From the NCBI RefSeq assembly GCF_003991405.1, contig NZ_RPEN01000158.1, positions 124,001 to 188,000 on the forward strand: a stretch of 64,000 nucleotides of DNA, written 5' to 3'. A program made the position numbers and the translations under genes. This document shows positions 1-64,000 of the stretch, in pieces (the stretch's first letter is position 1; every line of letters starts with the position of its first letter). This stretch comes from Pseudorhodobacter sp. E13. GTDB lineage: Bacteria > Pseudomonadota > Alphaproteobacteria > Rhodobacterales > Rhodobacteraceae. The notes below the pieces were generated by a model. That model was not told the origin of the DNA and made no database searches. It was given only the letters and a program-made list of their open reading frames with translations.

Positions 1-25
1 AAAGACAACGACATGGGAGTGTCAT

Positions 26-1039
26 ATGCCCGATGGGGCCAAGCCCGTCCTTGATGTCCGGGGCTTGCAGACCGTTTTCCGCACGCGTGGCGGGGACGTT
101 CATGCAGTCAATTCCGTCAGCTTTCACCTCAAACCCGGCGAGTTGCTGGGTGTGGTTGGGGAAAGCGGTTCGGGAAAATCGGTGACGATGATGTCGTTGA
201 TCGGCCTGTTGCCGATGCCCCCCGCCGAGGTGCGCGCGGGTGAGGTGTTGCTGGGCGATGTCGATATTCTGAAAATCACGCCTGAACAGTTGCGCGATGT
301 GCGCGGACGGCGGATCGGCTTTGTGTTTCAGGACCCGATGACCAGCCTGAACCCGGTGTTCACCGTGGGCAATCAGGTGATGGAACCGCTGCTGCGCCAT
401 ATGAATATGGATAAAAAGCAAGCCTTTGCGCGGGCGGTGGAATTGATGGAACTGGTGGGCATTCCCGATGCGACCCGCCGGATGAAGGATTATCCGCACC
501 AGTTTTCCGGCGGCATGCGGCAGCGGGTGATGATTGCCATCGCGCTGGCCTGTGACCCCGAAGTGCTGATCGCGGATGAACCCACGACCGCGCTGGATGT
601 GACCATTCAGGCGCAGATCATCGAACTGGTCAAAGACCTGCGCACCAAGCTGGGCATGGCGATTGTCTGGATCACGCATGATCTGGGCGTGATCGCCGGC
701 ATCGCGGACCGGGTGATGGTGATGTATGGCGGGCAAGTGGTGGAACAGGCCCCGGTGAAAGAGCTTTTCGCCAATCCGCAGCACCCCTATACCCGCGCCT
801 TGCTGAAAACCATTCCGTCGGTCTCTGGCCAACGTGAGGCCCGGCTGAAGGTGATCGAGGGGCAACCCCCGATCCTTGGCGCGGCCCCCACCGCCTGCCC
901 GTTCAAGCCGCGCTGTGGCCATGCGTTTGATCGCTGCGGCAACGAAAACCCGCAGCGCCGCGCTTTGGGCGCCGACCCCGTGGGCTATGGCCATGATGTC
1001 GCCTGCCATTGGGATGCCCGCACAGGAGGGCCGGTTTGA
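26..1039 (+). CDS. Peptide/nickel ABC transporter ATPase, DppD/OppD type
   Basis: This is one of two nucleotide-binding subunits of a peptide-type ABC importer; it acts on the cytoplasmic face and hydrolyses ATP to drive uptake. The 337 residues carry Walker A GESGSGKS (near residue 46), the signature FSGGMRQR and Walker [12 protein letters not shown]. The C-terminal extension has four cysteines at about 291, 297, 304 and 327, spaced C-x5-C-x6-C-x22-C, as is usual in the oligopeptide_HP subfamily. The start is preceded by a GGGAG-like site. The stop overlaps the next ATPase start by one base (TGATG), so translation is probably coupled. The substrate cannot be read from the sequence. A promoter would lie outside the window. 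Confidence 0.95.
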
Positions 1040-2109
1040 TGCTGGACGCAAAACCCGCAAAACCTTTGGTCACGGTCAAAGACCTCAAGATGTATTTCCC
1101 CATCCACACCGGGCTGTTCCGCCGCCATACCGGCGATGTGAAAGCGGTGGATGGGCTGAGCTTCACGATTTTCGAAGGCGAAACCCTTGGTCTGGTGGGC
1201 GAATCCGGTTGCGGCAAATCCACCGTGGGCCGCGCGCTGCTGCGCCTGTATGAGTTGACATCGGGGTCCGTGACCATTGACGGCGATGATATCGCAACCC
1301 TGTCGTCCGAGGAGTTGCGGCTCAAACGTCCCGCGATGCAGATGGTGTTTCAGGACCCGCAAGCCAGCCTGAACCCGCGCATGACGGTGGCCGCCATTAT
1401 TGGCGAGCCATTGGATGAGCATACTGATTGGAACGCCGAGAAAAAGCTGGCGCGGGTCTATGAGTTGATGGATGCCGTGGGGTTGAACCGCGCCTTTGCC
1501 AACCGCTATCCGCATGCGTTTTCGGGCGGGCAGCGTCAGCGCATCGGGATTGCGCGCGCCTTGGCGCTGAACCCCAAATTCATCGTTTGTGATGAACCGA
1601 TTGCCGCGCTGGATGTCTCCATTCAGGCGCAGGTGGTGAACCTGCTGGAAGATTTGCAGGAAAAGATGGGGCTGACCTATCTGTTCATCAGCCATGATCT
1701 TTCAATGGTGCGCCATATCGCGGACCGGGTGGCCGTAATGTATCTGGGCCGCATTGCCGAGCTTTCGCCGCGAGAGCCGCTGTATGCCGACCCGTTGCAC
1801 CCCTATGCCAAGGCGCTGCTGTCGGCGGTGCCGGACCCGGACCCCGAAACCGAAGGCAAGCGCCAGCGTATCATTCTGCAAGGCGATGTGCCCTCGCCTT
1901 CGAACCCGCCCAAGGGCTGCAATTTCTGCACGCGCTGCCCCGAGGTGATCCCGATTTGCCGCGAGGTGAAGCCCGAATTGGCCGAGGTGCGCCCCGGCCG
2001 CTTTGTGGCCTGCCACCTTGTGACCCCCGACAACCAAAAAGCGGCCCCCGGATCAACCGGCGGGCCCGAGGCAACAGAGCACAACCAACAAGGAGAACCA
2101 AAGAAATGA
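1039..2109 (+). CDS. Peptide/nickel ABC transporter ATPase, DppF/OppF type
   Basis: Second ATPase of the importer, 356 residues from the ATG at 1039; an upstream in-frame start at 1009 is rejected because AGGAGGG at 1024-1030 sits correctly for 1039. Walker [10 protein letters not shown], signature FSGGQRQR and Walker [11 protein letters not shown] are intact. The C-terminal tail carries cysteines at about 294, 297, 300, 307 and 325; four match the spacing in the partner ATPase and C297 is extra. The stop overlaps the binding-protein start (ATGA at 2106-2109). The order ATPase-ATPase-binding protein-permease-permease is unusual compared with dppABCDF, where the binding protein comes first. 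Confidence 0.95.
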
Positions 2110-3809
2110 AGATGAAATCCGCCCTTATGGGCGCTGCCTGCGCCTTTGCACTGGCCCCGTTTGCGGCCCAGGCCGAGCGTGGCGCCGATGGCCATGTCAA
2201 CGTGATTTACTGGCAGGCGCCCTCCATCCTCAACCCGTTCCTGTCGGGCGGCACCAAGGATGTGGAAAGCTCGTCGCTGATCCTCGAACCGCTTGCCCGC
2301 TATGACGAAAAAGGCAATCTGGTGCCCTATCTGGCGCAAGAAATCCCGACGCTGGCCAATGGTGGCGTGTCCGAGGATCTGACCACCATCACCTGGAAGC
2401 TGCAAGAGGGCCTGCTGTGGTCCGACGGCTCGCCCGTCACCTCGGCGGATGCGGTGTTCACCTGGCAGTATTGCACCCATCCCGAAGGCGGCTGCGCGCA
2501 GTTGTCGAAATATGAAGGCGTTTCCACGGTTGAGGCGGTGGATGATCTGACCATCAAGGTCACCTTCGGCGCGCCGCAGCCCAACCCCTATGGCCCGCTG
2601 GTTGGCGCACAATCGCCGATCCTGCAAAAGGCACAGTTTGAAAACTGCCTTGGCACCAAAGCTTCGGAATGCACCGAGCAGAACTTCAACCCGATCGGCA
2701 CTGGCCCGTTCAAAGTGGTGGAGTTCAAGACCAATGACGTGATCTCGTTGGAAGCCAACCCGAACTACCGCGATCCGGCGAAACCGGCCTTCGCGACCAT
2801 GACCTTCAAAGGCGGCGGCGATGCCGAAGCAGCAGGCCGTGCGGTTCTGGAAACCGGCGAATTTGACTATGCCTGGAACCTGCAACTTGCCCCGTCCGTC
2901 ATCGCGGGTATGGAAGCGGCTGGCAAAGGCAAGACCGTTGTGGGCTTCGGCACGCTGGTTGAGCGGATCGAGATGAACATGACCAACCCGTCGCCGGATC
3001 TGGCCGAGGGTGAGCGTTCGACGGCGGCGCATCCGCACCCGATCCTGTCGGATATGCGTGTGCGCAAGGCGCTGTCCATGGCGATTGACCGCGAAATTCT
3101 GGTCGAAGTCGGCTATGGCGCTGCTGGTCGTCCGACCTGCACGATCGTCCCGGCACCAGAGGTCTATGCGTCCAAAGACACCTCTTGCTTTACGCAGGAT
3201 ATCGAAGGCGCGAAGGCCCTGCTGGAAGAAGCTGGCTGGACCGTGGGCGCCGATGGCATCCGCGAAAAGGATGGCATGAAGCTGAAGCTGCTGTATCAGA
3301 CCTCGACCAACGCTGTGCGTCAGGACTTTCAGGCGTTGATCAAGCAGTGGTGGTCGGAAATCGGTGTGGAAACCGAGTTGAAGAACATCGCGGGTTCCGT
3401 GTTCTTCGGGTCTGACCCCGGTTCGCCGGATACTTTCCCGAAGTTCTATGCAGACGTGGAAATGTATGCCAACAACTTTGATGGCACCGATCCGCAAAGC
3501 TACCTTGCAGGCTATACCTGCGACAAGGCCCCCAGCCCGGCAAACCAGTGGCAGGGTGAAAACATCAACCGTTTCTGCGACCCGGCCTATGACGCGCTGG
3601 TTGCTGAACTGGGCCGCACCGGCGATATCGCCAAGCGCGGCGAGCTGGCTGTGAAAATGGCGGAAATGCTGTCCACCGAAACGCATACGATTGTGCCGCT
3701 GGTGGATCGTGGCCGGGTTTCGGCGCATTCCAACACTTTGGGCGGCGTGGTCCTGAACACTTGGGATTCCGAACTGTGGAATGCCGCTGACTGGTTCCGC
3801 GTGAAGTAA
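2106..3809 (+). CDS. Peptide ABC transporter substrate-binding protein (SBP family 5)
   Basis: Periplasmic binding protein of the importer, 567 residues. The start at 2106 follows AGGAG at 2091-2095 and gives a clean Sec signal peptide ([14 protein letters not shown], cleavage after AQA near residue 22). Upstream in-frame codons are read-through of the previous gene. Family-5 features include the [13 protein letters not shown] region near the N-terminus and the [12 protein letters not shown] helix near residue 325. The operon context gives the role: it captures the substrate and delivers it to the DppB/C-type pair downstream. A family-5 protein this long could bind peptides, opines or glycosides; the ligand is not predictable here. 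A hairpin follows the gene. Confidence 0.93.
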
Positions 3810-3817
3810 TCGCCTTT

Positions 3818-3846
3818 GGGTGGTCCGGCCTTTCGCCGGGCCACCC
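3818..3846 (+). terminator. Intercistronic hairpin after binding-protein gene
   Basis: GGGTGGTCCGGC pairs with GCCGGGCCACCC across a CTTTC-like loop. It lies between the binding-protein stop and the first permease and has no T-run. It is probably an attenuator or mRNA-stabilising stem that lets the binding protein be made in excess over the permeases, a common arrangement in such operons. Confidence 0.6.
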
Positions 3847-3888
3847 TTCCCCCCCGTTCAGACCAAGATATGACCTGAGGCGCCGCCT

Positions 3889-4911
3889 ATGCTGACCTTC
3901 ACAATCCGCCGATTGCTGCTGGCAATCCCGACGCTTTTGTTCATCTCTTTGGTGATTTTTCTGCTGCTGGAGCTTGCGCCCGGCGACCCATTGGCCGACA
4001 TGCCGATGACTATCCCGCCCGATGTGAAAGAGAAAATCCGCCTGTCGCTGGGGCTGGGGCGGCCAATGCATGTGCGCTATGGGCTGTGGCTTTATAACCT
4101 CTTTGTGACCGAGCCGCTGCATTGGTGGGATGCTGCGTTCCACACAACCTATTCCGAAGGGATGCAGCGCATCATCAGCTTCCAGACCCGCGCCCCGGTG
4201 TTTGACACGATTGCCGAGCGTATCCCGCAAACCTTGCTGGTGGTCGGCATGGGCTATCTGGTCGGCACACTGATTTCCCTGCCCATCGGCATCATCTCGG
4301 CTTACCGGCAGTATAGCTGGTTTGACCAATTCGGGACCTTTGTGTCCATGGTGGGCTTTTCAGTGCCGACCTTTGTGACAGGGGTGTTCCTGATCATCGT
4401 GTTCTCGGTCCTGATGCCCACCGATAGCATGTTCTGGCTGCCCTCGATCTATGACACCACGCATCAGGTCACCGACTGGGCCAGTTTCGTCAAGCAATTC
4501 AAACAGATGGCGATGCCTGTCTTTGTGCTGGCGCTGTATCAGGCGGCACAGGTCAGCCGCTATATGCGCGCCTCGATGCTGGATAACCTGAGCCAGGATT
4601 ACGTTCGCACCGCGCGGGCCAAGGGCCTGAGCGAGCGTGTGGTGCTGCTGAAACACGTTCTGCGCAATTCGCTTATTCCGGTGGTGACGGTGATCGCCTT
4701 GGGCGTGCCGTCGGTCTTTACCGGGGCCATCATCACCGAAAACGTGTTCAAGGTGAACGGGCTTGGCCAACAGCTTTTGCTGTCGATCCAAGGCAATGAC
4801 GCGCCGATGGTGCTGACGATTTCCTTCATCTTTGCCATCCTGATCGTGCTTTTCAACCTGATTGCCGATGTGCTTTACGGCATTCTGGACCCGAGGATCC
4901 GCTATGACTGA
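3889..4911 (+). CDS. Peptide ABC transporter permease, DppB type
   Basis: Inner-membrane permease of 340 residues. It starts with the typical B-subunit N-terminus MLTFTIRRLLLAIPTLL and has a large periplasmic loop (residues about 35-115) between the first and second membrane helices. The EAA-type coupling loop is visible as YVRTARAKGLSE (near residue 237), which docks on the ATPases. It ends DPRIRYD. The gene lies 79 bases after the binding-protein gene and its stop overlaps the next start by eight bases, so the two permeases are translated together. Confidence 0.95.
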   Translation: MLTFTIRRLLLAIPTLLFISLVIFLLLELAPGDPLADMPMTIPPDVKEKIRLSLGLGRPMHVRYGLWLYNLFVTEPLHWWDAAFHTTYSEGMQRIISFQTRAPVFDTIAERIPQTLLVVGMGYLVGTLISLPIGIISAYRQYSWFDQFGTFVSMVGFSVPTFVTGVFLIIVFSVLMPTDSMFWLPSIYDTTHQVTDWASFVKQFKQMAMPVFVLALYQAAQVSRYMRASMLDNLSQDYVRTARAKGLSERVVLLKHVLRNSLIPVVTVIALGVPSVFTGAIITENVFKVNGLGQQLLLSIQGNDAPMVLTISFIFAILIVLFNLIADVLYGILDPRIRYD

Positions 4912-5815
4912 TCACACTATCGACCTGAAGGCCGCCAAGCCCCGCAACCAGTGGTGGGATGTCTGGGATCAGTTCCGCACCCATCGCGGCGCATTGATTG
5001 GCATGGTGATCTTTGCCGTGATCGTGCTGGGCACCTTGCTGGGGCCGTTCTTTTGGGATGTGGACCCCAAGTTCATCAACATCCGCGCGCGTGAATTGGG
5101 GCCAAGCCTTGCGCATCCTTTGGGCACCGATCAACTGGGCCGCGATATGTTGGCGCGGGTTCTGGCCGGGGGGCGGATTACGATTGCGGTGGGCATGACG
5201 GCGATGCTGCTATCGCTGGTGCTGGGCACTTTGGTCGGGGTTTTGGCGGGGTATTTCCGGCGGTTGGATGGCATCCTGATGCGCCTGACGGATCTGTTCC
5301 TTGCCCTACCCCTGCTGCCGCTTTTGCTGTTGATGGTGATGCTGTTCCGCGAACCGCTGGTGCTGTCTTTCGGACCCGAGGGCGGGATTTTCATCCTGAT
5401 CGTTTTTGCTATTGGCGTCACCTCGTGGATGCATGCCGCGCGGATCGTGCGCGGCGATGTGCTGGCGCTGAAGGAACGTGAATTCGTGCTTGCCTCCCGC
5501 TCTATCGGGACGCCGGCGCGGCGGATGATCCTGCGCCATATCCTGCCCAACGTGATGTCACCGATCATGGTGTCGGCCACGCTGGGCGTTGCCAATGCAG
5601 TGATCACGGAAAGCGCGCTGTCTTTCCTTGGGCTTGGCTTTCCGCCGGATTTCCCGACTTGGGGGCGGCTGTTGAATGATGGTCTGCCCTATATCAACCT
5701 GTCGCCCGAACGGGTGATCTGGCCCGCGCTGGCGCTTTCGGCCTTGGTGCTGTCGATCAACTATATCGGTGATGGGCTGCGTGACGCGCTGGACCCGCGC
5801 ATCCGGGGCCGCTGA
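4904..5815 (+). CDS. Peptide ABC transporter permease, DppC type
   Basis: Partner permease of 303 residues from the ATG at 4904, inside the end of the DppB-type gene; the longer in-frame start at 4862 would overlap much further and is unlikely. It has the C-subunit N-terminal segment, a first membrane helix near residue 25-50, the LGTDQLGRDMLARV motif typical of DppC/OppC, an EAA loop EREFVLASRSIG, and the ending DPRIRGR. It closes the five-gene importer operon. Confidence 0.95.
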   Translation: MTDHTIDLKAAKPRNQWWDVWDQFRTHRGALIGMVIFAVIVLGTLLGPFFWDVDPKFINIRARELGPSLAHPLGTDQLGRDMLARVLAGGRITIAVGMTAMLLSLVLGTLVGVLAGYFRRLDGILMRLTDLFLALPLLPLLLLMVMLFREPLVLSFGPEGGIFILIVFAIGVTSWMHAARIVRGDVLALKEREFVLASRSIGTPARRMILRHILPNVMSPIMVSATLGVANAVITESALSFLGLGFPPDFPTWGRLLNDGLPYINLSPERVIWPALALSALVLSINYIGDGLRDALDPRIRGR

Positions 5816-6030
5816 ACCACCCGTCCCTTAAAATAAGACCAATCCCCCCGTGGCCGATGGCTGCGGTGGGACGCGGTTCTGCCATTGCCCCACAAGCGGA
5901 CGATTATTCGCGCGGCTTGCGCTGCGCGGAAAATCATCCCGCTCCGGCATCTTCGTGCGCCGTGTAACGGCATTGCCTTCGCCGGAAACTTCCTCCAAAC
6001 GGAACAAAATTCCGCATTCTGGAGTATCCG

Positions 6031-7083
6031 ATGTTCGAAACCCTTGGATTTGAGACTTTGACCCCGCGCAGCGCCTCGGTGATCCTTGGCCTTGCGATTG
6101 GTCTTGCCTTTGGCGTGCTAGCCGAGGTGAGCCGCTTTTGCCTGCGCCGTGGCCTTGTCGGCCCCAAGGCGGAACGGCAACCGGCGCTGGGGCTATGGCT
6201 GACCGCGCTGGCAACGGCGCTGATTGGCACGCAAGCTGCTGTGGCGATGGGCTGGATCAGCTTTGCCGAGCATCGCTTGCTGGCCAGTGATCTGCCGATT
6301 GCCGCGATCTTGCTGGGCGGGCTTGCCTTTGGCGCGGGCATGGTGCTGACGCGGGGCTGCGCCTCGCGGCTGACGGTGCTGACGGGCACGGGCAATCTGC
6401 GCGCGCTGACCGTGCTGGCCGTGTTTGCCATCACCGCCCATGCCACGATGAAAGGGCTTCTGGCCCCGATCCGCACCGGATTGGGAGAGTTCACCTTGCC
6501 GCTGGGCGATGCGATCAGCCTTGCCCACCTGCCCGGCGGTGCCGCGCTGGTGACGGCGGTGCTGGCGGCGGCGGCTTTGGCCTATGCGGCCCGTGCGCGC
6601 CTGTCGCTGCGCCAGATTGCGGCGGGCATTGCCATCGGCGCGCTGGTGCCGCTGGCATGGGTCGGCACTGGCTTTGTGCTGTTTGATGAATTTGACGCCA
6701 TCGCGATGGAAAGCCTGTCGTTCACGCTGCCACTGTCGGACACGCTGTTCTGGGCGATTGCTTCTACCTCGGTTGCGGCGGGCTTTGGCATCGGGCTGTT
6801 TGGCGGCTCGGTTCTGGGGGCAGCGTTGTCCTCGCTCGCCTCTGGGCGGTTCAAATGGCAAAGCTTTGCCACCCCTGCGGAAACCGGGCGCTATCTGGCC
6901 GGTGGCGCGCTGATGGGTGTGGGCGGTGTGCTGGCGGGCGGCTGCACCTTGGGGGCCGGGCTTGCCGGTGTGCCGACCCTGTCGGTTGCGGCCCTGCTGG
7001 CGATTGCGGCGATTGCAGGCGGTGCCGTGCTGACGGACCGGGTGCTGGCCCCCAAAGGCAGCACCGCCCCCGCCTTCGGCTAA
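6031..7083 (+). CDS. YeeE/YedE family (putative thiosulfate/sulfur-compound) transporter
   Basis: A 350-residue polytopic membrane protein with two homologous halves. Each half carries the family's glycine-rich cysteine motif: GMVLTRGCASRLTVL near residue 107 and VLAGGCTLGAGLAG near residue 305. In characterised members such as TsuA these cysteines line a path for thiosulfate; transport of a sulfur species is inferred from family only. There is no TusA-like or rhodanese partner next to it. CTGGAG upstream serves as ribosome site. It stands alone, with a strong hairpin at 7120-7148 just after it. Confidence 0.85.
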   Translation: MFETLGFETLTPRSASVILGLAIGLAFGVLAEVSRFCLRRGLVGPKAERQPALGLWLTALATALIGTQAAVAMGWISFAEHRLLASDLPIAAILLGGLAFGAGMVLTRGCASRLTVLTGTGNLRALTVLAVFAITAHATMKGLLAPIRTGLGEFTLPLGDAISLAHLPGGAALVTAVLAAAALAYAARARLSLRQIAAGIAIGALVPLAWVGTGFVLFDEFDAIAMESLSFTLPLSDTLFWAIASTSVAAGFGIGLFGGSVLGAALSSLASGRFKWQSFATPAETGRYLAGGALMGVGGVLAGGCTLGAGLAGVPTLSVAALLAIAAIAGGAVLTDRVLAPKGSTAPAFG

Positions 7084-7119
7084 GCCCAGCCTTCGGCCAA
7101 GGCCACAGACAGACCACAT

Positions 7120-7148
7120 AAGGCCCGCCCCTGATCCGGGCGGGCCTT
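7120..7148 (+). terminator. Hairpin terminator after YeeE/YedE gene
   Basis: An 11-bp perfect stem (AAGGCCCGCCC with GGGCGGGCCTT) and a 7-base loop lie between the plus-strand transporter gene and the convergent DUF3422 gene. The AAGG/CCTT ends lack a long T-run, but position and strength favour termination, possibly for both strands. Confidence 0.7.
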
Positions 7149-7263
7149 GTGCCATGCGACTTGCCGCGTTTCGCGTGCTACCGGCCTCCTCTCACGCTGC
7201 CTGAAATCAAACGGATCAGCGGGAATGATGAGACGCGAAGTTGCAAGACAAACGCGAAACGCT

Positions 7264-8544
7264 TCAGTGGAATTTCTTGCGGATACGCCGCACCATGGCC
7301 CAGACCCCAAGGATCACCAATGGCGCCAGCAGAGCCATCGTCACCCCTTTGGAAAGGCCCATCCCTTCGGTCAGCGGATAGGCGACATAGGCCAGCAGGT
7401 TCACCGCATAATAGCTGATCGCCACCACTGACAGGCCTTCGACCGTGGTTTGCAGGCGCAATTGCACATCGGCCCGCGCATCCATGCTTTCCAGCAGCCG
7501 CTGGTTCTGGGCAGAGCGTTCCACATCAACCCGCGTGCGCAACAGTTCCGCCGCGCGGGTGGCGCGTTCTGCCATGCTGCGCAACCGGGCATCCACCGAT
7601 TTCACCGTCCGCATCGCGGGGTCATAGCGGCGCATCATGAACTCGCCAAAGGTTTGCCGCCCCTGCACCCGCACCTCGCGCAGCACCGAGATACGCTGGT
7701 TCACAATGGCCTCATAAGCCTCGGTCGCGCCGAAACGAAAGCTGAACTGCACCGCAAGGCTTTCCAGTTCGGCCGAGATTTCCAGCAAGGTCTGAAGCAC
7801 CTGATCGGGGGAACGATCGGCGGTGTTCATGCCGGAAATAAGCTGTGACAGCCTTGGGTCCAGCTCATTCAGCCGCGCGCTGAGCGCCCGCGCCCGCACC
7901 AGCCCCAGCATCGACATGGCGCGGTAGGTTTCCACCTCGCACAGGCGCTGCACGATGCGGCCCACGCGCCGCCCCTCGGCCCCTTTTTCGACAAAGACGG
8001 CAAAGCGCATATGGCCCGCCGCATCAATCCGGAAATCCCCGGCGATCACCGCTGCGCCATCGACCACCCGCGCAATCGCAAGGCTTTCGGGCACGAACCA
8101 TTGATCAAGGTGTTCCAGCAAGGTTGCCTCATCCGTCATCTCCTCCACCCGGATCAAGACCGAGGTCAGCCGCACGCCCGGTGCCGTTGCCAGCCAGTCG
8201 GCGGGGAACACATCTGCCTCCATCGGGTCAAAGGCGCGGACGGAATTACCCGCCCCAAAGGCGCTGTAGGTCACGAATTCGGTGTGGTTTTCCCATTTCA
8301 GCTCATGCCGGCCCAAGGGTCCGGAAAAATGCGTGGCATCGGGTTGCGGATGGGCCGAGCCGTGACGATCCAGCAAGGCCAGCAAATGCGCCCTGTCTGC
8401 CGCACGGTCGCGGTTGACGGCGCGGTTTTCCTCTTTGATCGCCACATAGACCGCATGGCAAGGCACCGGCAACGACGGGAAGGGCCGCGCGTGCAGCTCA
8501 TTGACCAAAGCATAGCGCAGCGGGTGGTCTTTTATCTTTGGCAT
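7264..8544 (-). CDS. DUF3422 family membrane-anchored protein
   Basis: A 426-residue protein. The start MPKIKDHPLRYALVNELHARPF is chosen over a longer frame because GAGGA precedes it and homologues of this family begin here. The NELHARPFP segment near residue 13 is the family hallmark. The central part is helical and charged, and the C-terminus has two predicted membrane helices (about 375-395 and 400-420) ending VRRIRKKFH, so the bulk faces one side of the inner membrane. Its function is not known; no enzyme motif was recognised. It sits alone, 211 bases from pntB on the same strand, so cotranscription with pntAB is possible but not shown. Confidence 0.85.
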   Translation of the reverse strand: MPKIKDHPLRYALVNELHARPFPSLPVPCHAVYVAIKEENRAVNRDRAADRAHLLALLDRHGSAHPQPDATHFSGPLGRHELKWENHTEFVTYSAFGAGNSVRAFDPMEADVFPADWLATAPGVRLTSVLIRVEEMTDEATLLEHLDQWFVPESLAIARVVDGAAVIAGDFRIDAAGHMRFAVFVEKGAEGRRVGRIVQRLCEVETYRAMSMLGLVRARALSARLNELDPRLSQLISGMNTADRSPDQVLQTLLEISAELESLAVQFSFRFGATEAYEAIVNQRISVLREVRVQGRQTFGEFMMRRYDPAMRTVKSVDARLRSMAERATRAAELLRTRVDVERSAQNQRLLESMDARADVQLRLQTTVEGLSVVAISYYAVNLLAYVAYPLTEGMGLSKGVTMALLAPLVILGVWAMVRRIRKKFH

Positions 8545-8701
8545 AGGGTCCTCAACGGCGGTGATTGCCCCTAAAAAACGGGGCGGGGCGGCATTTGTAA
8601 ATTCCCCAAGCCCCGTATTGCCAGAGCGCAACGGTATACTGGTATTTCCGCCACGCCCCCGAAACGCCTCGCGGCAAAGGCAGCCATGCCCCGAATGCAC
8701 T

Positions 8702-8727
8702 GCGCCCCGCCGTTGCCAGCGGGGCGC
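8702..8727 (-). terminator. Hairpin downstream of pntAB
   Basis: A 9-bp perfect stem (GCGCCCCGC with GCGGGGCGC) and an 8-base loop lie 28 bases past the pntB stop on the minus strand. No T-run follows, so it is either a factor-dependent end or a 3'-stabilising stem for the pntAB message. Confidence 0.55.
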
Positions 8728-8755
8728 GTGTGGTTTTGGCGATCCTGCCCGAGGG

Positions 8756-10189
8756 TCAGTCGATCATCGGCAGCAACGCATCCAGCGATTTTTTGGCATC
8801 ACCATAGAACATCCGTGTATTGTCCTTGTAGAACAACGGGTTCTCGATCCCGGAATATCCGGTGCCTTGGCCGCGTTTGGATACGAACACCTGTTTCGCC
8901 TTCCAGCATTCCAACACCGGCATACCCGCGATGGGGCTGTTCGGGTCTTCTTGTGCGGCGGGGTTCACGATGTCGTTCGAGCCGATCACAATCGCCACAT
9001 CCGTCGAGGGGAAATCTTCGTTGATTTCATCCATCTCCAGCACGATGTCATAGGGCACTTTGGCCTCGGCCAGCAGCACGTTCATATGGCCCGGCAAACG
9101 GCCCGCAACCGGGTGGATGGCAAAGCGCACATTCTTGCCCTTGGCCCGCAGCTTGCGCGTCAGTTCAGATACAGCCTGCTGCGCCTGCGCCACCGCCATG
9201 CCATAGCCCGGAATGATGATGATGCTATCGGCCTCGTTCAGCGCGGCAGCCACACCTTCGGTATCGATGGCGATCTGCTCTCCGCTGATTTCCATGGCGG
9301 GGCCGGTGGTGCCACCAAAGCCGCCAAGGATGACCGAGATGAAGCTGCGGTTCATCGCCTTGCACATGATATAGGACAGGATCGCACCCGAGGAGCCGAC
9401 AAGCGCCCCCACCACGATCAGCAAGTCATTGGACAAGGAGAAACCGATCGCCGCCGCCGCCCAGCCGGAATAGCTGTTCAGCATCGACACCACGACCGGC
9501 ATATCCGCGCCGCCGATGCCCATGATCAGGTGATAGCCGATGAAGAAGGCCAGCAAGGTCATCACGATCAGCGCCATGGCCGAAGCGGTTTGCAGATAAA
9601 CCACCAGCATCAGCACCGACCCGATCGCCGCCGCCGCGTTCAGAATATGCCCGCCAGGCAGCTTGTTGGCCTTGCCATCCACCTTGCCCGCCAGCTTGCC
9701 ATAAGCAATGACCGAGCCGGTAAAGGTGACGGCCCCGATGAACACACCCAGGAACACCTCTACCCGCAGGATGGTCAGTTCCACCGCCGTCTTATGCGCC
9801 AGAATGGCGGCAAACCCTTCCAGCGCGTGCCGCTGATCTTCGGGTGTGGCGGCCACGAAAGCGGCCTCGATATGGGCGTTATAGCCGATGAACACCGCCG
9901 CCAAACCGACGAGGCTGTGCATCGCGGCCACAAGCTGCGGCATTTCTGTCATCTGCACGCGTTGGGCCACGACCCAACCAATCGCGCCGCCTGCGGCGAT
10001 CATCAGCAGCGACAGAACCCAGTTGCCTGCCCCCGGCCCGATCACGGTGGCCAGCACGGCCAAGGCCATGCCCGCAATCCCATACCAGACCGCGCGTTTT
10101 GCGCTTTCCTGCCCCGACAGACCGCCAAGCGACTGAATGAACAGCACGGCTGCCACAACATAAGCGGCTGTTGTAAATCCGTATTCCAT
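8756..10189 (-). CDS. pntB: NAD(P) transhydrogenase subunit beta
   Basis: The beta subunit of the proton-translocating transhydrogenase, which uses the proton gradient to transfer hydride from NADH to NADP+ and so supplies NADPH. The 477 residues have an N-terminal block of about nine membrane helices (to residue 270) and a C-terminal NADP(H)-binding domain III with [14 protein letters not shown] (near 295) and [15 protein letters not shown] (near 405). Length is close to E. coli PntB (462). It starts 15 bases after pntA with a GAGG site, so the two subunits share a message. Confidence 0.97.
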
Positions 10190-10204
10190 AATCCTCGCCC
10201 CCGC

Positions 10205-11782
10205 TTACGACTTCTGGAACATGGCGAGCATACGCCGTGTCACCATGAAACCGCCGAAAATATTGATCCCGGCCATAAAGACCGAAAGGCTTGCCAACAC
10301 GATCACAAGCCAGCTTCCCGACCCGATCTGAAGCAAGGCGCCCAGAATGATGATCGAGGAAATCGCGTTGGTCACGGCCATCAAGGGCGTGTGAAGGCTG
10401 TGGCTGACATTCCAGATCACCTGAAAGCCGACATAGCAGGCCAACACGAAAACGATGAAATGCGCCATGAAGCTTGCCGGGGTGAACATCCCCGCCAGCA
10501 ACAACAGCCCGCCGCCCACGGCCAGCAAGCCCACCTGATTGCGGGTCTGTGCCTTGAAGGCGGCGACTTCCTTTGCGCGCTTTTCCTCGGGCGTCAGCTC
10601 CTTGGCCTTTTCCTTCGGCTTTTGCACCGCAATCGCGGCCACCTTTGGCGGTGGCGGCGGGAAGGTAATCTCTCCCTGATGCGCCACGGTGGCGCCGCGG
10701 ATCACGTCATCTTCCATGTTATGGTTGATGACGCCATCCTTGCCCGGTGTAAGATCGGCCAGCATGTGCCGGATATTGTTGGAATAAAGCGTCGAGGCCT
10801 GCGCGGCCATCCGGCTTGGGAAATCGGTATAGCCAACAATCGTCACGCCATTATCGGTGACGACTTTCTGGTCCATCACGGTCAGATCGCAGTTGCCGCC
10901 GCGTTCCGCCGCAAGGTCCACGATCACCGAGCCGGGCTTCATCATCTCGACCATATCCTTGGTCCAGAGCTTGGGCGCAGGCCGTCCGGGGATCAGCGCG
11001 GTGGTGATAACGATGTCGATATCGGGGGCCAGTTCGCGGAACTTCGCCAATTGCTTGGCCTGGAACTCCGGGGTGGAGGGGGCCGCATAGCCACCCGTTG
11101 CCGCGCCATCCGGCAATTCGCTGGCGTCAAATTCCAGATAGACGAATTGCGCGCCCATCGATTCAATCTGTTCGGCCACTTCGGGCCGCACGTCAAAGGC
11201 GTAAGTAATCGCACCAAGGCTGGTCGCTGTGCCAATCGCGGCCAGACCGGCCACGCCTGCGCCCACAACCAGCACTTTCGCCGGGGGCACCTTGCCCGCT
11301 GCCGTCACCTGACCGGTAAAGAAGCGGCCAAAGTTGTTGCCCGCCTCGATCACGGCACGGTAGCCCGCGATATTGGCCATCGACGACAGCGCGTCCATTT
11401 TCTGCGCGCGGGAAATCCGCGGCACCATATCCATCGCAATCGCGGTGGTGCCTTGCTTTTTCATCTGCTCCAGCAGTTTTTCGTTCTGTGCCGGCCAGAA
11501 GAACGAGATCAGCGTCTGCCCCTCGCCCAGCATCTTGGCCTCTTTCGGCTCTGGCCCGCGCACTTTGACGATAATATCAGCGGCCTTGAACAGGGCGGCG
11601 GCGGTTTTCACCACCTCAACGCCCGCATCCTCATAGGCCTTGTCCGAAAATCCGGCCTTTTCGCCTGCGCCGGTTTCAATAACGCAGCTATGGCCCAGCT
11701 TTTGCAACAGTTTGGCCGAATCCGGCGTCATCGCGACGCGTGCTTCGCCCTCGAAAATTTCCTTGGGTGCCCCAATCTTCAA
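10205..11782 (-). CDS. pntA: NAD(P) transhydrogenase subunit alpha
   Basis: The alpha subunit carries the NAD(H)-binding domain I ([20 protein letters not shown] at the start, and the Rossmann motif [17 protein letters not shown] near residue 170). It then has a Lys/Pro-rich linker (near 380-410) and four C-terminal membrane helices that join those of PntB. It is a full-length single-chain alpha (525 residues), not the split PntAA/PntAB form used by some alphaproteobacteria. The start codon is TTG with GGGGGAG six bases upstream; no suitable ATG exists nearby. Confidence 0.96.
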
Positions 11783-11801
11783 CAGCTTCTCCCCCGATAT
11801 T

Positions 11802-11821
11802 TGACGCCAAGCGCGGCGTCA
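11802..11821. promoter_or_regulatory. Inverted repeat in pntAB leader
   Basis: TGACGCC and GGCGTCA form a perfect 7-bp inverted repeat with a 6-base spacer, about 20 bases upstream of the pntA TTG start. It could be an operator or an RNA hairpin near the ribosome site. No regulator is identified. Confidence 0.35.
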
Positions 11822-11913
11822 GGTCCGCATTTCAGTCTTCCTTAAACACCGCGCAACAATATTTCACAAGTCAGCAAGGAAATAACGACAATCTGACAAG
11901 CTGATGCGACATT

Positions 11914-12360
11914 TCAGACCCAGCGCCGCACCGCAGCGCAGTAATTTTCATATTCCGTTCCAAAGGCTTGGCGCAAATGCGCCTCCTCCCCCGTGATAAA
12001 GCGGGTGTTTATGACCCAGATGAACAGCGGCACCAGCAGCAATGCCGGCGCCGTATCCAGCCACAGGCAGGCCCCCAGCAGAATCAGCGAATCCCCCAGA
12101 TAGATCGGATTGCGGCTAAGGCGGAACAGACCCGATGTCACCAATTGCCGCGCCTGCCTGCGCGGCACAACCGTGGTGCGGGCGCGCAGCATCTCCCCTG
12201 CGGCAAGGCCCATCAGGCCAAAGCCCAGCAGCACCAAAGCCCCGCCCAGCACATCCCCAAAGCGGCCAAAGACCGGCATCGGCAGCAGCGCGGATATCCC
12301 CCAAGCCACGGCCAGAAACAGCGCCAACCACAGCGGCGGCCAATCGAATATCTTTGTCAT
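11914..12360 (-). CDS. Isoprenylcysteine/phospholipid methyltransferase-like membrane protein
   Basis: A 148-residue membrane protein from the ATG at 12360; starts at 12369 or 12372 are also possible because no start has a convincing ribosome site. It has about four membrane helices. The C-terminal ICMT/PEMT-type signature reads LFRLSRNPIYLGDSLILLG (near residue 78), then RFITGEEAHLRQ and GTEYENYCAAVRRW. That motif binds S-adenosylmethionine in related methyltransferases. The substrate is unknown: bacterial relatives have diverse or unproven activities. It diverges from kynU with 73 bases between. Confidence 0.75.
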   Translation of the reverse strand: MTKIFDWPPLWLALFLAVAWGISALLPMPVFGRFGDVLGGALVLLGFGLMGLAAGEMLRARTTVVPRRQARQLVTSGLFRLSRNPIYLGDSLILLGACLWLDTAPALLLVPLFIWVINTRFITGEEAHLRQAFGTEYENYCAAVRRWV

Positions 12361-12433
12361 CCCGCCCATCATTTTAAACTTGAAACGTAGCCCGCAAAGC
12401 GGTTCAATGCGGCAACTTGCCAAAGGATGCCCC

Positions 12434-13630
12434 ATGCCCACCGATTTCGCCAGCCTCCGCGCCCAGTTTGATTTGCCCGAAGGCGTGATTTATCTCGATG
12501 GCAATTCGCTTGGCCCTCTGCCAAAGGCGGCGGCGGCCCGCGTGGCGCGCACGATCACCCAGGAATGGGGGCAAATGCTGATCACCGGTTGGAACAAGGC
12601 TGGCTGGATGGCGCAACCCACCGCCATCGGGGACCGCATCGCCAGGCTGATCGGGGCCGAGGCGGGTTCGGTCGTCATGGGCGACACCTTGTCGATCAAG
12701 GTCTACCAAGCCCTCGCCTCGGCACTGGAAATGACCCCAAAGCGCCGGGTGATCCTGTCTGATACCGGCAATTTCCCTTCCGATCTTTACATGGCCGAAG
12801 GGCTGTGCCGCACGCTGGGCCCCGCGTATCAGTTGAAAACCGTGGCCCCCGAAGCGGTGCTGGACGCCATCGACGATACCACCGCCGTCCTTATGCTGAC
12901 CGAGGTGGATTACCGCACAGGCCGCAAGCATGATATGGCGGCCCTGACCAAAGCCGCCCATGCAGCAGGCGCACTGACGGTCTGGGATCTGGCCCATTCG
13001 GCAGGCGCGTTACCGGTGCATCTGGCCGCATGCGGGGCTGATTTCGCGGTGGGCTGCACCTATAAATACCTCAACTCCGGCCCCGGCGGCCCCGCCTTCA
13101 TCTATGTCGCTCCCTGCCATCAGGATGCGGCGCGCCCGGCGCTCTCTGGCTGGCTTGGCCATGCCGAACCCTTCGCCTTCGATCTGGCCTACCGCCCCGG
13201 CGACGGGATCGAGCGGATGCGCGTTGGCACGCCGCCCGTGCTGCAACTCGCCGCGCTGGAGGCCTCGCTGGATATCTGGGACCAGGCCGATATTCAGGAT
13301 GTCCGCGCCCAATCCATCGCCCTGACCAACCGCTTTATCGCAGGGGTAGAGGCCGCCTGCCCCAGCCTCACCCTCGCCACCCCGCGCAACGGTGATCAGC
13401 GCGGCTCACAAGTCTCGTTCCGCCACGCTGAAGGCTATGCCATCATGCAGGCCTGCATCGCGCATGGCGTGATCGGCGATTTCCGCGCCCCCGATATCCT
13501 GCGCTTCGGCTTCACGCCGCTTTATACCTCGGAACAAGATGTCGACAGCGCGGTCGCCGTTCTTGCCCGGATCATGGCGCAATCGCTCTGGGACCGGCCA
13601 GAGTATAAAACCCGCGCCCGTGTGACCTGA
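12434..13630 (+). CDS. kynU: Kynureninase
   Basis: A PLP enzyme that cleaves kynurenine to anthranilate and alanine in tryptophan breakdown. It has 398 residues from the ATG at 12434, preceded by AAAGGA; the longer in-frame start at 12110 runs through the divergent gene and is rejected. The N-terminus IYLDGNSLGPLPK is the kynureninase signature; the Schiff-base lysine lies in CTYKYLNSGPGGPAF near residue 215. Size matches the family. The tryptophan dioxygenase gene follows 278 bases downstream, giving two of the three steps from tryptophan to anthranilate; kynurenine formamidase is not in the window. Confidence 0.95.
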   Translation: MPTDFASLRAQFDLPEGVIYLDGNSLGPLPKAAAARVARTITQEWGQMLITGWNKAGWMAQPTAIGDRIARLIGAEAGSVVMGDTLSIKVYQALASALEMTPKRRVILSDTGNFPSDLYMAEGLCRTLGPAYQLKTVAPEAVLDAIDDTTAVLMLTEVDYRTGRKHDMAALTKAAHAAGALTVWDLAHSAGALPVHLAACGADFAVGCTYKYLNSGPGGPAFIYVAPCHQDAARPALSGWLGHAEPFAFDLAYRPGDGIERMRVGTPPVLQLAALEASLDIWDQADIQDVRAQSIALTNRFIAGVEAACPSLTLATPRNGDQRGSQVSFRHAEGYAIMQACIAHGVIGDFRAPDILRFGFTPLYTSEQDVDSAVAVLARIMAQSLWDRPEYKTRARVT

Positions 13631-13643
13631 TGCGCGCGCCGCT

Positions 13644-13680
13644 TTCATCTTGGCCCAAATACCTCCGCCGGAGGCACCCG
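13644..13680 (+). repeat. Intergenic palindromic repeat, copy 1
   Basis: This roughly 37-base element begins TTCATCTTGGC, continues AAATACC and ends in the palindrome CCTCCGCCGGAGG plus CAC. It sits 14 bases after the kynU stop. A near-identical copy lies at 30871-30907, also just after a plus-strand stop and in the same orientation. The GCCCAA/GCAAAA centre is the main difference. It may act as a 3'-end or REP-like element. Confidence 0.75.
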
Positions 13681-13908
13681 ACGCCACCACGCGCGCAGCC
13701 GCTGGGCGTGGAAACCGGCCGCTACCCTTCTGAAACCATTCCCCAAAGCCATGGCTCCACCGGGCAGATACCGCTTTGCGCCCCCGCAGGCTGGGCGGCG
13801 CTTTGGCGCAGGCTTTCGGGGTTTTCGGTGCTCAGCACCCGCTTTGCCGCCTGTCCCCGCTAGTGGCCAGCCCAACGCTGGCCCCCTTTGACCGATGGAG
13901 AGCCCGCA

Positions 13909-14766
13909 ATGACCCCCCCCAAATGCCCGATGACCGCCCCGCTTGACCCCGCCACCGATGGCGCCGAAATGTCCTTTGATGGCCGCATGTCCTATGGCGA
14001 CTACCTCAACCTCGACAAGATCCTGACCGCCCAGACCCTGCGCAGCAGTGCCCATGATGAAATGCTGTTCATCATCCAGCACCAGACATCCGAACTCTGG
14101 ATGCGGCTGGCCCTGCATGAGTTGACCGCCGCAAGGTCCGCCATTGCCGCCGACCACCTGCGCCCGGCGTTCAAGATGCTGTCGCGCATCGCCCGTATCT
14201 TTGAGCAACTCAATTCCGCCTGGGATGTGCTGCGCACCATGACCCCGTCGGAATATACCCGCTTTCGCGATGATCTCGGCCAATCCTCGGGGTTTCAAAG
14301 CCACCAATACCGGTTGATCGAATTCGCGGTCGGCAACCGCAACCCGGCGATGCTGCGCCCGCATGTGCATCGCGCCGATGTCACCGCGCTTTTGCTGGCC
14401 GAACTTGCCCGCCCCAGCCTTTATGATGAGGCGCTGCGCCATTTGCACCGCAAAGGCCTGCCCGTTCCCGAAAACGTGATCACCCGCGACCTCTCGCAGC
14501 CTTGGGTTGCCGATGCGGGCGTGCAGGCCCTGTGGGAAACCATCTACCGCGATCCCGAAACCCATTGGGAAGCCTATGAGATGGCCGAGAAACTCGTTGA
14601 TTTCGAAGACTATTTCCGCCGCTGGCGCTTCAATCATGTGACCACGGTTGAACGGATCATCGGTTTCAAGCGTGGCACGGGCGGCACCTCAGGCGTGCAA
14701 TATCTGCGTAAAATGCTGGAGGTGCAGCTTTTCCCCGAGCTTTGGCACCTCAGAACCGCGCTCTAG
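13909..14766 (+). CDS. kynA: Tryptophan 2,3-dioxygenase
   Basis: A haem enzyme that opens the indole ring of tryptophan to N-formylkynurenine. It has 285 residues from the ATG at 13909, which has GGAGAG six bases upstream; the TTG at 13888 is a less likely start. Family motifs are [11 protein letters not shown] (near residue 53), [11 protein letters not shown] (near 128) and [14 protein letters not shown] (near 243), the last with the proximal haem histidine. Length matches bacterial enzymes. It follows kynU, consistent with a tryptophan-to-anthranilate route. Confidence 0.96.
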
Positions 14767-14900
14767 CCGCGGCGTTCCCCGGTTTCGGCGGAAATCCGTT
14801 CATCTGCGGGCCAATCGGCTTTGACCCTCTGGCCCCTTTGTTCTATTCAAGGAAACAATGAAAGAATCCGCATCTTGCGGCATAGTGAAGGTATATCCAT

Positions 14901-15860
14901 ATGCGCAGCTTCGGCATCCCGTTTCGTATCCTTGGCCTGCCTGTGGCGTTCAGTCTGGCGCTTTCTGCCTGTGTGGCCCCGGTGGCAACCACCCCTGCCG
15001 ATCCTGCCGCCGCCAAACGCAGCGCCCCGGTGGAACCGGCCGAGGTTGCCTATGTCGCCCGGATGGACGGCGCGATCCCGGTGCCGGCGGTGCCTTTGGA
15101 CAAGCTGCCAGAAGCCTATCGCCGGCAAGAGGTGGCCTATCAAACCGACCGCCCTGCCGGGTCCATCATCATTCACCCCGGCCAGAAGTTCCTTTATTTC
15201 GTGACAGGGCCGAACAAGGCGATCCGCTATGGCATCTCGGTCGGCAAATCCGGCTTTGAATGGGCGGGCGAGGCTGTGGTGTCGCAGACCAAGAACTGGC
15301 CGACATGGACGCCGCCCCCCGAAATGATCGAGCGCAGCCCAAAGCTGGAGAAATGGAAAGACGGCCAACCCGGCGGCCCCACCAACCCCTTGGGTGCGCG
15401 GGCGATCTATCTTTTGTCGAACGGGCGCGATTATGGCTATCGCATCCATGGCACACCCGATTGGTGGTCGATCGGCAAGAACGCCTCGTCGGGTTGTATC
15501 CGCATGATCCAGCAAGACGTGATTGACCTGAACCAACGGGTGCAGCCCGGTGCCAATGTTCTGGTGTTGAATGCCGATGGCTCCATGCCCAAAGGCTTGA
15601 AAATCCCGACGCCGCCAAAACCGAAAAAGGTTGTGGCCAAGGCAAAGCCAAAGCCCGCCGTGCCGGAGCTGGAAATCAAGACCGTCACCTATCAGCCAAA
15701 ACCGATGGCAGAGGCCGCAACGGCACCGACAACAGACGCAGCGACCACGGCCAAGGCCACGACCACCACTCCGATGGTCACCACCCCGGCGCAACCGAGC
15801 CAAAGCACCACAACAACCAGCCCGGTGATCTTGCTGCCGGAAAACAAGACAACGCCATAA
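14901..15860 (+). CDS. Lipoprotein L,D-transpeptidase (YkuD domain)
   Basis: A 319-residue envelope protein. The signal ends in a lipobox LALSAC with Cys24 as lipidation site. The YkuD catalytic domain spans about residues 80-225 and contains HGTPDWWSIGKNASSGCIRM, the H-x-S-x-G-C-x-R-type active site with the nucleophilic cysteine. Such enzymes make 3-3 peptidoglycan crosslinks or attach proteins to the wall. The C-terminal 90 residues are Pro/Lys/Thr/Ala-rich and low in complexity, perhaps a spacer or wall-binding tail. A clear terminator follows. Confidence 0.92.
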   Translation: MRSFGIPFRILGLPVAFSLALSACVAPVATTPADPAAAKRSAPVEPAEVAYVARMDGAIPVPAVPLDKLPEAYRRQEVAYQTDRPAGSIIIHPGQKFLYFVTGPNKAIRYGISVGKSGFEWAGEAVVSQTKNWPTWTPPPEMIERSPKLEKWKDGQPGGPTNPLGARAIYLLSNGRDYGYRIHGTPDWWSIGKNASSGCIRMIQQDVIDLNQRVQPGANVLVLNADGSMPKGLKIPTPPKPKKVVAKAKPKPAVPELEIKTVTYQPKPMAEAATAPTTDAATTAKATTTTPMVTTPAQPSQSTTTTSPVILLPENKTTP

Positions 15861-15878
15861 GGCATTGATGTTGTCGGG

Positions 15879-15908
15879 AAAGGCGGGCCAAACGGACCCG
15901 CCTTTTTT
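15879..15908. terminator. Rho-independent terminator
   Basis: AAAGGCGGG and CCCGCCTTT form a 9-bp stem followed by further Ts, 18 bases after the L,D-transpeptidase stop. It separates that gene from the convergent cytochrome c gene and may serve both. Confidence 0.85.
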
Positions 15909-15926
15909 CATCGGCTTCCACGGCGA

Positions 15927-16343
15927 TCAAAAGATGCCATTGGCCTGCTGCAAAGCCCGCACATAAAGCAGGATCGCTGCGACATCGGCCTCGGTGATGC
16001 CTTCGACCGGGGGCATATCGCCATAGGGCCAGTGATGCGCCCTGACCCCTTGCAAAGCGGCCACATAAAACGCCCCGTCGCCATGGTGAGATGGTTCATA
16101 GATCTTGTGCAGAAACGGCGGGCCTGCGCCCTCCACGCCCAGCCCGTTTTCCCCATGACAGGCCGCGCAGTTCGCGGTGTAAAGCGCAGCCCCTTGCTGC
16201 GCCTCTGGGCCAAGCAGCGGGATAACAACCTCTGTCGCGGCGCTGACTGTTGTCTTGCCCGGCCAGACGGCCCAAGCCGCCAAAGCCAGCGCAAGGCCGG
16301 CAGCCCCCAAAGCCAAACGGCGTGCGTTGATCTGTTTTGTCAC
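15927..16343 (-). CDS. Monohaem cytochrome c (class I)
   Basis: A 138-residue c-type cytochrome. The start is GTG at 16343, which has a GGGGG site five bases upstream; the longer open frame is not supported. An N-terminal hydrophobic segment (residues about 8-28) is either a signal peptide or a membrane anchor. The haem motif is CAACH (near residue 60) and a likely axial methionine lies in GDMPPVEG (near 110). It probably carries electrons in the periplasm; the partner is not evident. It lies 76 bases after the C26 amidohydrolase gene on the same strand. Confidence 0.88.
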   Translation of the reverse strand: MTKQINARRLALGAAGLALALAAWAVWPGKTTVSAATEVVIPLLGPEAQQGAALYTANCAACHGENGLGVEGAGPPFLHKIYEPSHHGDGAFYVAALQGVRAHHWPYGDMPPVEGITEADVAAILLYVRALQQANGIF

Positions 16344-16419
16344 ATGGGCCCCCTTGTTTTCCGTCACAAAGCCCCCGTCTACGGGGTTCCAGCAAGGGGA
16401 AGGCAAGAGGTTTAAGGCG

Positions 16420-17217
16420 TCATGCCCCGGCCATAGCTTGTGCCACGGGGCGCTGACCTGCGGCCCATTCCGCCGCTGCGGCGCCAAAGGCGGTGAACAA
16501 GGGGCGCGAAACCGGGTCAGCCTCGGCGTTCCATTCGGGGTGCCATTGCACCGACAGGGTGAAACCCGGCGCGCCGCTGATATAGATCGCCTCGGGCGTG
16601 CCATCGGGGGCGTGGCCATCCACCACCACCCGCGCGCCGGGGCGGCAAATGCCTTGCCCGTGCAGCGTGTTCGTCATCACCTCTTCCGCGCCCATCAGAT
16701 TTGCAAACACCCCGCCGGGGGCAAAGCGCACGCAATGGCGCAGGGCGAATTTTTCCTCGATCGTGCCATCGGGCGGCATGCGGTGGTTCATCCGCCCCGG
16801 CAGATCGCGGATTTCGGGGTAAAGAGAGCCGCCCATCGCCACATTCACCTCTTGAAAGCCGCGACAAATCCCCATGAAGGGCTGGCCGCGTTCGACACAG
16901 GCCCGCACCAAAGGCAGCGTGATCGCATCGCGGCAGCGGTCAAAATCGCCATGGGCGGGGGTTTCATCCTCGCCATATTCGCTGGGATGCACATTCGGGC
17001 GGCCCCCTGTCAGCAGGAAGCCGTCACACAACTCCAGCAACTCCGCCACGCTGACAAAGCGCGGATCAGACGGGATGATGATCGGCAAACAGCCCGCCAC
17101 CTTCGAGACGGCTTCGCTGTTCATCGTTCCCCCGGCATGGACGGGATAGGATTCGTTCAGCAGGTTCATATTGCCGATGATCCCGATCACGGGGCGGCGC
17201 CTGGCGGTTTGTGTCAT
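16420..17217 (-). CDS. Gamma-glutamyl-gamma-aminobutyrate hydrolase family protein (peptidase C26)
   Basis: A 265-residue class-I glutamine amidotransferase-like hydrolase of the PuuD type. The nucleophile elbow is GICRGFQEVN (Cys near residue 108), the oxyanion region is LTGGRPNVHP, and the catalytic His/Glu pair is in QWHPEW near residue 225. PuuD-like enzymes remove the gamma-glutamyl group from polyamine-derived intermediates; the exact substrate here is inferred. No puuA or puuC neighbours it, though a PuuB-like oxidase lies at 29467. Confidence 0.88.
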   Translation of the reverse strand: MTQTARRRPVIGIIGNMNLLNESYPVHAGGTMNSEAVSKVAGCLPIIIPSDPRFVSVAELLELCDGFLLTGGRPNVHPSEYGEDETPAHGDFDRCRDAITLPLVRACVERGQPFMGICRGFQEVNVAMGGSLYPEIRDLPGRMNHRMPPDGTIEEKFALRHCVRFAPGGVFANLMGAEEVMTNTLHGQGICRPGARVVVDGHAPDGTPEAIYISGAPGFTLSVQWHPEWNAEADPVSRPLFTAFGAAAAEWAAGQRPVAQAMAGA

Positions 17218-17382
17218 CGGAAATTTCCGGTAAAATCACACGTCATACGGATAGGATAGGCCATGCCAATCCAAAGGTGAAGGCCCTGCCCCCGTCTGAC
17301 AGGCCCATCACATAAGCTTGATTTGCCTTCCCCCTGCCGGAATCTTTCACAGATCATCGCATCACCCTGACATGAGGCCGAT

Positions 17383-17733
17383 ATGAAAACCCTGACGCTT
17401 GTTCTTGCTCTTGCCCTGCCGCTGCCTGCGCTGGCCCAGACTGTGGACCACAGCGGGCATCAGATGACGGGCGATCAAAGCCCCTCGTCGCTGGCCTATA
17501 CGGAAGCGAATGCCAAGATGCATGCCGATATGGCCGTCCCGCTGACCGGGGATGCGGATGTTGATTTCATCCGGGGCATGATCCCGCACCACCAAGGCGC
17601 TGTCGATATGGCGCGGGTCGTGCTGCAATATGGCACCGACCCCGAGGTGCGCAAACTGGCCGAAGGCGTGATTGCCGCCCAAGAGGCCGAAATTGCCTGG
17701 ATGACGGAATGGCTGGCCAAACAGGGTAAATAA
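17383..17733 (+). CDS. DUF305 family secreted protein
   Basis: A 116-residue protein with a Sec signal ([19 protein letters not shown], cleaved near residue 19) and the DUF305 core [16 protein letters not shown] (near residue 63), rich in His and Met. Proteins of this family occur beside copper and metal resistance genes and may bind metal in the periplasm. No such partner is next to it; corA follows 42 bases downstream on the same strand and may be cotranscribed. Confidence 0.88.
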
Positions 17734-17775
17734 AGCGCATATGGGGGGCCACACGCCCCCCAACTCAGGTGCGCC

Positions 17776-18732
17776 ATGCTGACGACTTACAAACTTGAAA
17801 ACGGCATCCTTCACCCCAACGGCACCACGCTGGACGGGGCGGTGTGGATTGATCTGTGCGAACCCACGCTTGCCGAGGAAAACGCCGTCGAGGCCGAAAC
17901 CCGGTGCGACATCCCGACCGAAGACGAAATGCGCGAGATCGAGATTTCCTCGCGGCTGTATACGTTTGAACATGCCACCTATATGACCGCCCTGCTGCCT
18001 GCCAATTCCGATGGCGGCGACCCGGTGATGGGGCCTGTCAGCTTTGTGCTGACGCCGTCGCATCTGGTGACGATCCGCTATCACAACCCGCGGGTGTTCA
18101 CCTCTTTCCCGCCGCGCGCCCATGCAACGCGGCTGGAAATGAGCAACCCTTTGGCCGTGCTGCTGGCGCTGCTGGAGGCGGTGATTGACCGGCAGGCCGA
18201 TATTCTGGAACGCGCGGCGGCCGATATTGATACGCAATCCCGCCGTCTGTTCAAACTGGCGAAGGACCGCAAACATCAGGATTATCAGTCGGTTCTGGAA
18301 AAGGTGGGCCAGATGGGCAACCTGAATTCCAACATCCGCGACAGTTTGCTGACATTGGATCGCCTCGCGGGCTATCTGGCGCAGGTGTTGACCCGGCACA
18401 GCGCCACGCCCGAGCTGCATGAACGCGCCAGAACGCTGACCAATGACGTGAAATCCCTGACCGATCACGCGAATTTCGTGGCCTCCAAGATCACTTTCTT
18501 GCTGGATGCCACATTGGGCATGATCAACATCGAACAGACAAATATCAGCAAGATCTTCTCGGTCGCGGCGGTGATCTTTTTGCCCGCCACGCTGATCGCC
18601 TCGATCTTCGGGATGAATTTCGGGGCGATGCCGGGGCTTGGCTGGACGCATGGGTTTACCGCATCCCTGATCGCGATGCTGGCGCTGGCCCTGGCGACCT
18701 ATGGCTATTTCAAATTCAAGAACTGGCTTTAG
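17776..18732 (+). CDS. CorA family magnesium transporter
   Basis: A 318-residue divalent-cation channel. It has a long cytoplasmic alpha/beta and coiled-coil N-terminal region (to about residue 255), then two C-terminal membrane helices. The selectivity motif GMNFGAMPG sits at the end of the first helix near residue 280. The short basic C-terminus KFKNWL is typical. Mg2+, Co2+ or Ni2+ transport is the family role. It ends 27 bases from the convergent RES gene. Confidence 0.92.
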   Translation: MLTTYKLENGILHPNGTTLDGAVWIDLCEPTLAEENAVEAETRCDIPTEDEMREIEISSRLYTFEHATYMTALLPANSDGGDPVMGPVSFVLTPSHLVTIRYHNPRVFTSFPPRAHATRLEMSNPLAVLLALLEAVIDRQADILERAAADIDTQSRRLFKLAKDRKHQDYQSVLEKVGQMGNLNSNIRDSLLTLDRLAGYLAQVLTRHSATPELHERARTLTNDVKSLTDHANFVASKITFLLDATLGMINIEQTNISKIFSVAAVIFLPATLIASIFGMNFGAMPGLGWTHGFTASLIAMLALALATYGYFKFKNWL

Positions 18733-18759
18733 ACATTGGTTTAATGTCACGCCATAAGC

Positions 18760-19479
18760 CTATGATTTAAAAGCAAGGCTCGTGTTTGAAATGGCAAAGC
18801 TATGCCGCGATTTATCGGTTTCGCAACTGGCACGGATCAGCGCCTCGGCATAGATCACATGCCATGTCTGCAAAGCAATCGGGCGCGGGGTGGCAAAGGC
18901 GCGGCAGGTCAGCACGGCCACATTCGCCGCCCCATCCGGCGCGCGGACGGAGGCATAGCGGATCGCCTCGCCGCCCGCCGCGCGCAGGTCGTCAGCAAGC
19001 GAAAGGCAATCGCTGTAATCATCGGGGTCCGTCCAGCGCCCGGCCCCGGCCCAGTCCGGCGCCGTCAGGTCCAGCATCAACGGCGTTTGAATATCGGCCT
19101 GGACGGCGGTGTATTCGATGGCGCGGCGCGGCAAAGGCGTGCCCTCAGACGCGCGGAAAAACCGCAACATGCCCCAGATCATCTCGCACAATGCGGTGAT
19201 CGGCGCCTCAGAGCCATACCAGACCCCCGGCGTGCGCCCGCGCCGCCGAAACCGCGAGTCGCGCGGATAGCAGCCATAGCGAAACGGCGACCAGAATTGA
19301 TAATCAAGGTGCCGGCACTCCTCTGGCACCGGGGGCTTGCTGGCCTCCAGCAGTGCTTCCAGCATGTCATGTTCTTCGAATGTGTCGACGATGCGGATGG
19401 TGGAGGATCGGAATTGCCCTTCGATAATCCGCCACAACCCGGCCTTTAGAGGGCGCAGGCTTGCGTCAAACGGGGGCAC
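18760..19479 (-). CDS. RES-domain toxin of a toxin-antitoxin pair
   Basis: A 239-residue RES-family protein. The core is recognisable from QFWSPFRYG (near residue 61), the segment GVWYGSEAPITALCEMIW with the conserved glutamate near residue 99, and the later RYASVRAPDGAANVAVLT stretch. Characterised RES toxins (ParT, MbcT, Res) degrade or use NAD+. Its start lies 14 bases inside the end of the Xre/DUF2384 gene, the usual antitoxin-first overlapping layout. Slightly longer than many RES toxins because of a C-terminal tail. Confidence 0.88.
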   Translation of the reverse strand: MPPFDASLRPLKAGLWRIIEGQFRSSTIRIVDTFEEHDMLEALLEASKPPVPEECRHLDYQFWSPFRYGCYPRDSRFRRRGRTPGVWYGSEAPITALCEMIWGMLRFFRASEGTPLPRRAIEYTAVQADIQTPLMLDLTAPDWAGAGRWTDPDDYSDCLSLADDLRAAGGEAIRYASVRAPDGAANVAVLTCRAFATPRPIALQTWHVIYAEALIRASCETDKSRHSFAISNTSLAFKS

Positions 19480-19849
19480 GCGCGGCGTCCAGATAGTTCA
19501 TCACATCAATCAGCCCGGTGGCCTGCGCGATCAGCGCCTTGGGGTGGCCGCCCAGATCATGGTTCGGGTTCGCCATCCAGCCCCGGATCACTGCGGATTC
19601 GCCCCCGGCAAGCGCATCCAGCGACCGGAACACCCGGATCAGGCACAGCGCCAGTTCCAGCGGCTTGCCATCCAGCGCGAAACCACCGCTTTTCATGCGG
19701 CTGATGCTGGGTTCCGACAGGCCAAGCGTCTGGGCCAGATCGCGCTGCGACAGGCCCAGTTCGCGCGCGGCATTGACCACGGCTTTGGCCGCGACATGGC
19801 CGGGTGTGGTGGCGGGGGCTTGGGCAGCTTTGTGCAAGTGGGTGGTCAT
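19466..19849 (-). CDS. Xre/DUF2384 (MbcA/ParS-type) antitoxin
   Basis: A 127-residue protein with a helix-turn-helix (GLSQRDLAQTLGLSEPSISRMKSG-type segment, residues about 32-55) and a C-terminal DUF2384 toxin-binding part (LDALAGGESAVIRGWM, HPKALIAQATGLIDVMNYL). It should neutralise the RES toxin encoded next and repress its own promoter. A GGAG ribosome site precedes the ATG. A strong AT-rich promoter and a 12-bp inverted repeat lie just upstream (19855-19898). Confidence 0.92.
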   Translation of the reverse strand: MTTHLHKAAQAPATTPGHVAAKAVVNAARELGLSQRDLAQTLGLSEPSISRMKSGGFALDGKPLELALCLIRVFRSLDALAGGESAVIRGWMANPNHDLGGHPKALIAQATGLIDVMNYLDAARAPV

Positions 19850-19854
19850 GGTGA

Positions 19855-19893
19855 TTTCTCCTGAAACAATATATAACTTAATTTCAGAAGAAA
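19855..19893. promoter_or_regulatory. Likely autoregulatory operator of the RES/Xre module
   Basis: TTTCTCCTGAAA (19855-19866) and TTTCAGAAGAAA (19882-19893) form a 12-bp inverted repeat with one mismatch and a 15-base AT-rich spacer. One arm covers the ribosome site of the antitoxin and the other lies in the promoter spacer, so a bound HTH dimer would block both transcription and initiation. Confidence 0.65.
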
Positions 19894-19898
19894 TTCAA
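19870..19898 (-). promoter_or_regulatory. Sigma-70-type promoter of the RES/Xre module
   Basis: On the minus strand TTGAAT (19893-19898) and TATATA (19870-19875) are separated by exactly 17 bases, about 20 bases upstream of the antitoxin start. It overlaps the inverted repeat and is one of the most AT-rich spots of the window. Confidence 0.7.
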
Positions 19899-19904
19899 GC
19901 ACCC

Positions 19905-21146
19905 CTAGCGCGCTGAAAGCGCCCGCGTCGCGGCCAGCACGCCGCCTTCGCCATGTGCGATGCCCAAGGCTTGCATGCCGGTTTCCATCACGCCCAGCAC
20001 GCCCAGCGTCATATGGGCGCTGACATGGCCCATATGCGCCACCCGCAAAAAGCCGTGCCACGCCGGATCGCCCGGCATCGCCATGCCCAGCCCGATGCCC
20101 AGCGTCACCCCGGCCTGTTGTTCGCACCATTGGCGCAGGCGCGTGGCATCATTGCCACCAATGCGCGCGGCGGTGACGGACCAGCCGCGATCCGACGCTT
20201 TTGCCACATTCATCGCGATATTGGGGTTGCCGCTGTGCCATGTGTCAAAAGCGGCCCAAACCGCCCCCGCCAGCGCGCGATGCCGCGCCCAGACGTTTTC
20301 CAGCCGCTCCTCGTCCAGCATGGTCAGCGCCTCATCCAGCCCATAGAGATGATGCGTGGGGGCGGTGCCGCAGAAAAATTGCCAGAACTCGGTGCCAAAG
20401 GCCCGCGGCTCCCAATCCCAATAGGGGGTGCGCAGGTCATTGCCGCGGCAGCGCTCTCGCGCCTTGTCGGAAAACCACAGAAATCCAAGGCCCGGCGGTG
20501 TCATCAGCCCCTTTTGGCTGGCAGCGACCGTCAGATCGACGCCCCAGTCATCCATCCGGTATTCATCGCAGCCAAGGCTGGCGATGCAGTCAATCGCCAA
20601 AAGCGCGGGGTGGCCCACGGCATCCAGCACCGCGCGCAGCGCCTGCACATTGGTCTTGATGGAACTGGAGGTATCAACCTGCGTCGCCAACACGGCCTTG
20701 ATCTTATGCGCGCTGTCGGCACGCAACGCCGCCTCTATCCGCGCCAGATCAACGGGAGAGGATTTGCCGAAATCCAGCACCTCGACATCCACCCCCATGG
20801 CCCGCGCCGATTCCGACCAGCCGATACCAAACCGCCCCACCGCCAGCACCAGCGCCTTGTCCCCCCGGCTGAACAGATTGGCATTCGCCGCTTCCCATGC
20901 CGCATGGCCGTTGCCGATATAGATGGCACAATGCTGGGACGTGCGCGCCACGGCCCGCAGGCGCGGCCAGATCGTGGCAACCTTGTCATGCAGCTCCCCC
21001 TCATAAATATTCGGCGCGGCGCGGTGCATGGCACGCAACACCCGGTCGGGCATCACCGAAGGGCCGGGAATGGCCAGATAGGGGCGGCCATGGGCCAAAG
21101 TGGCGGCGGGGAATGGGGCGGCATGCATGGTAGAGGCGGGTTTCAT
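19905..21146 (-). CDS. Class V aminotransferase (alanine/serine-glyoxylate type)
   Basis: A 413-residue PLP enzyme from the ATG at 21146; a TTG seven codons upstream is possible. It begins the fold with YLAIPGPSVMPDRVLRAMHR, typical of alanine-, serine- or aspartate-glyoxylate aminotransferases. The PLP lysine lies in AASQKGLMTPPGLGF near residue 205. Members convert glyoxylate to glycine or serve photorespiration-like or serine-cycle steps; the exact donor is not predictable. It lies upstream of the antitoxin gene on the same strand. Confidence 0.9.
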   Translation of the reverse strand: MKPASTMHAAPFPAATLAHGRPYLAIPGPSVMPDRVLRAMHRAAPNIYEGELHDKVATIWPRLRAVARTSQHCAIYIGNGHAAWEAANANLFSRGDKALVLAVGRFGIGWSESARAMGVDVEVLDFGKSSPVDLARIEAALRADSAHKIKAVLATQVDTSSSIKTNVQALRAVLDAVGHPALLAIDCIASLGCDEYRMDDWGVDLTVAASQKGLMTPPGLGFLWFSDKARERCRGNDLRTPYWDWEPRAFGTEFWQFFCGTAPTHHLYGLDEALTMLDEERLENVWARHRALAGAVWAAFDTWHSGNPNIAMNVAKASDRGWSVTAARIGGNDATRLRQWCEQQAGVTLGIGLGMAMPGDPAWHGFLRVAHMGHVSAHMTLGVLGVMETGMQALGIAHGEGGVLAATRALSAR

Positions 21147-21299
21147 CAGGGCGGTTCTTTCCTGCAAAGCGATTGCCCAAAGTGCTAGGCCCCGCCATGC
21201 CCAAGGTCAAGCGCGCTCCCATCGAAAACCCCGCGCCTTGCGGCCCGCCGCCAATCCGGGATACACCAGCCCCAACTGCTCCTTAGATCTGGCACCACA

Positions 21300-23057
21300 G
21301 TGACCCAAAAAGCGCCTTTGAACCCATATCGTTCCTCCCAGCTTTTCGGGCGGCTGTGGCGGGGGTATCTGTATCGCTATCGCTGGCTGATGGCGCTGGT
21401 CTTTGGTGTCATGATGATCGAGGGGGGCACTTTGGGCGCGCTGAGCTACATGCTCAAGCCGCTGTTTGACAAGGTGTTTTCCGATGGCGGAGAAGCGGCG
21501 CTGATCTGGGTTGGCTTTGGGATTCTGGGCCTGTTCGTGCTGCGGGCAATTACTTCGATCACCTCAAAGACCTTGTTGACCATCATCGCGCAGCGCTCCT
21601 CCTCGGCGATGCAGGTGGATTTGCTGCGTCATATCCTGACCTTGGACGCGAGCTTTTTCCAAACCAATCCCCCCGGCGCGCTGATAGAGCGGGTGCAAGG
21701 CGACACTATGGCCGTGCAAGGGGTCTGGTCGACCGTGATCATGGGGGTCGGGCGCGATACGATTTCGCTGATCGGGCTGTTTGCCGTTGCCATCGCGATT
21801 GATCCGGTCTGGACCTTGGCCGCGATGATAGGTGCGCCGCTGTTGATCGCCCCGGCCCTGATCGTCCAGCGCTATATCCGGCGCAAGACCGCCGCCATGC
21901 GGAATGAGGCGGGCAACCGCGCCACCCGTCTGGATGAGGTGTTTCACGGTATTCAGGCGGTCAAGCTGAACGGGATGGAGGCTTATCAGACCAGCCGTTT
22001 TGAAACCATCGTCAACCGGATCATCCGGGCTGAAATCCGCATGGCTATGGGGCGCTCAACCATCCCGGCCTTGATTGACGTGATCACCGGCATCGGCTTT
22101 TTCACCGTTCTGATGCTGGGCGGGTCGCAGATCATCAACGGCGAGCGGACGATCGGCGACTTCATGGCCTTCTTTTCCGCGATGGCGCTGACATTTCAAC
22201 CGTTGCGGCGCATGGGTGATATGGCTGGGTTCTGGCAAGTTGCGGCAGCAAGCCTGGAGCGTCTGTTCCACCTGTTTGATACCCATCCCGCCCCGCGCCC
22301 GGCGGCAACGGGCCGCCTGCCCGACCCGAACCGCGCGCCGCAGATCGTGCTGCAAGACATTCAGTTCAGCTATGGCGAAAACCCGGTGCTGCGCGGGCTC
22401 AGCTTTACCGCCGAGGCGGGCAAGATCACCGCTTTGGTCGGGGCCTCGGGCGCGGGCAAAAGCACCGTGTTCAACCTGCTGACAGCGATGGCCCTGCCGC
22501 AATCGGGGCAGATTTTGCTGGATGGGGTGGATATCGGCACTTTGGCCCTGCCTGATCTGCGCAGCCAGTTTGCCGTGGTAACGCAGGATGCCGCGCTGTT
22601 TGATGAAACCATCCGCGAAAATATCGCACTTGGCCATGATCTGCCCGAAGCAGAGTTGCGCGCCGCGATGGATGCGGCCCATGTGTCCGAATTCGTCAAT
22701 GTTCTGCCCCGCGGGCTGGACAGCCCGGCCGGGCCGCGCGGCTCTGGCCTGTCGGGGGGGCAGCGGCAGCGCGTGGCCATTGCCCGCGCCCTGCTGCGCG
22801 ATACGCCTGTGCTGCTGCTGGACGAGGCGACAAGCGCGCTGGACGCCCAATCCGAGGCCCTGGTGGCCGAGGCGCTGTCCAAGGCCGCACGGGGCCGCAC
22901 AACGCTTGTCATCGCGCACAGGCTGGCCACCATTCGCGATGCCGATTGCATCGTGGTGATGGATCAGGGCCGCGCCGTTGACAGCGGCACGCATGAGGAA
23001 TTGCTGGGCCGCTCCGGGCTCTATGCCAATCTGTGCAAATTGCAGTTTCAGGCGTGA
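21300..23057 (+). CDS. ABC exporter, fused membrane and ATPase domains (MsbA type)
   Basis: A 585-residue half-transporter that would act as a homodimer. The six-helix membrane domain spans residues about 20-320; the ATPase domain has Walker A GASGAGKST (near 381), signature LSGGQRQR, Walker B VLLLDEATSALD and switch IAHRLAT. Sequence type resembles MsbA/lipid A exporters, so lipid or drug export is likely, but homology alone does not fix the substrate. The start is GTG at 21300 with no clear ribosome site; the next in-frame Met would cut into the first helix. Confidence 0.9.
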   Translation: MTQKAPLNPYRSSQLFGRLWRGYLYRYRWLMALVFGVMMIEGGTLGALSYMLKPLFDKVFSDGGEAALIWVGFGILGLFVLRAITSITSKTLLTIIAQRSSSAMQVDLLRHILTLDASFFQTNPPGALIERVQGDTMAVQGVWSTVIMGVGRDTISLIGLFAVAIAIDPVWTLAAMIGAPLLIAPALIVQRYIRRKTAAMRNEAGNRATRLDEVFHGIQAVKLNGMEAYQTSRFETIVNRIIRAEIRMAMGRSTIPALIDVITGIGFFTVLMLGGSQIINGERTIGDFMAFFSAMALTFQPLRRMGDMAGFWQVAAASLERLFHLFDTHPAPRPAATGRLPDPNRAPQIVLQDIQFSYGENPVLRGLSFTAEAGKITALVGASGAGKSTVFNLLTAMALPQSGQILLDGVDIGTLALPDLRSQFAVVTQDAALFDETIRENIALGHDLPEAELRAAMDAAHVSEFVNVLPRGLDSPAGPRGSGLSGGQRQRVAIARALLRDTPVLLLDEATSALDAQSEALVAEALSKAARGRTTLVIAHRLATIRDADCIVVMDQGRAVDSGTHEELLGRSGLYANLCKLQFQA

Positions 23058-23111
23058 ACCGGTTGCGGCCTTTCGCGTCCGGCCTATAGTTCTGCCGAAA
23101 GGAGAATGGAC

Positions 23112-23882
23112 ATGATCGGGGAAGAAGCAGACGCCCGCCTGTTGGCCAGTGTGACCGGCAAAGATGCCCTAGGTTTCCTACAAGGGCTGGTGACGAATGA
23201 TGTCTTGCCGCTTGGCCGCGCGCCGGGGTTGGTCTGGACCGGGTTTCTGTCGCCGCAGGGCAAATATCTGGCCGATTTCTTTGTCGTCAACACGGCAGAG
23301 ACCTTGCTGCTGGACCTGCCGTTGCTGATGGCCGAGGATGTTCTGAAACGGCTTGGCATGTATCGGCTGCGCGCCGATGTGCAACTGACCCCTCAACCCG
23401 GCCTGCATGTGACCTGCGGCCTTGGCACCGCGCCGGACGCAGGTTTCGCCGACCCGCGCCACCCTGCCCTTGGCTGGCGGCACTATGGCACGGCCAAAGG
23501 CGGCCCGATGCGCATTGATTGGCAGGACCTGCGCGTCAAACATCTGATCCCCGAGGCCAATCTGGAACTGATCCCCAACGAAAGCTACATCCTTGAATGG
23601 GGGTTTGAGCGTTTGCATGGCGTCGATTTCCGCAAGGGCTGCTATGTCGGCCAAGAGGTGACGGCCCGCATGAAGCACAAGACCGAGTTGCGCAAAGGCA
23701 TTGCGCGGATTGCGGTCTCCAGGATGGTGGGGATTGGGGCCGAGATCACGGCAGATGGCAAAGCGGTGGGACAGGTGTTCACCCAAAGTGGCGGCGAAGC
23801 CATCGCCCATCTGCGCTTTGACCGGGTGACAGACGACATGATGGCCGGCGATGCCGAGGTGCGTTTCCTCGGCACCGCATAG
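23112..23882 (+). CDS. ygfZ: YgfZ/GcvT-like folate-binding protein
   Basis: A 256-residue tetrahydrofolate-binding protein of the YgfZ/IBA57 family, which assists assembly or repair of iron-sulfur enzymes. The signature KGCYVGQEVTAR lies near residue 176. The start at 23112 is chosen because AAAGGAG (23098-23104) is seven bases away, while the ATG at 23106 is too close. It follows the exporter gene by 54 bases and ends seven bases from convergent efp. Confidence 0.9.
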   Translation: MIGEEADARLLASVTGKDALGFLQGLVTNDVLPLGRAPGLVWTGFLSPQGKYLADFFVVNTAETLLLDLPLLMAEDVLKRLGMYRLRADVQLTPQPGLHVTCGLGTAPDAGFADPRHPALGWRHYGTAKGGPMRIDWQDLRVKHLIPEANLELIPNESYILEWGFERLHGVDFRKGCYVGQEVTARMKHKTELRKGIARIAVSRMVGIGAEITADGKAVGQVFTQSGGEAIAHLRFDRVTDDMMAGDAEVRFLGTA

Positions 23883-23888
23883 CCCTTT

Positions 23889-24452
23889 TCAGGCGCGTTC
23901 GGAATATTCCATCAATTCCGTGTGAACGATGATCTCTTCATCCACGCCGATAAACGGCGGGATCATGATGCGCACACCATTGTCGAGGATCGCCGGTTTG
24001 AAGCTGTTGGCGGCGGTTTGCCCCTTTTGCACCGGTTCGGTTTCCACGATCCGGCACTTTACCTTTTGCGGCAGCCGCATCGACAGCGCCTCTTCGCCGT
24101 AATATTCCACCGTCGCCATCATGCCATCTTGCAAGAAGGGGCGGCGGTCGCCCAAAAGGTCGGCCGGCAGTTCGATCTGCTCAAATGTCTCATTGTCCAT
24201 GAACACCAACATTCCATCGGTTTCATAGAGGAATTGCTGGTCTTTATTCTCCAGCGAGACGCGTTCCACCTTGTCTTCGGACCGGAACCGCTCATTCAGC
24301 TTGCGCCCATCGCGGAGGTTTTTCAGCTCCACCTGCGCAAAAGCGCCGCCTTTGCCGGGCTTCACAATATTCACTTTGACCGCTGCCCAAAGGCCCGCGT
24401 CATGTTCCAGCACAAAGCCGGGCTTTATTTCGTTACCGTTGATCTTGGGCAT
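23889..24452 (-). CDS. efp: Elongation factor P
   Basis: A 187-residue factor that prevents ribosome stalling at proline runs. Three beta domains match EF-P length. The loop tip reads KPGKGGAF, with lysine at position 34, the residue beta-lysylated by EpmA/EpmB in E. coli; no epmA or epmB is in the window. The C-terminus MEYSERA is slightly reduced. It diverges from a small conserved gene with 213 bases between. Confidence 0.97.
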
Positions 24453-24495
24453 TATGACAAAACCTTGTCGAAAAGTTGAAGGGATTTAGAAAGCC

Positions 24496-24524
24496 CCTAT
24501 ATATACCCCTGTTAGCGCCGACAA
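24496..24524 (-). promoter_or_regulatory. Candidate efp promoter
   Basis: On the minus strand TTGTCG (24519-24524) and TATAGG (24496-24501) are 17 bases apart, within a run of TATATA, about 45 bases upstream of efp. The match is fair; an alternative TATATA with a 15-base spacer overlaps it. Confidence 0.4.
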
Positions 24525-24665
24525 GCTTACAAGATACGGTAGTCTCGACCTTGAGCCATGCGTTCAGCGCATGAGAGGTATGCGTAAAGGGGGATGCCGA
24601 ATCGTGTGGAAATAGTCATATTGCGCGGACGTCAAAAAACGCAAGAGCAAGAATAGGACGACCTG

Positions 24666-24986
24666 ATGCTGGATTTCGTGGATGGAACCGCTTTCAACTT
24701 TGAACAAGGGCAGCGCGCGCGCAAGCTCTTTGCTGCCGTGGTTCTGGCAGCCTTGGATGATGCCATCGCGGATGACAAGAAATATGGGAATGGCCCTGAT
24801 CAAATCGCCCGCTGGGCACGGTCGCGCGACGGGCGCGAAGTGCTGTCCTGCGCGGGCATTGATCCGAACGAGCGTGTGGTCAAAGGCTTGATGGAATTCG
24901 TTTCCAAAGGCATCCGCACCTCTGTCGCCTTGTCCCGCGAGGAATCAGAGCGCCGCAACGCGCTGGAGCAGGCTGAAGCAGCCTAA
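24666..24986 (+). CDS. Small conserved protein, DUF6280-like
   Basis: A 106-residue soluble protein of unknown function. I recognise the pattern RARKLFAAVVLAALDDAIADDKK-type N-terminal helix and RWARSRDGREVLSCAGIDP as a short Rhodobacterales-conserved family (named DUF6280 as I recall). It is helical and charged with no signal or membrane segment. A GxG-free, motif-poor protein like this gives no enzyme hint. A strong terminator at 25008-25038 closes the transcript, so it is a single-gene unit divergent from efp. Confidence 0.75.
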   Translation: MLDFVDGTAFNFEQGQRARKLFAAVVLAALDDAIADDKKYGNGPDQIARWARSRDGREVLSCAGIDPNERVVKGLMEFVSKGIRTSVALSREESERRNALEQAEAA

Positions 24987-25007
24987 GCTCTCTAGGTTCA
25001 CAACGAC

Positions 25008-25038
25008 AAAACGCGCCCTCTGCTCGGGCGCGTTTTTT
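25008..25038 (+). terminator. Rho-independent terminator
   Basis: AAAACGCGCCC and GGGCGCGTTTT form an 11-bp perfect stem with a 7-base loop and a T6 run, 21 bases after the DUF6280-like stop. It also faces the convergent gene ending at 25084. Confidence 0.93.
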
Positions 25039-25083
25039 CATGTCTGGGGTGTGGCATTTCGCGTGGCCGCAAATGGCCGGGCC

Positions 25084-26079
25084 TTAGTCAAAATCCCGCG
25101 CGGTCAGGGCGCGGTTGATCTCGGCCCGCACCAGTTTGCGCACATTGCGGGTGATGCGCTCGCCCAAAGTGCCGCTCAACTCCTCGCGGATCAGGTCGCG
25201 CACCAGATCGCGCAGCACGGTTTCATCAAAATAGCCCTCATCCTCGGCAAACAGGTCGGGGTCGGGCGTTGCCTTGCTGTCTTCGCGGGGCGGCGCCTCT
25301 GTGGCTTGGGCCTTGGCCTTGGCCTCTGCCTCTGCCTTGGCGGCGGCGGCGCGGGCCATGATCTCGGCCACGGCGGCGGCTTCGGCCTTGTCGGCCAGCG
25401 CACGGGCCACGGCATCGCGTTCGGCGGCCTCGACGCTATCGGCGACGACTTCGGCCTCCTCTACCCATTCCGGGGCCTTCCATGACATCGCAGACATCGG
25501 CGTGTCGCCGGTTTCCGGTTCCCACTCATCGGCATCATCATGGACGGCGGCCCCGATTTCGCTGACCACGCGGTTCAACTCTGTCGCGGCATCGGATTTG
25601 GGGGCGGATTTGGGGGCCGGTTTGGGCATATCCCAATCGGGCAATTCATGATCGACCTGCATCGGGGCCTCTTCGGGCAACCAATCCTCGGCCTCTGCAT
25701 CCGCTGTCGGTGCCGGGTCGACATCGTCCCAGTCCAATTCGGCGTCGTCGGCCTCTTCGCCAGAGGCTTGGGCGTCATCGGCAAAGGGGTCATCGCCGTG
25801 CTGATCATTCAGCGCTTGCGGGGCCGGGGCAACCGGGGCCGCGGCACTTGGGCGTGCCGGGGGCAGCGTTGCCTCTGCCTGCCCCACCACGCGCAGCGCA
25901 GGGGTCAGCAGCAGCTTGCCAGAGGCATCTGCCACTTTGGGCTTGGGCGCGGCGGTATCGGGGCCAGCGGATTTCTGTGCGGCAGGTGCAGGGGTCGCAG
26001 GCCGCAGGTCTTCAGACACCAGCCTGCGGATGGAGGACAGAACATCCTCAATTTCACCGGAACTCATAGGTTCTGACAT
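25084..26079 (-). CDS. PopZ-like/DUF2497-like acidic protein
   Basis: A 331-residue protein with three parts. The N-terminus (SSGEIEDVLSSIRRLVSED, residues about 6-24) resembles the short helix that opens PopZ and DUF2497 proteins. The middle (about 30-270) is disordered, acidic and rich in Ala, Pro, Asp and Glu. The C-terminal 45 residues (LRDLVRDLIREELSG and VRKLVRAEINRAL) form amphipathic helices as in the PopZ oligomerisation end. PopZ organises the cell pole in alphaproteobacteria; this role is inferred from layout, not from strong identity. It lies upstream of convergent small gene and after tolC. Confidence 0.6.
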   Translation of the reverse strand: MSEPMSSGEIEDVLSSIRRLVSEDLRPATPAPAAQKSAGPDTAAPKPKVADASGKLLLTPALRVVGQAEATLPPARPSAAAPVAPAPQALNDQHGDDPFADDAQASGEEADDAELDWDDVDPAPTADAEAEDWLPEEAPMQVDHELPDWDMPKPAPKSAPKSDAATELNRVVSEIGAAVHDDADEWEPETGDTPMSAMSWKAPEWVEEAEVVADSVEAAERDAVARALADKAEAAAVAEIMARAAAAKAEAEAKAKAQATEAPPREDSKATPDPDLFAEDEGYFDETVLRDLVRDLIREELSGTLGERITRNVRKLVRAEINRALTARDFD

Positions 26080-26201
26080 GATACCCTGCCCTTTATCCTC
26101 GCGTAAACTTTAGCGCCAAGCCTAAGCTGTGACAAGGAATAGGGCGGCATGCAGTTAACGATTTCCGATTAAATCAACAATTGTCGCCATTTGGGTGACA
26201 A

Positions 26202-27566
26202 TCAGTTGCCGATTGCTTTCAAAACCCGGTCCAAACGCTTCCCCTGCGACGAGGTCGCCGGCGCGTTTTTCACCGCGTTGTAATAGCCTTCGGGGTCATA
26301 GGTCGGGATTCCCAGTTTCAGGTGATCCACCGTCAACAGGCCCATTGCCGACAAAAGCGAATAAACCCCGATATACAGATTGGCCTCCGCGCTGAGCCGT
26401 GCGGTGCGGGCGTCCAGCAATTCCTGTTCCGCGTTCAGCACATCCAGCGTGGTGCGTGCGCCCAGCTTTGCCTCTTCGCGCACACCGTTATAAGCGGTCT
26501 GGGCCGAGCTAATCTGCCGGTCGCTGGCGGCGATGCCCGCGCGCGCCACCTCGATAGAGGACCAAGCCTGCCCGACGCCTTGTTCAATCACGCGGCCCAC
26601 CTGATGCAGGCCCGAACGCGCAGAATCACGCCGCGCCAAGGCCTGCCGATACAGCGACGAGCTGCGCCCGCCATTATACAGCGTCTGGTTCAACGTAAGA
26701 GAGAGGCCGAAATTGTCGGTATTCGCCGAATTATCGGTCAGGGTCGCCCCGCCCGTCAGGCTTGGACCCATATTCGCCTTGGCCAGCGCGATGCCAAATT
26801 CGGCGGCGGCCACCTCATGCTGCGTCTGACGAATGCGGGGATGACCGCGCAGCGCGATGGTTTTCGCCTCGGCCAGCGATTTTGCGGTGCTGGGGGCCTT
26901 GGGCAGGCGGCTCAGGCTTTTGGGGTAATGCCCGATCGCCAGCTTGTAATTTTCACGCGCGATGGCCAGATCACCCTGCGCCGAGGCCAGAACCGCCTGC
27001 GCCGAAGCAAGCTGCGCATCGGCAATCGCCACATCGGTCCGGGTGATTTCGCCGACCTCAAACCGGTCATTGGCAGCGCGCAATTCCTGATTGATCAGCC
27101 GCACATTGCCTTCGCGCAGCGCCACGGTGTCTTGCGCCTGTTGCAGCGTGACATAGGCTGACACTGCATTCAGCAGAACCTCTTGCTCTACATTCAGCAA
27201 GGTCTGACGTGCGGCCAGAACGGTTTCCTTCTGGGCGGCGATCGTGGCCGCATTGCGCCCGAAATCCAGCAGCGTCATTTCCGCCACCAGCGACAATGTC
27301 GCAGAAAGCCCATCAGCCGAGTCGCTGTTCAGATAGTCGGTATAACTTGCCCCCGCCCGCAGGGTCAGCGTGGGGCGCAGGCTGGCCACCGCTTGCGCCA
27401 CATCTTCATCGGCAGCCCGCAAAACGGCGCGGTTCTGATCCAGCAGATTTGACTGACGATAGGCCGCGATCAAGGCATCGGCCAGGCTTTCCGCCGAGGC
27501 AAGCTGCGGCACCCCCAGCACAGCCCCAAGAACCGCCACGCGCATCAACTTGCCAATAGATTTCAT
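26202..27566 (-). CDS. TolC family outer-membrane efflux channel
   Basis: A 454-residue outer-membrane channel protein with Sec signal (cleavage after ASA near residue 25). Two repeats of the OEP domain are visible, each with long coiled coils; ARTTLDVLNAEQELLDAR near residue 370 is a typical TolC signature. It would pair with an inner-membrane pump and adaptor for export; no pump is next to it, though the type-I or RND partner could be elsewhere. It starts 42 bases after the upstream PIMT-like gene, the same order seen in other Rhodobacteraceae as far as I recall. Confidence 0.93.
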   Translation of the reverse strand: MKSIGKLMRVAVLGAVLGVPQLASAESLADALIAAYRQSNLLDQNRAVLRAADEDVAQAVASLRPTLTLRAGASYTDYLNSDSADGLSATLSLVAEMTLLDFGRNAATIAAQKETVLAARQTLLNVEQEVLLNAVSAYVTLQQAQDTVALREGNVRLINQELRAANDRFEVGEITRTDVAIADAQLASAQAVLASAQGDLAIARENYKLAIGHYPKSLSRLPKAPSTAKSLAEAKTIALRGHPRIRQTQHEVAAAEFGIALAKANMGPSLTGGATLTDNSANTDNFGLSLTLNQTLYNGGRSSSLYRQALARRDSARSGLHQVGRVIEQGVGQAWSSIEVARAGIAASDRQISSAQTAYNGVREEAKLGARTTLDVLNAEQELLDARTARLSAEANLYIGVYSLLSAMGLLTVDHLKLGIPTYDPEGYYNAVKNAPATSSQGKRLDRVLKAIGN

Positions 27567-27607
27567 ACCTGCCGTCCCATTCTGTCAAAGCTTTGGCGTT
27601 ATACGCA

Positions 27608-28261
27608 TCAAAGCGCGAAAGCCGTCGCTTTTTCAAAGCCCGTCAAAACCGGGGCAGAGGCGTTGAACGCATAGCGCCATGTGACGCCCTGTTCAGACTT
27701 ATGCCCGATCCGCGCCACGCCAAGGCTGCCTTCCATGAAAATCGCGGCAATGCGGCCCGTGTCTTTCAACTGGGCCAGCAGCGCCTCGGGCACGGTTTCC
27801 ACCGCGCCCTGCACCAAGATCACGTCATAGGGGCCGTGCTTTGCGGCACCTTCCGCCAAAGGCGCGGCAAGAACGGCGGCATTATCAACCCCATGCGCCG
27901 ACAAACGGCCCTGCGCATCGGCGGCCATTGTGGCATCTTCTTCCACGGCCACAACCGCTTCGGCCAGACGCGCAACCACCGCTGTGGAATAGCCATAGCC
28001 ACAGCCCAGATCGAGCACGGCCTCATGCGGTTGCACATCCACCGCATCCAGCAGCTTGGCAAAGCTGCGCGGTTCCAGCATCACGCGCCCCTGCCCCAAG
28101 GACAGGTTCTTGCCGACATAGGCCGCCTCAAGCTGATCCGCGCCGACATAGGCCTCTCGCGGGACCGAAAGCATCGCTTCGATGATCGGAAACTTGGTCA
28201 CGTCAGACGGGCGCACCTGCGTATCGACCATCATGGTCCGACGAGCGGCAAAATCGGTCAT
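27608..28261 (-). CDS. PIMT-like S-adenosylmethionine methyltransferase
   Basis: A 217-residue protein of the isoaspartate methyltransferase fold. SAM motif I is LDLGCGYG (near residue 83). Where true PIMTs have GQTIS-x-P, this protein has GQGRVMLEP (residue 56 on), losing the active-site serine, so L-isoaspartate repair is doubtful. A genuine pcm is at 39180. The start at 28261 (MTDFAARRTMMVDTQVRP) is favoured by family pattern; 28273 is possible. It precedes tolC. Confidence 0.82.
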   Translation of the reverse strand: MTDFAARRTMMVDTQVRPSDVTKFPIIEAMLSVPREAYVGADQLEAAYVGKNLSLGQGRVMLEPRSFAKLLDAVDVQPHEAVLDLGCGYGYSTAVVARLAEAVVAVEEDATMAADAQGRLSAHGVDNAAVLAAPLAEGAAKHGPYDVILVQGAVETVPEALLAQLKDTGRIAAIFMEGSLGVARIGHKSEQGVTWRYAFNASAPVLTGFEKATAFAL

Positions 28262-28357
28262 GGCTGAACTCATTGGTTTAGTTGCTGTTGCCTTAGGTGA
28301 TGCCACAGAACCGCGCCATGGGCAACAGACGCTGCACCGCCGCTGACCGCTTTTATG

Positions 28358-29341
28358 TCACAGCTCCTTGCCGGGGGCTGCGTTGCGGCCTGCCCCTGTC
28401 ACCCAAGCCGATGCCTTGGCCGCCATGCCCCGGAATTTATCCGACAATTTGTCCAGTTTCGCCTCCCATTCCGGGTTCGGGCGCTGGCCTTCGGTGACTT
28501 TGAAGAACACCTGCAACAGACACGCAATCGCAAAGGGTTCGATCAGCGCGGCCTTCACCGCCCAGGCAAAGATGATCGCAAAGACCAGCCCCCCCGCCGA
28601 CCATGCCCCCGGCATCAGATAGACAATCGCCGCCGCCGGGGCGAGCATCAGCAAAAACACCACAAAACTAAGGCCGTAAACGATCGCCGTCAGCCAAGCC
28701 GCATTGATCAGCATGGGCCGCGCGTTCTGCCCGTAAAGCACCAGCGCCTCGCGCGCGCTGGCCCAAGGGTTGGTGGCCCGCGTCTTGATTGCATGGGCCA
28801 GGATCACCTCATCCACCAGCCCCACGGCAACCCGCAGATAGGCACGCACCACGCCCATGATATTGCTCAACCCCGGAATCGGCAGGATTGACATCAGGCC
28901 CTGCACCAGCCCGGTTATGGCCCCCACCACGCCTTTGATCACCCGGTCCAGTGCGAACAGGGCCGATGCCTCGCCAAAGCGGGCCTTCACCACCTCCTTG
29001 GCATAGTCGATCTGGCCGCGCCCGTCCGGCACCTCGCCCCCCGTCATCAATTCGACCATGACGGCGATATGGCCCGCCTTGACGATATAAAGCAGGTAAT
29101 CGCGGAAAAAGAAGATGACACCAGCGGTCAGGCCAAAGCCCCCAAGCGCGCCGTAACCCGTTGCGGTGGCGCGAAACTCCTCATCGCCGAAATTGCCAAT
29201 GCCCCAGCCAAGCCCTGCGCCGGTGCCCGTGACAATCACCAAAGCGGCAGTGATGCCGAAATACACAATCACCCGAAACATCAAAAACGGTGCCGTGCGC
29301 CGCATCAGCCCCAGCGCCTGCGAAATGCTAAAGTCCCACAT
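28358..29341 (-). CDS. Integral membrane protein, unknown
   Basis: A 327-residue protein with about six membrane segments (near 18-40, 62-85, 130-155, 200-225, 228-250 and 252-275) and a soluble basic C-terminus. There is a cytoplasmic stretch around residues 100-125 (DGRGQIDYAKEVVKARFGE). I do not recognise a family with known function. It lies 51 bases from the PIMT-like gene on the same strand and diverges from the oxidase gene at 29467. Confidence 0.75.
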   Translation of the reverse strand: MWDFSISQALGLMRRTAPFLMFRVIVYFGITAALVIVTGTGAGLGWGIGNFGDEEFRATATGYGALGGFGLTAGVIFFFRDYLLYIVKAGHIAVMVELMTGGEVPDGRGQIDYAKEVVKARFGEASALFALDRVIKGVVGAITGLVQGLMSILPIPGLSNIMGVVRAYLRVAVGLVDEVILAHAIKTRATNPWASAREALVLYGQNARPMLINAAWLTAIVYGLSFVVFLLMLAPAAAIVYLMPGAWSAGGLVFAIIFAWAVKAALIEPFAIACLLQVFFKVTEGQRPNPEWEAKLDKLSDKFRGMAAKASAWVTGAGRNAAPGKEL

Positions 29342-29466
29342 CTGTCTGTCCTTTAATGGTCGTCGTTAAATGCTGCTATCCTAGCGCCGGATTTTTCAAT
29401 CTGGCAAGGGGCAACCTTGGCGCGGCAGGGCTTGCCCCGCCCCCGGCCCCGCGCCATGCTGCGCGG

Positions 29467-30858
29467 ATGAAAACCACACCCACACCCTGGCCCGAACAGA
29501 CCGGCGCCACCTCTTTCTGGTATCGCCAGATCGGCACGCCAAAACCGCGCGCCCCGCTGGCGGGCGACAGCGATGCCGATATCTGCATCATCGGTGCAGG
29601 CTTTACCGGGCTTTGGGCCGCGCATTACCTGCACCGCGCCGACCCGACCCTGAAGATCCTGATCCTAGAGGCGGAATTTGCAGGCTTTGGCGCATCGGGG
29701 CGCAATGGCGGCTGGCTGACTGGGGGCTTTGCCTGGAACCACGACCGCTATCTTGCGCAAAGCGATGCAGCCGCCGTCCGCGCCATGGTGCAGGCCATGC
29801 TGGGCACGGTCGAAGAGATCATCTCCACCGCCAAAGACGCCGGGATCGACGCCGATATCCGCCGCACCGATGAATTGCTGATCGCCACCAACCCCGCGCA
29901 ACTGGCCCGCATGCAGGCAGAATACCAAAGCCGCAGACAGTGGGGCGAAAGCGGGCTTGCCCTGCTGACAGCGGCGCAAACCGCGCAACGGCTGCGCATC
30001 CCCAACAGCTTGGGCGCGCTCTGCATCCCCAATACCGCCCGCATCCAACCGGCCAAACTGGTGCAAGGGCTGGCCCGCATGGTCGAGGCGCAAGGCACCC
30101 GCATCGCCGAACACACCCGCGTCACCGCCATCCACCCCGGCCGGGTCCAGACCACGCGCGGCACCGTCACCGCCCGCACCATCCTGCGCGCGACCGAAGG
30201 CTTCACCGCCCGGATCCCCGGCCATGGGCGCGACTTGCTGCCCCTGAATTCCGCGCAAATCATCACCGCCCCGCTTCCTGCCGCGGTTTGGTCAAAGATC
30301 GGCTGGCAAGGCTATGAAATCGTGGGCGATTTCGCCAATGCCTATTGCTATTGCCAACGCACCGAGGATGGCCGCATCGCGGTCGGCGGTCGCGGCATCC
30401 CCTACCGGTTCAACAACCGGCTGGATGACAACGGCACCCCGGATGATGAAACCATCCGCCGCCTGATCGCCACCCTGCGCCGCCATTTCCCCGCCGCCGC
30501 CATGGCCCCGATTGATCATGCCTGGTGCGGCAGCCTCGGCGTGCCGCGTGACTGGTGCGCAAGGGTGGAATTCGACCCCGACACCCGGATCGGCTCGGCA
30601 GGCGGCTATGTCGGGGTGGGTGTGTCCACCGCCAATCTCGCGGGCCGCACCTTGGCAGACCTTGCCCTGAACCGCGACACCGCGCTGACCCGCCTGCCAT
30701 GGGTCAACCGCCCCCCGCGCCTGTGGGAACCCGAACCCCTGCGCTGGCTCGCCCTGCGCGGCATGTATCGCCTGCTCAATGCCGCCGACCGGGCCGAGGA
30801 GAAAGGCGCAAACCCCTCTGCCCTCGCCCGTCTCGGCGCATGGATCAAGAACAGCTAG
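29467..30858 (+). CDS. FAD-dependent amine/amino-acid oxidoreductase (DAO family, PuuB-like)
   Basis: A 463-residue flavoenzyme. The FAD-binding motif CIIGAGFTGLWAAHYL lies near residue 40, and the family motif FGASGRNGGWLTGG near residue 75. The nearest named relatives are gamma-glutamylputrescine oxidase (PuuB) and similar glycine/sarcosine-type oxidases. The start at 29467 fits homologues; the longer frame from 29356 is GC-rich filler. Catabolism of a primary or secondary amine is likely. The gene is followed directly by repeat copy 2 and a strong hairpin. Confidence 0.88.
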   Translation: MKTTPTPWPEQTGATSFWYRQIGTPKPRAPLAGDSDADICIIGAGFTGLWAAHYLHRADPTLKILILEAEFAGFGASGRNGGWLTGGFAWNHDRYLAQSDAAAVRAMVQAMLGTVEEIISTAKDAGIDADIRRTDELLIATNPAQLARMQAEYQSRRQWGESGLALLTAAQTAQRLRIPNSLGALCIPNTARIQPAKLVQGLARMVEAQGTRIAEHTRVTAIHPGRVQTTRGTVTARTILRATEGFTARIPGHGRDLLPLNSAQIITAPLPAAVWSKIGWQGYEIVGDFANAYCYCQRTEDGRIAVGGRGIPYRFNNRLDDNGTPDDETIRRLIATLRRHFPAAAMAPIDHAWCGSLGVPRDWCARVEFDPDTRIGSAGGYVGVGVSTANLAGRTLADLALNRDTALTRLPWVNRPPRLWEPEPLRWLALRGMYRLLNAADRAEEKGANPSALARLGAWIKNS

Positions 30859-30870
30859 ACCAAGGCTGAT

Positions 30871-30907
30871 TTCATCTTGGCAAAAATACCTCCGCCGGAG
30901 GCACGCC
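30871..30907 (+). repeat. Intergenic palindromic repeat, copy 2
   Basis: Second copy of the element at 13644-13680, 12 bases after the oxidase stop and in the same orientation. It begins TTCATCTTGGC, then AAAAATACC and the palindrome CCTCCGCCGGAGG followed by CACGCCCG. The two copies match over about 33 of 37 positions. Confidence 0.75.
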
Positions 30908-30918
30908 CGCAGGGCGTT

Positions 30919-30939
30919 CGGTTTTTCACCGAAAAACCG
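30919..30939. terminator. Bidirectional hairpin terminator
   Basis: CGGTTTTTC and GAAAAACCG form a 9-bp perfect stem with a 3-base loop between the convergent oxidase (plus) and GST (minus) genes. The internal T and A tracts make it suited to both strands. Confidence 0.75.
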
Positions 30940-30957
30940 CCCCCTTTCCGCCAGACG

Positions 30958-31572
30958 TCACAGCCAGCCCCGCGCCCGCACGGCCCGCACCGAGGCCCGG
31001 CCCTCCATCGCGGCCATGAAGGCGTAAAGCTTTGGAAAGCCTGTCACATCCACCTCATCCCCGGCAAGCCATGTGCAGGCGACAAACAGATAGGCATCGG
31101 CAAGCGACACCCGTTCGCCCAGCACAAAGGGGCCGCGCATCGCTTCCACCTCCAGATAGGCGCAGGCCGCGCGCATGGTTTGCGGCACCTTGGCGCGCAT
31201 ATCGGCAAAACTCGCCTCTTGATCCGCCCAGCGATGGCCGCGCATTTTATGGGCGTGGTTCACATGCAGGGTCGAGGCGATGAAATACATCACCTCGCGC
31301 ATCTTTGCCGCTTCGAAGGCCGGTTTCGGGATCAGTTGCGCCTCGGGTGCCAGTGCCGCGATATACTCCAGAATCGCCCCGGTTTCAGTCAGAACCCCGT
31401 CAGGCGTGATCAGGCTTGGCACCCGCCCCTTGGGGTTGATCGCCAGATAGGCCGGCCGGGTTTGCGCGGCGGATGAAAAATCCACCAGTTCGGGGGCATA
31501 GTCCAACCCCGCCTCCTCCAGCGCGATGGCCACCGCGATGGAAATCGTGCCTCTTGCCAGATATAGCCGCAT
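30958..31572 (-). CDS. Glutathione S-transferase family protein
   Basis: A 204-residue GST. The N-terminal thioredoxin-like domain holds RGTISIAVAIALEEAG (a Ser/Thr region near residue 8), the cis-Pro motif GRVPSLI (near 50) and TETGAILEYIA (near 64). The C-terminal domain is all-helical with SLADAYLF near residue 150. Start at 31572 follows AGAGGA by eight bases. It probably conjugates or reduces substrates with glutathione; substrate unknown. Confidence 0.88.
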   Translation of the reverse strand: MRLYLARGTISIAVAIALEEAGLDYAPELVDFSSAAQTRPAYLAINPKGRVPSLITPDGVLTETGAILEYIAALAPEAQLIPKPAFEAAKMREVMYFIASTLHVNHAHKMRGHRWADQEASFADMRAKVPQTMRAACAYLEVEAMRGPFVLGERVSLADAYLFVACTWLAGDEVDVTGFPKLYAFMAAMEGRASVRAVRARGWL

Positions 31573-31626
31573 GCCCCACATCCTCTCGTTTCCTGCCCGT
31601 TTGGGCCAATTGACCAAACCCCCGCC

Positions 31627-33033
31627 TCAGCGCGGGATCGGTGGCATCACATCCGGCTCCAGCGGGCAGATATAGGGCTCGCGCGCCAGTGCGGCGGCAT
31701 GTTCGGCCTTGGCCGCCGCCAGAACATCCGGCTTTGCAAACAGGTCACGCCCGGTTGCCGCCATGATCCGGGCCGCGTGCACCATGCCCTTATGCGCGGC
31801 GGGGGATTTGCCTTGCGCCGTCAATTGCCAAGAGTGAAACGGCGTGCCAAGCGCGCAAGTCGTCACATAGGCCTGCACCGTTGGCACCGCCCAACTTACA
31901 TCCGCCACATCGGTAGAGCCGGAGCCCGCAGGCCGCATCTGTGCCAAAGGCACCACGAAATCGGCCAGCGCCAGCCCGCTATCCACCGCGCGCCCGGCCC
32001 GCCAGAAGGTATCGGCGATATGCGCCTCGGTCAGCGTGCGCTGAATCTCGGCGGCAAAGGCGCGATCTGCGGCATCAAACTCCGGCCCGCCAAAGGCAAG
32101 GATATGCGCTTCCATCAACGCTTCTAACACGGGCGAAGACAGCATGGAGGACACGGCAGACACCACGCGCGCCTCGACCCGCGTTTCGGTCATCAAGGCC
32201 GCACCGTCCCCGATCTTGCGCACCCGCGCCACCAGATCGCGCAAGCCCTTGTTATCGCGTGACCGGATCAATTGACGCACCGTGGCCTTTGATTGCACCA
32301 CATTCGGTGCCTCGCCCCCGGCATCCAGATAGGCGTAATGCACGCGGGCGTCATCGGGCATATGTTCGCGCATGTAATTCACGCCGATATTCATCAATTC
32401 CACCGCATCCAGCGCCGACCGCCCCAGTTCCGGGTTGGCCGCCGCATGGGCCGCGCGGCCGTGAAAGGTGAAATCTATCCGCATATTGGCAAGCGCCACG
32501 GGCGGCATGATGCCGGTATAGTCATTCGGATGCCATGTGATCGCGGCATCGACATCCTCAAACAACCCGGCCCGCACCATGAAGGCCTTGGCGGCCCCGC
32601 CTTCCTCTGCCGGGCAGCCATAGTAACGCACGCGCCCCGGTGTGCCCGTTTGCGCCAGCCAGTCGCGCAAGGCCACCGCTGCCAGCATCGCGGCAGAGCC
32701 CAGAAGGTTATGCCCGCAGCCATGGCCCGCATATCCAAGCGGGCGCGGCTCGGCCACACCCGGCTCCTGCCCCAAGGCGGGCAGCGCATCATATTCGCCC
32801 AGAATCGCGATGACAGGGCCACCCTGCCCCCATTCGCCCATCACGGCGGTCGGGATATCCGCAAGGTTCTGCGTGATCCGCGCACCCATCGCCTGCAACT
32901 GCTCCAGATGTGCGGCGCAGGATTTCACTTCGGTATAGGCCACTTCCGGCGTGTCAAACACCCGATTGGCCAGCGCGATGAAGCGATCCTCATGCGCCTC
33001 GACCAATGGCCAGATTTCGTCGGAATTGCGCAT
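31627..33033 (-). CDS. M20 family amidohydrolase, AbgB-like
   Basis: A 468-residue zinc-type hydrolase. Metal-binding features are GHGCGHNLLGSAA (near residue 103) and PAEEGGAAKAFM (near 146), and the dimerisation domain spans about 185-300. Best-known relatives are AbgB (p-aminobenzoyl-glutamate hydrolase subunit) and indole-3-acetyl-amino-acid hydrolases. No abgA or abgT is adjacent. The substrate is therefore uncertain. It lies 54 bases upstream of the GST gene on the same strand. Confidence 0.88.
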   Translation of the reverse strand: MRNSDEIWPLVEAHEDRFIALANRVFDTPEVAYTEVKSCAAHLEQLQAMGARITQNLADIPTAVMGEWGQGGPVIAILGEYDALPALGQEPGVAEPRPLGYAGHGCGHNLLGSAAMLAAVALRDWLAQTGTPGRVRYYGCPAEEGGAAKAFMVRAGLFEDVDAAITWHPNDYTGIMPPVALANMRIDFTFHGRAAHAAANPELGRSALDAVELMNIGVNYMREHMPDDARVHYAYLDAGGEAPNVVQSKATVRQLIRSRDNKGLRDLVARVRKIGDGAALMTETRVEARVVSAVSSMLSSPVLEALMEAHILAFGGPEFDAADRAFAAEIQRTLTEAHIADTFWRAGRAVDSGLALADFVVPLAQMRPAGSGSTDVADVSWAVPTVQAYVTTCALGTPFHSWQLTAQGKSPAAHKGMVHAARIMAATGRDLFAKPDVLAAAKAEHAAALAREPYICPLEPDVMPPIPR

Positions 33034-33099
33034 GATACTGCCCCCTTATTGCCCCGCCAGACTGGCGCGAAGCGCGGGCGATATCCAGCGAAAACCGCG

Positions 33100-33612
33100 C
33101 TAGGCGGCGCCGAAAATCTGCGCGCGGTATTGGCTTAGGTAAATCCGCAGCCAGGGGGTAAAGCGGTCCGGCGCGGCGGCGATTTCGGCCAGCAGGTCAG
33201 CCAAGGCGACCCAGCGCGCGGCCTGCACCTCGGCGGGGTTCAGCGCCAGCGGCAAGGTGGTCTCGGCCTGAGCGGTAAACACCTGCACCACCTCATCTTC
33301 AATCAAACCGCCGCCCACATCGGCGCGGTAGCGCACCTCGCCCGCAGGGGTCAGCGCAAGGCCGGTTATCCCCAATTCCTGCGCAAGGCGGCGATGCGCG
33401 CAGGTCAGGTCATTCTCGTCCCAATGCGGATGGGTGCAGCAGGTATTGGCCCAAAGGTTCGGCGTGTGGTATTTTTCGGCAGCGCGCTGCTGGATCAACA
33501 CCCTATCCCCGGCCAGCACAAAGACCGAGACAGCCTTGTGCTGCAAACCGCGCTGATGGGCGGCCAGCTTTTCAACGGGTTGCAGGCGGCCATCCACCCA
33601 AGCCGGAATCAT
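33100..33612 (-). CDS. idi: Isopentenyl-diphosphate delta-isomerase, type I
   Basis: A 170-residue Nudix-fold enzyme converting IPP to DMAPP for isoprenoids (carotenoids, bacteriochlorophyll tail, quinones). The catalytic cysteine region reads ANTCCTHPHWDEN (near residue 55) after GLQHKAVSVFVL. The ATG at 33612 overlaps the hemF stop (ATGA); an ATG two codons earlier (33618) is also possible. The overlap suggests coordinated supply of porphyrin and isoprenoid, as in phototrophic Rhodobacteraceae. Confidence 0.95.
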   Translation of the reverse strand: MIPAWVDGRLQPVEKLAAHQRGLQHKAVSVFVLAGDRVLIQQRAAEKYHTPNLWANTCCTHPHWDENDLTCAHRRLAQELGITGLALTPAGEVRYRADVGGGLIEDEVVQVFTAQAETTLPLALNPAEVQAARWVALADLLAEIAAAPDRFTPWLRIYLSQYRAQIFGAA

Positions 33613-34499
33613 ATCCATTTGGCCATCGGTGGCAGGCTCATCAACACGGCATTGGCGTCATGCCCGGTGGCAAGGCCGAATTTGGTGCCGCGATCATAGA
33701 CAAGGTTATATTCGGCATAAAGCCCGCGATGGACCAGTTGCGTTTCCTTATCCGCATCGGTCCAAGGCGTGTTGCGGCGCAGATCGACCAGCGGCACATA
33801 GGCAGGCAGAAAGGCGCGGCCAATATCTTGGGTCAGGGCGAAATCGGCAGCCCAATCGCCCGAGTTCCGGTCATCCATGAAAATCCCGCCGACACCGCGC
33901 GCGCGATTGCGATGCGGGATAAAGAAATACTCATCCGCCCAAGCCTTCAGCTCGGCATAAAGCGCGTCACCATGCGGGGCCAGATGGGCGCGCTGCACAT
34001 CATGGAAATGCGCCGTATCGGCGGCATATTCGATGCAAGGGTTCAAATCGGACCCGCCGCCAAACCACCAGGCATGCGGGGTCCAGAACATGCGGGTATT
34101 CATATGAACCGCAGGCGCATGGGGGTTTTGCATATGGGCGACAAGGCTGATGCCAGAGGCCCAGAACCGCGGGTCGCTTTCCATGCCCGGCACCCCGCGC
34201 GCAGCCATCGCCTTTTGCGCAGAGGGCCCCAGATCGCCGTAAACGGTGGAGATATTGACGCCGACCTTTTCAAACACCCGCCCGCCGCGCATCACCGACA
34301 TCAGGCCACCGCCCGCATCTGCGCCATCTTCGGCGGCGCGTTTGGTTTGCGTCACCTCAAAGCGGCCCGCAGGCAAATGCGCGGTGGGGCCTGTGGTCTG
34401 ACGATCCTCCAGCGCCTCGAAACTTGCGACAATCTCGTCGCGCAGACTGCGAAACCATGCGGCGGCGGTGGCGCGTTCGTGTTCCAATGCCTCTGTCAT
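33609..34499 (-). CDS. hemF: Oxygen-dependent coproporphyrinogen III oxidase
   Basis: A 296-residue enzyme that oxidatively decarboxylates coproporphyrinogen III to protoporphyrinogen IX. Family motifs include GGGLMSVMRGGRVFEKVGVN (near residue 64), FWTPHAWWFGGGSDLNP (near 138) and IPHRNRARGVGGIFMDD (near 195). Length matches bacterial HemF. It is translationally coupled to idi. It works only with oxygen; an anaerobic HemN is not in the window. Confidence 0.97.
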   Translation of the reverse strand: MTEALEHERATAAAWFRSLRDEIVASFEALEDRQTTGPTAHLPAGRFEVTQTKRAAEDGADAGGGLMSVMRGGRVFEKVGVNISTVYGDLGPSAQKAMAARGVPGMESDPRFWASGISLVAHMQNPHAPAVHMNTRMFWTPHAWWFGGGSDLNPCIEYAADTAHFHDVQRAHLAPHGDALYAELKAWADEYFFIPHRNRARGVGGIFMDDRNSGDWAADFALTQDIGRAFLPAYVPLVDLRRNTPWTDADKETQLVHRGLYAEYNLVYDRGTKFGLATGHDANAVLMSLPPMAKWI

Positions 34500-34573
34500 A
34501 TCGGCCTCCGGGGCTGCTTTTCTGGCGTTTCGGCCCCTTTAGCACCTAGGGCAAGCGCCGCCAAGGGCAGCGC

Positions 34574-36610
34574 TCAGATCGTGCGCATCAGTCGCAGCGC
34601 GTCGTAAATCGCGGCATGGGTGTTACGAGAGGCCACGGCATCCCCGATGCGATAAAGGTCAAACCTGCCGCCCGGATTGGCCTGCACCGCTTGCGGATTG
34701 CGCGCGATAAAGGCCTCGTAATCCACCGCGCCAAGGTTTTTTGACTGCGGCTTCAGCGCGAAATACAGATCATCCAGCGGCACGGTGCCATTGTTGACTA
34801 CAAGCTGATCCACCCGGCGTTCGCGGGTCATATCGCCGTAATCGGAGCCAAGCGTTGCCACCAGCTCATTGCCATCGCGCCGCACCGACAGCACGCGCCA
34901 AGTGACCGTAAAGGTGGCATCGGCGCGTTGCAGAGTGCGCATATAGGGCACAAGGTTCATCGCCATCACCTCGGGGGCAAAGCTGCGGTCGCGGGTCATG
35001 ATTTCAACCTTGCCGCCTGCCGCGACCACCATATCGGCGGCTTGCAGGCCCGCCGGGTCGCCCGCCTCATCATAGATCAGCACGTTGGAACCGGGGCGCG
35101 CATCGCCCGACAGGATATCCCAGGCAGAGGTGACAAGCTCATTCCCGCTGTCCAGAATGGCGGTTTCGGGCAGGCCGCCTGTGGCGATGACAACCACATC
35201 CGCCGCTTCATCCATCACTGTAACTTCATCCGCGAAGCTGTTGTAATGAATGGAAACCCCCAGCTTTTCACATTGTGCCAAGCGCCAGTCGATGATGCCG
35301 ATCATCTCGCGGCGGCGTGGGGTCTGGGCCGTCAGCCTTATCTGGCCTCCGGCATGGGGGGCGGCCTCATGCACCACCACTTGGTGTCCGCGCAGGGCCG
35401 CCACGCGCGCGGCCTCCAGCCCGGCAGGGCCTGCGCCGATGATCAACACCTTTTTGGCCGCATCCGCCTTTTCAATCGCATGCGGCTGTTCCACTTCGCG
35501 CCCCGTGGAGGGGTTGTGGATGCAATAGGCGTGGCCGCCTTGATAAATCCGGTCAAGGCAGTAATTCGCGCCGACGCAGGGGCGAATATCATCCTCGCGC
35601 CCTTCGATGATCTTGCGCACCAGATGCGGGTCGGTCATATGCGCCCGCGTCATGCCGACCATATCCAGCTTGCCGCTGGCCACTGCATGGCGGGCGGTGG
35701 CGACATCGGGGATGCGGCTGGCGTGGAAGGTGGGCATCCCCACCTCGGCGCGGATACGGCCCGCGAAATCCAGATGCGGGGCGGATTTCATGCCTTGAAT
35801 CGGGATCACATCTGTCATCGCGGGGTCGGTATGGATCTGGCCGCGAATGACATTCAGGAAATCGACATTGCCACTATCGCGGAACAGTTTGCCGATGGCG
35901 ATGCCTTCTTCGGCATCAATGCCGCCTTTGGTTGCCTCATCCGCCGTATAGCGCATGCCGATCAGGAATTTTTCGCCCACCCGGTCGCGAATGGCCGCCG
36001 CCACCTCCAGCGCAAAGCGCGCGCGGTTTTCAAGGCTGCCACCATAGGGGCCGTCCAGCGCGTTGGTGAAGGGCGACATGAACTGATCCATCAGATGCCC
36101 GTAACATTCCAGCTCTACCCCATCCAGACCTGCGGCGTGCATCCGTTCGGCCCCATCGGCGTAGTCTTTGATAATGCGGGCAATATCCCAATCCTCGACC
36201 TTTTTGGGATAAGCGCGGTGCGCCGGTTCGCGGACATGGCTGGTGGAGACAGAGGGCAACCAATCACCCTTGTCCCAGCGCGTGCGGCGGCCCAGATGCG
36301 TCAGTTGGATCATCACGGCGGCACCGTGATCATGGCATTCATCGGCCAGTTGCTTCATCCAGCCCACAACCTCATCCTTCCAGACAAGGATATTGTTGAA
36401 CACCGGCGGGCTGTCGCGCGAGACAGAGCCGGACCCCGCCGTCATCGTCAGTGCAACCCCCGCCTTGGCGCGTTCGACGTGATAGGCGCGGTAGCGTTCC
36501 TTTGGCATGCCATCATCGGGATAGGCCGGTTCATGGCTGGTAATCATGATCCTGTTGCGCAGGGTCAGATGCTTTAGCTGATAGGGCTGCAACAGCGGGT
36601 CTTTTGACAT
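34574..36610 (-). CDS. Old-yellow-enzyme/trimethylamine-dehydrogenase-like flavoprotein (DgcA type)
   Basis: A 678-residue two-part enzyme. Residues 1-335 form an FMN TIM barrel (NRIMITSHEPAYP at the start, ECYGHLMDQFMSPFTN near 168). Residues 385 on form a dinucleotide-binding domain (VLIIGAGPAGLEAARVAAL). Between them, trimethylamine dehydrogenase has four cluster cysteines; here they read C345, A348, C351, C363, so one is lost. Sequence style matches the DgcA/N-methylproline demethylase group, so demethylation of a methylated glycine or betaine is the best guess. It stands alone between hemF and phosphomannomutase genes. Confidence 0.85.
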   Translation of the reverse strand: MSKDPLLQPYQLKHLTLRNRIMITSHEPAYPDDGMPKERYRAYHVERAKAGVALTMTAGSGSVSRDSPPVFNNILVWKDEVVGWMKQLADECHDHGAAVMIQLTHLGRRTRWDKGDWLPSVSTSHVREPAHRAYPKKVEDWDIARIIKDYADGAERMHAAGLDGVELECYGHLMDQFMSPFTNALDGPYGGSLENRARFALEVAAAIRDRVGEKFLIGMRYTADEATKGGIDAEEGIAIGKLFRDSGNVDFLNVIRGQIHTDPAMTDVIPIQGMKSAPHLDFAGRIRAEVGMPTFHASRIPDVATARHAVASGKLDMVGMTRAHMTDPHLVRKIIEGREDDIRPCVGANYCLDRIYQGGHAYCIHNPSTGREVEQPHAIEKADAAKKVLIIGAGPAGLEAARVAALRGHQVVVHEAAPHAGGQIRLTAQTPRRREMIGIIDWRLAQCEKLGVSIHYNSFADEVTVMDEAADVVVIATGGLPETAILDSGNELVTSAWDILSGDARPGSNVLIYDEAGDPAGLQAADMVVAAGGKVEIMTRDRSFAPEVMAMNLVPYMRTLQRADATFTVTWRVLSVRRDGNELVATLGSDYGDMTRERRVDQLVVNNGTVPLDDLYFALKPQSKNLGAVDYEAFIARNPQAVQANPGGRFDLYRIGDAVASRNTHAAIYDALRLMRTI

Positions 36611-36759
36611 GACGGCCTCCGAGACGTTTTGCCAAGCCTAGCGCCGCCCCGGCAAAAATCGTTTCGCAAAAGCGACATCTGGATGTCTGGCTTTGCCCTC
36701 CACGTCGCGGGGGCTTCGGCTTTTCCCCGACAGCACGGAATTGCGCTGCGGAAAGGGCG

Positions 36760-38133
36760 TCAGCCCCCCGGCGCGATCAATTCGCGCACCTGTGCCACGG
36801 CTTGCGCCAGCAGCGCCGCATCGCCCCGCGATTCCACGTTCAGGCGCAACAAGGGTTCGGTGTTAGAGGCGCGCAGATTGAACCGCCAGCCCCCCATATC
36901 CAGCGACAGCCCGTCCGTTTCATCCACCGCCATCGCAGCAGGCTCCATCGCGGCCCGCACCCGCGCCACGGTGGCCGCCACATCCGCGACCCGAAAGTTG
37001 ATCTCGCCCGAGGATGGAAAGGCCGCCATGCGCTCCGACACCAGATCGGCCAGCGTCACCCCGCGCCGCGACATCAGTTCCACGATCAAAAGCCAAGGGA
37101 TCATACCACTGTCACAACAGGCGAAATCGCGGAAATAGTGATGGGCCGACATTTCGCCGCCATAGACTGCGCCGGTATCCCGCAGCGCCTGTTTCAGATA
37201 GGCATGGCCCGTGCGTGCCATCACCGGGGTGCCACCCAACCGGGTCACGATTTCCTGCGTGTTCCACAGGATGCGCGGGTCATGGACGATTTTCGCGCCC
37301 TTCTCCTTGGCCAGAAACACCTCGGCCAGAAGGCCCACGATATATTCGCCGGGGATGAAGCGGCCCAAATGGTCAAACAGAAAGCAGCGGTCAAAATCGC
37401 CATCCCATGCGATGCCCATATCCGCCCCTGCCGCCAGAACCGCCTGCGCGGTCAGCGGTTGGTTTTCGGGCAACAGCGGGTTGGGGATGCCATTGGGAAA
37501 GCTGCCATCGGGTTCATGGTTCAGGCAGATGAAGGACAGCGGCGCGCGTTTGCGCGACAATGCCGCGGCCAGCGCGTCAAAGGTGGGGCCTGCCGCGCCA
37601 TTGCCCGCATTCACCAGAATTTTCATCGGTTTCAGCACCGGTATGTCAATGAACCCCAGCACAGAGCGCACATAGGCCCCGCGCGCGGCCTTGGCGGGGC
37701 GCACATCGCCACCCGGTTTGGGGGCGGCAAAGGCCCCGGATTCCGCCAGCGCCTTGATCTGCGCCATCGCACCTGCCGGGTCCAAAGGCGCGGCCCCTTT
37801 GCCCACCATTTTCAACCCGTTATAATCCATCGGGTTATGCGAGGCGGTGACTTCAATCCCGCCATCGGCCTCAAAATAGGCGGTGGCGTGATACATTTCC
37901 TCGGTGCCGCACAGGCCAAGATCCAGCACCTCTACCCCGGCCTCCAGCAAGCCTGCCTTGACCGCCGCGAACAGGCTTTCGGACGAGGCGCGCGGATCAT
38001 GGCCCACCGCCACCCGTTCGGCCCCCAGCACTTCGGCAAAGGCGCGGGCAATGCGCTGCGCAATCGCCGGGTTCAGTTCGGTGCCCAAACGGCCCCGAAC
38101 ATCATAGGCTTTGAAACAGCTTAGCGCGGCCAT
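36760..38133 (-). CDS. Phosphomannomutase/phosphoglucomutase
   Basis: A 457-residue alpha-D-phosphohexomutase. The phosphoserine loop is [12 protein letters not shown] (near residue 96), the metal loop is [13 protein letters not shown] (near 245), and the sugar-binding loop [13 protein letters not shown] lies near 325. A C-terminal phosphate-binding domain with [12 protein letters not shown] is present. It interconverts hexose 1- and 6-phosphates for exopolysaccharide and nucleotide-sugar synthesis. Named ManB/AlgC by family; substrate preference cannot be told. Confidence 0.93.
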
Positions 38134-38394
38134 GATATCCTCTGTCCTCAGTCACCAATCTTCAGCATCGCGGCGAAAAACCGCGCCCCGTGCATTTCAC
38201 AGACCATAGGTCGGCCAAGACGCCAAGACCAAAGATGCGTTAACTTTGCGGAAACTTGGCCGCCCGTTTCGCTGCCCGCACCCAGCGCGGGAAATCCGGG
38301 CAATCGTTGCCTTTGCGGCATCAATCGGGGCATCGGCGCTTTACCCAGCCGCGGGGGTCGTCTAATCAGATTGGGGAAGCATAAAGGGCCAGAC

Positions 38395-39183
38395 ATGCGC
38401 ATTCTGATCACCAATGATGACGGCATCAACGCTCCGGGGTTAGAGGTGCTGCTGGAAATCGCCACCGAGATTGCCGGGCCGGGGGGCGAAGTCTGGACGG
38501 TGGCACCGGCGTTTGAACAATCGGGTGTGGGGCATTGCATCAGCTATACCCATCCGATGATGATCGCTGAACTGGGCCCGCGCCGCTTTGCCGCCGAGGG
38601 CAGCCCCGCCGATTGCGTGCTGGCAGGGCTTTACGATGTGATGACCGATGGCCGCCCCGATCTGGTGTTGTCCGGGGTGAACCGGGGCAACAACGCGGGG
38701 CAGAATGTGCTGTATTCCGGCACCATCGGCGGCGCGATGGAGGCAGCCTTGCAAGGCGTGCCCGCCATCGCGATGTCGCAGTTTCTGGGAGAGCGGACGA
38801 ATGTGCTGGCCGACCCGTTTGAAGGCGCGCGCCGGCATGGTGCGGCGGTGGTGCGGGCGCTGCTGGACAAGGGTCTTTGGGACCATAACGATGATTATCA
38901 ACTGTTCTACAACATCAACTTCCCGCCCTGCTCTGCCGCCGATGTAAAGGGCAGCAAGGTTGTGGCCCAAGGCTGGCGGCCCGGCACCTATTTCGGGGTG
39001 GAACCCCATCACGCCCCCAATGGCCGCCGGTTCCTGTGGATCAAGGGCGGCGCGCAACAGGTCCGGTCTGCCCCCGGCACCGATGTTGCCGCCAATATGG
39101 ATGATTTCATCGCCATCACCCCCATGCGCGCCGATCTGACCGCGCATGACCGCTTGGCCGATCTGGAGGCACGCTTGGCATGA
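38395..39183 (+). CDS. surE: 5'/3'-nucleotidase SurE
   Basis: A 262-residue survival protein and nucleotide monophosphatase. The start at 38395 gives [15 protein letters not shown], with the NDDG metal motif at residues 8-11, and [25 protein letters not shown] near residue 85 is the family signature (given in part). It overlaps pcm by four bases (ATGA). The surE-pcm-nlpD order matches that of many proteobacteria. Confidence 0.97.
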
Positions 39184-39848
39184 CCATAGGCGCCGATGGC
39201 TCTGAGGATGACGATCTGGCCGAGCGCAAGATGCGGTTTCTCTTTGCGCTGCGGTCCAAAGGCGTGACCGACAGCCGCGTGCTGACGGCAATGGAACGGG
39301 TGGACCGGGGGCTGTTCATCAAGGGCCTGTTTGCCGACCGCACCTATGAAGATATGCCACTGCCTATCGCCTGCGGCCAGACCATCAGCCAGCCATCGGT
39401 TGTGGGGCTGATGACGCAGGCCTTGAACGTGCAGCCACGCGATACCGTGCTGGAGGTGGGCACCGGCTCTGGCTATCAGGCGGCAATTCTGGCGCAACTG
39501 GCCCGCCGGGTGTATACCGTCGATCGCCATCGCCGCCTTGTGCGCGAAGCGATGGAAGTGTTTCGCACGCTCAACCTTGCCAATATCACCGCCTTCGCCG
39601 CCGATGGCAGCTTTGGCCTGCCCGACCAAGGCCCGTTTGACCGTATCCTTGTGACCGCCGCCGCCGAAGACCCGCCCGGCCCCCTCTTGGCGCAGTTGAA
39701 GATCGGGGGTATCATGGTGGTGCCGGTAGGCCAATCGGATGCCGTGCAAAGCCTGATCAAGGTGACACGCCTTGAAAAGGGCTATGATTACGAGGAGCTT
39801 CGCCCCGTGCGCTTCGTGCCGCTGATCGAAGGTCTGGGTGCCGAGTGA
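39180..39848 (+). CDS. pcm: Protein-L-isoaspartate O-methyltransferase
   Basis: A 222-residue repair enzyme that methylates isoaspartyl residues in aged proteins. It has the true PIMT motif CGQTISQPS (near residue 65) and SAM motif [11 protein letters not shown] (near 91). The ATG at 39180 overlaps the surE stop. It contrasts with the PIMT-like protein at 27608, which lacks the GQTIS motif. Confidence 0.96.
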
Positions 39849-39908
39849 CGATGTAAAACCAACGCGCACCGGGGTTAACCCGGGCGAACCCTGAGTAGAG
39901 GCCGAGCC

Positions 39909-41096
39909 ATGATGACCCGTTATTCCCGGATTTTGACCGTTTCCGTAGCCCTTGGGGCCCTGAGTGCCTGCGCACCGGGCGGCGGGGGCCTTGACTGGGA
40001 CCTGCGCGGCATTGCGGGCGGGCAGCTCAGCACCTCGGATGCCGCACGTCAGGCCACCCAACAGCGGCCCCGCCCCGATGCGCGCGGCGTGATTGCCTAT
40101 CCCGGCTATCAGGTCGCCTTGGCGCGGCGCGGCGATACGGTGCAATCGGTCGCGGACCGTCTGGGAATGACCGCGGATGAACTGGGGCGCTATAACGCCT
40201 TGAAACCGAATGACCTCTTGCGCGAAGGCGAAGTGATCGCCCTGCCCCGCCGCGTCGAATCCGCCCCGATCATCGGCACTGCCCCGCAAAGCGGCGCGAT
40301 CAGCGGCGGCACCATTGCCCCGGCCCCGGTCGAGGTGACGGCGATTGCCACCACCGCGCTGGACAGGGTTGGCACCACCAAGCCCACAGCCCCCGCCACC
40401 ACGGCCGAACAACCGGGCCGCCACCGGGTGCAGCGCGGCGAAACCGTCTATTCGATTGCCCGCACCTATGGCGTCAGCGTGAAGGCGCTGGCCGAATGGA
40501 ACACGCTGGGCGCAGACCTTAGCCTGCGCGAAAGTCAATATCTGCTGATCCCCACGCTCAGCGCCTCGGCCAATGCGCGCGCTGTGGGCAATGAGCCGGT
40601 GACAGCGCCGGGCAACGGCTCCCCCACGCCGGTGCCGCCTTCGGCAGCCAAACCCTTGCCAGATGAAAAGACCGCCCCCGCCGCCAGCAAGCCGCAGAAC
40701 ACGCCTGCCTCCCCCGATCTGGGGGCCACGCGCACGGCGGCCTCTTCCAGCGGCTATATCATGCCGGTCGATGGCCGGATCATCCGCGCCTTTGCCAAGG
40801 GCAAGAACGAAGGCATCGACATCGGCGCCAGCGCGGGCAGCCCGGTGAAAGCCACCGCCGATGGCGAAGTTGCGGTGATCAGCATGGGCACCGATCAGGT
40901 TCCGGTGCTGCTGCTGCGCCATGCCAATAACGTGCTGTCAATCTATGCCGGGATTGATGGCATAAAGGTGAAAAAGGGTGATAAGATCAAACGCGGCCAA
41001 ACGGTCGCTGTTGTGCGCAAGGCCGACCCGGCCTTCCTGCATTTCGAGATCCGCAAAGGATCTGAGGCGGTAGACCCGATGACCATGCTGCGCTGA
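39909..41096 (+). CDS. nlpD: NlpD-like lipoprotein with two LysM domains and M23 domain
   Basis: A 395-residue outer-membrane lipoprotein (lipobox LSAC, Cys21). Two LysM domains (about 64-113 and 172-215) bind peptidoglycan. The M23 domain (about 284-393) is degenerate: the first metal histidine is absent at the EGIDIGAS motif and only LHFEIR keeps a histidine. As in E. coli NlpD, it likely activates an amidase rather than cutting the wall itself. Follows pcm by 60 bases, giving a surE-pcm-nlpD operon. AGAGG upstream serves the ATG at 39909. Confidence 0.92.
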   Translation: MMTRYSRILTVSVALGALSACAPGGGGLDWDLRGIAGGQLSTSDAARQATQQRPRPDARGVIAYPGYQVALARRGDTVQSVADRLGMTADELGRYNALKPNDLLREGEVIALPRRVESAPIIGTAPQSGAISGGTIAPAPVEVTAIATTALDRVGTTKPTAPATTAEQPGRHRVQRGETVYSIARTYGVSVKALAEWNTLGADLSLRESQYLLIPTLSASANARAVGNEPVTAPGNGSPTPVPPSAAKPLPDEKTAPAASKPQNTPASPDLGATRTAASSSGYIMPVDGRIIRAFAKGKNEGIDIGASAGSPVKATADGEVAVISMGTDQVPVLLLRHANNVLSIYAGIDGIKVKKGDKIKRGQTVAVVRKADPAFLHFEIRKGSEAVDPMTMLR

Positions 41097-41115
41097 GGCA
41101 GGTCAGAGGCGCGAT

Positions 41116-42645
41116 TTAACCGCCCACCGGGGCAGCGCCGCCTGCTTTGGTTTGTGCCTCGATGTAAGGGGCCAGCCGGTCGGCAATTTCGGCGGCAGCG
41201 GCTGGGCGCTTGAAATTGTCCAGCACCGCTTGCCACAAGGGCGTGGCGCGTTCTGTCGCGGTCAGGCTGCCCGCCTCTGCCCAGGTGCCGTGGTTGGACA
41301 GGTCCGCGACCAAGGGCGGGTAAAAGGCGGTTCGGTAGCGTTGCATCGTATGCTCGGTTGCAAAGAAATGCCCACCCGGCGCCACATCGCAGAGCGCAGA
41401 CCAGCCAAGGCTGTCTTCATCTTCCGGCGTCGGCGCGCACAGCTCTGCCAGTGTTTGCAAAGCTTCGATATCATTGATGAATTTCTCATAGCCGAAGGTC
41501 AAGCCGCCCTCCAGCCAGCCCGCAGAATGGATGGTCAGCGTTGCATTGGCCTGAAGCGCTGCCCAAAGCGCCATATGGGTTTCCCCCGCCGCTTGCATAT
41601 CTGCGACGTTCGAAGCTGCCCCCGCCGCAGATCGCCAAGGCAACCCGATGTAACGCGCCAATTGGCCCGAACCGATGGACAGCTTGATATGGGCGGGCGT
41701 GCCAAAGGCTGGCGCGCCGGATTTCATATCGACATTGGACGCAAAGCCACCATAGGCCACAGGCGCGCCCATTTTTGCCAGTTGCGAAAGGGTGATCGCG
41801 CCCAAAGCCTCGGCATGTTGCAGGGTCAGCGCCCCCGCAATGGTGATCGGTGCCATCGCCCCCGCCAGACAAAACGGCGTGATGATCGCAAGCTGGCCCA
41901 TGCGCGCGAAATCAATCAACCCCTCGGCCATCGGCACATCAATTTGCCGCGGGGAATTGGTATTGATGACGGTATTGGCCCAAACGCCGCGCGAAAACTC
42001 CTCGTCTGACAGGTTCAGCCCGATGCGCATCATCTCAAGGCTTTGCATCGTCTGGCCCCGCCCCCGCGCAAAGATGAACATCGGCTTGTCGCCAAGGACC
42101 AATTGCGCACGGGTCATCGCGATATGGCGCAGGTTCGCAGCAATGTCTTGCGGTTCGGCAGAGGGGCCGAAAATATGGATCACATCGAAATGCTGTTGCA
42201 ACTTGAGGGTTTCGTGAAAGGCCTCAAGACTGCCCGCGCGGCGGCCCCGCAAACGATCCTGCACATTCGGACATCCGGCGCCGGGTGAAAACAACAGGGC
42301 ACCGGGTTCAAAGCGCTGCTCTCGGTCCGGGTTGGCGGCCCGCATCAGGATCGAACGCGGCGCAGCGGCCAGGCTTTCGGCGACCAGTTCCGGGCCGATC
42401 CGGACCATTTGACTGGCCTCATCCACCAGCGCCCCTGCGGCTTTGAATATGGCGCGGGCCTCTGGGTGCAGGATTTTCAGACCGAGTTCAGTCAGGACAC
42501 GCAGCGCCATGGCGTGAATATTCGCGATGGCATCGTCGGAAAACACGGATTGTGGCGCGAAGGGGTGGCGCAACTGCCGATAGGAATGGCTGCGCGGGGT
42601 TCCGATATCTGCGGAGCGCTGCCGCCCGCCGCGTCGATCTGCCAT
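41116..42645 (-). CDS. MttB-family methyltransferase without pyrrolysine
   Basis: A 509-residue TIM-barrel protein of the trimethylamine methyltransferase family. It contains LLFSPGAGCPNVQDR (near residue 122), GLTFGYEKFINDIEAL (near 405) and the C-terminal HTMQRYRTAFYPP. The frame has no in-frame amber codon, so it belongs to the non-pyrrolysine MttB group, some of which demethylate glycine betaine, proline betaine or carnitine in a corrinoid-dependent way. No corrinoid protein or methyltransferase II is adjacent. GGGG upstream of 42645 supports that start. It is convergent with nlpD. Confidence 0.85.
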   Translation of the reverse strand: MADRRGGRQRSADIGTPRSHSYRQLRHPFAPQSVFSDDAIANIHAMALRVLTELGLKILHPEARAIFKAAGALVDEASQMVRIGPELVAESLAAAPRSILMRAANPDREQRFEPGALLFSPGAGCPNVQDRLRGRRAGSLEAFHETLKLQQHFDVIHIFGPSAEPQDIAANLRHIAMTRAQLVLGDKPMFIFARGRGQTMQSLEMMRIGLNLSDEEFSRGVWANTVINTNSPRQIDVPMAEGLIDFARMGQLAIITPFCLAGAMAPITIAGALTLQHAEALGAITLSQLAKMGAPVAYGGFASNVDMKSGAPAFGTPAHIKLSIGSGQLARYIGLPWRSAAGAASNVADMQAAGETHMALWAALQANATLTIHSAGWLEGGLTFGYEKFINDIEALQTLAELCAPTPEDEDSLGWSALCDVAPGGHFFATEHTMQRYRTAFYPPLVADLSNHGTWAEAGSLTATERATPLWQAVLDNFKRPAAAAEIADRLAPYIEAQTKAGGAAPVGG

Positions 42646-42771
42646 CACCTGCCCCTTTCCCTTTGGCACAGGATGGGCGATGGAACGGCCAAGGCTTGGC
42701 AGTTTACGACAAAGACGTGTCGTTCCTGCGGGGCGGCGAAGGTGGGCAGCCCAGCAGACCGGGGGCAGCGC

Positions 42772-43611
42772 CTAAACCCTTACCCCATGCCGGGCGGCCA
42801 GATCGGTGAAGAACTGCCAAGCCACACGACCAGAACGAGAGCCGCGCGTGGCCTGCCATTCAATCGCCTCGGCCCGCAGGGTTTCTGCCGGAACCACCAG
42901 CCCATGCGCGGCGCAATAGCCATCAATCATCGCCAGATATTCATCCTGACTGCACGGGTGAAAGCCAAGCCACAGGCCGAAGCGATCCGACAACGAGACT
43001 TTCTCCTCCACCGCTTCGGACGGGCTGATCGCGGTGGAGCGTTCGTTCTCAATCATGTCGCGCGGCATCAGGTGGCGGCGGTTCGAGGTGGCGTAAAAGA
43101 TCACATTCTCGGGGCGGCCTTCGATGCCACCATCCAGCACCGCCTTGAGCGATTTGTAATGCTGGTCGTCATGGCTGAAGCTGAGGTCATCGCAAAACAG
43201 GATGAAGCGCCGGTCCGGGGCGGCGCGCAGATGGCGCAGCAGGGCTGTCACCGAGGGCAGATCCTCGCGGCTGAGTTCGACAAGGATCAGCGGATGGGTT
43301 TTGACAATATCGGCATGTATCGCCTTGACGAGGCTGGATTTTCCCATGCCCCGCGCGCCCCATAACAGCGCATTGTTGGCGGGCAGGCCGGCCGCGAAAT
43401 GGCGGGTGTTTTCGTGCAGGATATCCCGCGCGCGGTTGATCCCCACCAGCAGCGACATATCCACCCGCGACACCTGCGCCACCGGGTCCAGCCGTTCCGG
43501 CCCGGTGTGCCAGATAAAGGCGCTTGCGGCGTCGAAATCCGGGGCCGGTTGCGGGCGCGGGCTGATACGTTCCAGCGCCTCGGCAATGCGGATGAGGGCC
43601 GCGGCCTCCAT
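42772..43611 (-). CDS. DUF815 family AAA-type ATPase
   Basis: A 279-residue P-loop ATPase. Walker A is LLWGARGMGKSSL (near residue 85), Walker B is FILFCDDLSF (near 137), and the downstream sensor region includes TSNRRHLMPRDM. Its function is unproven. Its ATG at 43611 overlaps the tatC stop (TGATG), with GAGGTG as ribosome site, so it is translationally coupled to the Tat operon. A GTG one codon earlier is an alternative start. Confidence 0.88.
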   Translation of the reverse strand: MEAAALIRIAEALERISPRPQPAPDFDAASAFIWHTGPERLDPVAQVSRVDMSLLVGINRARDILHENTRHFAAGLPANNALLWGARGMGKSSLVKAIHADIVKTHPLILVELSREDLPSVTALLRHLRAAPDRRFILFCDDLSFSHDDQHYKSLKAVLDGGIEGRPENVIFYATSNRRHLMPRDMIENERSTAISPSEAVEEKVSLSDRFGLWLGFHPCSQDEYLAMIDGYCAAHGLVVPAETLRAEAIEWQATRGSRSGRVAWQFFTDLAARHGVRV

Positions 43612-44468
43612 CACTTCACCTCTTCGCCGCTATCGTCTTCCTCATACGCGTCTTCCTCAACCCACAGGCCTTGGGCGCGCAACTCGGCTTCGCGTTTCTT
43701 TTCAACGCGTTTCACCAGCAGGATCGAGATTTCATACAGCCCGTAAACCACCGCAAACAGGATGATCTGGGTGATGACATCGGGCGGCGTGACAACGGCG
43801 GCCAGCACCAGAATGGCCACCACCGCATATTTGCGCACCGAGGCCAGACCGCGCGCTGACACCAGCCCCGCCTTGCCCATCAGGGTCAGCAAAACAGGCA
43901 GCTGAAAGCAGATGCCAAAGGCCAGAATGAACTTGGTGGTCAGGGCCAGATATTCCTCCATCGAGCCTTGGAACAACACGCCTGCGGTGCCATTGGCCAC
44001 GTCCCCTGTGGTCGGGGTCATTTGCTGAAAGCCAAGGAAGAAATCAAAGGCCAGTGGCAGAATGGCGAAATAGGCAAAGGCCGCGCCCAGCGTGAACATG
44101 GCAGGCGACGCGATCAGGAAGGGCAGAAACGCGCCCTTTTCGTTCTTGTAAAGCCCCGGTGCCACAAAGCGCCACATCTGAAACGCGATCACCGGAAAGG
44201 CCAGAATGAAGCCCCCGAACAATGAGATGCGGATGGCGACGAAGAAGCCTTCTTGCAGCTTGATCAGCACCAGCCCGCAATCCTGGTTGCGATCGGCAAG
44301 GGCGGCGCAAATCGGCTGCGTCAGGAAGTTGAAGATCGGGTTCCAGACGGTAAAGCACAGCACCATGCCCACAAGGAAGGCCGCGACCGAATAGATCAAC
44401 CGGTTGCGCAGCTCTGCCAGATGTTCGATCAGCGGGGCGGAGCTATCGTCGATGTCATCGGCGCTCAT
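43611..44468 (-). CDS. tatC: Sec-independent translocase subunit TatC
   Basis: A 285-residue core membrane subunit of the twin-arginine exporter, which recognises the RR signal. It shows about six membrane helices and the N-terminal [13 protein letters not shown] (near residue 13) and [19 protein letters not shown] motif (near 130). A longer acidic C-terminal tail ([13 protein letters not shown]) is added beyond the usual 250-260 residues. It overlaps tatB by four bases (ATGA) upstream and the DUF815 gene downstream. Confidence 0.97.
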
Positions 44469-45058
44469 GCGTCACTCTTTTTTGCGCGCGGTTTTTTGGC
44501 CGCGGTTGTCTTGGGGGCAGGTTTTGCGGCGGCTTTGGCGGCGGGTTTTGCCGCTGTTTTTGCCGCCGTTTTTGTAGCAGGTGCTTTCGGCTTGGCCGCA
44601 GGTTGTGCCGCAGGCGTGGGCGTGGGCGCAGGTTTGGCTGCCTCTATCCGCTCGGCCCGTTTCGCCGCCTGTGCGTCAGCAAGGGCTTGGGTGGCGGGGC
44701 CTTTGGCGGCCTCGGCTTTGGGCGCTTCGGGCTTGGGGGCAGCCGGATCGGGCTTTGCCTTCGCGACATTGCTCGATTTCATCGGGTCCCATTTTTCGAA
44801 CTTGGTCGCGGCATCCTTCACCGCATCCAACCCCATGGATTTGGCCGATGTTGCCTTGCGCAGGTCTGCGGCCACATCCTTGACCCCTGCCTCATCCGCC
44901 GCCGATTCCATCGCGCGGGAAAATTCGCGCGCCATGCCTTTGGCCTTGGCGGTAAACCGGCCAAGGGTGCGGAACATTTCGGGCAGGTCTTTCGGGCCGA
45001 TCACGATCAACGCGACGATGCCGATGACCATAAGCTCGGTCCAGCCGATATCAAACAT
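44465..45058 (-). CDS. tatB: Sec-independent translocase subunit TatB
   Basis: A 197-residue subunit with one N-terminal membrane helix ([21 protein letters not shown], given in part) and the hinge [10 protein letters not shown] that marks TatB. An amphipathic helix follows, and then from about residue 95 a long Ala/Lys/Pro-rich, low-complexity tail. It forms the signal-binding complex with TatC. It starts 28 bases after tatA. Confidence 0.95.
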
Positions 45059-45086
45059 GGGTGCGTTCCCCGCCTGTGATCTGCAA

Positions 45087-45299
45087 TCAGACCTTGTCTT
45101 TGGACTTCGGTGTCACATCCACCGCGCCTTCGGCGGTCTTGTTTTCCAGCTCTTCGCTTTCTTCTTTCACGCCCTTCTTGAACGCGTTGATGCCTTTGCC
45201 CACTTCGCCCATCAAGGACGAAACCTTGCCACGGCCAAACAGCACGAGCACGACAACGGCGATCAAAAGAAGGCCGGGAATACCGATATTGTTAAGCAT
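45087..45299 (-). CDS. tatA: Sec-independent translocase subunit TatA
   Basis: A 70-residue pore-forming subunit. A single membrane helix ([16 protein letters not shown], residues 6-21) ends in the FGRGK hinge, followed by an amphipathic helix and an acidic-basic tail. Length fits TatA. It is the first gene of the tatABC-DUF815 operon. A short HTH regulator diverges from it with 156 bases between. Confidence 0.96.
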
Positions 45300-45455
45300 T
45301 TGCCTATTCTCCCCTAGCGGGCGAAGCCTGTGCCGCCCGGAACATTACATCTTCCATTTATGGGGAACGCGGGCGGGATCAAAGGGGGATTCGGCTTTAC
45401 CCCGCGCGCTGCTGACAGTATTTTGTCAGTTGCCCCTTTGCAGACAGGTAACCGC

Positions 45456-45821
45456 ATGAGCCGCGACCAACGCATTTTCGATCTGATCCAGCGGATGCGC
45501 GATGGTCGGTTGCACACCGCGCAGGAACTGGCGGCGGAACTGGGCGTCTCTACCCGGACGATCTGGCGCGATATGGCGATGATGGCGGCCACCGGCATCC
45601 CGGTAGAGGGAGAGCGCGGGCTTGGCTATATCCTGCGCGCGCCGCTCATGCTGCCGCCGGTGATGCTGACGCAGGATGAGTTGGAGGCGCTGATGGCCGG
45701 CCTTGGCCATGTGGCGGCAGGCGATGGGGCGCGGGCCCGTGCGGCGCGGGCACTGCGGTTCAAGGTGGCCACATTGCTGCCGCAAGCGGGCTTGGTGCCC
45801 GACCCGCAAGATCTGGCTTAA
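45456..45821 (+). CDS. Short HTH regulator, YafY-like without WYL domain
   Basis: A 121-residue protein whose first 60 residues are the HTH_11 winged helix typical of YafY/DeoR-type regulators (RIFDLIQRMRDGRLHTAQEL, then VSTRTIWRDMAMM). The C-terminal part (LMLPPVMLTQDELEALMAGL) matches only the beginning of the WYL ligand-binding region and then stops. The start at 45456 is preceded by AGG. It could regulate the divergent tat operon or be a shortened family member; the target is unknown. Confidence 0.78.
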   Translation: MSRDQRIFDLIQRMRDGRLHTAQELAAELGVSTRTIWRDMAMMAATGIPVEGERGLGYILRAPLMLPPVMLTQDELEALMAGLGHVAAGDGARARAARALRFKVATLLPQAGLVPDPQDLA

Positions 45822-45843
45822 GCCCCTTTTTCAGGCCCCGTTC

Positions 45844-46923
45844 TCAGGCCGGAAACACAAAGCAGCGATCCCGCCGGATCATCAGCCACAAGGGCGTGCC
45901 AAGTTTGGGCAGGAACACCCCCGGCACCGCGGCGGTGAGTTTGGAGCCGTCGAACTCCATCGTGAAATCGACAAGGCTTTCATGGCCCAGAAACCGCGCG
46001 CGCGACACCACGCCCCGCGCAGGCGTGCCATCTTGCGGCGTGGGGTTGGGGCCACGGCCCGCACGGTCAAAGTCGATTTTCAGGTGCTGCGGGCGGATGA
46101 CAATTTCCACCTTGCCACCATCGGCATGGCCCGGCGTCAGAAAGGCCCCGAAAGGCGTCTGCGTCAGCGCCCCTTTAGAAACACCGTGGATCACGTTGAT
46201 ATCACTAAAGAAAGCCGCCGCTGCCCGATCCATCGGCGCGTTATAGATATTATAGGGAGAGCCGCGCTGCACGATTTTGCCGTTGCGCATCAGCGCAATC
46301 TCATCGGCCATGCGCAGCGCCTCATCCGGTTCATGCGTGACCAGCAAAACGGCGGCGCCTTCGTCTTTCAGCACCTCCAGCGTGGTGTCGCGGATGCCGT
46401 CGCGCAGACGGTTATCAAGGCCCGAGAACGGCTCATCCATCAGCATGATCCGGGGGCGCGGCGCAAGGGCGCGGGCCAAGGCCACGCGCTGCTGTTCGCC
46501 GCCCGACAGCTCATGCGGGTGTTTATGCGCAAAGCCTGACAGGTTGACGCGCTCCAGCAACTCCCCCACCCGCGCGTCCTTGCTGCGGGCATCGCCATGC
46601 AGGCCAAACGCTACGTTCTTGGCCACGCTCAGATGCGGAAACAGCGCGAAATCCTGAAACATCATGCCAACCCCGCGCGCCTCGGGCGGCAGGTGGATGC
46701 GGTCATCGCAGACGGTCTGGCCTTCGATGCGGATGCTGCCGCTGTCGGGGGTCTCTACCCCCGCGATCATCCGCAAGGTGGTGGATTTTCCGCAACCCGA
46801 TGGCCCCAGCAAGCAAGTCACCTGCCCCGCCGCCACGGTCAGCGACAGATCGGACACAACAGCCCGGCTGCCGAACTGGCGCGAAAGCTGTGTGACTTCC
46901 AGTCTGGGCGGTGCTTTGGTCAT
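45844..46923 (-). CDS. ABC transporter ATPase, FbpC (iron(III)) type
   Basis: A 359-residue ATPase with a C-terminal TOBE-type domain. Walker A is GPSGCGKST (near residue 38), signature LSGGEQQRVA (near 138), Walker B MLMDEPFSGLD (near 158). The family serves ferric iron or polyamine/anion uptake. No binding protein or permease adjoins it, so partners must lie elsewhere. The upstream gene on the same strand is a phosphatase-like protein 81 bases away; cotranscription is possible. Confidence 0.9.
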   Translation of the reverse strand: MTKAPPRLEVTQLSRQFGSRAVVSDLSLTVAAGQVTCLLGPSGCGKSTTLRMIAGVETPDSGSIRIEGQTVCDDRIHLPPEARGVGMMFQDFALFPHLSVAKNVAFGLHGDARSKDARVGELLERVNLSGFAHKHPHELSGGEQQRVALARALAPRPRIMLMDEPFSGLDNRLRDGIRDTTLEVLKDEGAAVLLVTHEPDEALRMADEIALMRNGKIVQRGSPYNIYNAPMDRAAAAFFSDINVIHGVSKGALTQTPFGAFLTPGHADGGKVEIVIRPQHLKIDFDRAGRGPNPTPQDGTPARGVVSRARFLGHESLVDFTMEFDGSKLTAAVPGVFLPKLGTPLWLMIRRDRCFVFPA

Positions 46924-47004
46924 GGGGTGGCGCGGCCTTACCTTATCAATTCAATCGGGAATGGGTTAGCAGGGCAAGGCCGATGGGGCAAGAGCCAGCG
47001 CCCG

Positions 47005-47592
47005 TCACGTTGCCGCAGCCGTTTCCAGCGCGCGCCACGCATGGTCGGGGGCAAAGCCCGCAGGGCCGATGCGACCGGCCCAAAAACTGCCGCCCCGTTT
47101 TTGATCCTGCGCGCGGCTGATCGGCGTGCGGGTCAGCGCGCACCACAGAAAACTGCCCACCGCGCCATGACCGACAAACAGTATATTGTCTGAAACTTCG
47201 GCCAGAACCTCTTGATAGGCTTTGACAATCCGCGCGGTGGCGGCCTCTGCGCTTTCCCAGCCTTGCGGGCCGGTTGCGGGATAGGCGAACAGCGCATCGG
47301 CAAGCGCCTCATGCTGGTCCTGCGGCAAATAGCCGGTCGCGCTGCGATCCACCTCGCCCATATCAGGGTGAATGTGCAAGGGCAGCGCAAAACCATTGGC
47401 AAGCGCCTCGGCCGTCTGCTGGGCCTTCACCTCGGGCGAGGTGACGATGCGCCAGCCACGCCCCGGCCAGCCACGCTTGATCGCAGCGCGCAGGCGGCGA
47501 CATCCCTGATCCGAGATTTCCCAATCCGGAACAGGTGTTTGCGGGTCGATCTTCACCTCTGGGTGCGACAAATACAGGATGCGCTGGGTCAT
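47005..47592 (-). CDS. Degenerate histidine phosphatase family protein
   Basis: A 195-residue member of the phosphoglycerate-mutase/histidine phosphatase fold. The usual RHG catalytic motif is SHP here (residues 9-11): the histidine stays but the arginine is serine. A second pocket arginine is lysine (K56 in VKAQQTAEAL). The second catalytic histidine is present in FVGHGAVGSFL (His142). It may still act, with altered specificity, or be inactive. Its ATG overlaps the stop of the glycosyltransferase gene (ATGA). Confidence 0.82.
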   Translation of the reverse strand: MTQRILYLSHPEVKIDPQTPVPDWEISDQGCRRLRAAIKRGWPGRGWRIVTSPEVKAQQTAEALANGFALPLHIHPDMGEVDRSATGYLPQDQHEALADALFAYPATGPQGWESAEAATARIVKAYQEVLAEVSDNILFVGHGAVGSFLWCALTRTPISRAQDQKRGGSFWAGRIGPAGFAPDHAWRALETAAAT

Positions 47593-48467
47593 AGGATTGG
47601 GCTGCTGTAAAAGGAAATGATGGCCTGCCGCGTCTTGCCCAGCACAAAATCCGACCAGATCAAGGTTCGGCCTTTTGCATCCGTCACCCGCCCCCCTTCC
47701 GGCAGCGCCAAAAGCCGCTCCGGCTTCAAATCCAGCCCGCACAGGGTCACCGCGATCAGCCGCCCGCGCCGCGCCCGCACCATGGGCAGCAGCGCCCAGA
47801 CATAGCTGAGCACGGTAAGCCGCGACATGAATTCGGCTGGTAGTTTGACCGCAAGACTGTTGGGAATGGCCGAGACGACAGCTTGGCTGGCCCAGCTTAT
47901 GAACCGCTCGTCCGCGATCATGGGGCGGAACCAGAAAGAGGGTTCTTTTGCCCATAAATCAACAAATTGCGCGGCGATGTTATGATGATAACGGGGGTGA
48001 AACACCACGAGCGACGAATTGCCCCGCGCATATTTCCGGCCTTTGGTCATCCGCCAGAAAAACCGACCGATGGGGCCCAAGGGCAGAATGGCGCTTTGCA
48101 ACAGCATCAAGCCATCGGGACGCGGCAGCCTGTCCAGCAGGATGGTCAGATCGCCGGTCACGATCGTATCAAGGTCGATGTAAAGCGCGGGCAGATCATC
48201 TTGCAACACACCCGCCTCGAACATCGACAGCTTGGTTTGGCAGCCCGAACGGCGAAACACCTCTTGCAACCAGAACGCCGGGATCGCGCGCAAGTCCGCG
48301 CGCGGGTCAAGCCCCGGGCGCGCCCGATCTGACAGCAGCACGAAGCGCGGTTGGCGCTTCGTATGGGTGGCAATGGCGCAGATCAAGCGGTTCACGACGG
48401 CGACATCGTATTTGTCGCCCCACAGAACCATCACGCATTGCCACTCTGGTGCGTCAGATCGTGGCAT
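47589..48467 (-). CDS. Glycosyltransferase-like protein (DxD type)
   Basis: A 292-residue protein from the ATG at 48467 (an ATG at 48431, twelve codons on, is an alternative). The segment ALYIDLDTIVTGDL near residue 108 is a DxD-type metal site as in GT8-like glycosyltransferases. It overlaps the end of the SDR gene by 14 bases upstream and the phosphatase gene by four bases downstream, so the three are a translational unit. The sugar and acceptor are unknown. Confidence 0.75.
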   Translation of the reverse strand: MPRSDAPEWQCVMVLWGDKYDVAVVNRLICAIATHTKRQPRFVLLSDRARPGLDPRADLRAIPAFWLQEVFRRSGCQTKLSMFEAGVLQDDLPALYIDLDTIVTGDLTILLDRLPRPDGLMLLQSAILPLGPIGRFFWRMTKGRKYARGNSSLVVFHPRYHHNIAAQFVDLWAKEPSFWFRPMIADERFISWASQAVVSAIPNSLAVKLPAEFMSRLTVLSYVWALLPMVRARRGRLIAVTLCGLDLKPERLLALPEGGRVTDAKGRTLIWSDFVLGKTRQAIISFYSSPIL

Positions 48468-49233
48468 TGATGGCCCCACCATCCAGCAGCAGGTTCTGCC
48501 CGACGATGAAGCCCGCCTTGTTGGAACACAGGAAGGCGCAGGCGGCGCCAAATTCTTCGGCGGTGCCATAGCGGCGCGCGGGGATGGTGGCCTGGCGCTG
48601 CTTGGTCGCGGTGGCGCGGTCGATCCCTTGCGCCTTGGCCACGCCATCATCCAGACTGTTGGCACGGTCGGTCGCGTGAATACCGGGCAGAAGGTTGTTG
48701 ATCGTCACCCCATGTTCGGCCACCTGCCGCGCGGTGCCTGCGACAAAGCCGGTCAACCCGGTGCGGGCGGCGTTGGACAGGCCAAGCTGCGGGATCGGGG
48801 CCTTGACCGAGCCGGAGGTGATATTGACCACCCGGCCCCATTTGCGCGCGATCATCCCCGGCAGAATGGCCTGCATCAGCGCGATGGGCGTCAGCATGTT
48901 GCCATCCAGCGCCTTGATGAAATCATCCCGACTCCAGTCCGACCACAGGCCGGGGGGCGGGCCGCCGGCATTCGTGACCAGAATATCCACGTCCTGCGCC
49001 GCCGCCAGAACCTGCGCGCGCCCGGCCTCGGTGGTGACATCGGCCGCCACAGTCACCACATCCACGCCATAGCTGGCGCGCAGATGGGCGGCGGTTGCTT
49101 CCAGCGCCTCGGCCCCGCGGGCATTGATCACAAGGTTCACCCCCGCTTCGGCCAACGCCTCGGCGCAGCCACGACCAAGCCCCTTGGATGCCGCACATAC
49201 CAGTGCCTTTTTGCCTTTGATGCCCAAATCCAT
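48454..49233 (-). CDS. SDR family oxidoreductase with altered catalytic residues
   Basis: A 259-residue Rossmann-fold protein. The N-terminal cofactor motif AASKGLGRG is recognisable, TNAGG near residue 87 is normal, and Ser140 of ITSGS is present. The usual YxxxK motif is replaced by S153-x3-R157 (LSNAAR), so classical dehydrogenase catalysis is doubtful. It shares a unit with the downstream glycosyltransferase-like and phosphatase-like genes. Confidence 0.88.
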   Translation of the reverse strand: MDLGIKGKKALVCAASKGLGRGCAEALAEAGVNLVINARGAEALEATAAHLRASYGVDVVTVAADVTTEAGRAQVLAAAQDVDILVTNAGGPPPGLWSDWSRDDFIKALDGNMLTPIALMQAILPGMIARKWGRVVNITSGSVKAPIPQLGLSNAARTGLTGFVAGTARQVAEHGVTINNLLPGIHATDRANSLDDGVAKAQGIDRATATKQRQATIPARRYGTAEEFGAACAFLCSNKAGFIVGQNLLLDGGAINATI

Positions 49234-49485
49234 CTGTCATCCTCCGATTTCATGCTTTGTCAAACAGCTAGCAGCCAGCGCGGCCAAGGAAAAGAGCAGC
49301 CTGCGATTCGTTCCGCTTTGCGTTTCTGCTTGAATTGGAAACGATCCGCACAACCCTGACAGCTTGTTTCCGCTAAAAAGCTGAAAAACCTAAGGAACTG
49401 GCGCGCCGGATAAGGGTTTGCTAAGCTTTCAGGATAAAGAGTTGCCGCAGATCGTGCCCGGCCGAACCAAAGACTGGATTTACCT

Positions 49486-50508
49486 GTGACCGAAGGCCCC
49501 CTTCCCCCCAATCGCCCCGGACAATTGTGTCAGGTTTTCGCTGCCGAGGCGGTGTTTGTCACCGTCGGCGTGAACCATGGCGAAGGCATGGCCGGGCTGG
49601 AAGATGTGTGCCTTGGCGATATCTATGAGCTGGACGCAGGGGCAGCACCGCTGAAACTGATGCTGGAACGCGATGGCGACCGACAGGTGATCGCACCGGG
49701 GTCAGAGGCCGGGGCGCCGGGTGCGGCGGTGCGGCTGGCAGCGCGCTACACGATGATGGCCCCGGACGGCGACCGCGTCGAGTTGCTGGCGCTGGAGGTG
49801 GCAGGGGCACCTGCGCTGTTCATTCTGCCGCTGTCACCCATCGGGGCGCAGATAGAATACACGTTGCTGAAAATGGAAGAGCCGCAACCCGAAGAACGGC
49901 TGATGGATCTGCTGTGCATTTCCTTTGCGCGCGGCACGATGATCACGCTGGGCAATGGCAAGCAATGCCCGATTGAGGCGCTGACCCCCGGTGACAAGGT
50001 GCTGACCCGCGATCATGGCCCGCAAGCGCTGGCCTGGGTCGGGCAGGTGACATTGCGCGCGGTGGGGGCCTATGCCCCGGTGATCATTCCTGCGGGCGTG
50101 ATGGGCAATGCAGGCGATCTGGTGGTCAGCCAGCATCACCGCATGTTCCTGTATCAACGCCGCAAGGCCGGGGGGGTGCCACAATCGGAACTGCTGGTGC
50201 AGGCCAAACATCTGGTCGATGGCGAACGGATTTTCCTGCGCGAAGGAGGCTTTGTCGATTACTTCAGCCTCGTCTTTGCCGATCACGAAATCATCTATGC
50301 CGAAGGTATCCCCGCCGAAAGCCTGATGGTCAGTGAGGCCACGCTGGCACGCCTGCCGCCAGAGCTTGCGGATGAGGTGAAGCAGCGCTTTCCGGGGCTA
50401 AGCCAGAACCAACATTTCGGGGTCGAGGCCACGGCGCAGGTGCTGGAGGCCATCGGGCTGGAGCGTGCCAAGCGCAGCCCGCGCGGCAGTCGCGAAGGCC
50501 CGGCCTGA
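49486..50508 (+). CDS. Hint-domain protein
   Basis: A 340-residue protein from a GTG start at 49486. Residues 1-140 are not recognised. A Hint (hedgehog/intein) fold follows: SFARGTMI (near 146), QCPIEALTPGDKVLTRD (near 160), VSQHHRMFLYQ (near 205) and EGGFVDYFSLVFADHEIIYAEG (near 250). Where self-splicing Hint domains have a catalytic cysteine before FxxGT, this one has serine at 146, with Cys at 144. Such proteins are common in Rhodobacteraceae and probably do not splice. Function unknown. Confidence 0.85.
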   Translation: MTEGPLPPNRPGQLCQVFAAEAVFVTVGVNHGEGMAGLEDVCLGDIYELDAGAAPLKLMLERDGDRQVIAPGSEAGAPGAAVRLAARYTMMAPDGDRVELLALEVAGAPALFILPLSPIGAQIEYTLLKMEEPQPEERLMDLLCISFARGTMITLGNGKQCPIEALTPGDKVLTRDHGPQALAWVGQVTLRAVGAYAPVIIPAGVMGNAGDLVVSQHHRMFLYQRRKAGGVPQSELLVQAKHLVDGERIFLREGGFVDYFSLVFADHEIIYAEGIPAESLMVSEATLARLPPELADEVKQRFPGLSQNQHFGVEATAQVLEAIGLERAKRSPRGSREGPA

Positions 50509-50562
50509 CACGCACGCGCGCCACCAGTTGCGAAGCGTCGAAATTGGCGCTATGTGCCCTGC

Positions 50563-52161
50563 ATGTTGGACAATCGCCCCCCCCTTCCGCCCGAAATCGC
50601 CCGCCGCCGGACCTTTGCGATCATCGCTCACCCGGATGCCGGCAAAACCACGCTGACCGAAAAGTTCCTGCTGTTTGGTGGGGCTATTCAAATGGCAGGC
50701 CAGGTGCGCGCCAAGGGTGAGGCGCGGCGCACGCGGTCGGATTTCATCAAGATGGAACAGGACCGGGGCATCTCGGTTTCCGCCTCTGCGATGTCCTTTG
50801 ATTTTCGCGAATATCGCTTCAATCTGGTCGACACGCCCGGCCACTCGGATTTTTCCGAGGATACCTATCGCACGCTGACCGCCGTGGATGCCGCCGTGAT
50901 GGTGATTGACGGCGCGAAAGGCGTGGAAAGCCAGACCCGCAAGCTGTTCGAAGTGTGCCGTTTGCGCGACCTGCCGATCCTGACCTTCTGTAACAAGATG
51001 GACCGCGAGGCGCGCGACACGTTCGAGATCATTGACGAAATTCAGGAAAATCTGGCGATTGATGTCAGTCCCGCAAGCTGGCCTATCGGGTCGGGGCGTG
51101 ATTTTCTGGGCTGCTATGACATTCTGAACGACCGGCTGGAACTGATGGACCGTGCCGACCGCAACCGCGTCGCCGAAACCATTGAGATGAAGGGCCTGGA
51201 CGACCCGAAGCTGGCCAAGCACATCCCCGCTGACATGCTGGCAAAGCTGCGCGAAGAACTGGAAATGGCGCGCGAACTTCTGCCCGCGCTGAACCGCGAG
51301 GCGCTGCTCAATGGCTCCATGACGCCGATCTGGTTCGGCTCTGCCATCAACTCTTTTGGCGTGAAGGAATTGATGGACGGTATCGGCAAATTCGGCCCCG
51401 AACCGCAGCCGCAGCCCACCGCCAGCCGCAAAGTCGCGCCCGAGGAAACCGCTGTCACCGGCGTTGTGTTCAAGGTGCAGGCCAATATGGACCCGAAACA
51501 CCGCGACCGCGTAGCCTTTGTGCGCCTTGCCTCGGGGCATTTTGAACGCGGCATGAAGCTGAACCATGTGCGCAGCAAGAAGGTGATGGCGATTTCCAGC
51601 CCGGTGCTGTTTCTGGCCGCCGACCGCGAATTGGCCGAAGAGGCATGGGCCGGCGATATCATCGGCATCCCGAACCACGGGCAATTGCGTATCGGCGATG
51701 CGCTGACCGAAGGCGAGGAATTGCGCTTTACCGGCATCCCCTCCTTTGCGCCGGAACTGTTGCAAGGCGTGCGCGCGGGCGACCCGATGAAGGCCAAGCA
51801 TCTTGAAAAGGCGCTGCTGCAATTTGCCGAAGAAGGCGCCGCCAAAGTGTTCAAGCCGATGATCGGCTCGGGCTATATCGTCGGTGTTGTGGGGGCCTTG
51901 CAATTTGACGTGCTGGCCAGCCGGATCGAACAGGAATATTCCCTGCCCGTGCGGTTTGAGCCGTCGCAATTCACCTCGGCGCGTTGGGTGCGGGGGCCAA
52001 AGGCCGAGATGGACAAGTTCATCAGCATCAACAAGGGCCATATCGCAAGCGACAGCGATGGCGACACCGTGTTCCTGACCCGCCTGCAATGGGATATCGA
52101 CCGGATCACCCGCGACTACCCGGAGTTGAAGCTGACCGCGACCAAAGAGATGATGGTTTAA
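50563..52161 (+). CDS. prfC: Peptide chain release factor 3
   Basis: A 532-residue translational GTPase that recycles RF1/RF2 and helps post-termination quality control. GTPase motifs are IAHPDAGKTT (G1), DRGISVS (switch), DTPGHSDF (G3) and CNKMD (G4). Start at 50563 (ATG) is favoured over a GTG three codons upstream. The domain lengths match E. coli RF3 (529 residues). It is followed by an imperfect TTCG-loop hairpin. Confidence 0.96.
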   Translation: MLDNRPPLPPEIARRRTFAIIAHPDAGKTTLTEKFLLFGGAIQMAGQVRAKGEARRTRSDFIKMEQDRGISVSASAMSFDFREYRFNLVDTPGHSDFSEDTYRTLTAVDAAVMVIDGAKGVESQTRKLFEVCRLRDLPILTFCNKMDREARDTFEIIDEIQENLAIDVSPASWPIGSGRDFLGCYDILNDRLELMDRADRNRVAETIEMKGLDDPKLAKHIPADMLAKLREELEMARELLPALNREALLNGSMTPIWFGSAINSFGVKELMDGIGKFGPEPQPQPTASRKVAPEETAVTGVVFKVQANMDPKHRDRVAFVRLASGHFERGMKLNHVRSKKVMAISSPVLFLAADRELAEEAWAGDIIGIPNHGQLRIGDALTEGEELRFTGIPSFAPELLQGVRAGDPMKAKHLEKALLQFAEEGAAKVFKPMIGSGYIVGVVGALQFDVLASRIEQEYSLPVRFEPSQFTSARWVRGPKAEMDKFISINKGHIASDSDGDTVFLTRLQWDIDRITRDYPELKLTATKEMMV

Positions 52162-52205
52162 GCCGGACCGGGCAATCCTTGTCAGAATAACCGCGACAGG
52201 TGCAA

Positions 52206-52232
52206 GGGGCGTGACCTTCGGGCCACGACCCC
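52206..52232 (+). terminator. Hairpin with TTCG loop after prfC
   Basis: GGGGCGTGACC and GGCCACGACCCC can pair around TTCG with one bulge and one mismatch, 45 bases after the prfC stop. There is no T-run. It may stop or stabilise the prfC message before the next cluster. Confidence 0.45.
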
Positions 52233-52325
52233 GCCCACGACTTCGCTAAAATCAAAGAGATGCCGTAGACAAAACCCGAATTTACCGCCAGATTGTTTCC
52301 CAATAAAGAACAAACGAGGCAGTAA

Positions 52326-52952
52326 ATGTTGAAGCAGACGAAGCCCAAGGGCGATAGTTATTACAAGGGCCGCGCCCAGAACTACAACAAAAAGCGGCTG
52401 AAACAGGAATGGTGGCACGTCGAACAAAAGGAAATGGAGGCGCTGCTGGAAACCCTGCCGCGCGATCTTTCCGTGGTCGATATTCCCTTTGGCACCGGGC
52501 GTTTCGTGCCGTTTTACGACAAATTCGGCTATACGATCGCGGGGCTTGATGCCTCGGCCGACATGATCGGTGCCGCGCGTGAGGCGCTGGGTGCGCTTTA
52601 TGACAAATGCAGCTGCACCGTTGGCGATGCGATGGACCTGCCCTACAAGGACGGCGCCTTTGACCTTGTGGTCAGCACCCGCTTTCTGCGCGATATCGTG
52701 ACCTTTGGCATGGCCAAGAAGATGCTGGCCGAAATGGCGCGCGTCACCTCGAAATACGCGATCATCCAGCTTGGCAACAATTTCACCACCGGGCGCACCC
52801 CGGATGATGATGAGGTGATGGGCGGCAATCTGTCCAAGGCCGGGGTGGATAAGCTGTTGAAAGAACACGGTTTGAAGGTCAAGGATCGGCGGCTTGTGCT
52901 GTCCGAGCCTGAGATCGGAGAGATCTATCACATCCTCTGCGAAAAGATCTAA
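52326..52952 (+). CDS. Class I SAM-dependent methyltransferase
   Basis: A 208-residue methyltransferase. SAM motif I is VVDIPFGTGRF (near residue 50), with proline in place of the usual second glycine; motif II is AGLDAS and the post-I acid region follows. The N-terminal 30 residues are basic (KQTKPKGDSYYKGR, NKKRLKQ). The substrate is unknown. GAGG at about 52315 supports the ATG at 52326. It opens a four-gene cluster; the next gene begins three bases after its stop. Confidence 0.85.
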   Translation: MLKQTKPKGDSYYKGRAQNYNKKRLKQEWWHVEQKEMEALLETLPRDLSVVDIPFGTGRFVPFYDKFGYTIAGLDASADMIGAAREALGALYDKCSCTVGDAMDLPYKDGAFDLVVSTRFLRDIVTFGMAKKMLAEMARVTSKYAIIQLGNNFTTGRTPDDDEVMGGNLSKAGVDKLLKEHGLKVKDRRLVLSEPEIGEIYHILCEKI

Positions 52953-52955
52953 GCG

Positions 52956-53690
52956 ATGCAGGTGGAGTTGGTCGGACTCCCCGGTTGCGGCAAATCTACG
53001 CTTGCCTCTGCGCTGGAAAAACGCCTGACCGCCGAAGGGCATCGGGCGCAGGGGATGCGAAATGCCGCGAAAGCCGCGATCACGGCCAAGCAGGACAAGA
53101 TCGGCTTTCTGCGGCGGCGCGGGGAACGGGTCAGCCTTTATGGCTGTCTCGTCTTTGCGCATAAGAACCCCGAGTTGTTCCAGTGGATGTTCCGCCTGAG
53201 CCACACCGATTTCGTCGCCCTGACCTGGGGGATGGAGGCGCTGTCGCAAGTGGGCATTTTGCAGGAACATGGCGACAAAGACCTGATCGTGATGAATGAC
53301 GAAGGCTTCTTGCAGCGGCTGGCGTGGAATTTCACCGCTCTCGGTGATGGGCCGGAGATTGCCGAGATCAGCCAGTTGATCCCGCCGGATTTCGTGACGC
53401 TGAACCTGACATTGCCGACCGAACACGCCTATCAGCGCACCAAGGACCGCAAGAAAGGCATCCCCTCACCGCTGAAGGGCGACACGGATACCGAGGCTTT
53501 GGCCAAATTCGCGCGCTATGGCGACATGCTGGATCGTTTTGTCGCGGCGCGGCGGGCGCGGGGCTGTGTGGTGATCGACATTGATGCCGCGCCCGAAATG
53601 GATACCGTGGTGGAAACCGCGCTGGCCGCGCTGGCCCCTTTGCTGCCCGCGGCCAAACCTGTGAAAAAACCGCGGAAGGCAAAAGCATGA
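52956..53690 (+). CDS. P-loop kinase-like ATP-binding protein
   Basis: A 244-residue protein opening with Walker A GLPGCGKST (residues 7-15). LIVMNDEGFLQRLAWN near residue 110 could be the Walker B/DE-type region of small-molecule kinases, and TKDRKKGIP near residue 165 could be a lid. I recognise no named family; nucleotide, sugar or adenylylsulfate kinase activity is possible. The C-terminus is basic (KKPRKAKA). It lies three bases after the methyltransferase gene and overlaps the next gene by four bases. Confidence 0.78.
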   Translation: MQVELVGLPGCGKSTLASALEKRLTAEGHRAQGMRNAAKAAITAKQDKIGFLRRRGERVSLYGCLVFAHKNPELFQWMFRLSHTDFVALTWGMEALSQVGILQEHGDKDLIVMNDEGFLQRLAWNFTALGDGPEIAEISQLIPPDFVTLNLTLPTEHAYQRTKDRKKGIPSPLKGDTDTEALAKFARYGDMLDRFVAARRARGCVVIDIDAAPEMDTVVETALAALAPLLPAAKPVKKPRKAKA

Positions 53691-54439
53691 GCGGCCCCAC
53701 CTATCCCGATGCGCCGGATGCGCTGATTGCCCACTGGGAAAAGCGGCGCGCGCCGATGCGCCCTGTGGATGGCGAAGGCCTTGCCCCGCTGAGCACCGAT
53801 CTGGCGGCATTGCGCACGCAAATCCTGCCCAAGGCCCCGCCGCCCCTGCCGCAATATTCCAGCCGCCACGCCGCCAAAGAGCATGAGTTGCAAAGCGAAC
53901 TGGGCGGCGAGAGCGCGCTTGTGCTGCTGCACGGGCTGGTCGTTGCGCATCTTCGCAAACGCGCCTTTCCCGCCCATGCCCCTGCTTTATTTTATAAAAT
54001 CTGGCAGGAGCAGGGCGAATTCCTGCTGTCCAACCTGTCGACACGCTGGTTGATTTCGGCGGTCATCACCTTTGGCGAACATGGTAAAACGGCATCCGAA
54101 CAGGCGCTGGGGCGCGAATTGGGCATGCTGTTTTCCTTGATGAAACTTTACGAGTTTGAAAGACTGTTTTCCGGCAAACGCCCGGAAGAGGCGTTCGGCC
54201 TGCGCAAGGTGGATGCGGAATTGCCGCTGGGAATGACGCCGTTCTCGCTGGCCACGGGGGGCTTGGATATCAACCTTCTGGCCCCGATCTGGCAGCGCGC
54301 GCAGGCAGAGCCGGTCATGGGCCCGCTGGCCTGCACTTTGCTGGCGCGGTTGAATGATGATCCCGGCGGCCTGTTCCGCCGGATTGGGGCGATGCGGGCC
54401 AAGAAACGCGCCCGGATTGCCGCGCGCAAAGCCGACTGA
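53687..54439 (+). CDS. Unknown protein of the 52-55 kb cluster
   Basis: A 250-residue soluble protein that I do not recognise. Hydrophobic patches (LVVAHLRKRAFPAHAPALFYKIW, and RWLISAVITFGEHG) look like buried helices rather than membrane spans. The N-terminus is proline-rich and the C-terminus strongly basic (RAKKRARIAARKAD). ATGA overlap with the P-loop gene upstream and a 23-base gap to the glycosyltransferase gene place it firmly in the cluster. No function can be given. Confidence 0.75.
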   Translation: MSGPTYPDAPDALIAHWEKRRAPMRPVDGEGLAPLSTDLAALRTQILPKAPPPLPQYSSRHAAKEHELQSELGGESALVLLHGLVVAHLRKRAFPAHAPALFYKIWQEQGEFLLSNLSTRWLISAVITFGEHGKTASEQALGRELGMLFSLMKLYEFERLFSGKRPEEAFGLRKVDAELPLGMTPFSLATGGLDINLLAPIWQRAQAEPVMGPLACTLLARLNDDPGGLFRRIGAMRAKKRARIAARKAD

Positions 54440-54462
54440 ACGACAGAAAAGAGGCAAGGACC

Positions 54463-55578
54463 ATGGCTGTGAAACGTGCATTTCTGGTGACGACCGCCAA
54501 GAACGAAGCCCCCTATTTTCTGGAATGGGTCGCGCATCACATGGAGGTGGGTTTTACCGATATCGTTGTTTTTCAAAACGATAGCGATGATCTGACGCAT
54601 GAAACCCTGTCGGCGCTGCGCAAAATCGGCGCGATCCAGTATTTCTATAACCGCGCAGGCGCTGGCCGCCATCAGGTGCGCGCCTATGAACGTGCCGGCG
54701 CGCTGGAGGAATTCAAGCAATGTGATTGGGCGATGGCGCTGGATATGGATGAGTTTCTGGTCGTCAAAGCCGGAAATGGCACCTTGACCGACCTGATGAA
54801 AGCCGTGCCCGAAAGCGATTGCCTGCATCTGAACTGGCGGCTGTTCGGCAATTCGGGCTATGAGGCGCTGACCGATCAGCTTGTCACCGAACGCTTTACC
54901 ATGGCGAATTACCAATTGGGCAAAGACGACCATTTCGGTGCCTATAAATGCCTGTTCCGCCCTGCCCTGTTCAAACGCCCCGGCATACACCGCCCCTATC
55001 TGCCGACGATCCCCGCAGAAGACATCCGCTATTCCAACGGCAGCGGCCTTCCGGCGGCGGAGTATAAGCTGAAGAATTACAATTCCACCGATCCGGGCGG
55101 CTGCGATTATGCCCAGATCAACCATTATATCGTGCGCGATCTGGCCAGTTTCATGCTGAAATCGGCGCGCGGTTCGGCGCATCAGGCCAATCGCCCCATC
55201 GGGCACCGCTATTGGAAAATGCGCAACACGAATTTTGAGATTGACGATTCCATGCAGCCTTGGCTGGCGCGGGTCAAGGCACGGATGGAGGCCTTGGACG
55301 AAGCCTCGAACGGGCGTTTGATGGAGCTGCGCGAAACCGCGATCTATACCCATCTGGCGCGCTATTACACCATGCTGCAAGATCCGCAGATGCGCGCGTT
55401 CCGCAAGTTTTGCAAGGATAATCCCAACGCGATGGATCACCGCAAGGTCAAGGCCGAACGCGCCAAACCAGCGGCCAAGCCGAAACCTGCCGTGACATCA
55501 GCAAAGCCCAAAACGCCGAGCACGAAAAGAACGGTGAAAACCAGCAAGGCCAAAGCGACTGCGAAGGCTGCAACTTGA
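54463..55578 (+). CDS. Glycosyltransferase family 2-like protein with basic tail
   Basis: A 371-residue protein. The N-terminus LVTTAKNEAPYFLEWV and the DMDEF motif (D94-F98, near residue 95) are those of GT2-type (Glyco_tranf_2_4) enzymes that build surface glycans. A cation site is therefore likely. The last 40 residues are a Lys/Pro/Ala/Thr-rich tail. The gene ends the four-gene cluster. AAGAGGCAAGG before the ATG at 54463 is a good ribosome site. Donor and acceptor are unknown. Confidence 0.86.
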   Translation: MAVKRAFLVTTAKNEAPYFLEWVAHHMEVGFTDIVVFQNDSDDLTHETLSALRKIGAIQYFYNRAGAGRHQVRAYERAGALEEFKQCDWAMALDMDEFLVVKAGNGTLTDLMKAVPESDCLHLNWRLFGNSGYEALTDQLVTERFTMANYQLGKDDHFGAYKCLFRPALFKRPGIHRPYLPTIPAEDIRYSNGSGLPAAEYKLKNYNSTDPGGCDYAQINHYIVRDLASFMLKSARGSAHQANRPIGHRYWKMRNTNFEIDDSMQPWLARVKARMEALDEASNGRLMELRETAIYTHLARYYTMLQDPQMRAFRKFCKDNPNAMDHRKVKAERAKPAAKPKPAVTSAKPKTPSTKRTVKTSKAKATAKAAT

Positions 55579-55695
55579 CCTGACCGGATTTTCCAGATAC
55601 TGGCAAGCAGGCCCTAGGGCACAGACGCCGGGGCGCCCGGAAAGCATGCGTCCCATTCCATTTTTGCGGTCCGATACCGCATACACAGGACGCAC

Positions 55696-57357
55696 ATGAC
55701 CAAATTTTCTGATCTCGCGCTGGACCCCCGCGTGTTGAAGGCCGTAGCCGAAGCTGGCTACGAAACCCCCACCCCGATTCAGGCGCAGGCGATCCCGCAT
55801 GCCCTCGAAGGCCGCGATGTCTTGGGTATTGCCCAAACCGGCACCGGCAAAACCGCCAGCTTCACGCTGCCGATGATTACCCTGTTGGGCAAAGGCCGCG
55901 CCCGCGCCCGGATGCCGCGCAGCCTTGTGCTGGCGCCCACGCGCGAACTGGCCGCTCAGGTGGCCGAGAATTTCGACATCTATGCCAAGCATACCAAGCT
56001 GACCAAGGCGCTGCTGATCGGTGGCGTGGCCTTTGGCGAACAAGACAAGCTGATCGACCGCGGCGTTGACGTGCTGATCGCCACACCGGGCCGCCTGCTC
56101 GACCATTTCGAGCGTGGCAAACTGCTGCTGCAAGGCGTGCAGATCATGGTGGTGGATGAGGCGGACCGCATGCTTGATATGGGGTTCATCCCCGATATCG
56201 AAAAGATTTTCAGCCTGACCCCTTTCACCCGCCAGACCTTCTTTTATTCGGCCACCATGGCACCGGAAATTGAGCGGATCACCAACACTTTCCTCTCGGC
56301 GGCCGTCAAGATCGAAGTGGCGCGGCAAAACTCCACCTCGGACACGATCACGCAAAAGCTGATCGAGGTGAAGCCGACCCGCAAGGATCGCACCTTTGCC
56401 GAAAAGCGTGCGGTTCTGCGCGCGATCATCCGGGCAGAAGGCGAAAGCTGCACCAATGCCATCATCTTCTGCAACCGCAAGATGGATGTGGATGTGGTGG
56501 CGAAGTCGTTGAAACAACACGGGTTTAACGCAAGCCCCATTCACGGCGATCTGGATCAGTCGGTGCGCACCCGCACGCTGGACGGGTTCCGCGATGGGTC
56601 GGTGCATCTGCTCGTGGCCTCTGACGTGGCGGCGCGCGGCTTGGATATTCCGGCTGTCAGCCATGTGTTCAACTTTGACGTGCCCAGCCATCCCGAAGAT
56701 TATGTGCACCGCATTGGCCGCACAGGCCGTGCCGGGCGCGAAGGCAAGGCCTTTACCCTGTCGGCCCCGTCGGATGCCAAATATCTGGCCGCGATTGAGC
56801 AATTGGTCGGCAAGCCGATCCCGCGCGGCGAATTGCCCGAGGGGATTGAGGTGAAAGCCGAACGTCCCGCCAAAGCCAGCGAAAAGGCCGAAGGGGATGA
56901 GGGTGAAAAGCCCGCCCGCAGCCGTGGCCGCAGCCGGACCCGCACGCCAAAGGCCGATAAGGTGGAAAAAACCGAACAGCCCGCCGCCAAACCTGAGGCA
57001 GAAGCCGCAGCCCCCGTCGCCGCCGAAGTGGTGGTGGAGGCCCCTGCCCCCGCCGCTGAAGAAACCCGCCCTGCCCGCGAAGATCGCGGCGGACGGGATC
57101 GCCGCCCAGACAGGAACGGGGACCGGAACGGCGACCGCAATGGGGATCGCAATGGGGATCGCGGCCGCAATGGTGACCGCCGTGAAGATCGCCGGGATGA
57201 CAGGCGTGATGATCGGCGCGGGAATGACCGCGTGGTCGGCATGGGCGACCATGTGCCGGACTTCATTCTGCGCAGCTTCCGCATCGACAGCGTGACCGAG
57301 GATGACAGCGACAGCGCAAGCGATGACGCCGCCGAACAGGATAGCGCAGAAAGCTAA
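55696..57357 (+). CDS. DEAD-box RNA helicase with DRNG-repeat tail
   Basis: A 553-residue RhlE-like helicase. The core (residues 1-370) has the Q motif TPIQAQAIPHAL, Walker A AQTGTGKT, VDEADRM, SAT in FYSATM, and HRIGRTGRAG. Residues about 395-475 are charged and low in complexity, and 472-487 are four DRNG repeats, followed by RG/RD-rich sequence typical of RNA-binding tails. It resembles helicases used in ribosome assembly and RNA turnover; rnj lies convergent next to it. An inverted repeat (55665-55681) precedes the start and AGGA is the ribosome site. Confidence 0.92.
   Translation: MTKFSDLALDPRVLKAVAEAGYETPTPIQAQAIPHALEGRDVLGIAQTGTGKTASFTLPMITLLGKGRARARMPRSLVLAPTRELAAQVAENFDIYAKHTKLTKALLIGGVAFGEQDKLIDRGVDVLIATPGRLLDHFERGKLLLQGVQIMVVDEADRMLDMGFIPDIEKIFSLTPFTRQTFFYSATMAPEIERITNTFLSAAVKIEVARQNSTSDTITQKLIEVKPTRKDRTFAEKRAVLRAIIRAEGESCTNAIIFCNRKMDVDVVAKSLKQHGFNASPIHGDLDQSVRTRTLDGFRDGSVHLLVASDVAARGLDIPAVSHVFNFDVPSHPEDYVHRIGRTGRAGREGKAFTLSAPSDAKYLAAIEQLVGKPIPRGELPEGIEVKAERPAKASEKAEGDEGEKPARSRGRSRTRTPKADKVEKTEQPAAKPEAEAAAPVAAEVVVEAPAPAAEETRPAREDRGGRDRRPDRNGDRNGDRNGDRNGDRGRNGDRREDRRDDRRDDRRGNDRVVGMGDHVPDFILRSFRIDSVTEDDSDSASDDAAEQDSAES
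57109..57156 (+). repeat. In-frame 12-base tandem repeat coding DRNG
   Basis: Four consecutive 12-base units (57109-57120, 57121-57132, 57133-57144, 57145-57156) encode Asp-Arg-Asn-Gly. They are imperfect in DNA but identical in protein. Related RGG/RD units continue to about 57235. Slippage could change the tail length between strains. Confidence 0.88.
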
Positions 57358-57375
57358 GCCTTTCTGCACAATACG

Positions 57376-57411
57376 AAAAAGGCGCGGCGGGGCAACCCGG
57401 CGCGCCTTTTT
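57376..57411. terminator. Bidirectional terminator between helicase and rnj
   Basis: AAAAAGGCGCG and CGCGCCTTTTT form an 11-bp perfect stem with an inner CGGG/CCCG pair, followed by T-runs on both strands. It lies between convergent genes and should end both messages. Confidence 0.93.
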
Positions 57412-57456
57412 CATGGCCTTGGCCGCCCGCGCAACACGCAGGCGGCCAGATCACTC

Positions 57457-59133
57457 TCAGCCTTCGGACAGGCGGCTGACAACCACAGTCACTTCGGGCT
57501 TTTTGCCAATTTCTTCCATGCAGACCTGACGGATCACGCGGCGCACCGCCTCATCCAGCTTATCATCGTCGCGCAGCACTTTCTTGCCCGCGCCATCGAC
57601 AAATTCGGTCAGATCCGCCTCCAGCGTATCGGCCAGAATGGCGCCGGTGCGGCCCTTTTCCGGCAGGCCCTTGATCTCCACCCAGACATCGCCCAGCGGT
57701 TCATCCGCCTCATCCAAAAGCAGCGTGGCCATGACATGCCCGTTCAGCGCCATGCGGATACGGTCACGCACCACCCCATCGCGCGACCCGATCATCACAG
57801 AGCCATCCAGATAGGTGCGCCCGGCTTCGATATACTCGGCCACCTCTGGCTGATCGCCGGTCAGGTCGATCAACATGCCATTTGTCACCACATCCGACAT
57901 CCGCCCCGCCGCCATGGCGATGCGGGCATGTTCGCGCAGGTGGCGATGTTCGCCGTGCATCGGGATCACGATGGCAGGGTTCAGAACGCGGTGGACGGTT
58001 TCCAGATCGGGGCGGTTGGCATGGCCCGACACATGGTAAAGCCCGCCGCTGTCATCCACGACATTGACGCCCATTTCCGAAAACGCGTTCATCACCGAAA
58101 TCACGCCACGCTCATTGCCCGGAATGGTTTTCGATGAAAACAGGAAGGTATCGCCTTCTTTCATCTCCAACCCCAGGTATTTCCCGCGTGACAGCTGCGC
58201 CGAGGCCGCCCGGCGTTCGCCTTGGCTGCCGGTCACGATCAGCATCAGATTGCCGCGCGGCACTTCCAGTGCCTCTTCGGGTGACACGGTGCGCGGCAGG
58301 CCTTTCAGCACGCCTGCCGTCTCGGCCGCCGAAACCATCCGCCGCATGGACCGGCCAAGGAAACAGACGGTGCGATCAGCTGCCACGGCAGCATCGGCCA
58401 GCGTTTTCAGGCGCGCGACATTCGACGCAAAGGTCGTGGCGACAACCATGCCGCGCTGTGCCTTGATCATATCGCGGATCGGGTCGCGCAGGGTGGATTC
58501 CGACCGCCCCGGATGCAGCGAAAACACATTCGTGCTGTCACACATCAGCGCCTTGATCGGGCGTTCCCGCGCGATTTCCTGAAACATATTGGCGTCCCAC
58601 GGCTCGCCCACCAGCGGGTTTTCATCCAGCTTGAAGTCACCGGAATGCACGATGCGCCCGGCTTCGGTATCAATCACAAGGCCCGAGCTTTCGGGAATGG
58701 AATGGCTGACGGGCACGAATTGCACATCGAAAGGCCCGGCCTTCACCACGGCAGGGCGCGGCTCTACCACGGTGATCGCATCCTTGGGGTGGCCGTGTTC
58801 ATCAAACTTCAGCCGCCCGATGGTCGCGGTAAACTTGCGCGCATAGACCGGGCATTTGAACTTGCCCCAGAAATGCGCCACCGCGCCGATATGATCCTCA
58901 TGCGCATGGGTGATGAAGATCGCCTCAAGCCGGTCCTTGCGTTCCTCCAGCCAGGAAATATCGGGCATGATCAGGTCCACGCCGGGGGTGGTATCCATAT
59001 CCGGGAAGGTCACGCCCAGATCGACGAGGATCAAACGTTCTTTGTCTTCCGGCCCATAGCCATATACGTAAGCATTCATCCCGATCTCCCCCGCGCCGCC
59101 GAGGGGAAGATAGATTAGCCGGTTCGCTTTCAT
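57457..59133 (-). CDS. rnj: Ribonuclease J
   Basis: A 558-residue metallo-beta-lactamase/beta-CASP ribonuclease with 5'-3' exo- and endonuclease activity in RNA maturation. The zinc motif THAHEDHIG (residues 75-83) and later VPMHGEHRHL- and GGLYHVSGHANR-type motifs are intact. Length matches RNase J of alphaproteobacteria. Its ATG overlaps the coaX stop (ATGA). It is the last gene of nuo-birA-coaX-rnj. Confidence 0.95.
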   Translation of the reverse strand: MKANRLIYLPLGGAGEIGMNAYVYGYGPEDKERLILVDLGVTFPDMDTTPGVDLIMPDISWLEERKDRLEAIFITHAHEDHIGAVAHFWGKFKCPVYARKFTATIGRLKFDEHGHPKDAITVVEPRPAVVKAGPFDVQFVPVSHSIPESSGLVIDTEAGRIVHSGDFKLDENPLVGEPWDANMFQEIARERPIKALMCDSTNVFSLHPGRSESTLRDPIRDMIKAQRGMVVATTFASNVARLKTLADAAVAADRTVCFLGRSMRRMVSAAETAGVLKGLPRTVSPEEALEVPRGNLMLIVTGSQGERRAASAQLSRGKYLGLEMKEGDTFLFSSKTIPGNERGVISVMNAFSEMGVNVVDDSGGLYHVSGHANRPDLETVHRVLNPAIVIPMHGEHRHLREHARIAMAAGRMSDVVTNGMLIDLTGDQPEVAEYIEAGRTYLDGSVMIGSRDGVVRDRIRMALNGHVMATLLLDEADEPLGDVWVEIKGLPEKGRTGAILADTLEADLTEFVDGAGKKVLRDDDKLDEAVRRVIRQVCMEEIGKKPEVTVVVSRLSEG

Positions 59134-59909
59134 GCGGTGTCCCGTTCCTTGTTCAGTTCATTGATGAGGACAAGACCATGCATGGTCAGATCATCCTCGA
59201 TTGCGTCAAAAATTTCCGTTCCCTGCTGGAACAACGGGGCAAGCCCCCCGGTGGCAATGATCTTCATCGGGCGCGGATGCTCCAGACGGATCTGGCGGCA
59301 AATGCCTTCGACAAGGCCGATATAGCCCCAATACACGCCCGATTGCATACAGGCCACCGTATTCTTTCCAATTGCCGATATCGGTCGGCTGACATCGACA
59401 TGAGGTAGCGCCGCCGCGGCCATGGACAAGGCTTGCAGGCTCAGGTTTACCCCCGGCGAAATCACCCCGCCGATATAGGCCCCGTCCTGATCGACCACGT
59501 CAAAGGTGGTCGCTGTGCCAAAATCCACCACGATCAGATCGCCGCCATGCCGGTCAAACCCTGCCACGGTATTGACCAGGCGGTCCGGCCCCACGGTGGT
59601 GCCATAATCCACGCGCGGCGGCACGGGCAGCTTGCATTCCGGCTTGCCCACCACCAAGGGGCGGCAGTTGAAATACCGGTCTGTCAGCACCCGCAAATTG
59701 AACACCACGCGCGGCACGGTCGAGGAGATGATGGCCTCGGTGATCGTGGCCTCTACTTTATTGAGGCTCATCAGCGTGTTGAGCCAGACAAAATACTCAT
59801 CCGCCGTGCGCTTGTGATCGGTAGAGCAGCGCCATGTCGCGATGAACCGCGCCCCATCCCAGATGGAAAACACGGTATTGGTATTGCCGCAATCAATCGC
59901 CAAAAGCAT
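59130..59909 (-). CDS. coaX: Type III pantothenate kinase
   Basis: A 259-residue ASKHA-fold enzyme that phosphorylates pantothenate, the first step of CoA synthesis. The ATP-phosphate motif MLLAIDCGNTNTVFSIWDG opens the protein (family-typical), PRVDYGTTVGPDRLVNTVAG is central, and VVDFGTATTFDVVD is near residue 120. The start is the ATG at 59909; a TTG further upstream would overlap birA. It overlaps rnj by four bases and lies 17 bases after birA. Confidence 0.96.
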   Translation of the reverse strand: MLLAIDCGNTNTVFSIWDGARFIATWRCSTDHKRTADEYFVWLNTLMSLNKVEATITEAIISSTVPRVVFNLRVLTDRYFNCRPLVVGKPECKLPVPPRVDYGTTVGPDRLVNTVAGFDRHGGDLIVVDFGTATTFDVVDQDGAYIGGVISPGVNLSLQALSMAAAALPHVDVSRPISAIGKNTVACMQSGVYWGYIGLVEGICRQIRLEHPRPMKIIATGGLAPLFQQGTEIFDAIEDDLTMHGLVLINELNKERDTA

Positions 59910-59926
59910 GGGTTCTGCCTTTCGGG

Positions 59927-60688
59927 TCAAAAGAAAATCTCGGCCGCGGGGATGGTTTGGCGTCCCTGCGGGGTGGTCAGGATAAGCGCGCCGCTCTCAT
60001 CAATGCCGTCAAACCGGCCTTGATGGCTGCTTTGCCCGGTGCGGGCGGTAATGGTTTCCCCAAGGCGCGCGGCATGGGCCAGCCATTCGGCACGCAAGGG
60101 CGCAAAGCCTTCGGCCTGAAAGCGGGATTCCCAAGCATGATAGGCGCGGGCCAAAGCGGTGAGGAAGGTTTCGGGCGTGACGCGAATGCCAGTTTCCGCC
60201 AGCAGGCTGACGGGGGCCACCGCGCCAGATTCCACTTGGTCCGGCGTTGGGGCCGCGATCAGGTTCACGCCGATACCGATGGACAGTTGGGCGATCTGGC
60301 CGCCCGCGCCCGTGCTTTCCAGCAAAATGCCCGCCAGCTTGCCCCCATTCAGCAGCACGTCGTTCGGCCATTTCAACGCCAGCCCCGCCCCCGTGCCCAT
60401 CAGCCCGGCGCACGCCTCCCGCAGGGCCAAAGCCGCCGCGAAGGAGCGTAGCGCCACGCGGTCAGCGGTTTCGGTCGGGCGCAAGGACAGCGTGGCGTAG
60501 AAGTTTCCGCGCGGGCTGGACCAAGGGCGGCCCCTGCGGCCCCGCCCCCCGGTCTGTTCCGCCGCCATGATCCAGGTCGGCCCCGTTGCACCCAGCCCTG
60601 CGGCATAGGCATTGGTGCTGTCCACCCGGTCCAGCAAGATGCGGGCGACCCCTTGGGGCCAGCCCTGCGGCAGCGCCTCAGCGGACAA
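59927..60688 (-). CDS. birA: Biotin-[acetyl-CoA-carboxylase] ligase
   Basis: A 253-residue catalytic biotin protein ligase, which attaches biotin to carboxylases. Motifs are [10 protein letters not shown] (near residue 21), [16 protein letters not shown] (near 49) and [16 protein letters not shown] (near 109). There is no N-terminal HTH, so it is the non-regulatory class I. The start is TTG at 60688, overlapping nuoN by 11 bases; no ATG or GTG gives a better N-terminus. Confidence 0.94.
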
Positions 60689-62117
60689 GCGTTTCCGCCG
60701 CCGTCAGCGCGATGCTTTCCACCCCAAAGAGGTTGATCACGCCCAACACCATGATGAGGGCAGAGCCCATCAGTGCAGCCCATTGCACAGCGCCCATCCG
60801 GCCATCAATGCCTTCGCCTTCCTTGCCGAAATACATGTAAAACACGATCCGCAGGTAATAGAAGGCCCCGATCACCGAGGCGACAGCACCGGCAATCGCC
60901 AGCCATGCCATCTGGCCGGAAACTGCGGCTTGCAGCACATAGAACTTGCCGAAAAAGCCCACCATCGGCGGCACGCCAGCAAGGCTGAACAGCAGCACAA
61001 GCATCGCAAGCGCCGGCAGCGGCGCCTTTTTCGACAGCATGTTCAGGCTGTCAATCGTGGTCACGGCATGGCCATCACGTTCCATCGACAGGATGAAGGC
61101 AAAGGTGCCGATGTTCATGGTGACGTAGATCGCCATATAGATCAGCATGGCCTGCACACCGCCCACCGTGCCAGAAGCAAGGCCGATCAGCGCAAAACCC
61201 ATATGCGAGATCGAGGAATAGGCCATCAGCCGCTTGATGTCGCGCTGCCCGATCGCAGCAATCGCGCCGACGAACATCGAGGCCACCGACAACACTGCAA
61301 TCACCTGCCCCCATTGGCCGGGGATCGCGCCAAAGGCGTCATACATCAGCCGCGCCAACAGCGCCATTGCCGCCACTTTCGGCGCGGTGGCAAAAAACGC
61401 GGTGACTGGGGTGGGCGAGCCTTCGTAAACATCCGGCGTCCACATATGGAAGGGAACGGCGGACACCTTGAAGGCCAGACCCGTGATCATCATCACCAGA
61501 CCGAACAGCAGGCCCACGGGCACATCGCCCTGCCCCAAGGTTGCAAGGATACCGTCGAAATCGGTGGTCCCGGCGTAGCCATAGGTCAAGGATGCGCCAT
61601 AGAGCAAAATCCCCGAGGACAGAGAGCCAAGCACGAAATACTTCAACCCCGCTTCCGAAGATTTGACGCTGTCACGCCGAAAACTGGCGACGACGTAAAG
61701 GGCCAGCGATTGCAGCTCCAACCCCATATAAAGCGCGATCAGATCCCCGGCGGAGACCATGAACATCATCCCCAGCACCGACAGCGCCACAAGGATGGGA
61801 TATTCAAAGCGCAGCATGTTGCGGCGGGTCATGAAATCATGGCTGATCACCAGCACCGCCGCCGCGGACAGCAAAATCGTGACCTTGGCAAACCGCGCAA
61901 AGGGATCATCGGTGAACATGCCGTCAAAGGCCGTCCGCTCGCCGCCACCGCCGACACCGATCCAGAAGGCAAGCACAAGGAACAGCCCGGCCATGGCCCA
62001 GTTGAGCGCAGAGGCAAGCGCATCCTTGCCCGTATAGACCACCCCCAGAAGGGCGGCCATGGTCACAAGCGCCAGCGTGATTTCCGGAAGGACGGTTGAA
62101 AAATCAGTCGGGTTCAT
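60678..62117 (-). CDS. nuoN: NADH-quinone oxidoreductase subunit N
   Basis: A 479-residue proton-pumping membrane subunit of complex I with about 14 helices. The antiporter-type pattern includes [18 protein letters not shown] (near residue 150), [21 protein letters not shown] (near 210) and [17 protein letters not shown] (near 295), with the usual proton-path lysines and His. The start at 62117 follows GAGGG. It lies 10 bases after nuoM. Confidence 0.97.
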
Positions 62118-62127
62118 CTGTCGTCCC

Positions 62128-63666
62128 TCAATGCTTGGCCATTTGCACATCGCCCGAAGCGGGGATGGCGGCATGGTAGTCAGTCACGAGCGCGGAAACC
62201 GAGGGGCCGATGATATCGGTCACAAGGCTCGGGTAGACGCCCAAAAGGATGGTCATCGCCACCAGCGGTGCAAAGATCGCGCGCTCGCGGGTGGTCATAT
62301 CGGTGATGGATTTCAGGCTTTCCTTGATCAGATCGCCAAACACCACCCGGCGATAAAGCCAAAGCCCGTATGAGGCCGACAGGATCACGCCCGAAGTGGC
62401 GACAGCGGCGACCCAGGTGTTGACCTGGAAAATGCCAACCAGTGTCAGGAACTCGCCCACGAAACCAGACGTGCCCGGCAGGCCCACGTTCGCCATGGTG
62501 AAGAACATGAAGATCAGCGCGTAATGCGGCATCCGGTTCACCAGCCCGCCATAAGCGTCGATGTCGCGGGTGTGCATACGGTCATAGATCACGCCGACGC
62601 AAAGGAACAGCGCGCCCGAGATGAAACCGTGGCTGATCATCTGGAAAATCGCGCCATCGACGCCTTGCTGGTTCGCCGCAAAAATCCCCATCGTCACATA
62701 GCCCATATGCGCGACCGAGGAATAGGCGATCAGCTTTTTCATATCCTCTTGGGCCAAGGCGACCAGCGAGGTGTAGACAATCGCAATCGCTGACATCCAC
62801 AGCACCAACGGCGACAGCAGATCCGCCCCAATCGGGAACATCGGCAGGCTGAAGCGCAAGAAGCCATATCCGCCCATTTTCAGCAAGATCGCCGCCAGCA
62901 CCACAGAACCCGCGGTCGGGGCCTGAACGTGGGCATCCGGCAACCAGGTATGCACCGGCCACATCGGCATTTTCACCGCAAAGCTGGCAAAGAAGGCAAG
63001 GAACAGCAAGGTCTGCAAGCCGCCAACGATCTGGAAGCCCGCAATCTCCATCGTCTCGGACCCGAAGTTATGGGCCAGAAGCGTGGGGATATCGGTGCTG
63101 CCCGCATCGACATACATCGCGATCATCGCCACCAGCATCAGCACCGAGCCGAGGAAGGTATAAAGGAAAAACTTGAACGCCGCATAAATCCGCGCCTTGC
63201 CGCCCCAGATGCCGATGATCAGGAACATCGGGATCAGACCTGCCTCGAAGAACAGGTAGAACAGCACCAGATCAAGCGCGCAGAACACGCCCAGCATCAG
63301 CGTTTCCAACAGCAGGAAGGCGATCATGTATTCCTTGACCCGCGTTTCCACGGACCAGCAGGACGCAATCGTGATCGGCATCAGGAATGTGGTCAGCATC
63401 ACGAACAGCACCGAAATGCCATCGACGCCCATCTTGTATTTCAGGCCAAGGATCCAGTCATATTCCTCGACGAACTGAAAGCCGGTATTGGCCGGGTCAA
63501 ACCCGGCCAGCACAAAGACCGAAACCAGAAAGGTGGTCGAGGTTGCGACCAGCGCCACCCATTTGGCATTATTGCGCGCCGCCGCATCATCGCCGCGCAG
63601 GAACAACGCCAGAATACCAGCGGCGACTGCCGGGATGAATGTGATGATGGAAAGCAGATTATCCAT
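62128..63666 (-). CDS. nuoM: NADH-quinone oxidoreductase subunit M
   Basis: A 512-residue complex I antiporter-like subunit with about 14 helices. Motifs include [18 protein letters not shown] (near residue 120), [19 protein letters not shown] (near 225) and [16 protein letters not shown] (near 300). The ATG at 63666 overlaps the nuoL stop (TAATG), so nuoL and nuoM are coupled. Confidence 0.97.
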
Positions 63667-64000
63667 TAGTGCGCGCCCCCCGAGAGCGTCATCCAGGTGA
63701 CAAGGGCAACGATGCCCAGGACCATGGCGAATGCGTAGTGAAAGATGTAACCGGATTGCACGCGACCTGCGAGGCGGGTCAGCATGGGGATGATGCCCAT
63801 AGCCACCCCGTTGATGGACCCGTCAATGACATTGCCATCGCCGCGCTTCCACAGGAAGGCCCCAAGCCATTTGGCCGGACGCACGAAGATCAGGTCGTAA
63901 AGCTCGTCGAAATACCATTTGTTCAGCAGGAACAGGTAAAGCGGACGCTGCTGTGCGGCCAGTTTGCCCGGAAGCTCTGGGCTTTGGATGTAGAATTTCC
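63666..64000 (-). CDS. nuoL: NADH-quinone oxidoreductase subunit L, C-terminal part
   Basis: Only the last 111 residues are in the window; the gene enters from the right edge. They read [11 protein letters not shown]-, [16 protein letters not shown] and [20 protein letters not shown], the C-terminal arm and last helix of NuoL. The remainder would lie beyond 64000. The stop overlaps the nuoM start by one base. Its place before nuoM-nuoN fits the standard nuo order. Confidence 0.95.

Follow-up and report, generated by a model that had tools for sequence, protein, structure and literature searches.

What do four tightly packed genes do between two housekeeping genes, and do they act together on one product? 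The window (the whole stretch of DNA analysed, 64,000 nucleotides) carries on its + strand prfC, encoding peptide chain release factor 3 (positions 50,554 to 52,161; Pfam RF3_C and GTP_EFTU), a leader (52,162 to 52,325), four genes here called A to D, and a DEAD-box RNA helicase gene (55,696 to 57,357; Pfam DEAD and Helicase_C). A (52,326 to 52,952, 208 aa), B (52,956 to 53,690, 244 aa), C (53,687 to 54,439, 250 aa) and D (54,463 to 55,578, 371 aa) lie on the same strand with gaps of 3, -4 and 23 bases, exactly as the earlier note on this DNA had them. Judged from spacing alone, they may form one operon. All four are genuine genes, because homologues of each occur elsewhere. A scan of the cluster for sigma-70 type promoters and terminators gave no more than in shuffled sequence, no Rfam match was found between positions 50,000 and 58,000 of the window, and no export or polymerisation genes adjoin the cluster.

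The genes had been described as encoding a methyltransferase, a P-loop protein, an unrecognised protein and a GT2-like glycosyltransferase, and these identities hold at the level of families. At curated Pfam cut-offs, A belongs to the class I SAM-dependent methyltransferases (Methyltransf_25, 50.7 bits, cut-off 27; Methyltransf_11, 50.3 bits, cut-off 21.2). D matches both PF13704 (Glyco_tranf_2_4, 67 bits, cut-off 27.5) and PF01697 (Glyco_transf_92, 31.6 bits, cut-off 23), the matches spanning residues 13-178 of 371, with an additional Lys/Ala/Pro-rich tail at the C-terminus of D. The other glycosyltransferases scanned from this locus in relatives, as well as the glycosyltransferase half of a fusion to C, score above the cut-off for PF13704 and near it for PF01697. 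DxD-type acidic motifs are a feature of GT-A enzymes, and D carries ALDMDEF (DxDE), with D94, D96 and E97 invariant across three aligned sequences; a GT92/GT2_4-type activity is predicted from sequence. B has a Walker A motif (GLPGCGKST) and falls below every Pfam cut-off, its best match being AAA_18 (26.6 bits, cut-off 29.4). The best match of B among PDB sequences is APS kinase, weak at E 0.054, its Pfam matches up to E 1 include no protein-kinase family, and its AF2 model, built from one sequence, has a pLDDT of 38.4. B is probably a small kinase.

C received no name from any of these searches. In Pfam and NCBIfam the window protein has no match at E up to 0.1, while 15 diverse members gave two single weak Pfam matches (DUF6285, 0.028; AAA_27, 0.067) and no NCBIfam match, and the best PDB match by sequence had an E of 0.27. 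The AF2 model of C is all-helical (pLDDT 82.7) and its fold matches are weak (Foldseek best E 1.5; BFVD best E 1.0; VIA-align best Z 4.0, with an rmsd of 7.0 over 83 residues). No fold in the PDB or BFVD stands out for this model, from which it does not follow that the fold is novel. Searching titles and the openings of abstracts, in a collection with few subscription journals, we found no literature on the C domain or on the prfC-DEAD locus.

Comparison across the bacterial family showed that the slot between prfC, which borders C in many relatives, and the helicase gene, identified as the right border by synteny, varies in content. Five same-genus genomes have prfC-C-D-DEAD and lack A-B, while G687 has prfC-A-B-DEAD in the same slot and lacks C-D. 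All four genes were found together in the window genome only, and no match to C came from any of the seven further genomes in which A or B was detected. C-D is the commoner pair, and A-B and C-D are separable modules in a shared slot. The earlier note had looked to co-occurrence of the four genes in other Rhodobacteraceae; the two pairs are mostly found apart there, and on this synteny we rejected four-gene unity as a general rule. These distributions also argue against a single pathway to one modified glycan, in which A would methylate, B phosphorylate, D transfer a sugar and C assist. Such a pathway would suit the shared strand, the tight spacing and the overlap of B and C by 4 bases, and a further point in its favour comes from the same-genus genome G005, whose prfC-C leader is homologous to the leader between prfC and A. 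By local alignment, the G005 leader continues into a short segment similar to the opening codons of A, and C starts inside this A-like sequence as if A-B had once preceded it. Over the 24 bases after the ATG, 2 of 5000 letter shuffles were as good, and the four-gene arrangement may therefore predate the window species. However, two further same-genus loci without A-B (L058 and L060) also carry the final bases of this leader, and the G005 likeness may partly be C's own. We consider a single pathway unlikely.

The partners of C elsewhere bear on its role. Of the 394 genomes sampled from the family, 94 were found to carry C, about a quarter. Excluding two fragments at contig edges (G580:C41 and G605:C316) from the 101 matches left 99 classified loci; at some loci the gene-finder calls were wrong, and genes there were taken from ORFs or profiles. 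Using profiles made here, C was seen to be fused to a GT92-type domain at 36 of the 99 loci, and such a domain is adjacent (same strand, within 1500 bases) at 19 more, the window included. L064, the sole C-GT92 fusion scanned with Pfam, matches Glyco_tranf_2_4 above cut-off. Other fusions are L200, in which C is joined to Sulfotransfer_2 (above cut-off), its relative L081, and L218 and L117, in which C is joined to PS_pyruv_trans (above cut-off). Four more (L217, L219, L220 and L221) have one N-terminal domain in common, for which only L220 gives a Pfam match, to Sulfotransfer_3 and below cut-off. Two annotated Sulfitobacter plasmid proteins listed with the C fusions bear the name "sulfotransferase family 2 domain-containing". 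GT25 genes adjoin C at four loci (L080, L198, L199 and L118), and at L114, where the surroundings by eye are an rfb/export cluster, C overlaps a gene whose GT8 match falls below cut-off. On a tree of C, from which the short row L222 was excluded, GT92 fusion needs at least four changes and two sulfotransferase-type fusions fall in separate clades. Of the glycan synthesis proposed in the earlier note, the link to glycan chemistry is upheld, in that C is fused or adjacent to several kinds of glycan-type transferase in many genera and D is GT92/GT2_4-type; a single four-gene pathway is not. These data support a glycan role for the cluster, with C probably helping to decorate the cell surface.

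A partner is not found everywhere. With the models and checks applied, no glycan-type partner was seen at 34 of the 99 C loci, 23 of them being in the slot, where the check was for GT92-type domains only; for the 21 loci lying elsewhere the search extended to other kinds of partner (by eye at 18), and several of these loci are near contig ends. In many records of Tabrizicola and Rhodobacter, C stands in the slot without a glycosyltransferase, so C can exist without an adjoining transferase. Three Ruegeria records (L050, L051 and L056) have C together with a glycosyltransferase. Conversely, of 20 genomes that lack C, two (L246 and L253) have GT92-type genes in the slot. C and the slot might be related to translation or RNA, with the link to glycosyltransferases a by-product of an insertion hot spot, given that 78 of the 99 C loci have prfC and/or the DEAD-box gene on their own strand no more than 4.5 kb away and that the slot also carries non-glycan cargo, such as a DNA C5-methylase at L252. 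Yet 10 of the 21 C loci elsewhere have a sulfotransferase-type or pyruvyl transferase fusion or a GT25 neighbour, and a hot spot alone does not explain the fusions of C. A translation or RNA role is, in our view, very improbable.

The donors used by the partners of C differ (sugar nucleotide, sulfate donor and phosphoenolpyruvate), which suggests that C recognises what these enzymes share. C would be an all-helical accessory domain of D, and its recognition of the acceptor glycan, of the lipid that carries this glycan or of an assembly complex would bring the various glycan-tailoring transferases to one common acceptor. C could instead be an enzyme itself, for example a second tailoring or a hydrolytic enzyme; its invariant polar or charged residues across the 15 diverse members (R90, S124, K153, E156, E158 and R232) and the many genomes with stand-alone C would fit such a role. 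However, no catalytic motif was recognised in C, and we infer that coupling to differing chemistries is more easily explained by a shared acceptor. We regard an enzymatic C as rather unlikely and prefer binding to an acceptor or complex.

The A-B pair is rare, 7 of 374 genomes having a relative of A (E up to 1e-25) and 6 of 384 a relative of B (E up to 1e-8). A and B are adjacent in all five genomes carrying both (G000, G053, G023, G506 and G687), convergently in G023, although two of the five pairs (G506 and G687) were detected only by profiles built from the other pairs. We found no B relative in viral contigs or plasmids and no A in plasmids at E 1e-15, and set aside a viral or plasmid origin for the pair. 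Anti-phage defence was likewise rejected. In PADLOC, part of A matched mad2 (E 1.6e-7) and parts of B matched VakA (3.2e-6) and PDC-M51B (0.0063); these matches were read as generic methyltransferase or P-loop similarity, and neither C nor D has a PADLOC match.

WbdD of E. coli O9a is a kinase-methyltransferase chain terminator whose kinase domain is of the eukaryotic type (PMC3482155). A-B resembles it in pairing a methyltransferase with a kinase (presumed in B), possibly acting on a glycan. By analogy, A-B might cap glycan chains, the terminal sugar being phosphorylated and the phosphate then methylated so that growth stops. The constant adjacency of the two genes would fit such capping, as would the gene context in some genomes: in G053 the gene after A-B encodes a sulfatase-Glyco_tranf_2_4 fusion, in the window A-B lies near a glycosyltransferase gene, and in G045 a relative of A is oriented divergently to a gene whose match to Kdo/WaaP kinase falls below cut-off. 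On the other side, WbdD has its eukaryotic-type kinase, methyltransferase and coiled coil in one chain, whereas A and B are separate proteins, B has a P-loop and its kinase activity is presumed from sequence. Moreover, the two genes are not inseparable, as G574 has B without an A match, and G045 and G024 have A without a B match (A of G024 being truncated by a contig end). By eye, the G023, G506 and G574 sites contain no other glycan genes. Capping of the WbdD kind is a reading we hold to be improbable; in more general terms, A and B would act together, most likely to place a further mark, for example a phosphate plus a methyl group, on a glycan or a glycan precursor, and the available evidence suggests weakly that A-B may add (methyl)phosphate.

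Basic ends on these proteins had been proposed as a shared trait that could bind a polyanion. The tails are real in the window: of the 61 genes predicted in the window, D ranks first (tied), C third and B fifth (tied) for net charge over the final 30 residues, and A has a net charge of +7 over its first 30. As a shared trait they are not conserved, since across 44 C proteins the net charge of the final 30 residues ranges from -6 to +10, and across 7 D proteins it ranges from -1 to +8, each set including the window. By eye, no basic tail is seen on the B relatives of G053 or G023, and that of G687 has several Arg/Lys at its end; the basic stretch of A contains residues conserved among A relatives (alignment A5). 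We dropped a common basic tail as a functional, polyanion-binding trait.

Taken together, the explanation that we favour, with some reserve, is that two modules are neighbours in a variable slot flanked by housekeeping genes, C-D and A-B each with the glycan role outlined above. D would be a GT-A type transferase adding a sugar to an envelope glycan, and the product of the cluster would be a surface glycan. O-antigen loci between galF and gnd are variable serotype loci flanked by fixed housekeeping genes, and the slot likewise has fixed borders and varying cargo, often glycan enzymes. It differs from them in that it holds four genes in the window and often one or two elsewhere, rather than a full biosynthesis locus, and in that part of its cargo is unrelated to glycans. 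More tentatively, C may be a reusable, undescribed helical domain that recognises an alphaproteobacterial envelope glycan as acceptor, joined through fusion or pairing to glycosyl, sulfo and pyruvyl transferases that work on the same acceptor, with prfC-DEAD as the slot in which lineages exchange decorations. Because C lacks a name, occurs in 94 of 394 genomes and is linked to several unrelated types of glycan transferase, it would offer a handle on how the surface sugar to be decorated is chosen. A fixed slot with swapped cargo would be a simple route for these bacteria to diversify their surface structures, and hence their contacts with phages and hosts.

The window cluster consists of four plus-strand genes with gaps of 3, -4 and 23 bases, confirming the layout described in the earlier note, and is flanked by prfC and a DEAD-box helicase gene (DEAD), borders assigned by Pfam. 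Family search identified A as a methyltransferase and D as a member of GT92/Glyco_tranf_2_4, a Walker A motif is present in B, which has no family match above cut-off, and C had no match whatsoever among the family models searched. A Hint_2 (hedgehog/intein-type) domain protein lies immediately upstream of prfC (49552-50508, +), a position kept in many relatives. We also noted a protein of 280 residues (47589-48431, -) that Pfam does not match at E 1e-4 and that looks glycosyltransferase-like by eye (DLDTI motif), and a TatA/B-type protein (44465-45058, -) whose C-terminal tail equals that of D in Lys/Ala/Pro richness, showing that such tails also occur on unrelated proteins of the window genome.

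The four genes had been proposed to form one pathway in glycan synthesis. The glycan role is supported; a single four-gene pathway is not, since A-B and C-D are separate by synteny. Relatives of C were detected in 28 of the 147 nearest genomes and in 6 of 385 genomes sampled from the Alphaproteobacteria (window genome included in both counts, and two of the six outside the Rhodobacteraceae), as well as at 28 named loci of the genome contigs collection. Five same-genus genomes (G001, G005, G006, G007 and G008) carry prfC-C-D-DEAD without A or B. The same-genus genome G002 has prfC-C-DEAD and no D, in G003 only the end of C is present, at the edge of a contig, with a 529-residue protein lacking any Pfam match, D and DEAD after it, and G004, 84% complete, gave no C match. 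B had no match in any of these eight other same-genus genomes, and A matched there only at E 1e-4 or weaker, the level expected of unrelated methyltransferases. In named Tabrizicola and Rhodobacter records the usual order is prfC-C-DEAD, with the glycosyltransferase (GT) absent, and prfC-C-GT-DEAD is seen in Ruegeria records, L051 and L056 among them. Synteny breaks up the four-gene unit.

A-B is a pair separate from C-D. Searches with single window proteins first matched both A and B in genomes G053 and G023, and profiles then built from 3 and 4 sequences found B in 6/384 genomes (E <= 1e-8) and A in 7/374 (E <= 1e-25); the profile members match by construction, which leaves G506, G574 and G687 as newly found. 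A adjoins B in all five genomes having both, in the order A then B on the same strand in G000 (the window genome), G053, G506 and G687 and convergently in G023. In G506, a 451-residue protein carries two methyltransferase domains, with A as its second half, and the G687 locus (L237) reads prfC-A-B-DEAD, with A-B occupying the slot between prfC and DEAD without C or D. Besides the window genome, seven genomes carry A or B (G023, G024, G045, G053, G506, G574 and G687), and C matched in none of them in the 147-genome search and the 394-genome profile search, the presence of G506, G574 and G687 in the latter sample being judged from their handles. Right after A-B in G053, a 783-residue protein (L109:5344-7695) combines a sulfatase domain with a Glyco_tranf_2_4 domain, a pairing that looked unusual. 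A further methyltransferase-kinase neighbourhood was seen in G045 (L112), where an A relative points away from the divergent gene of a 290-residue protein whose Kdo/WaaP kinase match falls below cut-off.

The stretch upstream of C in G005, which lacks A-B, is homologous to the window prfC-A leader and runs on into codons resembling the start of A (MVRQTTKP compared with MLKQTKPK); when the letters of the 24 bases were shuffled, 2 of 5000 shuffles scored as well. The simplest reading of these sequences is that A-B was formerly present in G005 and then deleted, and the four-gene order may therefore predate the window species. Against a former A-B, the leaders of L058 and L060, likewise without A-B, also have the leader's last bases.

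The C domain travels with glycan enzymes. We detected C in 94 of 394 Rhodobacteraceae genomes with a profile built from 15 diverse members (101 matches by our count of the list), and 99 loci, window included, were classified, leaving out two edge fragments. prfC and/or DEAD lay within 4.5 kb on the same strand at 78 of the 99. By GT92-type profiles built here from D and slot relatives, C is fused to a GT92-type domain at 36/99 loci, adjoins such a gene at 19/99, window included, and has neither at 44/99; Pfam confirmed Glyco_tranf_2_4 in the one fusion and the neighbouring GTs scanned. Outside the slot, 10/21 C loci have a non-GT92 glycan-type partner. L200 is a sulfotransferase-type fusion (Sulfotransfer_2 above cut-off), as is L081, related to L200 at 2e-24 with no Pfam match of its own. 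A second kind of N-terminal domain is common to L217, L219, L220 and L221 (Sulfotransfer_3 below cut-off in L220, none in the others), L218 carries a polysaccharide pyruvyl transferase domain, and a GT25 gene lies next to C at L080, L198 and L199. In these last three, C and the GT25 gene are tail to tail on opposite strands, which indicates that the pairing needs no single operon. Plasmid records gave further examples: Paracoccus saliphilus WP_084203195.1 is PS_pyruv_trans plus C, C of Sulfitobacter pontiacus is flanked by two GT25 genes, and C proteins of Sulfitobacter sp. OXR-159 and DSM 110093 (the latter match spanning 47-63% of the query) are annotated sulfotransferase family 2. The two GT25 genes of the Sulfitobacter plasmid L118 differ in orientation: one lies upstream of C on its strand, and the other is tail to tail with C. 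Outside the family, the gene that C overlaps in G271 matches GT8 below cut-off, and the one in G226 encodes a 316-residue protein that matches nothing in Pfam. By these tests, 65/99 C loci have a glycan-type partner and 34/99 none seen, 23 of the latter lying in the slot, where the search covered GT92-type partners only.

On a tree of 102 C domains, GT92 fusion requires at least four changes, which may be gains or losses, and the two sulfotransferase types belong to different clades. Partners were thus acquired or exchanged on several occasions, although long branches make the exact place of distant members unsure. The window's C clusters with that of G005, and a four-member set with 100/92 support adds those of G034 and G565. 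AF2, run on 27 sequences, models C as all-helical (mean pLDDT 82.7); 20 residues are <50, mainly 171-185 and 187-189, and 46 more are between 50 and 70. R90, F102, W121, S124, K153, E156, E158 and R232 are invariant in 15 diverse members.

We also surveyed the slot in 20 genomes that gave no C match, including G023, G024, G045, G053, G506 and G574 for holding A or B. DEAD was present in 20/20, prfC fell inside the fetched stretch in 12/20, and C was absent from all 20 stretches. Two had a GT92-type domain (L246 and L253), L241 a GT25 gene and a C92-type amidase, and L252 a DNA C5-methylase, indicating that the slot's cargo varies and is often, though not always, glycan-related. The slot protein of G017 (L253:5704-7053, 449 residues) has its GT92-type domain after a stretch resembling the L241 amidase by eye.

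GT92/GT2_4 proteins are GT-A transferases, and class I methyltransferases use SAM. For A-B, we favour by analogy a pair that would phosphorylate and methylate a glycan. WbdD, the E. coli O9a chain terminator, phosphorylates the terminal mannose and then methylates the phosphate (PMC3482155); B is not a WbdD-type kinase, so the likeness is one of analogy, not membership. The unnamed C domain is the new element of the finding. C genes without any visible partner are a weak point of the proposed mechanism, in which C would bring transferases that use different donors to an acceptor or assembly complex that they share.
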